DNA from: Comamonadaceae bacterium
GTDB taxonomy: Bacteria > Pseudomonadota > Gammaproteobacteria > Burkholderiales > Burkholderiaceae_C
Assembly: GCA_004144865.1 (NCBI GenBank)
Contig: SEAY01000015.1
Location: 1 to 44,251 of the forward strand
Direction of reading: 5' to 3'
DNA: 44,251 nt
A program made the position numbers and the translations under genes. The notes beneath the pieces are model-generated. The model saw only the letters and a program-made list of their open reading frames with translations, had not been told where the DNA came from and made no database searches. Shown piece after piece: positions 1-44,251 of the stretch (position 1 is the first letter of the stretch; the number at the start of each line of letters is the position of its first letter).

Positions 1-168
1 CGTGGTCTTGCCCATGCCGTTGCGGCCCACCAGGCCCAGCACGCCTTCGCCCAGCGTGAAGCTCACGCCCTGCAGCGCGTGGGCGCGGCCGTAGTACACG
101 TCCAGCTCGCGCACCTCCAGCAGCGGCGCCGTGGAGGCAGGGGTCTTGTCCTTGCCGAAGAGCGCCAT
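1..168 (-). CDS. livF: Branched-chain-type ABC transporter ATP-binding protein LivF (partial, N-terminal 56 codons)
   Basis: Second ATPase of a LivFGHMK-type importer, working at the inner face of the membrane. Only the N-terminus lies in the window; the frame is open to the left edge. The start ATG (166-168) overlaps the TGA of livG (TGATG), a sign of translational coupling. After a short leader the protein reads LLEVRELDVYYGRAHALQG, the usual LivF opening, and the Walker A motif GRNGMGKTT (residues 48-56) falls at the window edge. It is the most promoter-distal visible gene of the operon. Family assignment is sure; substrate is not determinable from the sequence. Confidence 0.9.
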   Translation of the reverse strand, partial: MALFGKDKTPASTAPLLEVRELDVYYGRAHALQGVSFTLGEGVLGLVGRNGMGKTT

Positions 169-989
169 CAGTGCTTGCCCCCCATGTAGATCGCCTGCAC
201 CTGCGCGTCGTTCTCGATCTCGTCGGGTGTGCCTTCGCGCAGCACGCGCCCGTTGTGCATGACCGTGACGCGCTCCACCACCTTCAGCGCGATGTCGAGG
301 TCATGTTCGATCAGCACATAGCTCATGTGCGTTGGCAGCGAGGTCAGCAGGGCGACCAGCTCGCGCCGCTCCGCCGGCGACAGGCCCGCGGCCGGCTCGT
401 CGAACAGGATCAGCCGCGGCGCGCCAGCCAGCGCCATCCCGATCTCCAGTTGCCGCTGCTGGCCGTGCGCGAGGTTGGCGACCTTCTCGCCGGCGATGTG
501 CGACAGGCGCGCGCGCTCCAGCAGTTCCTCCGTCGCCACGCAGGACGCGTCGTTCCGGTGCGCACGCAGGAAGGCATAGCGGCCGCGGCTCATGCCGCGC
601 ACCGCGAGGAAGAGGTTGTCCCGCACCGTGAGTTCGCGGAACAGCAGCGAGGACTGGTAGGTGCGCCGCAGGCCCTTGCGGATGCGCTCGAAGGGCGGCA
701 GCGAAGTGATGTCCTCGCCGAAGAAGCGGATGCTTCCCGCCGTGGGCGGGAAGTCCCCCGTGATCGCGTTGAACAGCGTGGTCTTGCCCGCGCCGTTCGC
801 GCCCAGGATGGCGCGCTTCTCGCCCGCGGCCACCGTCAGCGTCACGTCGTCCACGGCGCGCAGGGCGCCGAAGCTGCGCGTCACGCCCTGCAGCACCAGC
901 GCGTCGTTGGACGCGAGGGCCAGCGGCATGGCGCCCGGCCCCGGCCGCGCGCGCGCGCCGGCCGGACGAAGTGTCGTGATGGAAGCCAC
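168..989 (-). CDS. livG: Branched-chain-type ABC transporter ATP-binding protein LivG
   Basis: First ATPase of the LivFGHMK-type importer. In 273 residues it shows Walker A GANGAGKTT (about 63-71), a Q-loop region with RRTYQSS, the signature region LAHGQQRQLEIGMAL (about 174-188; LAHGQQ instead of LSGGQ is usual for LivG), Walker B LILFDEP followed by AAGLSP, and the switch histidine in LIEHD. The GTG start at 989 is chosen because GGAAGGA lies 6-7 nt upstream; an internal ATG at 929 (MPLALASND) would drop a 20-residue Ala/Arg/Pro-rich leader and is a possible alternative. It lies 15 nt after livK and overlaps livF. Confidence 0.93.
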   Translation of the reverse strand: MASITTLRPAGARARPGPGAMPLALASNDALVLQGVTRSFGALRAVDDVTLTVAAGEKRAILGANGAGKTTLFNAITGDFPPTAGSIRFFGEDITSLPPFERIRKGLRRTYQSSLLFRELTVRDNLFLAVRGMSRGRYAFLRAHRNDASCVATEELLERARLSHIAGEKVANLAHGQQRQLEIGMALAGAPRLILFDEPAAGLSPAERRELVALLTSLPTHMSYVLIEHDLDIALKVVERVTVMHNGRVLREGTPDEIENDAQVQAIYMGGKH

Positions 990-1004
990 GGACGATCCTT
1001 CCGC

Positions 1005-2252
1005 TTACGGGCAGTTCGGCACGTCGCGCGAGCCGATCTTGAACTGCGCCTTGGGCACGCCCAGCGTCTGGGTGACGTTGTCCACCTTGGCCAGCACCTT
1101 GTTGTACAGGTTGCCCTGCGCGTCCTTCACCACTTCGGTCACGAAGGTGCTGCCGATCGCCTGGCGGTTCTCGTCCAGCCGCACGTCGCCGGTGGGCGTC
1201 TTCAGGACCATCTTCGACAGGGTGTCGCGGTACTTGGCGTGGTTGTTGGACAGGTCGCCCTTCACCGCGTCGAGACCGTCGAGCGCCGCCTTGGTGTTCA
1301 CGTAGTACACGTACGCGAACAGCGACGGGCTGGGGAAGCCGCCCGCGGAGGCGGGGTAGTTCTGCTTGTAGGCGGCGACGAACTTCTTCCAGTCGGCGCC
1401 GTCGTAGGCGTCGGCCAGCGGCCCGGCGGACAGCGTGCCCACCAGCGAGTCGCGCTTCTTGCCGCGGTAGTTCAGCACGTCCTGGCTGACGGTGATGGAG
1501 CCGCCCAGGATCGGCTTGTCGCCGCCGGCGTTCTCGTACTGGTTCAGGAAGTTCACCGCGTCGGCGCCGCCCAGCACCAGCAGCAGCGCGTCGACGTCCT
1601 TCGGGATGCGCGCGATCACCGAGGAATAGTCCTTGCCGCCCAGCGGCACCCAGGCTTTCACCGGCACCTTGCCGCCGCCGCCGCAGAACTCGGTCATGAA
1701 GCCCTGCACCTGCGAGTACGGGAAGGAATAGTCCTCGGCCACGACCATCACCTTCTTGTAGCCCTTGGCCAGCGCCGCCTTGCCCAGGCCCACCATCCAC
1801 TGGCCGCCTTCGGTGTTGAAGCGGAAGAAGTTGGCGCTGGGGTTCTCCAGCGTGGTGGCCTGCGCGCCCGAGCCGCCGTTGATGAAGGTCACCTGCGGCT
1901 GCGTCTTGGAGTAGTCCTTGACGGCGATGCCCTCGCTGCCCGAGAGCGGGCCGACCAGGATGTCGATCTTGTCCTGCTCCACCAGCTTGCGGGCGGAGTT
2001 GACGGCGACGTCGGGCTTGGCGTCCGACGAGGCCTTGATCATCTCGATCTTGCGTCCGGCCACCACGCCGCCGCGCTCCTTGATGGCGAGCTCGGCCCCG
2101 CGCATCCCGTCCGCGCCGCCGGCGGCGAACGGGCCTTCCAGCGTGGCCAGTACGCCCAGCTTGATGGGAGCGCCCTGCGCCCAGGCGCCACCCGCGAAGG
2201 TCGCGGCGAATGCGGCCGCCGCCAGGCCGCTCAGCAGGAATCTCTTGTGCAC
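1005..2252 (-). CDS. Periplasmic substrate-binding protein LivK-like (type I ABC binding protein)
   Basis: Periplasmic receptor of the Liv-type importer, 415 residues. A clear signal peptide is present (KRFLLSGLAAAAFAATFAGG then AWA-QGA cleavage region). The mature part begins IKLGVLATLEGPFAAGG and contains GAELAIKERGG and KLVEQDKIDILVGPLSGS, typical of the Peripla_BP_6 amide/branched-chain/aromatic acid family. The GTG start at 2252 is preceded by AAGGAGA; no ATG lies near. The protein sits between livM and livG in the operon, an order common in Burkholderiales catabolic Liv clusters. The linked amidohydrolases, alpha/beta hydrolase and FAH-family enzyme suggest that the ligand is an amide or aromatic/acyl compound rather than leucine, but this is inference. 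Confidence 0.9.
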   Translation of the reverse strand: MHKRFLLSGLAAAAFAATFAGGAWAQGAPIKLGVLATLEGPFAAGGADGMRGAELAIKERGGVVAGRKIEMIKASSDAKPDVAVNSARKLVEQDKIDILVGPLSGSEGIAVKDYSKTQPQVTFINGGSGAQATTLENPSANFFRFNTEGGQWMVGLGKAALAKGYKKVMVVAEDYSFPYSQVQGFMTEFCGGGGKVPVKAWVPLGGKDYSSVIARIPKDVDALLLVLGGADAVNFLNQYENAGGDKPILGGSITVSQDVLNYRGKKRDSLVGTLSAGPLADAYDGADWKKFVAAYKQNYPASAGGFPSPSLFAYVYYVNTKAALDGLDAVKGDLSNNHAKYRDTLSKMVLKTPTGDVRLDENRQAIGSTFVTEVVKDAQGNLYNKVLAKVDNVTQTLGVPKAQFKIGSRDVPNCP

Positions 2253-2278
2253 GCTTGTCTCCTTGGGAATGTTTGCGC

Positions 2279-3463
2279 TCAGCGCAACGAGGTTGAGACG
2301 GCCCGCTGCTTCTGCAGGCGGGCCCGCAGGCTCGCCCACAGGCCCAGCAGGCCGTCGGGGGAAAACAGCACGATGGCGAGGAACACCCCGCCGATCACGA
2401 GGTTGAAGCGCTCGCGGTCGATCACGTCGATCGCGAAGGTCTGCAGCAGCACGAAGACGAGTGCGCCGAGGAAGGGGCCGAGCGGGTGGCGCATGCCACC
2501 GAGCACGGCGATCACCAGGATGTTGATCAGCCACGAGGTGCCGACCGAGCCGGGGGTGATGAGGCCGTTGTACCAGGTGAAGAGGATGCCGCCGACGCCC
2601 GCGATGAGGCCGGCGACGGCGTACGCGGCGACGCGATGCGCCGTCACGTTGTAGCCCAGCGAGTTCATGCGCCGCGGGTTGTCGCGGATGCCCTGCAGCG
2701 CGATGCCGAAGGGCGCGCGCGCGATGTACTTCACCGCGAGGTAGCCTGCGAGCGCGAAGGCGAGGGCGAGGAAATAGAACGGGACGGGCGAGCGCCAGTC
2801 GACGCCGAACACCGTGGGCGGGTAGACCTTCTGGAAGCCCTGGAAGCCATTGAACACCGAATAGTTCTGCAGGGCCAGGTAGTAGAAGGCCACGCCCATG
2901 GCGAGCGTGATCATGATGGTGTAGATGCCCTCGGTGCGTACCGAGAGCCAGCCCACCAGCACCGACGCCGCCACGGCGATCGCCAGCGCGAACACGATGG
3001 TCACCGGCCACGGCCAGCCCAGGCTGATGGCGGTGCTGCTGGTGCCGAGGATGGCCACCGTGTAGCCGGCGGCGCCGGCCACCGTCATCTGCGCCAGCGA
3101 CACCATGCCGCCGTAGCCCGAGAGGAACATCAGCGACAGTGCGACGAGGCCGAGTGCCAGGCTTTGTCCGCCGACCTGGAAGGTGAGGAAGGGCGAGGCG
3201 GCGAACGGGAACACCAGAAGCGCCGCGGCGGCGATCCAGTGGCGCGGGGCGAGGTGGCGCCAGAGGAATTTGAGCCAGCGGGGGGCGTCGTGGTCGGCGT
3301 AGGGGTCGTCGGCGCTGGGGAGATGTCGGGGTTCGGCTTCGCGCTCACCCCGACCTACACGGTCGGGTTCCGTAGGGCGGGGTGAGCCCGCAGGCGAACC
3401 CCGCCATTCGCCAACGGCGGCCGCACCGCTATTCATCGCCTTGCGCCACTTAGCCGCGCTCAT
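2279..3463 (-). CDS. livM: Branched-chain-type ABC transporter permease LivM with repeat-encoded N-terminal insert
   Basis: Membrane permease of the Liv importer, 394 residues. From about residue 70 on it has the normal LivM core: several hydrophobic segments, FLSGYGGMVSLAQMTVAGAAGYT, the EAA-like GIALQGIRDNPRRMNSLGYN loop and a C-terminal GGMRHPLGPFLGALVF segment. The ATG at 3463 has a GGAGGAG box 7 nt upstream. Oddity: residues about 20-46 (Arg/Pro/Gly-rich) are translated from a palindromic repeat at 3327-3405 that also occurs in the hydrolase gene at 7869-7948. It lies in the cytoplasmic N-terminus ahead of the first membrane segment, where it would be tolerated. No alternative start exists between the repeat and the membrane core. 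Confidence 0.92.
   Translation of the reverse strand: MSAAKWRKAMNSGAAAVGEWRGSPAGSPRPTEPDRVGRGEREAEPRHLPSADDPYADHDAPRWLKFLWRHLAPRHWIAAAALLVFPFAASPFLTFQVGGQSLALGLVALSLMFLSGYGGMVSLAQMTVAGAAGYTVAILGTSSTAISLGWPWPVTIVFALAIAVAASVLVGWLSVRTEGIYTIMITLAMGVAFYYLALQNYSVFNGFQGFQKVYPPTVFGVDWRSPVPFYFLALAFALAGYLAVKYIARAPFGIALQGIRDNPRRMNSLGYNVTAHRVAAYAVAGLIAGVGGILFTWYNGLITPGSVGTSWLINILVIAVLGGMRHPLGPFLGALVFVLLQTFAIDVIDRERFNLVIGGVFLAIVLFSPDGLLGLWASLRARLQKQRAVSTSLR
3327..3405. repeat. Palindromic repeat, family 2, inside livM coding sequence
   Basis: Two inverted half-units of about 30 bp face each other: one reads GGGGTTCGG...GCTCACCCCG-ACCTAC, the other GTAGGGCGGGGTGAGC...GCGAACCCCGCC. The same unit design (GGGGTTCG..., GCTCACC, CCTACG) is seen at 7869-7948. 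Both copies are read through in frame by a minus-strand gene. Such GGGGTTCGC/GGTGAGC elements resemble known dispersed short repeats of Burkholderiales; the mobilising enzyme is not in the window. Confidence 0.8.
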
Positions 3464-3507
3464 TCGAACTCCTCCCCCAGGCTTGCCCGCTTCGCGGCCT
3501 GCGCCTC

Positions 3508-3529
3508 CCCCCTCCGCAAGCGGAGGGGG
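3508..3529. other. GC-rich hairpin in the livH-livM gap
   Basis: Perfect 9-bp stem CCCCCTCCG / CGGAGGGGG with a CAAG loop, about 45 nt upstream of the livM start. There is no T-tract, so it is not a canonical terminator; it could stabilise the upstream livH message or be another small dispersed palindrome. Confidence 0.5.
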
Positions 3530-3557
3530 CGAGCGCCTTCGGGCGGCCGTGCGGCGC

Positions 3558-4547
3558 TCATGCCGCCCTCCCCAACAAGCCGCGCGGCCGGAACGCCAGC
3601 ACCAGCACCAGGATCACGAAGGTGAACACCACGCTGTAGGTCGGTGCATACGCGAGGCCATACGTCTCCGCGAGTCCCAGGATCACCGCGCCCAGCGCCG
3701 CGCCCACCACGCTGCCCATGCCGCCCACGATCACGACGATCAGCGACGCCAGCAACAAGCGCGTGTCCTCGCCCGGCACCATCGAGAGTTCCACCGCGCC
3801 GATCACGCCGCCCAGGCCGGCCAGGCCGGCGCCCAGCGCGAAGGTGATGGCGAACACCAGGTTCACGTTGACGCCGGCGGCCGCGAGCATCGCGCGGTCG
3901 TCCACCCCGGCGCGGATCATCATGCCGACGCGCGTGCGATTGAGCAGCAGCCACAGCCCGACGCCGATGACGATGCCCATCCCCAGCAGGCTCAGGCGGT
4001 AGGCCGAGTAGGCGTTGATGATGGGGATGCCGCGGATCGGGCCCTGCAGCCACTCCGGCGCTTCCATCTGGTGCACCTGCGCGGTGAAGATCCAGATCAG
4101 CAAGTCCGCCACGACCACCGACAGGCCGATGGTCACCATGGTCTGGCGCAGGTCCTGGTTTTGCATGTGGCGCAGGATCAGCACCTGCATCAGGAGCCCG
4201 GCAAGGGCAGCGACGGCAAAGCCCGCACCGATCGCGAGCAACCAGTACCCGGTCTTCTCCGCCACGATGAAGCCGACGTAGCCGCCCAGCAGGTAGAGCG
4301 AGCCGTGCGCCAGGTTGACGTTGCGCATCAGGCCGAACACCAGGGTGAAGCCGCTGGCAACGATGAAGTAGAGCGAGGCCAGCGTCAGGCCGTTGAGCAG
4401 CGTGACGAGGAACAGGCGGGCGTTGTCGAACAGGCCCCAGATCGCGAATACCGCGATCGGTACGCCGATGAGGATCCAGGGCAGGATGCGGCGCCAGGCG
4501 ACACCCTGGCGCGGCAGGGTGGGTTGAACGGGGAAGACGGCGCTCAT
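3558..4547 (-). CDS. livH: Branched-chain-type ABC transporter permease LivH
   Basis: Membrane permease partner of LivM, 329 residues with many hydrophobic segments. Diagnostic stretches are LLNGLTLASLYFIVASGFTLVFGLMRNVNLAHGSLYLLGGY (seen in two parts around residues 53-92), the EAA-type NRTRVGMMIRAGVDDRAMLAAAGVNV loop and the C-terminal FRPRGLLGR that marks LivH/LivM proteins. An extra N-terminal hydrophobic segment (ILPWILIGVPIAVFAIWGLF) precedes the core. Transcription comes from the amidohydrolase genes to the right; the 94-bp gap before it is almost filled by a palindromic repeat pair, which could uncouple transporter from enzyme expression. Confidence 0.93.
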   Translation of the reverse strand: MSAVFPVQPTLPRQGVAWRRILPWILIGVPIAVFAIWGLFDNARLFLVTLLNGLTLASLYFIVASGFTLVFGLMRNVNLAHGSLYLLGGYVGFIVAEKTGYWLLAIGAGFAVAALAGLLMQVLILRHMQNQDLRQTMVTIGLSVVVADLLIWIFTAQVHQMEAPEWLQGPIRGIPIINAYSAYRLSLLGMGIVIGVGLWLLLNRTRVGMMIRAGVDDRAMLAAAGVNVNLVFAITFALGAGLAGLGGVIGAVELSMVPGEDTRLLLASLIVVIVGGMGSVVGAALGAVILGLAETYGLAYAPTYSVVFTFVILVLVLAFRPRGLLGRAA

Positions 4548-4564
4548 GAAGGCACCCCCCGCCT

Positions 4565-4626
4565 CGTCATTCCCGCGAAGGCGGGAATCCAGGGCGCCCT
4601 GGGTCCCCGCCTCCGCGGGGATGACG
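4565..4626. repeat. Palindromic repeat pair, family 1 (ATTCCC-N8-GGGAAT type)
   Basis: Two 30-bp half-units in inverted orientation separated by 2 bp. Each unit reads CGTCAT-Y-CCCGCG...GGCGGGRAYCCAGGG. The core ATTCCCGCGAAGGCGGGAAT matches the architecture of the neisserial dRS3 element (ATTCCC-N8-GGGAAT), also common in Comamonadaceae. This copy fills the gap between the amidohydrolase at 4642 and livH and can fold into a long hairpin in mRNA. Confidence 0.88.
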
Positions 4627-4641
4627 GAGTGAATGGTGCGC

Positions 4642-5928
4642 TCATGCCGCCCACCTCATTTCGCGCTCGGCTTCCATCTCCGGCGACTTCGCGAACTTTC
4701 CGTCCTTCATCACCGCCAGGATCCGCTTGGGATCGCGCAGGATGGAGATATTCGCCAGCGGGTCGCCGTCCACCAGCAGCAGGTCGGCGAGATAGCCTTC
4801 CTTCACCTGCCCCAGCTCGTGGCCGCGCATCATGATCTCGCCGCCGTACACCGTGGCGCAGCGCACCGCCTCGGCCGGCGTGAAGCCCAGGTACTTGACG
4901 AAGAACTCCAGGTCGCGCGCGTTCTGGCAGTGCGGCGTGAACGCGAAGCCGTAGTCGCCGCCGAACAGGATGCGGATGCCGCGCTTGTGCATCGCCCGCA
5001 GCGATTCCAGCGCCGCCTCCCACTCGACCTGGTAGCCCAGCTCCACCGCCTTCTGGTGGGTGATGCCGTAGGCCTCGGCCTCGTGCAGCATCGCGTAGAG
5101 GATCGCGATGCCGGGGGCGACGAACACCCGCGACTTGGCCGCCTCCAGCATGTCCAGCGTTTCCTCGTCGCTGAAGCTGGCGTGGTAGATCACGTCGATG
5201 CCGTGCCGCAGCGCCTGCTTCACCGAAGCCGCCGAGCGCGCGTGCGCCGAGCCGCGCTTGCCGCGCACCCGCACTTCGTCCATCGCGGCGGCCACTTCGG
5301 CATCGCTCATCCAGGTGGTCTCGGCCGGCGAGTCGGGGGTGAAGTTGTCGCCCGAGAGATTCAGCTTGATCGAGTCCACGCCGTACTTCAGGAACATGCG
5401 CACGGCCTTGCGCATCTCGTCCGCCGAGTTCACGTTGACGCCGAAACTGAACTCCGGGAACGGCAGGTGCGGCAGCGTCTCGTCGCCCAGGCCGCCCGGC
5501 ACCGTGATCTCCTGGCTGGCGGCCAGGTAACGCGGGCCGGGAATCTGCCCGCTGTTGATCGCGTTGCGGATCACCACGTCCAGCCGCGGCTTGGCGCAGG
5601 CCGCCCCCACGCAGGAGGTGAAGCCCGCTTCCAGGTAGCGCTTGGCCACCTTGGCGCACCACAGCACGTGCTCCTCCAGCGGCATGGTCTGGATGGCGGC
5701 GAGCGTGGCCGCATCGTTCCAGGAGAAGTGCGTGTGCGCCTCGCACATCCCCGGCATCAGCGTGGCGCCGCCGGCATCGATCACCGTGGCCGCGCCGCCG
5801 CTGACCGAGCCGCCCGAGCGACTGATGCGCTTGATGCGGTTGCCCTCCACCAGCACGCTGCCGATGTAGGGCGCCATGTTGACCGGGCCTTCGAGGACAC
5901 GGACGTTGGTGAACAGCGTGCTTTCCAT
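4642..5928 (-). CDS. Metal-dependent amidohydrolase (imidazolonepropionase/Xaa-Pro dipeptidase-like), copy 1
   Basis: Predicted cytosolic binuclear-metal hydrolase of the amidohydrolase superfamily, 428 residues. The metal-site pattern is complete: HxH in EAHTHFSW (H65, H67), the probable carboxylated lysine in SIKLNLSGD, histidines in AHARS and VIYHASF, and the catalytic Asp in GGDYGFA. The C-terminal LVDGDPLANISIL and VMKDGK strands form the small beta domain typical of the family. It is a close paralogue of the next gene (5941-7242) along its whole length, so the pair arose by tandem duplication. Substrate is unknown: this subfamily cleaves cyclic or peptide-like amide bonds. Operon position upstream of a Liv importer suggests hydrolysis of an imported amide. 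Confidence 0.88.
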   Translation of the reverse strand: MESTLFTNVRVLEGPVNMAPYIGSVLVEGNRIKRISRSGGSVSGGAATVIDAGGATLMPGMCEAHTHFSWNDAATLAAIQTMPLEEHVLWCAKVAKRYLEAGFTSCVGAACAKPRLDVVIRNAINSGQIPGPRYLAASQEITVPGGLGDETLPHLPFPEFSFGVNVNSADEMRKAVRMFLKYGVDSIKLNLSGDNFTPDSPAETTWMSDAEVAAAMDEVRVRGKRGSAHARSAASVKQALRHGIDVIYHASFSDEETLDMLEAAKSRVFVAPGIAILYAMLHEAEAYGITHQKAVELGYQVEWEAALESLRAMHKRGIRILFGGDYGFAFTPHCQNARDLEFFVKYLGFTPAEAVRCATVYGGEIMMRGHELGQVKEGYLADLLLVDGDPLANISILRDPKRILAVMKDGKFAKSPEMEAEREMRWAA

Positions 5929-5940
5929 CGTCTTGCTCCT

Positions 5941-7242
5941 TCAGGCGGCCCAGCGGGTCATCTCGGTGCGGGCGCCGCTGCGCAGCGGGGGCGCGCGGTG
6001 GAAGGCGCCGTCCTTCATCACCGCCAGGATGCGGCGCTTGTCCTGCAGCACCGCGATGTCTTCCAGCGGGTCGCCGTCCACCAGCAGGATGTCGGCCAGG
6101 AAGCCCTCCTGGATCTGCCCGAGCTGGTTCTTGCCCATGCGCATCATCGGCCCGCCCCACGCGGTGGCCGACAGCAGCGCCTCCGTGGTGGACATGCCCA
6201 GGTACTTGACGAAGTACTCCAGGTCCTTGGCGTTGGTGCCGTGGGGCGTCCAGGCGAAGCCGTAGTCGCCACCGGGCAGGATGCGCACGTCGCGCCTGCG
6301 CAGCGCCTTCATCGATTCGATGGCGCACTCCAGCTCGCGGAAGTAGCCCATGCCGCGCGCCACCTGCGGCGTGATGCCGTATTCGCTGGCGTGGTGGCAG
6401 GTGTTGATCAGCCAGGCCAGGCCCGGCGCGATGAAGTGCCGCTTCTTGTTCTCCTCCAGCAGGTCGAGCGCCTCCTCGTCGGCGAAGCTGGCGTGGTAGA
6501 TCACCTCGATGCCCAGGTTCACGCACTGCTTGATCGACTTGGTGGAGCGGGCGTGCGCGGCCACGCGCTTGCCCCAGGACTTGGCCTCCTCCACGCAGGT
6601 GGCAACCTCCGTTTCGGTGAACTGCGAGTTCTCGCTGGAAAAGCCCGTGATGGATTCGCCGGACAGGTTGATCTTGAGCGTGTCGACGCCGTACTTGGCG
6701 AACATGCGCACGCAGCGGCGCATCTCCTCCGCGCCGCTCACCACCGCGCCGAAGGCGAACTCCGGCTGCGGCAGGTGCGGCTGGGTGGTGTCGCCCAGGC
6801 CGCCGGGCACGGTGATCTCCTGGCTGGCCGCCAGGTAGCGCGGGCCGATGATGGTGCCGTCGTTGATGGCGTTGCGGATCACCACGTCCAGCCGCGGCTT
6901 GGCGGCGGCCGCGCCCACGCAGGAGGTCCAGCCCATGTCGAGGTAGGTCTTGGCCACCTGCGCGCACCACAGGATGTGCTCCTCGGGCGGCATGCGCTGG
7001 ATGGAATCGAGGCTGGGCTGGTCGTTCCAGGAGAAGTGCGTGTGCGCCTCCACCATGCCGGGCATGAGGAAGGCGCCGGCCGCATCGACCATGGTCACGC
7101 CGCCGACCTGCGGCGCGCGCGCGCCCATGCCGCTGCGGGTGACGCGGGTGATGCGGTTGCCCTGCACCAGCACCTCGCCGCGGAACGGCGTGTCGCCGGA
7201 GCCGTCGAAGATGCGCGCGTTGGTGAACAGCACGTCGGCCAT
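5941..7242 (-). CDS. Metal-dependent amidohydrolase, tandem paralogue copy 2
   Basis: 433 residues, same family and order of motifs as its neighbour: EAHTHFSWND (H67, H69), TLKINLSGE with the lysine ligand, AHARS, VIYHASFADEE, and GGDYGFAWTPHG with the catalytic Asp; LVDGDPLEDIAVLQDK and VMKDGAF close the beta domain. No signal peptide. The gap to copy 1 is 12 nt and to the upstream hydrolase gene 16 nt, so all are probably co-transcribed. Differences between copies cluster in the segments around residues 95-110 and 220-250, where substrate loops lie in related enzymes, so the two may act on different stereoisomers or on successive intermediates (inference). Confidence 0.88.
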   Translation of the reverse strand: MADVLFTNARIFDGSGDTPFRGEVLVQGNRITRVTRSGMGARAPQVGGVTMVDAAGAFLMPGMVEAHTHFSWNDQPSLDSIQRMPPEEHILWCAQVAKTYLDMGWTSCVGAAAAKPRLDVVIRNAINDGTIIGPRYLAASQEITVPGGLGDTTQPHLPQPEFAFGAVVSGAEEMRRCVRMFAKYGVDTLKINLSGESITGFSSENSQFTETEVATCVEEAKSWGKRVAAHARSTKSIKQCVNLGIEVIYHASFADEEALDLLEENKKRHFIAPGLAWLINTCHHASEYGITPQVARGMGYFRELECAIESMKALRRRDVRILPGGDYGFAWTPHGTNAKDLEYFVKYLGMSTTEALLSATAWGGPMMRMGKNQLGQIQEGFLADILLVDGDPLEDIAVLQDKRRILAVMKDGAFHRAPPLRSGARTEMTRWAA

Positions 7243-7258
7243 GTCGGTTTCCTTCGTT

Positions 7259-8125
7259 TCAGCGCTGGGCCGGCAGGAACTCGCGCAGCTCGCGCGCGCA
7301 GTCCTCGGGGCGTTCGATGGGGGTCCAGTGGCCGCAGCGGTGGAGGATCACGGTGCGCACGCTCTTCGTGCCGCCCAGGCGCTCCGCCATCGCGCGCACC
7401 GCCTGCGGCGGAGCGACCACGTCCTCGTCGCCGGTCACCAGGAGCACGGGCGCTTCGATGCGCTCGACGGCAGCGGGCACCGTGGCGGCCAGCGCTTCGC
7501 AGCTGCGCGCGTAGCCTTCGGGGTCCTGGCGCATCAGGCTCTCGCGCACGAAGGCCACGGAGACCGGCAGGCGCTGGCGCGTGTCGGCCGAGGTGGAGGC
7601 GTTGACGAGGGCCAGCGCGATCTCGTGCATGCCGCGCGCGCCCTCGCTGCGCGCCTTCTCGCCGCGGGCCTGGATGTTGGCGCGGGCGGTGTCGGGAGGA
7701 GCGATCAGGGGCCCGAACAGGGAGAGGCTGCGCACCAGGCGCGGCTGCGCCACCGCGAGGTGCTGGGCGACGATGGTGCCCATGGAGTGGCCCAGGATGT
7801 GGGCGCGGGTGATGTTGAGGCGTTGACAGATGGTCAGCACCGACTGCGCCAGGTGTTCGATCGTCATGGCGGGGTTCGCGGGGCTCACCGCCGCCCTACG
7901 AGGGACCGTCTCCCCGTAGGCCGGGGTGACGCCAGGAACCCCGGTGAGCGCGGCCGCCGACCGCCCGCTGCCCGGCAAATCCGGCCGGATCACCCGGTAC
8001 CCCGCCAGCGCCGGCATCAACGCCGTCCACGTGTTGGACGTCCCGCCCAGCCCGTGCAGGCAGACGACTGCATCGCCCTCGCCCTCGTCCTCGACGAGCA
8101 TCTTTTCGATGGTGTGGATGGCCAT
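7259..8125 (-). CDS. Alpha/beta hydrolase with repeat-encoded internal insert
   Basis: Serine hydrolase of the alpha/beta fold, 288 residues from the ATG at 8125 (GAGG upstream, 7 nt after the preceding stop). Visible elements: oxyanion region CLHGLGGTSNTW, strand DLPGSGRS, nucleophile elbow GHSMG (Ser114), acid in TGDEDVV, and catalytic His in GHWTPIE. The sequence resembles MhpC/3-oxoadipate-enol-lactonase-like C-C or ester hydrolases. Oddity: residues about 60-86 (TGVPGVTPAYGETVPRRAAV...) come from a palindromic repeat at 7869-7948, inserted in frame just after the DLPGSGRS turn and before helix TIEHLAQ. The catalytic residues are kept, so it is probably active. Confidence 0.85.
   Translation of the reverse strand: MAIHTIEKMLVEDEGEGDAVVCLHGLGGTSNTWTALMPALAGYRVIRPDLPGSGRSAAALTGVPGVTPAYGETVPRRAAVSPANPAMTIEHLAQSVLTICQRLNITRAHILGHSMGTIVAQHLAVAQPRLVRSLSLFGPLIAPPDTARANIQARGEKARSEGARGMHEIALALVNASTSADTRQRLPVSVAFVRESLMRQDPEGYARSCEALAATVPAAVERIEAPVLLVTGDEDVVAPPQAVRAMAERLGGTKSVRTVILHRCGHWTPIERPEDCARELREFLPAQR
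7869..7948. repeat. Palindromic repeat, family 2, inside the alpha/beta hydrolase gene
   Basis: Inverted half-units GGCGGGGTTCGCGGGGCTCA...CCCTACG and CCCCGTAGGCCGGGGTGACG...GAACCCCGGTGAG. It has the same unit design as the copy in livM (3327-3405). It keeps the reading frame and adds about 27 residues. Confidence 0.78.
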
Positions 8126-8132
8126 GCGCGCC

Positions 8133-9020
8133 TCAGGCGTAGTCGAACAGGTTCTCGATGGCGCCGATGCCATCGATCTCGATGCGGAAGCGGTCGCCCG
8201 CGCGCAGCCATTTCGGCGTCGAGAAGCCCATGCCCACGCCGGCCGGCGTGCCGGTGGCGATGATGTCGCCGGGCAGCAGCGTGATGCCACGCGAGCAGGT
8301 CTCGATGAGCGTCGGGATGTCGTACAGCAGGTCGCGCGTGTTGCCGTCCTGGCGCAGCTCCGGCTGGCCATCCTTGGGAATGCACCACCCCTGCACCCGC
8401 AGCGCCCGCGCATCGAGCTGGTCCGCCGTGACGATCCACGGCCCCATGGGGCAGAAGGTGTCGAAGCTCTTGCCCAGCATCCACTGGTGGTGCCGCACCT
8501 GCACGTCGCGCGCGGTCACGTCGTTCACGATGGTGTAGCCGAAGACGTGGTCCATCGCCCGCGCACGGCCGATGTTGCGCCCGCGCTTGCCGATCACGAT
8601 GGCCAGCTCGGACTCGTAGTCGATCTGCTGCGAGATCGCGGGGTCCGGCAGGCGCACCGTGTCGTGCGGGCCGACCACCGTCTCGGGCAGCTTGGTGAAG
8701 ACCATGGGCCACTGGTCCTTCTCGGGCAGGACCTCGCGGAACACCGTGGCAGCGAGCTCCTGCGCGTGGGAGCGGTAGTTGCGCCCGATGCAGAAGATGT
8801 TGCGGCGCGGCTGGGGAATGGGCGCCGCGAGCGTGACGGCCGCGAGCGGCAGGCGCGGCCCGGCCTCGCGCGGCAGCCCCTCGCCGCGCGCCAGGCGCTC
8901 GACGATCTCCAGCACGCCGCGCGCGCCATCGGCCACCGCCAGGGGCGTGACCTCGAGGCCGTCGTCGGACACCGTTCCGGCCTGGAGTCGTCCGCCCCAG
9001 TGCCAACTGCCAATGCGCAT
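8133..9020 (-). CDS. Fumarylacetoacetate hydrolase (FAH) family protein
   Basis: Metal-dependent hydrolase/decarboxylase of the FAH superfamily, 295 residues from ATG 9020 (GGGGGAG upstream). The conserved catalytic domain starts at NIFCIGRNYRSHAQE and includes the metal ligands in DYESELAIVIGK (Glu residues) and NDVTARDVQ (Asp), followed by KSFDTFCPMGPW and the C-terminal LPGDIIATGTPAGVG. The arrangement is that of 2-hydroxyhepta-2,4-diene-1,7-dioate isomerase/acylpyruvase-like members that process ring-cleavage products. It is the first gene of the catabolic operon and faces the divergent TetR regulator across a palindrome-bearing spacer. Exact reaction is not determinable. Confidence 0.88.
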   Translation of the reverse strand: MRIGSWHWGGRLQAGTVSDDGLEVTPLAVADGARGVLEIVERLARGEGLPREAGPRLPLAAVTLAAPIPQPRRNIFCIGRNYRSHAQELAATVFREVLPEKDQWPMVFTKLPETVVGPHDTVRLPDPAISQQIDYESELAIVIGKRGRNIGRARAMDHVFGYTIVNDVTARDVQVRHHQWMLGKSFDTFCPMGPWIVTADQLDARALRVQGWCIPKDGQPELRQDGNTRDLLYDIPTLIETCSRGITLLPGDIIATGTPAGVGMGFSTPKWLRAGDRFRIEIDGIGAIENLFDYA

Positions 9021-9070
9021 GGACTTGTCTCCCCCATCGCCGGTACTTCGCCGCCTTGCGCTTCGGGCGA

Positions 9071-9109
9071 TGGTGAGACACCATGACCATATTGAGACGG
9101 CTGTCTCAA
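9071..9109. promoter_or_regulatory. Candidate TetR operators between FAH operon and regulator
   Basis: Two inverted repeats lie in the 139-bp divergent spacer: TTGAGACGGCTGTCTCAA (9092-9109; perfect 7-bp arms, 4-bp centre) and TGGTGAGACACCA (9071-9083; 5-bp arms, 3-bp centre). The motif GAGAC appears in both. Size and symmetry fit a TetR dimer. On the minus strand the TTGAGA arm could also serve as a -35 element, so binding would block the catabolic operon. Confidence 0.6.
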
Positions 9110-9159
9110 AAGCACCGGAGCATCTTATGCACAAGGTTTCTTGATCGGCAACAAGGAAA

Positions 9160-9855
9160 ATGCGGGGCAGACCCCCGGAGTTACCCTTGCCAAGAAAAAA
9201 GTTGCAACCGACGCAGCCTCTCGTACCGCCGAGCAGCGGCGTGCGGGCGTCGACCTTCAAGCTGCTGCTCGATACCGCGATGGAGCTGATCCAGCAGGAC
9301 GGCCACATCCCCACGGTGGCCGAGGTGGCGGTGCGCTCCAACGTCTCGCGCGCCACCGCCTACCGCTACTTCCCCAGCCGCAGCGCGCTGATCACCAGCG
9401 TGATCGACGCGTCGCTCGAGCCGGTGCGGTCGCTCGCGCCCGACGAGCGCGGCGGCCGCGAGCGCGTGCACGAACTGTTCAAGAAGACGTTCCCGCGTTT
9501 CAAGGAGTTCGAGCCGCAGCTGCGTGCCGCCGCGCAGCTCGCGCTCGAGCAGTGGGCGCTCGAGCGCGCCGGCCTGCTGGAGGAGGAGCCCTACCGCCGC
9601 GGCCACCGCATCCGCATCCTCGAGCACGCGATCGCGCCACTGAAGGGCGAGCTCACGCCCGTGGCGCGCGATCGGCTGCACCGCGCGCTCTCGGTGCTCT
9701 ATGGCATCGAGTCGTACACCATCCTGCGCGACATGTGGGACCTGAGCGACCGCGAGATGGAAAAGACCCTGCTCTGGATGGCCGACGCGCTGATCGATGC
9801 GAGCGTGCGGGAGTCGGGCGAGGCGCCGGGCGCGCGAAGGCAATCCCGCAAGTAG
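9160..9855 (+). CDS. TetR/AcrR family transcriptional regulator
   Basis: DNA-binding regulator of 231 residues. The N-terminal helix-turn-helix is clear: LLLDTAMELIQQDGHIPTVAEVAVRSNVSRATAYRYFPSRSALI (about residues 34-78), followed by a helical ligand domain with no close recognisable subtype. The ATG at 9160 follows AAGGAAA; the basic leader PLPRKK precedes the HTH. It is divergent from the FAH-to-liv operon and is the natural candidate for its repressor, with the catabolic substrate or an intermediate as inducer (inference from position). Confidence 0.9.
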   Translation: MRGRPPELPLPRKKLQPTQPLVPPSSGVRASTFKLLLDTAMELIQQDGHIPTVAEVAVRSNVSRATAYRYFPSRSALITSVIDASLEPVRSLAPDERGGRERVHELFKKTFPRFKEFEPQLRAAAQLALEQWALERAGLLEEEPYRRGHRIRILEHAIAPLKGELTPVARDRLHRALSVLYGIESYTILRDMWDLSDREMEKTLLWMADALIDASVRESGEAPGARRQSRK

Positions 9856-9928
9856 CCGCACGTGACGCGGTGGACATGTTTGTCACGCCCTGTCCATCGC
9901 TGGACGGTCGCGCATCGGCGAAGCCGCC

Positions 9929-9970
9929 TTGATAAGGGTCAACCTTTGCGCAGGGCGAGCGTCTAATGTC
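9929..9970 (+). promoter_or_regulatory. FNR/ANR-like box with class II promoter layout upstream of the histidine kinase
   Basis: TTGATAAGGGTCAA at 9929-9942 differs from the FNR consensus TTGAT-N4-ATCAA at one base. A -10-like CTAATG/TAATGT lies at about 9963-9969, so the box centre falls near -41 from the expected start (about 9977), which is the spacing of FNR class II promoters. A strong AAGGAGG and the kinase ATG (9992) follow. Confidence 0.55.
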
Positions 9971-9991
9971 TGCATACCCAAGGAGGCCGAC

Positions 9992-10894
9992 ATGTTCAGG
10001 CAACTCGCTGCGCCTTTCACACTCGCTCCCATGATCCTCCGGGCTCCCGGTGGCAGCCCGGCACCGGCAGTCACGGGCCAGTTGCTGGCGGCCATGGATC
10101 GCGCCGGGAAAGACAGGGCGCGTGCCGACACGCCGTCGCGCGCGCTGCAGGCCCTGGTGCAGGCCAACGCCCGGCTGGTACGCGACGCGCGGCAGTCCGA
10201 GCAGGATGCGGCCGAAGCAAGGCGGCGGCAGGCGGCGTTCCTGGTGACCATCGCGCACGAACTGCGCAACCCGCTGCTGCCGCTGCGGCTCGCGGCCCGC
10301 TCCCTCGAGCACGCCCACCACGACGCGGCGCAGATGGACACCCTGCTGGCCACCATCAACAGCCAGGTCGATCACATCGGCCGCCTGATCAACGACCTGC
10401 TCGACAGCGCAGCCGCCGATGCGGGCCGCTTGCGGCTGCAGTGCATGCCGGTGGCGCTGGGAGGCGTGCTGGACACGGCGATGGCGGTCTGCCGGCCCGC
10501 CATGGAGGCGCGGCGCCACCAGTTCACGAGTTCCTGCACCTCGGCGCCACTCCCGCTGGAGGGCGATCCGGTGCGGCTGGTGCAGGTGTTCGTCAACCTG
10601 CTGCAGAACGCGGCCAAGTACACGCCCGAGGGCGGGCGCGTGTCGCTGCGTTGCGAGCGCCGCGGCCGCATCGCGGTCGTCACGATCGCGGACAACGGCA
10701 TGGGCATAGGCGCGGCGGCGTTGCCGCGCCTGTTCAAGATGTTCGCGCAGGAAGAGGAGGGCCCCGGCGGCCTGGGCATCGGCCTGGCGCTGGTCAAGCA
10801 GCTGGTCACCGCCCACGGCGGCAGCGTCAGCGCCCGCAGCGCCGGCAAGGGCAAGGGCAGCGAGTTCGTGGTGACGCTGCCCTGCAGCGCCTGA
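9992..10894 (+). CDS. Soluble sensor histidine kinase (HisKA-HATPase)
   Basis: 300 residues. The first 80 residues are mostly helical (ALQALVQANARLVRDARQSEQDAAEARRRQ, a probable coiled coil). Then come the H box IAHELRNPL with phospho-acceptor His89, N box NLLQNAAKYTPEGG, G1 DNGMGIG, F box LFKMFAQ and G2 GGLGIGLALVKQL. No membrane segment and no PAS/GAF sensor domain are visible, so the signal must come through the short N-terminus or a partner. The start at 9992 is chosen because AAGGAGG lies 6 nt upstream; an upstream TTG at 9929 would start inside the FNR-like box. No response regulator is adjacent: it is an orphan kinase. Confidence 0.9.
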   Translation: MFRQLAAPFTLAPMILRAPGGSPAPAVTGQLLAAMDRAGKDRARADTPSRALQALVQANARLVRDARQSEQDAAEARRRQAAFLVTIAHELRNPLLPLRLAARSLEHAHHDAAQMDTLLATINSQVDHIGRLINDLLDSAAADAGRLRLQCMPVALGGVLDTAMAVCRPAMEARRHQFTSSCTSAPLPLEGDPVRLVQVFVNLLQNAAKYTPEGGRVSLRCERRGRIAVVTIADNGMGIGAAALPRLFKMFAQEEEGPGGLGIGLALVKQLVTAHGGSVSARSAGKGKGSEFVVTLPCSA

Positions 10895-10942
10895 AGCCGG
10901 CGGAAAGCGCGTCTGCGCGGGGCGCGATCGGCGCCGCCGCGC

Positions 10943-11560
10943 CTAGCGGCGCCGGCGCCAGCTTTCGTGCGTGATGCGCCAGCCGTCGTCGGTGCGCCGC
11001 AGCCGCAGCGTCTTGTAGCCGACGTCGCGGTAGCGGCCCTGCTCGAAGTGTTGCAGGAAGCGCGCCTCGGCCACCTCGTTGCTCACCTGTTTCCACTGCA
11101 CGTCGCTGATGCGCACGGTGATGCCTCCGGCGGCGAACCTCCGCCTTCTGTCCTGCTCCCAGGCCTTGCGCGCCCGGCCCGTCCCTTTGAAGCGCGGGTC
11201 ATAGGCGCGGACGTAGCGGTCGATGTCGCCGGCCTGCCAGGCTTGCTGCCAGTCCAGCAGCGCCTGCTGCAGCGCGCGTGCACGCGCGGTCTCGGGATCG
11301 TCGCGGGCGTCCGTCGGCTGCGGCTTCGGCACCGCTGAAGGCGGGGGTGCCGAAGCCGACTGGCCGGCGGCCACCAGGCTGGGCCCCGCCTCGGGCACCG
11401 CCTTCGACAGGGCGAGCAGGCTGTCGGGCACCACCGCCGTCGGCGAGATCGAGGGGCCCTCCTTGGGCGGCAGCCGCTGCTGGGGCGGGTAGGCCACGCA
11501 GGCGGACAACGTGAGGAGGAGGGCTGCGATGCCGGTCCATTGCATGCACTTGCGGTCCAT
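10943..11560 (-). CDS. Lipoprotein with C-terminal NTF2/SnoaL-like domain
   Basis: 205 residues. The N-terminus MQWTGIAALLLTLSAC is a lipoprotein signal with lipobox LSAC. A Pro/Ala/Ser-rich linker follows to about residue 90. The C-terminal about 100 residues (LQQALLDWQQAWQAGDIDRYVRAYDPRFKG...VEARFLQ-like...KTLRLRRTDDGWRITHESW) match the pattern of NTF2-like/Cds6-type domains often appended to L,D-transpeptidase-related or cell-envelope proteins. The ATG at 11560 has GAGGCAAC upstream. It is convergent with the kinase; the 48-bp gap holds a GC-rich inverted repeat (GGCGCC-rich) without a T-tract. Function unknown; envelope role inferred. Confidence 0.75.
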   Translation of the reverse strand: MDRKCMQWTGIAALLLTLSACVAYPPQQRLPPKEGPSISPTAVVPDSLLALSKAVPEAGPSLVAAGQSASAPPPSAVPKPQPTDARDDPETARARALQQALLDWQQAWQAGDIDRYVRAYDPRFKGTGRARKAWEQDRRRRFAAGGITVRISDVQWKQVSNEVAEARFLQHFEQGRYRDVGYKTLRLRRTDDGWRITHESWRRRR

Positions 11561-11683
11561 GAAGTTGCCTCGATGCGGGCGCGCGGGTGGCCCAGCGGTA
11601 AGTTACTCCATCTGCCCGCCTTGCAGGAGATTTCTGCACGGATGAGCACGCCGGGCACGCAGCCGGCGGTGGCGGCGGCGCGC

Positions 11684-13096
11684 CTACTTGCCGATGCAGA
11701 ACCGGCTGAAGATCACGCCCAGCAGGTCGTCGGCGCTGAACTCGCCGGTGATCTCGGACAGGGCGTTCTGCGCCAGGCGCAGCTCCTCGGCCAGCAGGTC
11801 CAGCGACTGCGCCTGCAGCGCGATCAGCGCCGCCGCTTCCATGAGGTGCGCATCGACGCGGCGCAAGGCATGCAGGTGGCGCTCGCGCGCGATGAACACG
11901 CCTTCGGGGGCGGCCTGCCAGCCGGCGATCTCGAGGAGCTTCTTGCGCAGGGCATCGAGTCCGCTGCCTGTCTTGGCCGACAACGTCATTCCCGCGGAGG
12001 CGGGAATCCAGGGCTTCCGCTCCCGGTCTTCAACGCCCTGGGTCCCCGCCTGCGCGGGAACGACGACGTCTGCCTTGTTCCACACGTCGATGACGGGGAC
12101 GTCGGCAGGCAGGCGCTGCGCGATCGCCGCGTCCGCCGCGCGATAGTCGTCGGCCGAGGCCCGCGTCAGGTCGTGCAGGAACACCACCGCGTCCGCCTTC
12201 TCGATCTGCCCCCACGCGCGCTCGATGCCGATCTGCTCCACGGTGTCCGCGCCTTCGCGCAGGCCCGCGGTGTCCACCACGTGCAGGGGCACGCCCTCGA
12301 TCTGGATGGTCTGGCGCACCACGTCGCGCGTGGTGCCGGGAATCGGCGTGACGATGGCGAGCTCCGCGCCGGCCAGCGCGTTGAGCAGCGAACTCTTGCC
12401 CGCATTCGGCTGGCCCGCGATCACCACGTTGATGCCCTCGCGCAGCAGCGCACCCTGGTGCGCGCGCTGCATCACGCGCGCCAGGTTGGCCTGCAGGCGA
12501 TCGAGCTGCCCCTGCGCGTCGGCCTTCTGCAGGAAGTCGATCTCCTCCTCGGGAAAGTCCAGCGTCGCCTCCACCAGCATGCGCAGGTGCACCAGCGCGT
12601 CCTTGAGCGCAAGGATCTCGCGCGAGAACTCGCCGGCCAGCGAACGCGTGGCGCTGCGCGCGGCGGCTTCGGTGCTGGCATCGATCAGGTCGGCGATGGC
12701 CTCGGCCTGCGCGAGGTCCAGCTTGCCGTTGAGGAAGGCGCGCTGCGTGAACTCGCCGGGCTCCGCCACGCGCAGCGCCATCGCCGCACCGGCCTCGAGG
12801 CAGCGCGCCAGCAGCAGCTGCAGCACCACCGGCCCGCCGTGCGCCTGCAGCTCCAGCACGTCCTCGCCGGTGTAGGAGTGCGGGGCTGGGAAGTGGATCG
12901 CCAGGCCCTGGTCGATCGCGCTGCCGTCGCTGGCGCGAAAGGGCCCGTACACCGCGCTGCGCGGCGGCAGGTCGCGCGCGCACACCGCTTCGATGATGGG
13001 CCGCACATCCTTCGCCGAGACCCGCACGATGCCGACGGCGCCGCGGCCGGGGGCGGTGGCGATGGCGGCGATGGGCTGGTCGAGGCGGGCGAGCAT
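11684..13096 (-). CDS. mnmE: tRNA modification GTPase MnmE with in-frame repeat insertion
   Basis: With MnmG it makes the 5-carboxymethylaminomethyl group on wobble uridine of tRNAs. 470 residues from ATG 13096 (AGGA about 6 nt upstream). The N-terminal folate-binding domain begins [28 protein letters not shown]; the G domain has G1 GQPNAGKSS (about 228-236, with the potassium-binding Asn), DTAGLRE (G3), NKAD (G4) and SAKTG (G5); the C-terminus ends FCIGK with the catalytic Cys. Oddity: residues about 344-371 between G4 and G5 are encoded by a family 1 palindromic repeat pair (11984-12065) reading [10 protein letters not shown]...[10 protein letters not shown]. All catalytic motifs are intact, so the protein is presumably functional. 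MnmE is usually about 450-465 residues, which fits an insertion partly replacing a variable loop. Confidence 0.96.
11984..12065. repeat. Palindromic repeat pair, family 1, inside mnmE
   Basis: Half-unit at 11984-12013 (CGTCATTCCCGCGG...CCAGGG) and an inverted half-unit at 12036-12065 (CCCTGGGTCCCCGCC...ACGACG), with a 22-bp spacer. It keeps the mnmE reading frame. Same unit as at 4565, 13108, 15211, 15503 and 17470. Confidence 0.9.
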
Positions 13097-13107
13097 GTTC
13101 CTATTCT

Positions 13108-13137
13108 CGTCATTCCCGCGCAGGCGGGAATCCAGGG
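13108..13137. repeat. Solo half-unit, family 1, immediately upstream of mnmE
   Basis: A single 30-bp unit (CGTCATTCCCGCGCAGGCGG...CCAGGG) ends 11 bp from the mnmE start codon. It lies between that start and the yidC terminator, so it occupies most of the space available for an mnmE promoter. Confidence 0.85.
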
Positions 13138-13143
13138 CGTCGC

Positions 13144-13172
13144 AAAGAAAAAGGGCGGCCCGCGCCGCCCTT
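13144..13172 (-). terminator. Rho-independent terminator after yidC
   Basis: Stem AAGGGCGGC / GCCGCCCTT (13151-13159 with 13164-13172) with a 4-nt loop; on the minus strand it is followed by TTTTCTTT. It lies 45 nt beyond the yidC stop and should end the rpmH-rnpA-yidD-yidC transcript. Confidence 0.8.
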
Positions 13173-13216
13173 CCTGGTCGCTGGGGTGCGCTTCCGCGCA
13201 ACCCAGCCTACGGGGA

Positions 13217-14935
13217 TTACTTCTTTTCCGCCGCCTTGCCCAGTTTCGGCAGGTTGAACTCCGGCGGCACGCCCATGCGGGTGTTGATCAGCCACTGCTG
13301 CGCGATCGAGAGCACGTTGTTCGTGATCCAGTACAGCACCAGGCCGGCCGGGAAGAAGAAGAACATCACCGAGAAGATCAGCGGCATGAACCACATCATC
13401 TTGGCCTGCATCGGATCCGGCGGCACCGGGTTCAGCGCGGTCTGCAGCAGCGTGGTGAGCGTCATCACCACCGGCAGGATGAAATACGGGTCCGGGCTCG
13501 AGAGGTCACGGATCCAGCCGATCCACGGCGCGTTGCGCATCTCCACCGAGGACAGCAGCACCCAGTAGAGCGCGATGAACACGGGGATCTGCACCAGGAT
13601 CGGCAGGCACCCGCCGATCGGGTTGACCTTCTCCTCGCGGTAGATGCGCATCATCTCCTGCTGCATCTGCTGCGGGTTGTCCTTGTGGCGCTCCCGCATG
13701 GCCATCACCTTCGGGTTGATGGCCTTCATCTTGGCCATGCTCTGGTAACCCTTGGCCTGCAGCCAGTAGAAGGCGATCTTGATCAGGAACACCAGGGCCA
13801 CGATGGACCAGCCCCAGTTGCCGATGAAGCCGTGCAGCTTGTCGAGCAGCCAGTACAGCGGCTTGGACAGGATGGTGAGCATCCCGTAGTCCTTCACCAG
13901 GTCGAGGCCGGGATAGATCTGCTCCAGGCGCTTTTCTTCCTGCGGGCCGGCGTAGAAGGTGCTGTCGATGGCCTGCGTGCTGCCCGGCGCCACGGCGGGC
14001 ACGGGCGCGATCATGCCCACGGAATACAGGTTGGCGTCGACCTTGCGCGCGAACAGGTCGCGCTTGAGGTTGTCCGGCAGGATCCAGGCGCTGGCGAAGT
14101 AGTGCTGCACCATGGCCACGTAGCCGGTGTTGGCGCTCTTCTCGAATTCGGCCTTGTTCTTCTCGATGTCGCTGAACTCGATCTTCTGGAACTTCTGCGC
14201 CTCGGTGTAGACGGCCGGGCCGGTGAAGGTCGAATAGAAGGACGATTCGCCCGGCAGCGGGTTGCCGTCACGCGTGAGCTGGACGTACAGCTGCGGCGAC
14301 ACGGGCGCGCCGCCGGCATTGACGATCTCGTGGCGCACGCCCACCGCGTACTGGCCGCGCTTCAAGGTGTAGGTCTTCACCAGCTTCACGCCGTTTTGCA
14401 CCGGCGACTCGAAGCGCACGACCAGGTCTTCGCGGCCGTCCATCAGCGTGCGCTCGCCGGTGGTGACGGTCATCGGCGTCTTGTGGTTGGGGAAGTCGCC
14501 GCCGATCAGGCCGCTTTGCGCCAGGTAGACGCGGTTCGCGCTCTGGTCCAGCAGCACGAAGGGCTCGCCGCGCTTGGCGCCGTCGATCTTCGGGAATTCG
14601 GTGTGGATCACCGAGCCGCCTTCGGTGTCGAAGGTCACGCGGATCACGTCGGTGCTGACCGTCACGCGCTCGCGCGGGGTGGCGGGCGCACCCGCGGCCG
14701 GCGCACCGGGCACGGCACCCGGCGAAGCCGGCGTGGCCGCAGCGGTGGTGGTGGGCGCCGGCACCGCGCCGGGCGAGGCCGACGGCGCGCTGGCGGGCGC
14801 CGCGGCGGTGGCCGCCGGTTTGCCCGAGGGGAAGAAGGTCGCCTGCTTGCCGTTGTAGACCTGCCATTGGTCCCACAGCATCACCAGCGAGAAGCCGAAG
14901 ATCACCCAGAGGATGGTGCGGCGGATGTCGGTCAT
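13217..14935 (-). CDS. yidC: Membrane protein insertase YidC
   Basis: Inner-membrane insertase, Sec-dependent and independent, 572 residues. N-terminal membrane anchor RRTILWVIFGFSLVMLWDQW, then an Ala/Pro/Gly-rich linker (about residues 40-85), the periplasmic beta-sandwich domain (VTFDTEGGSVIHTEFPK onward) and the C-terminal 60KD_IMP membrane core: GWSIVALVFLIKIAFYWLQAKGYQSMAKMK, NPIGGCLPILVQIPVFIALYWVL and WITNNVLSIAQQWLI. The ATG overlaps the yidD stop (ATGA at 14932-14935), the classic rpmH-rnpA-yidD-yidC operon. A terminator follows. No anomalies. Confidence 0.97.
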   Translation of the reverse strand: MTDIRRTILWVIFGFSLVMLWDQWQVYNGKQATFFPSGKPAATAAAPASAPSASPGAVPAPTTTAAATPASPGAVPGAPAAGAPATPRERVTVSTDVIRVTFDTEGGSVIHTEFPKIDGAKRGEPFVLLDQSANRVYLAQSGLIGGDFPNHKTPMTVTTGERTLMDGREDLVVRFESPVQNGVKLVKTYTLKRGQYAVGVRHEIVNAGGAPVSPQLYVQLTRDGNPLPGESSFYSTFTGPAVYTEAQKFQKIEFSDIEKNKAEFEKSANTGYVAMVQHYFASAWILPDNLKRDLFARKVDANLYSVGMIAPVPAVAPGSTQAIDSTFYAGPQEEKRLEQIYPGLDLVKDYGMLTILSKPLYWLLDKLHGFIGNWGWSIVALVFLIKIAFYWLQAKGYQSMAKMKAINPKVMAMRERHKDNPQQMQQEMMRIYREEKVNPIGGCLPILVQIPVFIALYWVLLSSVEMRNAPWIGWIRDLSSPDPYFILPVVMTLTTLLQTALNPVPPDPMQAKMMWFMPLIFSVMFFFFPAGLVLYWITNNVLSIAQQWLINTRMGVPPEFNLPKLGKAAEKK

Positions 14936-15204
14936 GGAAGTTTCTTCTCTTGGAGGACCCAGCGGCTGAACAGCCGGGGCTTGGCGTCGGGAACGGGATC
15001 ATGCCCGCCCTCGCACCAGGGATGGCAGCGCGCCAGGCGCGCCAGCGTGAGGTAGGTGCCCGCACCCGCGCCGTGGCGCTGCAGGGCCTCGAGGGAATAC
15101 GCGGAGCAGGTGGGCGTGAAGCGGCAGGCCGACCCCAGCCACGGCGAGAGCACCAGGCGGTAGCCCTTGACCAGGGCGATGAGGAGGCGCTGGACCGGGT
15201 TCAT
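14932..15204 (-). CDS. yidD: Membrane protein insertion efficiency factor YidD
   Basis: Small membrane-associated factor that helps YidC-dependent insertion, 90 residues. It carries the family signature GYRLVLSPWLGSACRFTPTCSAYSLEAL with the conserved cysteines, then RLARCHPWCEGGHDPVP. Its ATG (15202-15204) overlaps the rnpA TGA (ATGA), and its stop overlaps yidC, so all three are translationally coupled. Confidence 0.96.
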   Translation of the reverse strand: MNPVQRLLIALVKGYRLVLSPWLGSACRFTPTCSAYSLEALQRHGAGAGTYLTLARLARCHPWCEGGHDPVPDAKPRLFSRWVLQEKKLP

Positions 15205-15689
15205 GGGGAGCCCCGGGTCCCCGCCTGCGCGGGGATGACGGATGGCGCGCGTTCGAACAACTGCAGCAGCTCGCCGCGCACGGCGGCCTTCAGCGCCTCG
15301 GACCAGGCGCTGGGGAACTGCTTGCGCGCGAATTCCGACCGCAGCCGCACCACGTGGGCGGCGGCGGGCAGGCGCGCGGCGAAGGCTTCGCTCACGTTGT
15401 AGACCTGGCGCTTGATGCCGTTGCGGGTGACCGCGCGTTTCGCCCAGCGCTTGGGCACCACCACGCCCATCCACGGCTCGTCCTGGACAGCAAACAGGAG
15501 TCTGTCATTCCCGCGGAGGCGGGAATCCAGGGCATCCGGAAGATCCTGGGTCCCCGCCTGCGCGGGGACGACGGCTTGGGCGGACGGCGCGGGGAACGCT
15601 GCGCGGTGCAGCACGAAGTGCGCGGTCCGGGAGACGGTGCCTCCTGCCATCGCTGCCTCGAACTGTGCCCGGGTCTTGAGCCGCTGCAC
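15201..15689 (-). CDS. rnpA: Ribonuclease P protein component with two repeat-derived segments
   Basis: Protein subunit of RNase P (tRNA 5' maturation). From GTG 15689 (VQRLKTRAQFEAAMAGG) it has 162 residues against about 120 usual. The core is present: HFVLHR, MGVVVPKRWAKRAVTRN and the RNA-binding helix RNGIKRQVYNVSEAF. Oddities: residues about 39-62 ([10 protein letters not shown]...LDSRLRGND) come from a palindromic repeat pair at 15503-15574, placed between the N-terminal strand and LLFAVQDEPW; and the last 13 residues (SVIPAQAGTRGSP) plus the approach to the stop come from a solo unit at 15211-15240. The start is less certain because no clear ribosome site is seen, but no ATG fits. The gene sits between rpmH and yidD as expected. 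Confidence 0.9.
   Translation of the reverse strand: MQRLKTRAQFEAAMAGGTVSRTAHFVLHRAAFPAPSAQAVVPAQAGTQDLPDALDSRLRGNDRLLFAVQDEPWMGVVVPKRWAKRAVTRNGIKRQVYNVSEAFAARLPAAAHVVRLRSEFARKQFPSAWSEALKAAVRGELLQLFERAPSVIPAQAGTRGSP
15211..15240. repeat. Solo half-unit, family 1, encoding the RnpA C-terminus
   Basis: A 30-bp unit (CCCGGGTCCCCGCCTGCGCG...GATGACG) is read on the minus strand as VIPAQAGTRG just before the rnpA stop, and lies 7 bp before the yidD start codon. Confidence 0.85.
15503..15574. repeat. Palindromic repeat pair, family 1, inside rnpA
   Basis: Half-unit 15503-15532 (TGTCATTCCCGCGGAGGCGG...CAGGG) and an inverted half-unit 15545-15574 (CCTGGGTCCCCGCCTGCGCG...ACGACGG), spacer 12 bp. It is read in frame by rnpA. 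Confidence 0.9.
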
Positions 15690-15733
15690 GGCGGGCAGGC
15701 GCAGGAAAGCGCTTGCTTGGCGACGCGGGGCGC

Positions 15734-15868
15734 TTAGGCGGCCAGGCGCTTGCGGCCCTTGGCGCGGCGCGCGTTGATGACGGCGCGGCCACCGCGGGTC
15801 TTCATGCGGACCAGGAAGCCGTGGGTACGAGCGCGGCGCACTTTGGAGGGTTGGTAGGTGCGTTTCAT
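15734..15868 (-). CDS. rpmH: 50S ribosomal protein L34
   Basis: 44-residue ribosomal protein with the invariant sequence [18 protein letters not shown], then [19 protein letters not shown]. First gene of the rpmH-rnpA-yidD-yidC operon, 44 nt upstream of the rnpA start and divergent from dnaA. A promoter is visible at 15892-15920. Confidence 0.98.
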
Positions 15869-15891
15869 GTTGGTTCTCGGGAAAACCCGGC

Positions 15892-15920
15892 ATTATCGTT
15901 GAAACCGGTGGCCGCGGCAA
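15892..15920 (-). promoter_or_regulatory. Sigma-70-type promoter of rpmH
   Basis: On the minus strand: -35 TTGCCG (15920-15915), 17-bp spacer, -10 GATAAT (15897-15892), about 24 nt upstream of the rpmH ATG. Confidence 0.6.
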
Positions 15921-15972
15921 ACACGGGGCTTGTCAAGTCGCTGCGTAATCCCCGCGTCGCTGCCTCAGCCGC

Positions 15973-16003
15973 TTGTGTGGATAAGGTGTTTAGCACCTAG
16001 AAT
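15973..16003 (+). promoter_or_regulatory. Candidate dnaA promoter overlapping a DnaA box
   Basis: TTGTGT (15973-15978) and TAGAAT (15998-16003) are spaced by 19 bp, with the perfect DnaA box TGTGGATAA (15976-15984) inside, which suggests autorepression by DnaA. A small inverted repeat AGGTG-N5-CACCT (15984-15998) lies just before the -10. The spacing is longer than ideal. Confidence 0.45.
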
Positions 16004-16025
16004 GCGCCGTTTCGCGCGACAAACA

Positions 16026-16034
16026 TAATCCACA
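16026..16034 (+). promoter_or_regulatory. DnaA box, one mismatch
   Basis: TAATCCACA against the consensus TTATCCACA, 15 nt upstream of the dnaA start codon. Confidence 0.5.
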
Positions 16035-16049
16035 GGAGCGACGGGGCAC

Positions 16050-17462
16050 ATGAGCGAGGGGCAACACGGCAGGCTGGCGACCGCACCCAGCCTGGAAGCA
16101 GGCGACAGCCTTTGGCAGGCGTGCGTCGACCAGCTGGCGCAGGAACTCCCCGAGCAGCAGTTCAACACCTGGATCAAGCCGCTCACGGCCCAGGTGTCCG
16201 ACGATTTTTCGCGGGTCACGCTGTTCGTGGCCAACCGGTTCAAGCTCGATTGGGTCCGGGCCCAGTTCGCCGGCCGCGTGGCCGCCGTGCTGGAAAAGCT
16301 GTACGGACAACCCGTCCAGCTTGAGTTAGCGATCACTCCGCGCGAAGCCGCGGCACGCACGTACGCGGCGCCGGCCGTGGCGGCCAACGCGCCGATCGCG
16401 GAGCCGGCGGAGATCCAGGAAGACCCCAACGCGGGCGGCTTCAAGTCCCGGCTGAACACGGCGCTGACCTTCGACACCCTGGTGGAAGGCACGGCCAACC
16501 GCATGGCCCGCGCCGCCGCCATGCACGTGGCGGGCACGCCCGGCCAGCTTTACAACCCGCTTTTCATCTATGGTGGGGTGGGCCTGGGGAAAACCCATCT
16601 GGTGCACGCCGTGGGCAACCGCCTGCTGGCCGACAAGCCCAACTCCAGGATCCTCTACATCCACGCCGAGCAGTTCGTCTCCGACGTGGTCAAGGCCTAC
16701 CAGCGCAAGACCTTCGACGAGTTCAAGGACAAGTACCACTCGCTGGACCTGCTGCTCATCGACGACGTCCAGTTCTTCGCCAACAAGGACCGCACGCAGG
16801 AGGAGTTCTTCAACGCCTTCGAAGCGCTGCTGGCCAAGAAGAGCCACATCGTGATGACCTCGGACACCTATCCCAAGGGCCTGACGGACATCCACGAGCG
16901 CCTGGTTTCCCGCTTCGACTCGGGCCTGACGGTGGCCATCGAGCCGCCCGAGCTGGAGATGCGGGTGGCCATCCTGATCAACAAGGCGCGCGCCGAGGGC
17001 ACCGAGATGCCCGAGGAAGTGGCCTTCTTCGTGGCCAAGAACGTGCGCTCCAACGTGCGCGAGCTCGAGGGCGCGCTGCGCAAGATCCTGGCGTACAGCC
17101 GCTTCAACCAGAAGGAAATCTCCATCCAGCTGGCCCGCGAGGCGCTGCGCGACCTGCTGTCGATCCAGAACCGGCAGATCAGCGTGGAGAACATCCAGAA
17201 GACGGTGGCCGACTACTACAAGATCAAGGTCGCCGACATGTACAGCAAGAAGCGCCCGGCCTCCATCGCCCGCCCGCGCCAGATCGCCATGTACCTGGCC
17301 AAGGAACTCACCCAGAAAAGCCTGCCCGAGATCGGCGAACTGTTCGGCGGCCGCGACCACACGACCGTGCTGCACGCCGTGCGCAAGATCTCGGCCGAGC
17401 GCCAGCAGCTGACGGAGCTGAACCAGCAGCTGCACGTGCTGGAGCAGACGCTCAAGGGCTGA
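16050..17462 (+). CDS. dnaA: Chromosomal replication initiator DnaA
   Basis: AAA+ initiator protein, 470 residues. Domain I begins [26 protein letters not shown]; a short Ala/Pro-rich domain II (about 100-128) precedes the AAA+ domain with Walker [11 protein letters not shown] (about 175-184), Walker [11 protein letters not shown] and sensor region DTYPKGL. Domain IV carries the DNA-binding signature [15 protein letters not shown]. First gene of the dnaA-dnaN-gyrB series. A palindromic repeat starts 8 nt after its stop. Confidence 0.98.
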
Positions 17463-17469
17463 CCGCCCT

Positions 17470-17570
17470 CGTCACCCCCGCGAAGGCGGGGGCCCAGGGC
17501 TCCCCAGTGCGCGCCGCGGGCGCGCCACACCACCGGAAAGCCCTGGATTCCCGCCTCCGCGGGAATGACG
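17470..17570. repeat. Palindromic repeat pair, family 1, between dnaA and dnaN
   Basis: Half-unit 17470-17499 (CGTCACCCCCGCGAAGGCGG...) and an inverted half-unit 17541-17570 (CCCTGGATTCCCGCCTCCGC...), spacer 41 bp. It follows the dnaA stop directly and fills half of the dnaA-dnaN gap; a transcript hairpin could shift the dnaA:dnaN ratio. No terminator-type T-tract follows. Confidence 0.88.
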
Positions 17571-17659
17571 GAATGGCTGGGTAAGTGCCTGTGAAATAAG
17601 CGAAAATAGGGCCTTACGCCCGTTACACGACAACGAACCGCATCAGAGAAGAGGAAGAC

Positions 17660-18766
17660 ATGATTGTCCTGAAGGCCACGCAAGAAAAACTGCTCTCGGT
17701 CCTCCAGTCGGTAGCGGGCATCGTCGAGAAGCGGCACACCTTGCCGATCCTGGCCAATGTCCTGCTGCGCAAGACGGGCCCCAACGTGCAGTTCACCACC
17801 AGCGACCTCGAGATCCAGATCCGCACGACGGCGGACATGGATGGCGACGCCGGCAGCTTCACCACCACCGTGGGCGCGCGCAAGCTGATCGACATCCTGC
17901 GCACCATGCCCAGCGACCAGACGGTGAGCATCGAGTCCAACCAGAACAAGCTGCTGCTCAAGGGCGGCAAGAGCCGCTTCACCCTGCAGACGCTGCCGGC
18001 CGAAGACTTCCCGCTGGTGCAGGAAGCCCCCAGCTTCGGCCCCAAGTTCTCGGTGCCGCAAAAGACGCTGAAGGACCTGCTCAACCAGGTCTCCTTTGCC
18101 ATGGCGGTGCACGACATCCGCTACTACCTCAATGGCATCCTGTTCGTGGCCGAGGGCAAGCAGCTCTCGCTGGTGGCTACCGACGGCCACCGCCTGGCCT
18201 TCGCCTCCGCGATGCTCGACGTCGAAGTGCCGCGCCAGGAAGTGATCCTGCCGCGCAAGACGGTGCTGGAGCTGCAGCGCCTGCTGTCCGATGCCGAGGG
18301 CGCCATCGAGATGCAGTTCGCCAACAACCAGGCCAAGTTCGCCTTCGGCGGCATGGAGTTCGTGACCAAGCTGGTGGAAGGCAAGTTCCCCGACTACAAC
18401 CGCGTCATCCCCAAGAACCACAAGAACTCGGTCACCCTGGGCCGGGCGCCGCTGCTGGCCAGCCTGCAGCGCACCGCGATCCTGACCTCCGAGAAGTTCA
18501 AGGGCGTGCGCCTGAACATCGAGCCGGGCACCCTGCGCGTGGCAAGCAACAACGCCGAGCAGGAAGAGGCCATCGACGAACTCGACATCGACTATGGCGG
18601 CGACGCCATCGAGATCGGCTTCAACGTCACCTATCTCATCGACGCGCTGGCCAACATGGACCAGGACATGGTGAAGATGGAACTGGCCGATTCCAACAGC
18701 TCCGCGCTGCTCACCATCCCCGAGAACGCGAGCTTCAAGTACGTGGTGATGCCGATGCGCATCTGA
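17660..18766 (+). CDS. dnaN: DNA polymerase III sliding clamp (beta subunit)
   Basis: Homodimeric sliding clamp, 368 residues, full length for the family. The start MIVLKATQEKLLSVLQSVAGIVEKRHTLPILANVLL is typical of beta-proteobacteria, with AGAGGAAG upstream of the ATG. Conserved segments include RYYLNGILF, VATDGHRLA and the C-terminal YVVMPMRI. No anomalies. Between dnaN and gyrB lie 163 bp holding a different palindrome (18800-18880). Confidence 0.98.
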   Translation: MIVLKATQEKLLSVLQSVAGIVEKRHTLPILANVLLRKTGPNVQFTTSDLEIQIRTTADMDGDAGSFTTTVGARKLIDILRTMPSDQTVSIESNQNKLLLKGGKSRFTLQTLPAEDFPLVQEAPSFGPKFSVPQKTLKDLLNQVSFAMAVHDIRYYLNGILFVAEGKQLSLVATDGHRLAFASAMLDVEVPRQEVILPRKTVLELQRLLSDAEGAIEMQFANNQAKFAFGGMEFVTKLVEGKFPDYNRVIPKNHKNSVTLGRAPLLASLQRTAILTSEKFKGVRLNIEPGTLRVASNNAEQEEAIDELDIDYGGDAIEIGFNVTYLIDALANMDQDMVKMELADSNSSALLTIPENASFKYVVMPMRI

Positions 18767-18799
18767 GGGTGCGGCAGCGCGCACCCCGACCCGAACTTT

Positions 18800-21542
<2,743 letters not shown>

Positions 21543-21561
21543 ATTCCGTTCTTCAGAACTA

Positions 21562-21588
21562 AGAGGCGCACGCGGCGCCTCTTTTTTT
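21562..21588 (+). terminator. Rho-independent terminator of gyrB
   Basis: Stem AGAGGCGC / GCGCCTCT with a 5-nt loop (ACGCG), followed by a run of T. It starts 20 nt after the gyrB stop and marks the end of the conserved block. Confidence 0.9.
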
Positions 21589-21738
21589 GTCCGCACGACG
21601 GACCATGTGTCGTCAACACATGGGCTTCTCTAAGCTCAGTGTGTCGAGCAAGCGAGACACCTTTGAGCCGTCTTCGGACGGGTAGGCTCCGTTTGATTTA
21701 CTTGAGCGGGTAGGAGCCCGCACAATGGCCGCTTCAAT

Positions 21739-22716
21739 ATGCGTTATTGGTGGGTCAATCAAAATCAAACTTACCGCCACGAGATCGCAGGCGGATATCT
21801 GTGGTCTCCCAAGCGGACTCGGAACGGTCGCGTCAATCCCTTCTATGAGTTCATGAAGGAAGTGACGGCCGGCGATGTCATCTTCTCCTTTTCAGACACG
21901 CGCATTCCAGCGGTCGGACGAGCGATATCTGGCGCCTATGAGGCCCCCAAGCCACTTGAGTTCGGGCAAGTAGGGGCGTATTGGGAACTTGTCGGCTGGC
22001 GCATCGATGTGGAGTTCGTGGAACTTGAGCGTCGCATTCGTCCTAGCGAACACATTGATCGCTTGCGGCCGTACCTTCCCAACAGGTATTCGCCTTTGCA
22101 GCCGAATGGGAACGGGCTGCAGGCCGTGTATCTAACAGAGCTCGGTGAACTCTTAGCTGCGCAACTCATAGACCTCATAGGCACCGAGGCGCGTGCCGTA
22201 GTTCAGGGCTGGAGAATCGGTGAAGGTACCGTCTCGAGGGTACTAGTCGGCCAAGCGCAGTGGGAAGAGCACCAGCTGGAGGAACTCCGAACTAGCACTC
22301 TTAGTGAAACCAGCAAGCAGGCGCTAGCGCTTGCGCGCCGTGGACAGGGCCTCTTCCGGGCCCGAGTGGCCGCAGTTGAAAAACGATGCCGCGTAACCGG
22401 AATCGAGAACCTGGAATACTTAAGGGCTAGTCACACGAAGCCCTGGCGTGACGCATCGAACGAGGAGCGATTAGACGGCGAAAACGGGCTCTTGCTCTCT
22501 CCTGATGTCGATCACCTATTCGATCGTGGTTTGATCTCTTTTGAAGATTCAGGAAGGGCAATCATTTCGCCGGTCGCTGACCTGGTAGCAGTTGAGCAGC
22601 TTGGCCTCAAAGAGGCTCTGTCCCGAGACGTTGGCAGCTTCTCGGCTGGGCAAAAGCGCTATTTGGAGTATCACCGCGAGAACATCTTCCTTGAGGCAAA
22701 GGTAAATAGAGCATAG
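21739..22716 (+). CDS. EVE-like/HNH endonuclease, predicted modified-DNA restriction protein
   Basis: 325 residues. The N-terminal about 140 residues (RYWWVNQNQTYRHEIAGGYLWSPKR...NPFYEFMKEVTAGDVIFSF...VGRAIS) match the pattern of the EVE/PUA-like fold that reads modified bases. The C-terminal part from Cys217 (CRVTGIENLEYLRASHTKPW...NGLLLSPDVDHLFDRGLISF) is an HNH nuclease of the HNH_2 type with the SHTKPW and DHLFD His residues. EVE-HNH proteins are regarded as type IV-like restriction enzymes against modified phage DNA. Codon choice is less GC-biased than in neighbouring housekeeping genes (many A/T third positions), indicating transfer. It opens the accessory island; the 196-bp upstream spacer holds only the gyrB terminator. 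Confidence 0.82.
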   Translation: MRYWWVNQNQTYRHEIAGGYLWSPKRTRNGRVNPFYEFMKEVTAGDVIFSFSDTRIPAVGRAISGAYEAPKPLEFGQVGAYWELVGWRIDVEFVELERRIRPSEHIDRLRPYLPNRYSPLQPNGNGLQAVYLTELGELLAAQLIDLIGTEARAVVQGWRIGEGTVSRVLVGQAQWEEHQLEELRTSTLSETSKQALALARRGQGLFRARVAAVEKRCRVTGIENLEYLRASHTKPWRDASNEERLDGENGLLLSPDVDHLFDRGLISFEDSGRAIISPVADLVAVEQLGLKEALSRDVGSFSAGQKRYLEYHRENIFLEAKVNRA

Positions 22717-22770
22717 GTGCCTCACGCAGTCAGTGCTGCGATCTGCGACCGCGGTAGAACAAGGAGAAGC

Positions 22771-22791
22771 ATGAACTGCGTCCAAGGCTGA
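22771..22791 (+). other. Six-codon mini-ORF with strong ribosome site in the 22717-22868 gap
   Basis: ATG AAC TGC GTC CAA GGC TGA follows AAGGAGAAGC. The Shine-Dalgarno is far better than that of the next gene (GTG 22869). It may be a leader peptide or the decayed start of a former gene. Weak evidence; nothing else is recognisable in this gap. Confidence 0.2.
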
Positions 22792-22868
22792 AGAGCAGAG
22801 GAGTCGAATGCGCTCATGCTGAGCCCCGCGGCGCCGGAGACGCGCGCCTCAGGTAAGAATGTGTCCTC

Positions 22869-24578
22869 GTGGATCCCAAGACGCTTGCTTACTACGAAAC
22901 GTTCGGCGAACAGCTGGCGCTTCGCTATGAAACAGTGCCTAGTCCTGTTTCACAGTTCTTCAGGGTCGCGTTCCCCGAAGGCGTCCGCATCCTTGACGTA
23001 GGCGCCGGCTCGGGACGTGATCTGGCGGCGCTGTCTGCCGCCGGCTACGACGCGTTCGGCGTGGAACCGAGCTCCACCTTTCGCGAAGCTGCGTTCGCAA
23101 CGCACCCGGAACTTGCCGGACGGATTGTCGATGGATCGCTTCCCCATATAGGAACGCCCCATGGCGGCAACTTCGAAGGCATCCTTTGTAGCGCGGTGCT
23201 GATGCACTTGGGTGAAGCCGACCTGTTCGATGCGGCATTCGCCCTGCGCGGCCTCCTGAAGAAGGGCGGACGCCTGCTGCTGTCGCTCCCGCGCAACCGC
23301 ACCGATATCCTGGCGGACGGGCGTGATTCGAACGGGCGACTCTTCGCCCCGTACACATCGGAGTACGTGCAACTGCTGTTCGAACGTCTCGGCTTTCAGC
23401 TGATCGGACGATGGGACACAGAAGACGCTCTATGCCGGCCAGGCACCGGCTGGTTCACCCTGTTGCTGGAACTTGGCACCGGCGACAAGTTGCGCGCGGT
23501 GGACCAGATTGAGGGCATCCTCAATCGCGACAGGAAGGTCGCCACATACAAGCTGGCTTTGTTCCGGGCGCTGGCGGAAATGGCCACCCAGCAACCCAGG
23601 GTCGCGACGTGGCGCAGCGACGGCAGGGTGGCCGTTCCGCTTCTGGGTATCGCGGAACGGTGGCTTCTGTACTACTGGCCCATATTCGCCAGCGACCGCT
23701 TCATCCCGCAATCCCAGGACGAGGGCCTCAGAGAGGACAGGCAGATCGCCTTCCGCTCGGCACTCGAGGGGTTAATGCGAGCCTTCCAGGATCAGGGCGA
23801 GCATGGCGGCTTGTCCTCGTGGCAGGCGGCGGTGTCTCGAGGTGGCCTGCCAGCAGAAGTTCGCCGCGCACACGCGGCTGCGCTGTCCGCAATCGCGCAG
23901 GCAATCCGATCTGGTCCCGTTAAGCATTCCGGAGGGTCCCTCGAAACCGGCGCGGTTTTCTCGTACGACAAGAGCAGCCGCTCGGTCGTGATGCCGGCAG
24001 AGATGTGGCGCGAGCTCACGCTGCTTGGCCACTGGATCGTCGATGCAGTCATTGTCCGGTGGGCGGCGCTCACAGAACGCTTCGCGGGGCGCGGAGGCGT
24101 GAGTTCCGGGGAAGTGTTGCCGCTCTTGCTGGCCCGCCCGTCTTCCGAGCGCATGACCAACCTGGCTCGATCCGTTTTCCGGAAGACTGGCGTCGATCGG
24201 TGTACCTGGAGCGGCCGGCCCCTTCACGTCATGTCGTTCGACGTTGACCACGTCATTCCTTTCGCGCTCTGGGCCAACAACGATCTCTGGAACCTCGTTC
24301 CAGCGGATCCCAGGGTGAACATGCAGAAGTCGGACCTGCTGCCAGCCACAGAACTCATGCTGGCGCGACGCGGAGAGATCCTGCGACATTGGGACATCCT
24401 GCGCGATGAAATGTCCGAAGCGTTCGACGCCGATGCAGTACACCTGCTCGGTCGAAAGCCGGGGGGATATCTAGCTTGGCGGGACGAGCTGTTCGGATGC
24501 CTGCGCCAGGCAGTGGAGATCACTGCACTACAGCGAGGCGTTGAGCGATGGTCTCCCAGTGGCTTCGAGTCGCGGTAA
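22869..24578 (+). CDS. SAM-dependent methyltransferase fused to an HNH nuclease domain
   Basis: 569 residues. N-terminal class I methyltransferase: motif I ILDVGAGSGR (41-50), acidic strand end GVEPS, ILCSAVLMHL and LLKKGGRLLLSLPRNRTDI; it resembles small-molecule (UbiE/TehB-like) methyltransferases and has no DPPY-type motif or target-recognition domain of DNA methylases. A helical middle part (about 200-440) starts ILNRDRKVATYKLALFRALAEMA. The C-terminal HNH-like domain from Cys445 reads CTWSGRPLHVMSFDVDHVIPFALWANNDLWNLVPADPRVNMQKSD, with DH, N and N in HNN order. The GTG start at 22869 has a poor ribosome site. It lies between the EVE-HNH and NERD genes. The fusion is unusual; a defence role is inference. 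Confidence 0.75.
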   Translation: MDPKTLAYYETFGEQLALRYETVPSPVSQFFRVAFPEGVRILDVGAGSGRDLAALSAAGYDAFGVEPSSTFREAAFATHPELAGRIVDGSLPHIGTPHGGNFEGILCSAVLMHLGEADLFDAAFALRGLLKKGGRLLLSLPRNRTDILADGRDSNGRLFAPYTSEYVQLLFERLGFQLIGRWDTEDALCRPGTGWFTLLLELGTGDKLRAVDQIEGILNRDRKVATYKLALFRALAEMATQQPRVATWRSDGRVAVPLLGIAERWLLYYWPIFASDRFIPQSQDEGLREDRQIAFRSALEGLMRAFQDQGEHGGLSSWQAAVSRGGLPAEVRRAHAAALSAIAQAIRSGPVKHSGGSLETGAVFSYDKSSRSVVMPAEMWRELTLLGHWIVDAVIVRWAALTERFAGRGGVSSGEVLPLLLARPSSERMTNLARSVFRKTGVDRCTWSGRPLHVMSFDVDHVIPFALWANNDLWNLVPADPRVNMQKSDLLPATELMLARRGEILRHWDILRDEMSEAFDADAVHLLGRKPGGYLAWRDELFGCLRQAVEITALQRGVERWSPSGFESR

Positions 24579-24674
24579 GAACTTGCCTGCACACCGGCAG
24601 GCTCCGTGAAGGACTGCTCGCGGCTCACGTTCCAACGGCTGCGACAATTGCAGCACAAAGAGGGGACGTAAGGT

Positions 24675-25212
24675 ATGAAGTTCTTGGCTTCGGTGGCGCT
24701 ACTGGGGTGCCGCCCTGATGTCGCTGCCAGCGGCAGCGATCAACAAGTGCACAGGTGCAGACGGCAAGGTGACGTTCCAGGACGCGCCCTGCAGCACCAC
24801 CAAGTCTGAGACGATCAACGTGCGTCCGGCATCCGGTCAGGCGATCAGCCCGCGTGTCACAAAGCCGTCGGACGCGGGCGCTCCCGCAGCGCCGCTCACC
24901 GAGGCTGCGCGGCTGGAAGGGATCATCGCCGCCAGTCAGCGATCCCGGCGCGCCAATGACCTGCGTGAGCGACTCCTGCCAGACGCCGAGCGCGCTGTGA
25001 AGGATCACCGCGAGGCCTGCGAGGCAAGGCAGAAGGAGCTGTCGGCGCAGCAGTACGCGTACCAGAAGAACCTCTATGGCAAAACGCACGCTGCGCAGAT
25101 CGCCAGTGAAATGGCCGCCGCAGCCGCCCGTTGCGACACCAAGGACCGGGAGCTGAAGGAAACGGTGGACGCGTTTATCAAGGAATGTACCTCCCTCCGT
25201 TGCCGCGGGTGA
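24675..25212 (+). pseudogene. DUF4124-like exported protein with a one-base frameshift in the signal peptide
   Basis: From ATG 24675 the frame reads MKFLASVALLG and then runs off-frame; the frame that continues from 24718 reads AALMSLPAAAINKCTGADGKVTFQDAPC. Removing one G from GGGG at 24704-24707 joins them into a textbook signal peptide (...LLGAALMSLPAAA) followed by a DUF4124-like domain (Cys-Gly-Asp-Gly-Lys-Val...Asp-Ala-Pro-Cys) and a helical C-terminus with spaced Cys. So either the gene is broken, the run is a phase-variable site, or the base is a sequencing error. If translated only from ATG 24718 (164 residues) the signal would be truncated. A membrane-anchored relative lies at 33570-34361. 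Function of DUF4124 proteins is unknown. Confidence 0.75.
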
Positions 25213-25266
25213 CGGACGCCCGCATCAACAATCCTTCCCTTCACGTCCAAGCAGTTCAGGAATGCT

Positions 25267-26163
25267 GTGATCCACAAAGAGCTTGACTCCTTCTCCGCGT
25301 CCGACAAGTTCGCCGTCGCCGGTCGTCGCGCAGAGGAGCAGATGGCGCACTATCTGCGCCGCTTCTTCGCGAGCAGCACGGAAGTAGACGTTTTGAACTG
25401 CCTGCGTATCGACTTGCAAGGTGAAGTCGCCCAGATGGATCACCTTGTGCTTCACCCATTCGGGATAACGATCGTCGAGAGCAAGAGCGTCGCAGGCAGC
25501 GTTCAGATCAAGGACGACGGACAGTGGATCCGGTGGTTCAACAAGCAACCGCAAGGCATGCGGTCGCCCGTCACACAGGGGAAGATGCAGGCGATGCTGC
25601 TGCGCGAGCTTCTGACGCGCACGGTAAAGCAGAAGGGATTCTTCGATGGGATCGACATCGATGTGATCGTCGCGATCTCCGACTCAGGCACGATCCAGTG
25701 GCCCTCGTCGGGACCTCTGCCGGAGGTCTGCAAGGCCGACCAGGTGCCTGACCGGATCATGGCCAAGATCCAGACGGATGCGGCAATTCTGACTGCGGAA
25801 CACCGCCGTGCGATTTGCGATTTTCTGCGCATGGTGCATCGGCCGCTTGCGAATAGGACAGAGGCGAAGGCGGCCGATGACGTCGTGGAGGTTCACTCGG
25901 TCGGTGAGCAGAAGCCGCCCGCGGAGGAGCCCCGCGGGTCACTGCCTGCGAAAAGCTGCAAACACTGCGGCGGTCATGACCTGGATGCACAGTACGGGAA
26001 GTTCGGCTACTACTTCGCCTGTAGGTCGTGCGCCAAGAACACGGGCATCAAGTTCTCATGCCCCGCGTGCAGCGCTGAGGGGCGCGTGCGAAAGCAGGGG
26101 AGAGACTTCTTTGCGGAGTGCAAGGCGTGTGACGCGTCAACCCTGTATCACACGAACGCCTGA
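25267..26163 (+). CDS. NERD-domain nuclease-related protein with C-terminal zinc ribbons
   Basis: 298 residues from GTG 25267. The N-terminal about 170 residues are a NERD domain: GRRAEEQMAHYL, then Asp58 in QMDHLVLHPFG and Glu71/Lys73 in IVESKSVAG, the D-ExK pattern of the PD-(D/E)XK nuclease fold. The C-terminal about 65 residues hold CxxC pairs (CKHCGG, CRSCAK, CPACSAEG, CKAC) forming one or two zinc ribbons, probably for nucleic-acid binding. The gene is convergent with the GIY-YIG gene, 6 bp apart. NERD-zinc ribbon proteins are found in several mobile and defence-type contexts; the target is unknown. Confidence 0.82.
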   Translation: MIHKELDSFSASDKFAVAGRRAEEQMAHYLRRFFASSTEVDVLNCLRIDLQGEVAQMDHLVLHPFGITIVESKSVAGSVQIKDDGQWIRWFNKQPQGMRSPVTQGKMQAMLLRELLTRTVKQKGFFDGIDIDVIVAISDSGTIQWPSSGPLPEVCKADQVPDRIMAKIQTDAAILTAEHRRAICDFLRMVHRPLANRTEAKAADDVVEVHSVGEQKPPAEEPRGSLPAKSCKHCGGHDLDAQYGKFGYYFACRSCAKNTGIKFSCPACSAEGRVRKQGRDFFAECKACDASTLYHTNA

Positions 26164-26169
26164 CGTAGC

Positions 26170-26859
26170 CTATCCGTTCTTCACGAAGTGAATGATCGCG
26201 TCGACTTCTTCGACGCTGGCCCTGAACCACTCTTTCGCGCGCGGCGCGTCGACCCACTTCCCGCGCGCCTTTAAGATGCCGTGAATGGCGGTTTCCATCG
26301 CGCCGATGTTGGTGTCATTCCAGACCTTGAGGACAACAGGCGCCTCAGGGTTCGCAGTGCCAAGCTGCTGCTTGATGCGCTCGTGCACCTCTCCCGTCGC
26401 CTTGCCTACCTTGATCATGCTGCCTTTCAAAGAGGGAAAGGTGTAGGCATAGATCGAGCCGGAGAGAATGTGCCCCTCCTCTTCCGCCTCCTCCTCTTCC
26501 TCCTGCTCAACGGCGACGTCGGACAAGACGAACATGCCCCGGACGTCCGTGGACATAACCTCGCCCCAGCTCTTGAGAAGATGCAACGCGTAGTACCGCG
26601 TCAATGCAGCCAAGGTCGCTGTTGCCCCGTTCGCCATTACTTTGGCGCCAGCCTCCAACTGTTGGCGCGTGATGCGGCCGTTCCTGACCTCATCGTCCAT
26701 GATGGCGTAGATCTCATCGCGCAAGCTGAAGGGCTCGGCGCCTTTCAAAGGAAACACCTCGGCTCGCAGGCGGGGGATGACCACCTCACGCGCGAGCCGG
26801 TAGGCCGCGCTACTGCTTACTTCACCCAACTGAAATACTGAGCTCAATGCGATCTCCAC
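26170..26859 (-). CDS. GIY-YIG nuclease family protein (T5orf172 domain)
   Basis: 229 residues. The C-terminal domain (about 133-215) has the GIY-YIG pattern of the T5orf172/MUG113 type: SGSIYAYTFPSL, MIKVGKATGEVHERIKQQL with the conserved Arg161, AMETAIHGIL with catalytic Glu189, and KEWFRAS. The N-terminal about 115 residues are helical with no recognised family, joined by an acidic linker (EQEEEEEAEEEG, about 118-129). Such domains occur in phage and mobile-element proteins. It is the right-hand gene of the nuclease island and points towards the NERD gene. Target unknown. Confidence 0.8.
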   Translation of the reverse strand: MEIALSSVFQLGEVSSSAAYRLAREVVIPRLRAEVFPLKGAEPFSLRDEIYAIMDDEVRNGRITRQQLEAGAKVMANGATATLAALTRYYALHLLKSWGEVMSTDVRGMFVLSDVAVEQEEEEEAEEEGHILSGSIYAYTFPSLKGSMIKVGKATGEVHERIKQQLGTANPEAPVVLKVWNDTNIGAMETAIHGILKARGKWVDAPRAKEWFRASVEEVDAIIHFVKNG

Positions 26860-26979
26860 GGGAATGGATCGCTCGATATTACGGCTGCAGATCGGCTAGG
26901 ACCGAACGTGCAGCTGTGAAGTGCCCTAATCCCGCAGGCACAATCCCATCTCCACCAGAACTATCCGGAGACACTCCCA

Positions 26980-27963
26980 ATGAACTCCCCCTCCCGCCGC
27001 GCCATTTTGGCAGTTGCCCTCCTGTCGCTCCCTTTCGCCAGCTCGGTCGCAACCGCCCAAACCTGGCCCGACAACAAACCCATCCGCATCATCGTCGGCT
27101 TCGCCCCCGGCGGTTTCACCGACGTGCTCGGCCGCCTCATCGGCCAGAAGCTCTCCGAGCGGCTGAACACCGCCGTCGTGGTTGATAACAAGCCCGGTGC
27201 CGCGGGCACGCTGGGCGCAGACCTCGTGTCCAAGTCCAAGCCGGATGGCCACACACTGCTGCTCGCGCACAGCAACTCCAATTCCGTGGCGCCGGCGCTG
27301 TACCCGAAGCTGCCGTACAACATCCTCACCGACTTCACGCCCATCATCCCGGTGGCCAACACGCCGCTGCTGCTGACTGTCAATCCCAACGTGCCGGCGA
27401 AGAACGTGGCCGAGTTCGTGGCGCTGGCCAAGTCCAAGCCGGGCGAGCTGCGCTTCGCCTCCTCCGGCGGCGGCAGCGCCCAGCACTTGGCGGCGGAGCG
27501 CTTCCAGCTCGCCACCGGCACGAAGATGACGCACATCCCCTACAAGGGCAGCGGCCAGGCCATCGTCGACCTGCTGTCCGGCCAGGTGGAACTGAACTTC
27601 GAGAGCCCGCCCAACGTGATGACGCACGCCAAGGCCGGCAAGCTGCGCCTGCTGGCGATCACCAGCGACAAGCGCTCGCCCCTGCTGCCCGACGTGCCGA
27701 CGATGGCCGAGGCCGGCGTGAAGAACGCGGAGATGCTGCAATGGTTCGCGGTGATGGGCCCGGCGAAGATGCCCGCGGACATCACGAAGCGCTTGAACAC
27801 CGAGATCGCGGCCATCCTGAAGATGCCCGAGGTGCAGGAGAAGATTGCGTCGCAGGGCGGCGAAATCATGGGGGGTTCCACCGAGGACTTCGCGAAGTTC
27901 CTCACCACCGACAGCGCCGCCTTCGCCCGCCTGATCAAGGAAGCGAAGATCACGCTGGAGTGA
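26980..27963 (+). CDS. Bug-family (TctC) tripartite tricarboxylate transporter substrate-binding protein
   Basis: Periplasmic solute receptor, 327 residues. Twin-arginine-like/Sec signal NSPSRRAILAVALLSLPFASS with AQTWP after the cleavage zone, then the family hallmark WPDNKPIRIIVGFAPGGFTDVLGR and PGAAGTLGAD, IPYKGSGQAIVDLLSGQVE. These proteins bind carboxylic acids. The gene opens a four-gene operon (8 nt to the next start), so its ligand is probably the substrate of the downstream enzymes. No TctA/TctB membrane genes are adjacent, as usual for Bug proteins in Burkholderiales. Confidence 0.93.
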   Translation: MNSPSRRAILAVALLSLPFASSVATAQTWPDNKPIRIIVGFAPGGFTDVLGRLIGQKLSERLNTAVVVDNKPGAAGTLGADLVSKSKPDGHTLLLAHSNSNSVAPALYPKLPYNILTDFTPIIPVANTPLLLTVNPNVPAKNVAEFVALAKSKPGELRFASSGGGSAQHLAAERFQLATGTKMTHIPYKGSGQAIVDLLSGQVELNFESPPNVMTHAKAGKLRLLAITSDKRSPLLPDVPTMAEAGVKNAEMLQWFAVMGPAKMPADITKRLNTEIAAILKMPEVQEKIASQGGEIMGGSTEDFAKFLTTDSAAFARLIKEAKITLE

Positions 27964-27970
27964 CGCCGGC

Positions 27971-28519
27971 ATGACGCTCAAGACATCCGACCTCTGCGAC
28001 GCCTGCGACGAGGCGCTGCCCTGCGCGCTGTCGTTCCGCGGCTGGGGCCAGCGCCGCGCCTTCGCCGGCAACATCCGCACGCTGCGCGTGCACGAGGACA
28101 TCGCCCTGATGCGCGACGCCGTCAACCAGCCCGGCCACGGGCAGGTGCTGGTGATCGACGGCGGCGGCTCCCTCAGTCGCGCGATCTTCGGCGACGTGAT
28201 GGCCGGCGTGGCCAGCCGCAACGGCTGGGCCGGCCTGGTGATCCACGGCGCCATCCGCGACGGCCACGAGATCGACGGCATGGACATCGGCGTCAAGGCG
28301 CTGGGCACCGTGCCCAAGCGAGGCCAGCGCACGGGCGCGGGCGAGGTGGACGTGCCGGTCACCTTCGGCGGCATCACCTTCGTGCCGGGCCGGCGCCTCG
28401 TGGCCGACGACGACGGTGTGATCGTTCTGCCCGAGGGCGTGACCGAGGCCGACATCCGCGTGGACGAGGTCGTCGCCGCCACCGCCGCCTACGCCGGCAC
28501 CACGGCCGCGAACAAGTAG
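27971..28519 (+). CDS. RraA-like protein / 4-hydroxy-4-methyl-2-oxoglutarate aldolase family
   Basis: 182 residues of the RraA/HMG-aldolase fold. Key segments: DLCDACDE, GHGQVLVIDGGGSLSRAIFGDVMA, and HGAIRDGHEI, where the Arg-Asp pair corresponds to the substrate/metal-binding pair of class II pyruvate aldolases; C-terminal DDDGVIVLPEGV. True RNase E inhibitors lack a catabolic context; here the gene sits 2 nt before a LeuC homologue and after a Bug receptor, so an aldolase or oxaloacetate-decarboxylase-like step giving pyruvate is more likely than RNase regulation (inference). Confidence 0.85.
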   Translation: MTLKTSDLCDACDEALPCALSFRGWGQRRAFAGNIRTLRVHEDIALMRDAVNQPGHGQVLVIDGGGSLSRAIFGDVMAGVASRNGWAGLVIHGAIRDGHEIDGMDIGVKALGTVPKRGQRTGAGEVDVPVTFGGITFVPGRRLVADDDGVIVLPEGVTEADIRVDEVVAATAAYAGTTAANK

Positions 28520-28521
28520 CC

Positions 28522-29949
28522 ATGGCGCGCACGCTGTACCAGCGCATCGTCGATGCGCACACGGTCCGCACGTTGGGCGACAAGGGCCAGGTACTGCTTT
28601 ACGTGGACCGGCAGGTCCTCAACGAGTACACCAGCCCGCAGGCCTTCGCGGCGCTGCATGCGGCCGGCCGCACCGTGTGGCGGCCCCGCTCCACCATTGC
28701 GGTGGTCGACCACGTGAACCCCACCACGCCCGAGCGCAGCGCGAAGACGATGGTCATCGCCGACGCCGAGCGCTCGCTGCAGGTGCGCATGCTGGCCGAC
28801 AACTGCCGTCGGCACGGTATCGAGCTGTACGATATGCTGGACGCCAACCAGGGCATCGAGCACATCGTCGCCAGCGAGCAGGGCCTCGTCCTGCCCGGCA
28901 TGGTGATGGCCGCGGGCGACAGCCACACCACCACGCATGGCGCCATGGGCGCGCTGGGCTTCGGCATCGGCAGCAGCGAGATCGAGCACCTGCTGGCCAC
29001 GCAGACGCTGGTCTACACCGTGCAGAAGTCCATGCGCGTGGACGTGCAGAGGCGGCTGGGCTTCGGCGTGACGGCCAAGGACCTCGTGCTGGCGCTGATC
29101 CGCCAGATCGGCGCGGATGGCGCCACCGGCCACGTCATCGAATACACCGGCGAGGCGATCCGCGCCATGTCGGTGGAAGGCCGCCTGACCCTCTGCAACA
29201 TGAGCGTGGAAGCCGCGGCGCGCGGCGCCATCGTCGCGCCCGACGACGTGCTGTTCGACTACCTGCACGGCCGCCAGCGCGCGCCGAAGGGGGCCGCGTG
29301 GGACGAGGCGGTGGCGCACTGGCGCACGCTGCGCAGCGACGACGATGCGGTGTTCGACCGCACGGTGACGCTGGACGCCGCCGGCATCGCGCCCATGGTC
29401 ACCTGGGGCACCAGCCCCGACCAGGGCGCGTCCATCGACATGGTCGTGCCCGATCCATCCACCGAGGGCGACGCGACGAAGAAGCGAAGCGCCGAGCGCG
29501 CGCTGGAGTACATGGGCCTGCAGCCCGGCCAGCTGCTCGACGGCCTGCCCATCTCGCATGCCTTCATCGGGTCCTGCACCAACAGCCGCATCGAGGACCT
29601 GCGCGATGCCGCGCGCGTTCTGCGCGGCCGGCGCGTCGCCGCGGGCGTTCGCGCGCTGGTCGTGCCCGGCTCGACGCAGGTGCGCGCGCAGGCCGAGGCC
29701 GAGGGGATCGCCCAGGTGTTCCGCGACGCGGGTTTCGAATGGCGCCAGGCGGGCTGCTCGATGTGCGTCGCCATGAACGACGACCACCTGGTGGCCGGCG
29801 ACCGCTGCGCGTCCAGCACCAACCGCAACTTCGAGGGCCGGCAGGGACCCGGTGCTCGCACGCACCTGATGAGCCCGGCGATGGTCGCCGCGGCCGCCGT
29901 AACGGGCGCGCTGACCGACGCGCGCAAGCTGCTGCCGGAGGGGCGATGA
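28522..29949 (+). CDS. Isopropylmalate dehydratase-like large subunit (LeuC family)
   Basis: 475-residue 4Fe-4S hydro-lyase subunit of the aconitase superfamily. Visible: TLYQRIVDAHTVR, VVDHVNPTT, AAGDSHTTTHGAMGALGFGIG, and the cluster cysteines in FIGSCTNSRIEDL and AGCSMCVAMN. The small subunit follows with ATGA overlap. Catabolic context and the absence of leuB or leuA suggest that this is not the biosynthetic enzyme but a dehydratase/hydratase for a related C4-C6 hydroxy-diacid such as citramalate/citraconate or dimethylmalate; the choice cannot be made from sequence. Confidence 0.9.
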   Translation: MARTLYQRIVDAHTVRTLGDKGQVLLYVDRQVLNEYTSPQAFAALHAAGRTVWRPRSTIAVVDHVNPTTPERSAKTMVIADAERSLQVRMLADNCRRHGIELYDMLDANQGIEHIVASEQGLVLPGMVMAAGDSHTTTHGAMGALGFGIGSSEIEHLLATQTLVYTVQKSMRVDVQRRLGFGVTAKDLVLALIRQIGADGATGHVIEYTGEAIRAMSVEGRLTLCNMSVEAAARGAIVAPDDVLFDYLHGRQRAPKGAAWDEAVAHWRTLRSDDDAVFDRTVTLDAAGIAPMVTWGTSPDQGASIDMVVPDPSTEGDATKKRSAERALEYMGLQPGQLLDGLPISHAFIGSCTNSRIEDLRDAARVLRGRRVAAGVRALVVPGSTQVRAQAEAEGIAQVFRDAGFEWRQAGCSMCVAMNDDHLVAGDRCASSTNRNFEGRQGPGARTHLMSPAMVAAAAVTGALTDARKLLPEGR

Positions 29950-30572
29950 GCATTCAACCGTTCAAAAGCCTCACGGGCGTGGCCGCGCCGCTGCCCATGG
30001 CGAACCTCGACACCGACCAGATCATGCCCAAGCAGTTCCTGCGCGGCGTGGACCGCGAAAGCGGACTGGCCGAGGGCTTCCTGCACGACCTGCGCTTCGC
30101 CGCACCGGGGCGCTTGCGGCCCGAGTTCGTGCTCAATCGCGCCCCCTGGACGCAGGCGAAGATCCTGGTGACGGGGCCTAATTACGGCTGCGGCTCCAGC
30201 CGCGAGCACGCCGTGTGGGGCATGCGCCAGCTGGGCATCGCCTGCGTGATCGGTTCCACCTTCGGCGGCATCTTCGCGGACAACTGCGCACGCAACGGCG
30301 TGCCGGCGATCACCCTGCCGCTGGTCGAAGTCGATCGGCTGCTTTCCTTGGCGGCGGATCCGTCGAAGTGCGAGATGACGGTGGACCTGGAGCGGCAGGA
30401 GATCGTGACGCCCGGCGATGGCCGCACGCTGCGCTTCGAGTTCGACCCCCTGCGGCGGCACATGCTGCTCAAGGGGCTCGATGCGGTGGGGCTGACGATG
30501 GAAAGCGCGGAGACGATCCGGGCGTTCGAGCAGAGGTACTTCGGGGAGCGGCCCTGGCTGGGCGCTGCGTGA
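29946..30572 (+). CDS. Isopropylmalate dehydratase-like small subunit (LeuD family)
   Basis: 208-residue swivelling subunit. The signature is LDTDQIMPKQFL, ILVTGPNYGCGSSREHAVWGM, and IGSTFGGIFADNCARNGVPAITL. The ATG at 29946 overlaps the LeuC stop (ATGA), so the two subunits are translationally coupled. Last gene of the operon; no clear terminator in the following 118 bp. Confidence 0.9.
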   Translation: MSIQPFKSLTGVAAPLPMANLDTDQIMPKQFLRGVDRESGLAEGFLHDLRFAAPGRLRPEFVLNRAPWTQAKILVTGPNYGCGSSREHAVWGMRQLGIACVIGSTFGGIFADNCARNGVPAITLPLVEVDRLLSLAADPSKCEMTVDLERQEIVTPGDGRTLRFEFDPLRRHMLLKGLDAVGLTMESAETIRAFEQRYFGERPWLGAA

Positions 30573-30690
30573 GTCGTGGCGGGCGACTTGCCGCTGGCCC
30601 GATGGGTCCGACACGAAAGGTCGCCCTTCTCGGGTGGCCGGCGCGCTCCGGTGTTGCCACCATGGGCTCATCTCGAAACAGGAGCCATTC

Positions 30691-31023
30691 ATGAACAAGC
30701 GCAACTCGACTCTTTCCGTCGCCGCGGTTCTCGCCGCATCCGTGCTGGCGCTGCAGGCACCGGTGGCCGGCGCGGCCGGCGACACGGCTGCCACGTCAGG
30801 CAGCGCCACCACCGCCCAGTCCGCGGACTCGCAGCAGGGCGTCCCCGGGACCGAAGTGAACGTCGGCACGAACGCCAGCGATCGCGGGTTGCCCGGGGTG
30901 GAGATGAACATCGGCGCGCAGGGCGACCAGGACAACATGGACACCCGCACCCTGGGAGCCGGCAGCAGCGACACGACGGCCAACGACAACTCGATGCTCA
31001 ATCCGCGCGCGGACCGCGGCTGA
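30691..31023 (+). CDS. Small secreted/periplasmic protein with internal repeat, function unknown
   Basis: 110 residues from ATG 30691 (AGGAG upstream). Signal peptide LSVAAVLAASVLALQAPVAGAAG. The mature part is rich in Thr, Ser, Asp, Asn and Gly, with few aromatic residues. Two imperfect copies of a short unit are visible: GVPGTEVNVGTNASDRG and GLPGVEMNIGAQGDQDN. It looks intrinsically disordered. No family recognised. Single gene between an operon end and a convergent helicase gene. Confidence 0.65.
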   Translation: MNKRNSTLSVAAVLAASVLALQAPVAGAAGDTAATSGSATTAQSADSQQGVPGTEVNVGTNASDRGLPGVEMNIGAQGDQDNMDTRTLGAGSSDTTANDNSMLNPRADRG

Positions 31024-31143
31024 CGGCGATCCGAACGGCAAAGCCAATGGCCGCCGCGAGGCCCGGCGCGAGCGAGCCCTCCGGCCCGCCGCGCGGGGCT
31101 TTGGCGCGCCAGCGACCCTCGTTCGTACGCTGGCCTGCAGTGT

Positions 31144-33432
31144 TCAGGGTCTCTGGGTAGCGGCGCTTCCGGCGCCATCGAAGCGCCACCACGCAGGCAG
31201 CAGCTGCCGCACCGCCGGCCGCGCGAAGCGGTCGTCGATCAGGTACACCACGCCGCGATCCTCCTGCGTGCGGATCACCCGGCCCGCCGCCTGCACCACC
31301 TTCTGCAGTCCGGGATAGAGGTAGGTGTAGTCGTAGCCCGCGCCGAAGACGCCCTCCAGCCGCTCCTTGAGCAGCTCGTTGCGCGCATTCACCTGCGGCA
31401 GACCCAGCGTGGCGACGAAGGCGCCGACCAGGCGGTCGCCGCGCAGGTCGATGCCCTCGCCGAAGCTGCCCCCGAGCACGGCAAAGCCGACGCCGACACC
31501 ACCAGGCACAAAGCGCGCGAGAAATTCATTGCGTTGCCTCTCGTCCATCCCGCGCCCCTGCAGCCACGTAGACACCTGCGGGTGTTCGCGCTGAAACTCC
31601 GTGGCGACAAGATCCAGGTACTCGAAGCTACTGAAGAACGCCAGGTAGTTCCCCGGCTGCGCCGCGAACTGGTCGGCGATCAAACGAGCGATCGGCGCGG
31701 CGGAGCGCTGCCGATCCGGATACCGGGTGGAGATGCGATTGACGATGCGCACCTGCAGCTGCTCGGAACTAAAGGGTGACTCCACGTCGAGCCACGCCGT
31801 ATCCGCGGGCAGCCCCAGCATGTCGACCTGGTACTGCGCCGGGCTGAGCGTCGCGGAGAAAAGCGTGACCGTGCGGGCCGCCGCGAAGCGCGGCCTGAGA
31901 AAGGGCGCCGGGATCAGGTTCTGGATGCGCAGGGCGATGGCGGTGCGGCCGGTCGCGCCGGCATGCTCCGCGAGCTCCAGCACCGAGTGCGCACCGAACG
32001 CTTCAGCCAGGCGCAGGAAGCCCAGCACGTCGAAGTAGAACTGCTGCATCCCCGCATCCGCCGCACCGGGCGTGGATTCAGCGAAGTGGGTTTCCATCGC
32101 GGCGCTGGCCTGCTTGAGCGTGGTGACGAAGTTCGCGGGGAGCGCTTCCGGACTAGCGTCCGGCCCGGGATATGCCTTGTGCAGCGCATTGAGCGCGCGG
32201 TTCACCTTGTCCAGCGCGCGCCGCACCACCAGCGGCGCCGTCGCCCGCGCGGTGCGCAACGCCGCCTGCTGCAGCGTCGCCGAATACATCGCCCGCCCCC
32301 GCTCGACGAGGTTATGCGCCTCGTCGGCCAGCACGCCCACGCGCCATTCATTCGTGAGCGTCGCCGCATACAGCATCGCGCTGCCATCGAACCAGTAGTT
32401 GTAGTCGCCCACCACCACGTCGGCCCAGCGCGCGAGCTCCTGCGCGAGGTAGTAGGGGCAGACCTGGTGCGTGCGCGCGATAACGCGCAGCGCCTCGGCA
32501 TCCGCGCAGCCCGCCTGCACGCTTTCCAGCCGCGCGGCCGGCAGGCGGTCGTAGAAGCCCCGCGCCAGCGGGCACGAGTCGCCGTGGCAGGCCTTGTCGG
32601 GGTGCTCGCAGGCTTTGTCGCGCGCGGTGAGCTCCAGCACGCGCAGGCGCAGGGCCGGTGCGCTGGCGGTGATCTGCGCCGCTGCATCCAGTGCCAACTG
32701 CCGCCCCGTGCCCTTGGCCGTGAGATAGAAGACCTTGTCCAAGCTGTGCGGCGTCGCGGCCTTCAGCATCGAGAAGAGGGTGCCTATCGTCTTGCCGATG
32801 CCGGTGGGCGCCTGCGCCAGCACGCAGCGGCCGCTGGCTGCGCCCTTGTAAACCGCCTCCGCCAACGCGCGTTGGCCCGTGCGGAAGGCCGGGTGCGGGA
32901 AGGCGAGGGCCGAGAGCTGTTCGTCGCGGCTGCGGCGGTGGGCCAGCTCCTGCTCCGCCCAGGCCAGGAACTCGCCGCATTGCGCCTCGAAGAAGGCGCG
33001 CAGGGATTCGGCGGAGTGCGCCTCGGTGAACGTCGTTTCCTGCTGGCTGGCGATGTCGAAGTAGACGAGCGCCAGTTCTATCGTGTCCAGGCCGCGTGAC
33101 TGGCAGAGGAGGTGGCCGTAGATCCTGGCCTGGGCCCAGTGCAGGTGGCGGTGATTGGCGGGCTGCTTGGCGAGATCGCCGCGGTGGGTCTTGATCTCCT
33201 CCAGCCGGTTCGCCGCCGGGTCGTAGCCGTCGGCGCGGCCGCGGATCACCAGGGGGCCGAACTCGCCGCGCAGGGTGATCTCGGTTTCGTACTCCGGGCC
33301 GCGGCGGGAGGTGACCAGCTGGTGGCCCGCGATGCCGTCCTGCGCAGTGGGGGTGGGAGTGAAGCGGAGGTCGAGGTCCCCGCGCCGCGCGGTGAAGTCG
33401 CAGAGGGCGCGGACGGGGACGGGGTACTGCAT
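31144..33432 (-). CDS. XPD/DinG-type Fe-S DNA helicase with N-terminal nuclease-like domain
   Basis: Superfamily 2 helicase, 762 residues. The N-terminal about 190 residues have the PD-(D/E)XK/Cas4-like pattern (RGRADGYD, EEIKTHRGDL, HWAQARIYGHLL). Helicase motifs follow: Walker A APTGIGKT, four cysteines in CEHPDKACHGDSC and YYLAQ-adjacent CPYYL for the Fe-S cluster, DEAH box VLADEAHNL, and C-terminal SFGEGIDLRGDRLVGA and QAAGRVIRTQEDRGVVYLID. Such proteins are thought to act in repair of structured or damaged DNA. Start: ATG 33432 (MQYPVPVRAL) fits conserved relatives; a TTG at 33480 would add 16 residues. Confidence 0.87.
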   Translation of the reverse strand: MQYPVPVRALCDFTARRGDLDLRFTPTPTAQDGIAGHQLVTSRRGPEYETEITLRGEFGPLVIRGRADGYDPAANRLEEIKTHRGDLAKQPANHRHLHWAQARIYGHLLCQSRGLDTIELALVYFDIASQQETTFTEAHSAESLRAFFEAQCGEFLAWAEQELAHRRSRDEQLSALAFPHPAFRTGQRALAEAVYKGAASGRCVLAQAPTGIGKTIGTLFSMLKAATPHSLDKVFYLTAKGTGRQLALDAAAQITASAPALRLRVLELTARDKACEHPDKACHGDSCPLARGFYDRLPAARLESVQAGCADAEALRVIARTHQVCPYYLAQELARWADVVVGDYNYWFDGSAMLYAATLTNEWRVGVLADEAHNLVERGRAMYSATLQQAALRTARATAPLVVRRALDKVNRALNALHKAYPGPDASPEALPANFVTTLKQASAAMETHFAESTPGAADAGMQQFYFDVLGFLRLAEAFGAHSVLELAEHAGATGRTAIALRIQNLIPAPFLRPRFAAARTVTLFSATLSPAQYQVDMLGLPADTAWLDVESPFSSEQLQVRIVNRISTRYPDRQRSAAPIARLIADQFAAQPGNYLAFFSSFEYLDLVATEFQREHPQVSTWLQGRGMDERQRNEFLARFVPGGVGVGFAVLGGSFGEGIDLRGDRLVGAFVATLGLPQVNARNELLKERLEGVFGAGYDYTYLYPGLQKVVQAAGRVIRTQEDRGVVYLIDDRFARPAVRQLLPAWWRFDGAGSAATQRP

Positions 33433-33569
33433 CTCGAAATGGTATGCGAAGCCGGGTGTTCGACGCGACGGCTCAACCAATCAGCCAAGTCGAGCCCCAC
33501 TACTCTCTGCGAGCGCCCCCCCACGTAGCGTCGCGATTTCATATGGCTGCGCCAACGGACAAGCCTCCC

Positions 33570-34361
33570 TCAGGCACACCGCAGTCGAAACTGCTCGTCC
33601 CTTGCCTTCTTGCGCCTCGCAGCCAGTGCGTCCTGCTCCCACGCTGAAAGAGGCTGCCGGGCACGCGCATCGATGGTTCTGATTTCCTCTTCGAGTGCCG
33701 AGCACACTTGCTTGAGATTCGCCGCATGATTGACGCTCGGCAAGGAAGGAGCCGTCACAGGTTCGGCGCGCGCTTGGGCCTCCGCCCGCTGCTGCTTCGC
33801 CAGCTTCACCTGCTGTTCGAAGGGCAAGCCGGCCGGGACGTACGCGATGCGCTCAATGTGGGCGCGATGTTGGTTGCAGTGCGCTTGCGCCCAGAACATC
33901 TGATCGTCGTATCCGCGGCAAAGGAAGATCTGCCCCGGGTTTCTGCTGGAACCGGATTGTGGCGCTTGCGATGAAGCGAATTCGTTTGCTGCAGGCATCC
34001 GCTCCAACACTACGACAGACTCGCCTTTGCACTGCACATCGGAAAACTCCACGGCGCCATTTCGATCGCAACGGCGGATCTTCCCCAGACCGGGCGTCTT
34101 CTCCAAAGAAGCTGCCGCCGCCGGAGGTGGTACGACCTGCTTCGGCTCCTCCGTTTGCCGAGCCGGCCCGACAGAAACATTGCCGGACGATGGCGTCAAA
34201 CGCTGCTCGTACCAGGCGAAGCCTTTGAACAGCAGGAACAAGATGGCTACGCAGGCAAGGACAATCCAGACAAACCACGTCGATGATTGCTCCGGCGGGC
34301 GGAATGGCGCTTCCGCATTCGCTCTTCGGTCGCGCATGTAGTCGCGGTCAGCCAGCCCCAC
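33570..34361 (-). CDS. Membrane-anchored DUF4124-like protein
   Basis: About 263 residues from GTG 34361, which follows a GGGAGGAG box; an ATG at 34382 would add 7 residues but has no ribosome site. One membrane segment (WFVWIVLACVAILFLLFKGFAW), then a Pro/Ala linker, a DUF4124-like unit (IRRCDRNGAVEFSDVQC), a Cys-containing middle (IFLCRGYDD...AHCNQHRAHIERIAYVPAGLP), and a helical C-terminus ending RLRCA. The Cys-Asp-Arg-Asn-Gly...Asp-Val-Gln-Cys unit resembles that of the frameshifted protein at 24675. A periplasmic location is likely for the C-terminal part. Function unknown. Confidence 0.7.
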   Translation of the reverse strand: MGLADRDYMRDRRANAEAPFRPPEQSSTWFVWIVLACVAILFLLFKGFAWYEQRLTPSSGNVSVGPARQTEEPKQVVPPPAAAASLEKTPGLGKIRRCDRNGAVEFSDVQCKGESVVVLERMPAANEFASSQAPQSGSSRNPGQIFLCRGYDDQMFWAQAHCNQHRAHIERIAYVPAGLPFEQQVKLAKQQRAEAQARAEPVTAPSLPSVNHAANLKQVCSALEEEIRTIDARARQPLSAWEQDALAARRKKARDEQFRLRCA

Positions 34362-34484
34362 CTCTCCTCCCTTGTGACCCATCCTGCTGAGGCGACTCTA
34401 ACTCATCAGCACTCCTTCTGACCGCCCGGCTGCGCGCCCTGCAGCCAAAGATGAATCACGGGTCCCTAGCGAAGCGCCTCGCCC

Positions 34485-34637
34485 GACGCCGAGGGCCAGT
34501 GCGTCTGCTTCAGTGGCAGCCACTTCCGCCTCTACCCGCGCGACATCCAGTTCCACGATGTCTCCGGCCTGATGGCGGCGGCGCGTCAGCGGGCTTTCGT
34601 GCATTGGGCGGCGGAGCTGTTCGCCCGCGCCACGTGA
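34485..34637 (+). pseudogene. C-terminal remnant of an unidentified gene
   Basis: The frame beginning DAEGQCVCFSGSHFRLYPRD and ending WAAELFARAT-stop has strongly G/C-biased third codon positions across 50 codons, as real genes here do, yet a stop (TAG) lies 5 codons upstream and no start is present. It sits in the 283-bp gap between the DUF4124-like gene and the first PAS kinase. Probably the tail of a deleted gene. No family recognised. Confidence 0.45.
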
Positions 34638-34644
34638 TGCCGGC

Positions 34645-36546
34645 TCAAAGCCCCATCGCCTGCCCCTCCGCCGGCGAAGCAGCCGGCGTGTCCGGCCGCC
34701 CGCGGGGCAGCAGGAACATGACCTTCAGCCGCGTTCCCGGCGCGGTTTCGGTCCAGACGGTGCCGCCGTGTGCCTCGATGATCGATCGGCAGATGGACAG
34801 GCCCAGTCCCGCTCCGCGCCTGTCCTCGCGGCCGGCTTGCCAGAACGGCTGGAACAGGCGCTCCAGGTCCTCCACCGGCACCGGGGCGCCGCTGTTGGCG
34901 ATGCTGAACACCACGCCTCCTGGCGCGGGCTCGGCCCGCAGCACCACGCGCCCACCGGGCTCGGTGAACTTGATGGCGTTGTCCATCAGGTTGCCGAACA
35001 CGCGCATGACGCGATTGGCATCCACGTGGATCAATGGCAGGTTGTTCTCGTGCTGCAGCTCCAGTTGCAAGCCCGCTTCGTTGACCCGCGGCCCCGCCTG
35101 CTCCGCGGCCATGGAAAGCAGGTCCGCCGGCTGCACGGGTTCGAGCTTCAACATCGTGCCGCCGGACCGAACGACGGAGATGGCCAGCAGGTCGTCCACC
35201 AGCCCGGCCATGCGACGCGTCGCCTCCACGATGGCCGTGGCCGCCGCGGCGCACTCCTGCCCGGCGGCGCCGGCGGCAGCCTTCTTCGCCAGCACGGCCG
35301 CGCGCGTCGCGATGTTGCCCAGCGGACTTCGCAGGTCGTGCGCCACCACGGCCAGGATGTGCTCGCGGTCCCGCACGGCCCCGCGCAGCTGCTCCTGCGT
35401 GCGCACCAATGCCGTGACGTCCTGGTTGACCGCCACCGCACCCAGGATCTCCCCGCCCTTGGCGCGGATGGGGGCCGCCCAGTTCAGGACCGTCTTGAAC
35501 GTGCCGTCGAAGCACTGGATGCGGATCAACTCGCTGCGCGACGTCTCGCCGCCTCGCACCGCGCGGGCGAGGGCCCAGTCGTCCGCCTCGAGCGGCAGGC
35601 CGGTATCGGCCCACCACGCCTTGTACGCGCCGAACTCCTCCGGCCCCACGTGCCGCAAGCCCTGCCAGATGTTGCGGCCCGCCGCATTGCCGTGGGTGAT
35701 GTGGCCCTGTCGGTCGCTGACGTAGAGGCCCACCGGCAGCAGCTCGAACGCCGTGCGGAACAGCGCCTCGTTCTGCTGCAGCTTCTGCTGCGCTTCATAT
35801 AGCTCGGTGATGTCCTGGTTGACGCAGATGGCGCCGGCGAGCTGGCCGTCCGCATCGTGCAGCGGCGCCGCGGAGTTGATGATGGTCTTGAAGGTGCCGT
35901 CGAAGCACTGGATGCGCACCAGCTCGCCGACGGACGTCTCGCCCTTGGACAGCGCCCTCGCCAGCGCCCACTCGTCGCCGGCGATGGCCTCGCCGCTGTC
36001 GGCCCACCAGCCCTTGTACACGCCGTAGCTCTGCGGCCCCACATGGCGGACGCCGCCCCAGATCCTGCGACCGGCTTCGTTGCCGCGCACGATCGTGCCC
36101 TCGCGATCCGTCATCCACACGCCCACGGGCAGCAGCTCGAAGATGGCGGCGAGGGTGCGTTCGCCGGCGTGCGCCTGCTGCTCCAGCCGCTTGCGCTCGC
36201 CGATGTCGCGCACGAAGGCCTGCCATTGGCCGTTGGGCAGGATGTTGGCGTTGATCTCCACCGGCACCCAGTGGCCGTCCTTGTGGCGCAGCAGCCATTC
36301 CTCCACATGCGCGCGGCCCTCCAGCATCGCGCGCCTGGCGGCATCCAGCCGGATCGCGTCACCTTCGGGGATGAGGTCGAAGATCGTCTTGCCCAGGATT
36401 TCATCCGGCTCCATGCCGAGCATGCGGCAGCCCGACTGGTTGACGTAGATGTAGCGGCCGTGCAAGTCCGCGACGAACACGCCGTCGGGCGCGGCTTCGA
36501 GGAGGGCATGGGTGTCGGGCTCGCGCAGCGGGGGACGGTTTGGCAT
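34645..36546 (-). CDS. Soluble multi-PAS sensor histidine kinase, paralogue A
   Basis: 633 residues from ATG 36546 (MPNRPPLREPDTHALLEAAP). Three PAS domains: one beginning ALLEAAPDGVFVADLHGRYIYVNQSG, and two near-duplicate ones (FELLPVGVWMTDREG and FELLPVGLYVSDRQG) with a shared VRIQCFDGTFKT strand. The kinase core has H box VAHDLRSPLGN, N box NLMDNAIKFTEPGG, a variant G1 ANSGAPVP, F box LFQPFWQ and G2 GAGLGLSICRSII. No membrane segment: cytosolic sensing. Divergent from a paralogue at 36812 with the same domain plan; no receiver or response regulator gene is nearby. An upstream start at 36621 is possible. Confidence 0.9.
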   Translation of the reverse strand: MPNRPPLREPDTHALLEAAPDGVFVADLHGRYIYVNQSGCRMLGMEPDEILGKTIFDLIPEGDAIRLDAARRAMLEGRAHVEEWLLRHKDGHWVPVEINANILPNGQWQAFVRDIGERKRLEQQAHAGERTLAAIFELLPVGVWMTDREGTIVRGNEAGRRIWGGVRHVGPQSYGVYKGWWADSGEAIAGDEWALARALSKGETSVGELVRIQCFDGTFKTIINSAAPLHDADGQLAGAICVNQDITELYEAQQKLQQNEALFRTAFELLPVGLYVSDRQGHITHGNAAGRNIWQGLRHVGPEEFGAYKAWWADTGLPLEADDWALARAVRGGETSRSELIRIQCFDGTFKTVLNWAAPIRAKGGEILGAVAVNQDVTALVRTQEQLRGAVRDREHILAVVAHDLRSPLGNIATRAAVLAKKAAAGAAGQECAAAATAIVEATRRMAGLVDDLLAISVVRSGGTMLKLEPVQPADLLSMAAEQAGPRVNEAGLQLELQHENNLPLIHVDANRVMRVFGNLMDNAIKFTEPGGRVVLRAEPAPGGVVFSIANSGAPVPVEDLERLFQPFWQAGREDRRGAGLGLSICRSIIEAHGGTVWTETAPGTRLKVMFLLPRGRPDTPAASPAEGQAMGL

Positions 36547-36680
36547 CGGGTCGGGCGTGAAGGATGGTGCGGCACCGCCAATATTCCTGCCTGGACAGCC
36601 GATCCGTCTGCGCCACATCAAGCGGGGCGCAGCGATTTGCTGCTGGGCTTGCGCCTTTCCCTCGCTTAGGGCCGCGACCT

Positions 36681-36694
36681 AGGTAGCACTACCT
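36681..36694. promoter_or_regulatory. Palindrome between divergent PAS kinases
   Basis: AGGTAGCACTACCT: 6-bp arms with a 2-bp centre, located in the 265-bp spacer between the two kinase genes. It may be a shared operator, for example for the missing response regulator. No good -10/-35 pair could be fixed around it. Confidence 0.4.
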
Positions 36695-36811
36695 GCGTTC
36701 GCGGTGAGCTCCTGGGGTATCACGGAGGGCAATGCGTCGCGGCTTGATCCGCAGCAACCGGGCGCCACCTGCCGCGTGAAAGATTGCGCCTTGCACTGCC
36801 CCGAACTCGCC

Positions 36812-39034
36812 ATGGACCAAACGCACGACTGTGAAGCGACCCACGCCCTGCCAGCCGAGCAAGCCCGCAGCCTGGTGGAATTCGCGCCTGAAGCCATCTT
36901 CGTTGCCGACAGTTCCGGCCATTGCACCTATGCCAATGCCGCTGCTGCACGGATGCTGGAGCGTGGCAAGGAAGAGATCGTCGGCCTGCCCATGACGGAC
37001 CTGGTGCGTCCCGGCGATTCGAAGCTGCTGCGCAAGGACGGAAGCTGGCTCGACGTGGAGATCACGGCAACGAGCGCCGCCGGTGGCTACTCGCATTTCT
37101 TCGTGCGCGCCCCGGGGCGCCGCGCCGCGCGCGACCTCGAGCGGGAAGCATTGCTCCAGCAGGTCGAAGCCGAGCGCGCCTGGCTCGACGCGGTGATCTA
37201 TCGCCTGCCCGTAGGCGTCGTGCTGTTCGGGGACGGCGGACGCACGACATTCAACCAGGCCGCCCATGAGTTGCTGGGCGGGCCGCTCTCGCCGGATGCA
37301 GGCGTGGAACAGTACGCGGACCGCATCTTCTATCCGGACGGGCGGAAGGTCCCGCTGGAGGATTTCCCTTCCATGCGTGCGCTGCGCCGCGGCGAGAGCC
37401 TGGCGGCCACCGAGTTCATCATCCGTCGCGAGGACGGGTCGCAGAGCCACGTCATCACCAGTTCCGGGCCGATCCGTGACGGCGAGGGCCGCGTCCTCGG
37501 CGCGGTGGGCGTGTTCCAGGACGTCACGGAGCGCATGCGGCTGCAGCGTGCCGTGCGTGACAACGAGCGGCTGATGGAAGCGGTGTTCGAGCTCATGCCC
37601 ACCGGCGTGCGCGTCGCGGATGCGCAGGGGACGGTGATCCGTACCAACCGCGCGGCCCGCGAGCTGTGGCGAGGCAACCCGGACGGCCCCACCAAGGGCG
37701 AGATGAAGGCTTGGTGGGTGCGCAACGGCGAGGCCCTGGAGCACCAGGACTGGCCGGCCCGGCGCGCGGCGCGCGGCGAGACGGTGGCCAACGAACTGGT
37801 GCGCATGCAATGCTTCGACGGCAGCTTTCGCACGGTCATGAAGTGCGCGGCGCCCCTGCGCGACGACGCCGGCCACATCACCGGGGCCGTCGTCGTGGAC
37901 GAGGACGTCACCGCGCTGTACGAGGCCAAGGAGAAGCTGGAGGCGGGCGAGCGGCTGTTCCGCACCGTGTTCGAGCTGTTGCCGGTCGGCGTGTACATCA
38001 CGGACCGCGACGGCAAGGTGGTCCTCGGCAACCGCGAGGGCGAGCGGATCTGGGGCGGCCTGCGCTACGTCGGCCCGGACGAGTTTCAAGAGTACAAGGG
38101 ATGGTGGATCGACACCGGGCAGCCGATCGCCTCCGACGAGTGGGGCGTCGCGCGCGCGGTCCGGCGCGGCGAGACGGCCTTGAGCGAACTGATCCGCATC
38201 CAGGCGTTCGACGGCTCGATGAAGGTGGTGATGAACTGGGCGGCGCCGCTGCGGTCGGAGAGCGGCGAGATCACCGGCGCGGTGGCCCTGAACCAGGACG
38301 TCACGCCCCTGTACCACACGCAGGAGCAGCTGCGCGGCGCCGTGCGCGAACGCGAGCACATCCTTTCTTCCGTGGCGCACGACCTGCGCAATCCCCTGAA
38401 CGCCCTCAGGCTGCACGCCGCCGCATGCAGCCGCAGGATGCTGGCACTGCCCGGCGGCGAAGAGCTCCGGCGGCGCGTCGAGTCGCTGGGGGAGATCGCC
38501 CGCGACATGTCCGGCCTGGTGGACGACCTCCTGGCGATCTCGGTCGGACATGCCGGACCCTCGATGCTGAAGCTCACCCCCATCGAATCGGAGGCGGTGG
38601 TGCGAAAGGCCGCGGAACTGGCGCAGCCGTCGTTCGCGGCTGCGGGCGTCGATCTCGTGGTGCAGGCCGAGCCGGGCATGCCGATCATGATGGTGGACGT
38701 CGAGCGCATCCAGCGCGTGTTCGCGAACTTGCTGGACAACGCATGCAAGTTCACCGCGCCCGGCGGCCGCGTGGTGCTGGAAGTCGAGTCGCAGCCCGGC
38801 GCCGTCCTGTTCGGCATGGCGAACACCGGTCCCGCGCTGTCGCCCGAGCAGATGGAGCGCATGTTCCAGCCTTTCTGGCAGGCCACGCACGACGACCGTC
38901 GTGGCGCGGGCCTGGGCATGTCGATCTGCCGCTCGATCATCGAGGCGCACGGCGGCAGCATCTGGGCCGAAGCGGCTCCCGGCATGCAGGTGCACGTCCG
39001 CTTCCTGCTGCCCACCAGCATCCCGCAGGCCTAG
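36812..39034 (+). CDS. Soluble multi-PAS sensor histidine kinase, paralogue B
   Basis: 740 residues from ATG 36812 (MDQTHDCEATHALPAEQ); a GTG at 36704 would add 36 residues that look non-conserved. PAS domains: LVEFAPEAIFVADSSGHCTYANA, LDAVIYRLPVGVVLFGDGGRTTFN, FELMPTGVRVADAQG, and FELLPVGVYITDRDGKVVLGN. Kinase core: H box VAHDLRNPLNAL, N box NLLDNACKFTAPGG, variant G1 ANTGPALS, F box MFQPFWQ and G2 GAGLGMSICRSII. The last PAS plus core are strikingly like paralogue A (WWxDTG, DxWxxARAVRxGET, TQEQLRGAVR-REHIL). Its TAG stop shares the palindrome CTAG (39031-39034) with the stop of the convergent amidotransferase gene. Confidence 0.9.
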   Translation: MDQTHDCEATHALPAEQARSLVEFAPEAIFVADSSGHCTYANAAAARMLERGKEEIVGLPMTDLVRPGDSKLLRKDGSWLDVEITATSAAGGYSHFFVRAPGRRAARDLEREALLQQVEAERAWLDAVIYRLPVGVVLFGDGGRTTFNQAAHELLGGPLSPDAGVEQYADRIFYPDGRKVPLEDFPSMRALRRGESLAATEFIIRREDGSQSHVITSSGPIRDGEGRVLGAVGVFQDVTERMRLQRAVRDNERLMEAVFELMPTGVRVADAQGTVIRTNRAARELWRGNPDGPTKGEMKAWWVRNGEALEHQDWPARRAARGETVANELVRMQCFDGSFRTVMKCAAPLRDDAGHITGAVVVDEDVTALYEAKEKLEAGERLFRTVFELLPVGVYITDRDGKVVLGNREGERIWGGLRYVGPDEFQEYKGWWIDTGQPIASDEWGVARAVRRGETALSELIRIQAFDGSMKVVMNWAAPLRSESGEITGAVALNQDVTPLYHTQEQLRGAVREREHILSSVAHDLRNPLNALRLHAAACSRRMLALPGGEELRRRVESLGEIARDMSGLVDDLLAISVGHAGPSMLKLTPIESEAVVRKAAELAQPSFAAAGVDLVVQAEPGMPIMMVDVERIQRVFANLLDNACKFTAPGGRVVLEVESQPGAVLFGMANTGPALSPEQMERMFQPFWQATHDDRRGAGLGMSICRSIIEAHGGSIWAEAAPGMQVHVRFLLPTSIPQA

Positions 39035-39834
39035 AGGATCTCTCCGTTACGCACGGCCACGAGCTCTCCCTCCGCCAACGGGCGCCACCCGTCCGCACTG
39101 AGCGGCACGCTGGCGATGCAGGTCACCGCGCGTTCGGCCCCGGCAATCGCCACGCCCCCGGTTCCCTCGGGTGCCATCGCGATCGGTGGGTGGTGGCTTT
39201 GCAGCATCCACAGGCCCGGCGGTTCGATGCGACCCGTCTCCGGGTGGATGCGCCGGTGGCCGTGCGCGAAGGCGGCATCGCCGTCGGCGTACAGGATGTT
39301 GGCGGGGCCCAGCTGGCGCAGTTCGGCGGCGAAGGAGGCCAGCACTTGCAGCCTCGCCTGCAGCGATGGCACCGTGCCGTCCGCCCACAAGGGCCGCAGG
39401 CGCTCGAGCAACACGCAGAAGGCATGCTCCGAATCGGTCTCCCCCGCCGGCCGGTACGCAGCCTCGGGCGACAGGGGCACGCGGTCCTTGATGCCCGGCA
39501 GGTCGCCGTTGTGCGCGAAGACGTGGGTGCGGCCGCCCAGTTCGCGCACGAAAGGCTGCGTGTTCGCCAGGCTCACGGCACCGCGGGTGGCGTGGCGGAT
39601 GTGCGAGATCGCCAGCCGGGTGGCGGGGCCATGCTCCTCGAGGAAGCGCACCAGCGCGCTGTCGGCGGCGGCGCCCGGCTCGCGGAACAGCGCGACGTCG
39701 TTGGCTTGGTAGAAGGCCACGCCCCAGCCGTCGCGCGTGCGGCCATCGGCACCACCGCCGCGCGACGCGAGCGTGTGCAGCGAAAAGGTCAGCCGCGCCG
39801 GCTCCGACATCGACACGGCCAGCAACTCACACAT
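39031..39834 (-). CDS. Class II glutamine amidotransferase (YafJ-like)
   Basis: 267 residues with the Ntn-hydrolase start MCELLAVS, giving an N-terminal catalytic Cys after Met removal. Conserved segments: GWGVAFYQ, SHIRHATRGAVSLANTQPF, FAHNGDL and GETDSEHAFCVLL, the glutaminase half of the purF/GATase_6 fold. No synthase domain is fused, so the ammonia acceptor is unknown. It overlaps the end of the PAS kinase by 4 bp tail to tail and starts 33 nt after the Fe-S protein gene, so may be co-transcribed with that complex. Confidence 0.9.
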   Translation of the reverse strand: MCELLAVSMSEPARLTFSLHTLASRGGGADGRTRDGWGVAFYQANDVALFREPGAAADSALVRFLEEHGPATRLAISHIRHATRGAVSLANTQPFVRELGGRTHVFAHNGDLPGIKDRVPLSPEAAYRPAGETDSEHAFCVLLERLRPLWADGTVPSLQARLQVLASFAAELRQLGPANILYADGDAAFAHGHRRIHPETGRIEPPGLWMLQSHHPPIAMAPEGTGGVAIAGAERAVTCIASVPLSADGWRPLAEGELVAVRNGEIL

Positions 39835-39867
39835 GGCGAGCTCCGGCGCCGGCGGCAGCGCGCGTCT

Positions 39868-41199
39868 TCATGCCGGAAGTTGCGCGGCGACCATCTCGAC
39901 CAGGCTGCGGATCTCCACCGGCCAGGCGTCTTCTTCCGCGCCGGCCATGAAGTTCAGCCGGCAACTGCCGCAGGAGATGACGACCGTGTCCGCACCCGTG
40001 GCATCGATCTGCTCGCGCTTGATGGCCCAGGCCTTGTGGCGCAGCGGCGCCGCCCGATTGATCAGGAAGGTGCCGGCACCGCCGCCGCAGCACCAGTTCT
40101 GTTCGGCGGTGGGGATGGTCTCGCGCAAATCGACGCCGATCGCCCGCAGCGCGTCCCGCGGTTCCTGCACCACGCCCCCGTGCCGCGCCAGCTTGCAGGC
40201 GTCGTGGTAAGTCACGCGCGGGCGACCTTCTACCGGCCGCAGCTTCAGGCGGCCGGCCTGCACCTCGCGGCCCACGTACTCCGAAGCCGCCAGCACCTCG
40301 AAAGGCAACGGCCCGCCGTCGTCCAGCCGCGCCTCCCAGCGCAGCGCGGGATAGGCATGGCCGCATTCCGGCAGGATGACCGTCTTCGCGCCTATGGCCA
40401 AGGCTTCGTCGATGAGGCGGCGGCTGGCGGCGTGCTGCAAGGCCTCGTCGCCCGCCAGCAGGCCGAAGTTGGCGGCTTCGAAGCCGGCGCTGCGGATCGT
40501 CCACCGCACGCCCAGGTGGTTCAGGATCCGGGCCGTGGCGGCCAGCGCATCGTGGTACAGCAGCACATCGATTACCGTGGTGACCATCATGACGTCCGCA
40601 CGCGGTGCATCCACGGGGATGTCGATGCCTTGCGCCTGCAGGGCCTGCAGCGCCTCCTTCAATTCGTTCGGGCCGACGCCGAACACCGTGCCGGCGCCCG
40701 CTTGCTCCTGCGCGACGGCCATCAGCTCCGCCGGCGCGAGGCCCGCCTCGCTCAGCACTTCGCGCATGACGTTCACGCCGCGCGCGGTGTTCACGCCCAT
40801 CGGGCAGACCAGGCTGCAGCGGCCGCATTCGGTGCAACCGTCGTAGACCAGCTCCTGCCACTCGCGCAACTCCGCGGCGGTGATGTCGGAGGTGAAGAGG
40901 CGCTTGAGCGGCGCGAAGGCCGACGACTCGCGCGCATGGAAGCGGCGCAGCAGGTCCAGCTTGCGGCTCGGTGCAAATCGGGCCTCGCCCGTCGCACGCA
41001 CGACGTGGCAGGCCTCCGAGCAGTAGCCGCAGTTCACGCACGCTTCCAGGTCGAGCGCCAGGGAGCGGTCGATCTTCTTGCGCATCACGCCCTTGGCGCG
41101 CTTGACGCGCTCGGCGTCGTCCATGGTCTCGACGCGCGCGGCCTGCGGCAACTGCCGGATGGCGGCGAGGAAGCCATGGAACACGTTCATGTCGGTCAT
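39868..41199 (-). CDS. HdrD/DsrK-like (Fe-S)-binding oxidoreductase subunit
   Basis: 443 residues from ATG 41199 (MTDMNVFHGF), which overlaps the TGA of the upstream cytochrome gene (ATGA). Two 4Fe-4S motifs: CVNCGYCSEACH and CTECGRCSLVCP. The C-terminal half has CCG-type domains: a degenerate first (PECGHAYP) and a full second (YHDACKLARHG, NWCCGGGAGT, SCGSC) that would hold the noncubane cluster of heterodisulfide-reductase-like proteins. Cytoplasmic partner of the next gene's membrane cytochrome, giving an Hdr/Dsr-like quinone-linked thiol/disulfide module. Physiological substrate unknown. Confidence 0.87.
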   Translation of the reverse strand: MTDMNVFHGFLAAIRQLPQAARVETMDDAERVKRAKGVMRKKIDRSLALDLEACVNCGYCSEACHVVRATGEARFAPSRKLDLLRRFHARESSAFAPLKRLFTSDITAAELREWQELVYDGCTECGRCSLVCPMGVNTARGVNVMREVLSEAGLAPAELMAVAQEQAGAGTVFGVGPNELKEALQALQAQGIDIPVDAPRADVMMVTTVIDVLLYHDALAATARILNHLGVRWTIRSAGFEAANFGLLAGDEALQHAASRRLIDEALAIGAKTVILPECGHAYPALRWEARLDDGGPLPFEVLAASEYVGREVQAGRLKLRPVEGRPRVTYHDACKLARHGGVVQEPRDALRAIGVDLRETIPTAEQNWCCGGGAGTFLINRAAPLRHKAWAIKREQIDATGADTVVISCGSCRLNFMAGAEEDAWPVEIRSLVEMVAAQLPA

Positions 41200-41873
41200 A
41201 CGCGCACCCCGCGCCGGCCGAAGAAGGTGGCGAGCTGCATGCGGGCCGGCACCGCCAGGAAGGCGTGCATCAGCTTGCCGAAGGGAAACCAGACCAGCAG
41301 GAGCTCGAGGCTGAGCAGGTGCAGCGCCAGCGGCGTGCGGTAGATCGCATGGTCGCTGGCCAGGAGCGCGGACGAAGGCTCGCCCACCACCGCCATCCCG
41401 GTGACCAGGGGCAGGAAGGTGACCGTCCAGGTGATCATGTCGTCGGCACGCGAGATCTTGCGCAGCACGGGATCGGCCAGCCGGAACATCAGGGCCAGCA
41501 GCAGCGAGACGATGGTCACGGCGGCCGCGGCATACATCACCGCGTCCGGCAGGGCCGGCCAGGAGAGGCCGGTGAGCCGGCGGATGAAGGCGATGTGCGG
41601 CGCGTAGCCGAAGACGACCACCGCCAGGCCGATGTGGAAGGCATAGGGATTGAGCGTCACGAGCGTGGCGCTGGGAGCGAATCCCTTGGGCACGGCGAAC
41701 CGGCCCATGGCGCCGCGAAAGGCAGCCCAGCGCCCGAAGTGCTGGCGCGGCATGCCGGCGGGCGAGGCGGCGGGAAGACGGAACAGGGCCCACAGGCGCC
41801 AGGCCGTGCCGAGCAGGAAGACCGCGATCGCCACGGTCAGCAGGGGTCCGCGGACCCAGTCGAGGAAGTCCAT
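41196..41873 (-). CDS. NarI/DsrM-like membrane cytochrome b subunit
   Basis: 225 residues with about five hydrophobic segments (LLTVAIAVFLLGTAWRLWAL, TLNPYAFHIGLAVVVFGYAPHIAFI, AVMYAAAAVTIVSLLLALMF, WTVTFLPLVTGMAVV, ALHLLSLELLLVWFPFGKLMHAF). The paired His residues in AFHIGLAVV, YAPHIAF, LHLLSLE and LMHAF fit haem b ligation as in nitrate reductase gamma subunits. Translationally coupled to the Fe-S subunit. A perfect FNR-like palindrome lies 66 nt upstream of its start. Confidence 0.85.
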   Translation of the reverse strand: MDFLDWVRGPLLTVAIAVFLLGTAWRLWALFRLPAASPAGMPRQHFGRWAAFRGAMGRFAVPKGFAPSATLVTLNPYAFHIGLAVVVFGYAPHIAFIRRLTGLSWPALPDAVMYAAAAVTIVSLLLALMFRLADPVLRKISRADDMITWTVTFLPLVTGMAVVGEPSSALLASDHAIYRTPLALHLLSLELLLVWFPFGKLMHAFLAVPARMQLATFFGRRGVRV

Positions 41874-41938
41874 CGCGACGCGCTCCTGTTCAGGCCGAAG
41901 CCGGTGGGAGGACAGTAGCCCCCCGCGGCCGGAACCGG

Positions 41939-41952
41939 TTGACGTGCGTCAA
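41939..41952. promoter_or_regulatory. FNR-like palindrome upstream of the Hdr/Dsr-like operon
   Basis: TTGACGTGCGTCAA is a perfect inverted repeat with 5-bp arms and 4-bp centre, one base per arm from the FNR consensus TTGAT-N4-ATCAA. On the minus strand a -10-like TACTGT lies at about 41918-41913, giving class II-like spacing. It suggests induction at low oxygen. Confidence 0.5.
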
Positions 41953-41962
41953 CTGGCGCGCC

Positions 41963-42355
41963 TCAGGGCGCTGGCGCCGGCAGGTCCTCGACCAGGGCCA
42001 GGATGTTCCCCTCGCTGTCCTTGAACCACGCCGCCTTGGCGTCGCCTGCCGTGACCGCGCCCTCCGCGCTCCTCTCGCCGGGCATGTCGTAGTCCTCGAA
42101 CACGACGCCCCTGGCCTTCAGTTTCCGGATCAAGCCGTCGATGTCCCGGACGGACCAGAACGCCTGGCTGGCTTGCGACGTGCCCGCGTTGGGCGTGGGG
42201 TACAGGAAGCAGGCGGTGCCCTTGGCGAACTCGTACACCACGCCGCCGTCGTAGTCCCACTTCGGCCGCAGGCCCAGCTTGGTTTCGTAGAACTGCCGCG
42301 CCCGCGCCAAGTCGCGCGCCGGGATGTACGCGTACATGGGAAAGTCCTGGAGCAT
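41963..42355 (-). CDS. VOC superfamily (glyoxalase/bleomycin-resistance-like) protein
   Basis: 130 residues. The beta-alpha-beta-beta-beta pattern is clear: MYAYIPARDLARARQFYETKLGLRP, YEFAKGTACFLYPTP, SQAFWSVRDIDGLIRKLKARGVVFEDYD and AAWFKDSEGNILALVE. The classic second-half metal Glu is at NILALVE. Small single-domain VOC protein; substrate unknown. It follows the DUF1428 gene by 19 nt and both are likely co-transcribed. Confidence 0.85.
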   Translation of the reverse strand: MLQDFPMYAYIPARDLARARQFYETKLGLRPKWDYDGGVVYEFAKGTACFLYPTPNAGTSQASQAFWSVRDIDGLIRKLKARGVVFEDYDMPGERSAEGAVTAGDAKAAWFKDSEGNILALVEDLPAPAP

Positions 42356-42374
42356 GGTCGTTCTCCCTGCAGCG

Positions 42375-42728
42375 CTACTGGCTGACGATCACCTGGAAGC
42401 CGCCGTAGATCATCCGCTGGCCGTCGAAGGGCATCGGGTTCATGTCCTTCTGCAACCGCGGGTCCGCCATCGCCTTCTTCATCCCTTCATCGCGGACCGA
42501 CTTCGACGGCCAGGTGATCCAGGAGAACACCACCGTCTCGTCCGCCTTGCGCTGCACGGCCATGGGGAACGAAGTGACCTTGCCTTCGGGCACGTCGTCG
42601 CCCCAGCACTCGACGACGGAAAGCGCGCCGTTCTCCTTGAACACGCCGGCTGCGGTTTCGGCGACACGGCGGTAGGTGTCGCGGTTGGCGCTGGGGACGG
42701 CGAGGACGAAGCCATCTACGTAGTTCAT
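42375..42728 (-). CDS. DUF1428 family protein (YbaA-like)
   Basis: 117 residues from ATG 42728 (AAGGAGAACCCG upstream). The family opening MNYVDGFVLAVPSANRDTYR and ECWGDDVPEGKVTSFPMAVQ, ETVVFSWITWPSK, DPRLQ, MPFDGQRMIYGGFQ are all present. A dimeric alpha/beta-barrel (ferredoxin-like) protein of unknown role, often next to VOC proteins as here. Confidence 0.9.
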   Translation of the reverse strand: MNYVDGFVLAVPSANRDTYRRVAETAAGVFKENGALSVVECWGDDVPEGKVTSFPMAVQRKADETVVFSWITWPSKSVRDEGMKKAMADPRLQKDMNPMPFDGQRMIYGGFQVIVSQ

Positions 42729-42845
42729 CGGGTTCTCCTTGGGTAGCGCGGCTGCGGGGGTGCTGCCGCTCCAGGGGACGACGAAGGAGGGTGGAGGAAT
42801 TCGACAGGCGTGGGTGTAACGGTGTGCAGGGGCGCCCCTCACCCC

Positions 42846-42873
42846 AGCCCTCTCCCCGGAAGGGAGAGGGAGA
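42846..42873. repeat. 28-bp direct repeat, left copy, with internal palindrome
   Basis: Contains CCCTCTCCCCGGAAGGGAG followed by AGGGAGA; identical over 28 bp to 43296-43323. The two copies flank the FitA-like antitoxin gene. The inner part is a hairpin (CCCTCTCCC/GGGAGAGGG). Confidence 0.85.
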
Positions 42874-42918
42874 TAAGCCGCTAGCCTGGCTTGGCCAGGT
42901 GCGCGACCATCTTGCCGT

Positions 42919-43212
42919 TCAACGGCTGTCCCGGTCCTCCCGGATGATGTCCACGCCCAAGGGACCGCCCCGCACCGGCTCGGGATATCTCTGGCGCCGG
43001 TCCTCGATGAAATCTTCGATTGTTCGCGTGCCCCTGCGCCACCCCTGCAATAGCGGACTGGCCACGGGACTGGCAGCGACGCGTGGCGGCTCGGCTGCCG
43101 CCGAAATGATGGCCATCAGTTCGCCATGCAGCGATCGATGATTCCGCGCGGCTCTCTGGCGAAGGGCCTCCACGACGCCCTCGGGAACGTCCTTGATCCA
43201 CAGATTGGGCAT
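42919..43212 (-). CDS. Orphan FitA/VapB-like ribbon-helix-helix antitoxin
   Basis: 97 residues. The N-terminal ribbon-helix-helix reads MPNLWIKDVPEGVVEALRQRAARNHRSLHGELMAII, the FitA pattern, and the C-terminal tail ends VDIIREDRDSR, the tail typical of antitoxins that bind a PIN-domain toxin. No VapC/FitB-type gene follows: only 70 bp separate its stop from the left repeat copy, and the frame there (ending MVAHLAKPG) is too short. It is flanked by identical 28-bp repeats, which suggests loss of the toxin by recombination or spread as a cassette. Confidence 0.8.
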   Translation of the reverse strand: MPNLWIKDVPEGVVEALRQRAARNHRSLHGELMAIISAAAEPPRVAASPVASPLLQGWRRGTRTIEDFIEDRRQRYPEPVRGGPLGVDIIREDRDSR

Positions 43213-43295
43213 GGGAGCTCCTTGATCGTGGATCCATTCTGGATTCGCAATGGATCTCGCGTCAACGATCGCGCCGGGAAAGCGCCCCTCTCTCG

Positions 43296-43323
43296 AGCCC
43301 TCTCCCCGGAAGGGAGAGGGAGA
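43296..43323. repeat. 28-bp direct repeat, right copy, with internal palindrome
   Basis: Identical to 42846-42873. It ends 3 bp before the stop codon of the exonuclease gene. Confidence 0.85.
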
Positions 43324-43326
43324 AAC

Positions 43327-43950
43327 TTAGCGCAGCGCGTCGAAGTAGGCCTCGATCGCCTTCGGCAGCGCCTTGCGCTGCGTGCGCTGCAGCTTCACCA
43401 GCAGCTCATGCGGCGCCGCGTCCACCTGGTAGTCGCGCTGGATGTCCTGCTGGATGCGCGACAGCAAGGAGGCCGCGACCTCGGCGTCGGCCATCGCACG
43501 GTGGGCGCGGCCCGCCGAGGGCAGGGCGTGGAACGATGCCAGCGACTGCAGCCGATAACTGCCGACCTGCGGATACAGCCGGCGCGACAGCAGCATGGTG
43601 CAAGCAAAGGGAGGGTCCGCGCCTTCGTCGGGGCCCAGCCGCTCCAGCTCGGCGGCCCAGAAGCGCTGGTCGAACGAGGCGTTGTGCGCCACCAGGGGCA
43701 CGCCCCGCACGAAGCGGCGCGCGTCGGCCATCACCTCCGCGGCCGGCGGCGCCGTGCGGATCATCTCGTTGCTGATGCCCGTGTACTGCTCGATGAAGGC
43801 GTTGATGCGCACGCCCGCGTTCATCAGCGACTGGAAGCGATCGACGACCTGGCCGCCATCCAGCAAGACGATGGCGACTTCGGTCGCGCGGTCGCCCATG
43901 GCCGGCGACAGGCCGGTGGTCTCGAAGTCGATCACGCCGACGACGCTCAT
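43327..43950 (-). CDS. DnaQ-like 3'-5' exonuclease
   Basis: 207 residues of the DEDDh family: Exo I VIDFETTG, Exo II AHNASFDQRFW, Exo III HRAMADAEV with the catalytic His and Asp. Close to the epsilon-like exonucleases that stand alone in Burkholderiales; it has no polymerase-binding C-terminal motif that can be recognised. It overlaps the upstream Xre gene (ATGA, 43947-43950). Confidence 0.9.
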   Translation of the reverse strand: MSVVGVIDFETTGLSPAMGDRATEVAIVLLDGGQVVDRFQSLMNAGVRINAFIEQYTGISNEMIRTAPPAAEVMADARRFVRGVPLVAHNASFDQRFWAAELERLGPDEGADPPFACTMLLSRRLYPQVGSYRLQSLASFHALPSAGRAHRAMADAEVAASLLSRIQQDIQRDYQVDAAPHELLVKLQRTQRKALPKAIEAYFDALR

Positions 43951-44210
43951 GGCGCGGCGGCGTCCGATGGCTGCACCTGCACCGCCAGGCCGTACAGGGA
44001 CAGCAGGCCCAGCACGTGCCCGACGGCCACGCCGGGTTCGCCGGCTTCGATGCGGCCGATGGTCTGCACGTGCACGCCCAGGCGCGTCGCCGCGACGGCC
44101 TGGCCCTCGCCGGCCTGGGTGCGGGCCGCCTTCGCCGCGGCGCCGAGGTCCTGGATGGCCTGCACCACAGCGTCGGGGATGTCGGTGGAGATGCGCTTGC
44201 CTTGGGCCAT
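43947..44210 (-). CDS. Xre/HipB-like helix-turn-helix regulator
   Basis: 87 residues. The HTH is GAAAKAARTQAGEGQAVAATRLGVHVQTIGRIEAGEPGVAVGHVLGLLSLYGL, typical of HipB-type Cro/C1 proteins. Translationally coupled to the DnaQ-like exonuclease gene downstream. No HipA gene is present in the window. The last 41 bp to the right edge hold no recognisable feature. Confidence 0.82.
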   Translation of the reverse strand: MAQGKRISTDIPDAVVQAIQDLGAAAKAARTQAGEGQAVAATRLGVHVQTIGRIEAGEPGVAVGHVLGLLSLYGLAVQVQPSDAAAP

Positions 44211-44251
44211 GCGCCGATTGTCGCTGCTGCAGAGGCAGGGCAGGCTGGGAG

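Follow-up and report, generated by a model that had tools for sequence, protein, structure and literature searches.

Palindromic repeats that are translated as part of proteins have been known for two decades, mainly as scattered cases; papers by Ogata and Claverie are among the references of PMC3733652. In the excerpts of Di Nocera et al. 2013 (PMC3733652) to which all citations of that paper below refer, CGTC-1 REPs are defined by a CGTC tag, an 8-bp stem starting with AT, a 4-base loop and a CCA tail, and they occur mostly as head-to-head dimers; according to the same excerpts, CGTC REPs have no dedicated transposase. Intragenic REPs are described there from several species, those of both superfamilies being found inside core genes, e.g. 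uvrA and a tRNA pseudouridine synthase gene, and the RPE sequences of Rickettsia conorii are reported to end in CGTC, with the intragenic ones equated with RPE-4 and RPE-6.

The window, i.e. the whole 44,251-nt stretch of contig SEAY01000015.1 (GenBank assembly GCA_004144865.1) analysed here, comes from a Comamonadaceae bacterium with a 4.35-Mb assembly of 243 contigs that is 93% complete. The named entries nearest to it are Ramlibacter proteins and the best named locus is from Caenimonas sedimenti, so that the genome appears to belong to Ramlibacter in the broad sense. A search against Rfam gave no match in the window. Two duplications were also noticed in it, namely a divergent pair of genes, sensor-kinase-like by eye, at 34645-36621 and 36704-39034, which form an inverted duplication with stretches 70-76% alike in DNA, and two tandem paralogues, amidohydrolase-like by eye, at 4642-5928 and 5941-7242, with stretches about 73-79% alike.

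The mnmE gene of the window (Table 1) possesses the motifs that we take to be G1, G2 (TTRD), G3 (DTAG), G4 (NKAD) and G5 (SAKT) of the MnmE GTPase, as well as the C-terminal FCIGK. An 82-bp inverted pair of REP units is read in frame as 27 residues between NKAD-V and LSAKTG, which gives a loop of 29 residues. A sequence-only reading of this DNA had placed a translated palindromic pair between G4 and G5 of mnmE with the GTPase motifs intact, and both observations are borne out, the gene being present in a single copy. The same reading held that the pair adds about 27 residues; that many are indeed repeat-coded, but most of the native loop seems to have been replaced, since only V and L are left beside the repeat and repeat-free loops of congeners have a median of 14 residues, so the net gain would be about 15. 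Folded as RNA, the insert reaches -72.3 kcal/mol (z = -7.5), and none of 200 shuffles was as stable.

Table 1 Genes and REP features of the window, and the recG repeat of the same genome. Positions are those of the window unless another stretch is named.
Feature	Position	Strand	Remarks
mnmE coding region	11687..13096	-	470 aa, without internal stop; Pfam TrmE_N, MMR_HSR1, MnmE_helical
Head-to-head pair of CGTC-tagged REP units, part of the mnmE G4-G5 loop (residues 344-372)	11984..12065	-	
REP unit 1 of the mnmE pair	11984..12014	+	CGTC tag, 8-bp stem, 4-base loop, CCA tail
20-base spacer between the mnmE REP units	12015..12034	.	codes for about VEDRERK
REP unit 2 of the mnmE pair	12035..12065	-	inverted relative to unit 1
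Single REP unit shortly upstream of the start codon of mnmE	13108..13138	+	
REP pair between open frames 3558-4547 and 4642-5928	4565..4628	.	
REP unit read as the C-terminal residues of the rnpA frame	15213..15240	-	SVIPAQAGTRGSP
rnpA segment (RNase P protein)	15246..15737	-	Pfam match spans the translated REP pair
REP pair translated in rnpA	15503..15573	-	VVPAQAGTQ...LDSRLRGND
REP pair between two open frames	17470..17570	.	
REP pair translated in recG between DEQH and SAT	L151 (G000:C32, the window's genome) 1775-1854		

Unit 1 reads CGTC-ATTCCCGC-GGAG-GCGGGAAT-CCAG and the inverted second unit ends with GGGAACGACG. Each part agrees with the CGTC-1 definition: CGTC stands at 11984 and its complement ends at 12065, the 8-bp stem starts with AT, the loop has four bases, and the CCAG following the stem matches the CCA tail. 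With up to 3 mismatches the unit has 205 matches (98 + 107) in the window's genome and none in the reversed control, in keeping with the expectation of the sequence-only reading that the repeat would lie at many other genomic sites. The CGTC elements surveyed number 101, on 80 stretches covering 93 of the 100 sites with 0 mismatches among the matches listed; the other seven sites are inside the window (4) or on C223, C225 and C227 (3), and the listed matches are 100 of the 205. The survey is biased to well-conserved copies because it was drawn from zero-mismatch sites. Head-to-head pairs make up 73 of the 101 elements, and the base before GTC is C in 145 of their 146 outer ends. The mnmE insert is a CGTC-1-type REP pair, a dispersed palindrome of the window's genome. 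The unit is tagged CGTC and not GTAG, which places it outside the GTAG REPs and their RAYTs; the genome has one Y1_Tnp match, and 58 of the 60 genomes of the genus have a match to this family. The open frames flanking the last REP pair of the window in Table 1 are presumably dnaA and dnaN.

The G4-G5 loop was read in 55 of 60 genomes of the genus, the window's included, which leaves out G075, where the frame is broken before the loop, and G053, G019, G010 and G068, which have no mnmE at E<=1e-60. For each loop, scores for three repeat families were computed and compared with those of 400 dinucleotide shuffles apiece. A repeat family was matched by 21 of the 55 loops: nine carry CGTC units (three pairs, four singles and two decayed), four carry GTAG-type units, which begin GTAGG, and eight carry the G-rich family CCCTCCCCC...GGGGGAGGGTTGGGGTGGGGG (four pairs, four single or decayed). 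The score was reached by none of the 400 shuffles for 20 of these loops and by one for G058, which may be chance since 55 loops were tested with three families; G064, with three, was counted as repeat-free. The observation that the single G-rich copy of G043 is located in mnmE was discarded, as it held for one pattern only and a looser pattern gave 15 matches.

The 34 repeat-free loops have 11-22 residues with a median of 14, and those with repeat pairs have 28-102, whereas loops with single or decayed units have 11-18 residues (29 in G022), near native size yet repeat-coded. These lengths fit insertion, trimming and re-insertion, with the order of insertion first and trimming later being the one that we infer. 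By eye, the same repeat is used in different frames and orientations, which argues against selection for one peptide. In the longest loop, of 102 residues (G042, L141), a CGTC pair is accompanied by incomplete copies of the head of the REP, and the segment APAGLTLSA is duplicated. Outside the G4-G5 loop, the MnmE alignment shows only a 10-residue insertion near residue 107 in the N-terminal part, common to G005, G056, G045, G072, G071 and G067, and a 3-residue one.

That the insert is an assembly artefact, or that mnmE is a decaying pseudogene, is hardly credible. The 243 contigs, the 93% completeness and the broken frame of G075 could be taken to speak for it, but a distinct, partial NCBI entry (P0097, 92% identical) has the same kind of mnmE insert with a nearly identical spacer peptide and another (P0002, 94% identical) has a decayed version, so an assembly artefact is unlikely, and repeats are found in the same loop of entries named for described species. 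Each genome has one mnmE match at E<=1e-60, none of the 56 matches contains an internal stop, and across 36 aligned sequences the residues of the motifs vary little or not at all. Judging from its sequence, the repeat-bearing MnmE is presumably made and active.

The relationships of the loops were assessed on a loop-masked mnmE tree of 61 rows, 6 of them outgroup rows, which as a single-gene tree is weak, with 21 of its 58 inner branches starred and 23 open. The window falls in a clade of 18 members (support 100/99), 16 of which have clear repeat loops, G058 and G064 being marginal; adjoining it are G008 with a repeat and G016 without one, and in a second clade (G003, G020, G043) the loop is occupied by the G-rich family. 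The expectation of the sequence-only reading, a gap in most relatives, held only for the more distant congeners, which have a short loop, while 16 to 18 of the 18 members of the window's clade carry repeats, of three families. Without the two marginal rows the tree requires at least 9 changes of loop state, and with them 11; repeat presence alone requires at least five if the marginal rows are set to native. The CGTC carriers were rejected as one clade (AU p 0.001), as were the G-rich carriers (9e-5); the GTAG-type carriers were not (p 0.092).

Repeat abundance alone predicts insertion poorly. The three genomes with the most GTAG-type matches (155, 142 and 54) all have this unit in mnmE, and so has G066 with 13, but it is not in mnmE of G042 (30) and G057 (18). 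The mnmE loops of the CGTC-rich genomes G015 (391), G057 (160), G009 (150) and G062 (130) have no CGTC unit, yet G001, with 3 CGTC matches only, has a decayed one, and the G-rich unit is not in mnmE of G049 (45 matches), G042 (28), G012 and G007 (25 each). By a rough, pattern-based estimate, a 60-base target would receive 0.04 of the counted copies under uniform scatter, or 0.4 with only a tenth of the genome accessible to insertion. Since copy number is a poor predictor and the 18-member clade is nearly full, something must be added by ancestry with replacement, by targeting or by selection.

The first of these would mean one ancestral insertion in the clade that was later displaced by other families, through insertion into the repeat or recombination, so that the site was inherited and not repeatedly chosen. 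We regard this as unlikely, even though the clade is almost full whatever the repeat load of its members, and repeats do enter repeats, as can be seen from the recG gene of G042, where a GTAG-type pair lies within the spacer of a CGTC pair; the title of PMC1525189, the part of that paper drawn on here, also presents REPs as targets of insertion sequences. No mixture of two families at a score >=13 was found in any of the 21 repeat-bearing mnmE loops, and the GTAG-type inserts appear, by eye, to keep native residues on both sides. Repeats are moreover present in the separate clade of G003, G020 and G043 and in G008, and the changes in presence alone listed above are more than one insertion would account for.

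The reading that we consider likely is that the G4-G5 loop of MnmE is a recurrent landing pad, which repeats of three families enter, where pairs lengthen the loop and deletions trim it before re-entry, while the enzyme keeps working. A CGTC-1-type REP pair would land between G4 and G5 and be translated, repeats of all three families would enter the same loop repeatedly, and a pair would first lengthen it; deletions would then trim the loop toward about 14 residues, leaving repeat-coded ones, after which new repeats could re-enter. The loop would need a minimum length and little particular sequence, so that the enzyme keeps working, and the insertions appear to be nearly neutral.

Among the 101 surveyed CGTC elements of the window's genome, four are in frame and flanked on either side by coding signal, namely those of mnmE and recG and two on L220. 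The two latter pairs (G000:C216, 1802-1862 and 6633-6732) are each placed between two different domains of a long open frame, labelled by eye as SRPBCC-like and quinone-oxidoreductase-like, and as ABC ATPase and Tm-1-like, respectively, as if the translated repeat were a fusion linker. In recG, a repeat score >=18 was found in 10 of the 29 DEQH-SAT loops read, scored without shuffle control; the 30 loci used had the highest scores among the 58 genomes in which recG was matched, a choice that may favour carriers. The repeat families of mnmE and recG differ in G008, G023 and G057 and are the same in the window's genome and G063. The nested recG loop of G042 (L273) has 89 residues, all in frame, and its identity with a named loop suggests that G042 is Ramlibacter alkalitolerans. 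Among the 120 nearest RecG proteins, the loop has at least 16 residues in 41 and 11-14 in 79, and simple peptide motifs flag 27 as repeats.

The REP pair in rnpA did not pass the codon test at the 5' flank; a Pfam match nevertheless spans the insert. A match to rnpA was found in 52 of 60 genomes, from which 30 loci were fetched and 27 loops read, and only the window's loop scored above 14 (without shuffle control), so rnpA was rejected as a landing pad. A broader proposal, that a few Ramlibacter loops (MnmE G4-G5 and RecG DEQH-SAT) truly serve as landing pads, with different repeats being steered to them or favoured there, and are rewritten mainly by repeat turnover including nesting rather than by point mutation, is offered tentatively and is on balance doubtful.

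With regard to function, the sequence-only reading had suggested that the insert could alter GTPase or dimerisation kinetics, for which the loops give no support, as they persist at lengths of 11 to 102 residues and with differing repeat peptides, and lie probably away from the G-domain dimer interface. In the excerpts of PMC2749940, labels at D366 of E. coli MnmE are separated by 47 A in the crystal of the closed dimer, and DEER gives 48 and 58 A for the closed state; the distances for switch II labels are 18 and 28 A. By alignment, the E. coli loop corresponds to residues 339-357, with the D366 label 9 residues past it. Since the D366 distances are far from those of switch II, an effect of the insert on dimerisation looks unlikely. 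Contacts with MnmG are described, in the excerpts of PMC12397908, in the helical and N-terminal domains of MnmE. The G4-G5 loop is probably a permissive surface segment.

These positions also bear on the proposal that the repeat is retained for some benefit, an mRNA hairpin or a longer loop tuning MnmE synthesis or the GTPase cycle, which we hold to be very improbable. The hairpin of the window is very stable and occupancy in one clade is near-total, as such a role would have it, but three kinds of peptide persist in several frames and over the whole range of lengths, and single or decayed units persist with a loop RNA of -14 to -39 kcal/mol, inside the range of repeat-free loops (-9 to -50). 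The loop, as said, seems remote from the dimer interface, and the described MnmG contacts lie in other domains.

Beyond the genomes surveyed, 8000 MnmE proteins were scored, and the 120 listed as closest to that of the window include 93 with repeat-like loop peptides (43 CGTC, 28 GTAG-type and 22 G-rich) and 27 that are unclear. Entries with repeat loops are named R. monticola, R. pallidus, R. montanisoli, R. ginsenosidimutans and Caenimonas sedimenti. In other genera, 72 loops were read from 80 loci, and a score >=14 was reached only in Caenimonas sedimenti, whose loop is identical to that of G050, and in Caballeronia (L096), whose CGTC score of 14.0, obtained without shuffle control, is as low as that of the marginal G058. 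A candidate fourth repeat family in mnmE of Comamonas (L084) was dropped, with only 2 unit matches in that genome.

As a natural case of mobile DNA that has become protein, the locus is unusually clear. With related species bearing repeat-free, paired, trimmed and, in recG, nested loops, it amounts to a replicated natural experiment and makes two questions testable, namely what determines the insertion sites of REP families for which no transposase is known, and how repeat DNA becomes ordinary protein. Should the landing pads be true ones, the loops of core enzymes would be continually rewritten by successive mobile repeats.

Compared with the described systems, the repeat of the window resembles the CGTC-1 REPs of PMC3733652 in its tag, stem, loop and tail, in its head-to-head dimers and in its hundreds of copies. 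The one case of insertion at the same site given in the excerpts of that paper is recB in two Xanthomonas species, whereas here one loop is used genus-wide by three families; mnmE, trmE, recG and Ramlibacter are not named in its main text. A search of open-licence papers on Ramlibacter MnmE, on palindromic or repetitive elements of Ramlibacter, on intragenic REPs, on RPEs and on MnmE in general yielded no report of genus-wide reuse of a loop by several families. In the GTAG-tagged REPs with RAYT transposases (REPtrons) the likeness is by tag only and concerns the GTAG-type loop family, the window's own repeat being tagged CGTC. The sequence-only reading had likened the insert to the Rickettsia palindromic elements, and the likeness stands in that the unit fits CGTC-1 and the R. 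conorii RPEs are assigned to CGTC repeats in the excerpts of PMC3733652. Like the RPEs, the repeats described here are in-frame palindromes that colonise housekeeping proteins, in this case those of mnmE, recG and rnpA; unlike them, they are found in relatives of Ramlibacter and Caenimonas and not in Rickettsia, reuse the same loop and are trimmed to native length, the likeness being one of description and not of RPE sequence. The kind of element, a translated REP, is a known one, and it is the extent, a genus-wide landing pad for several families, that is unusual.
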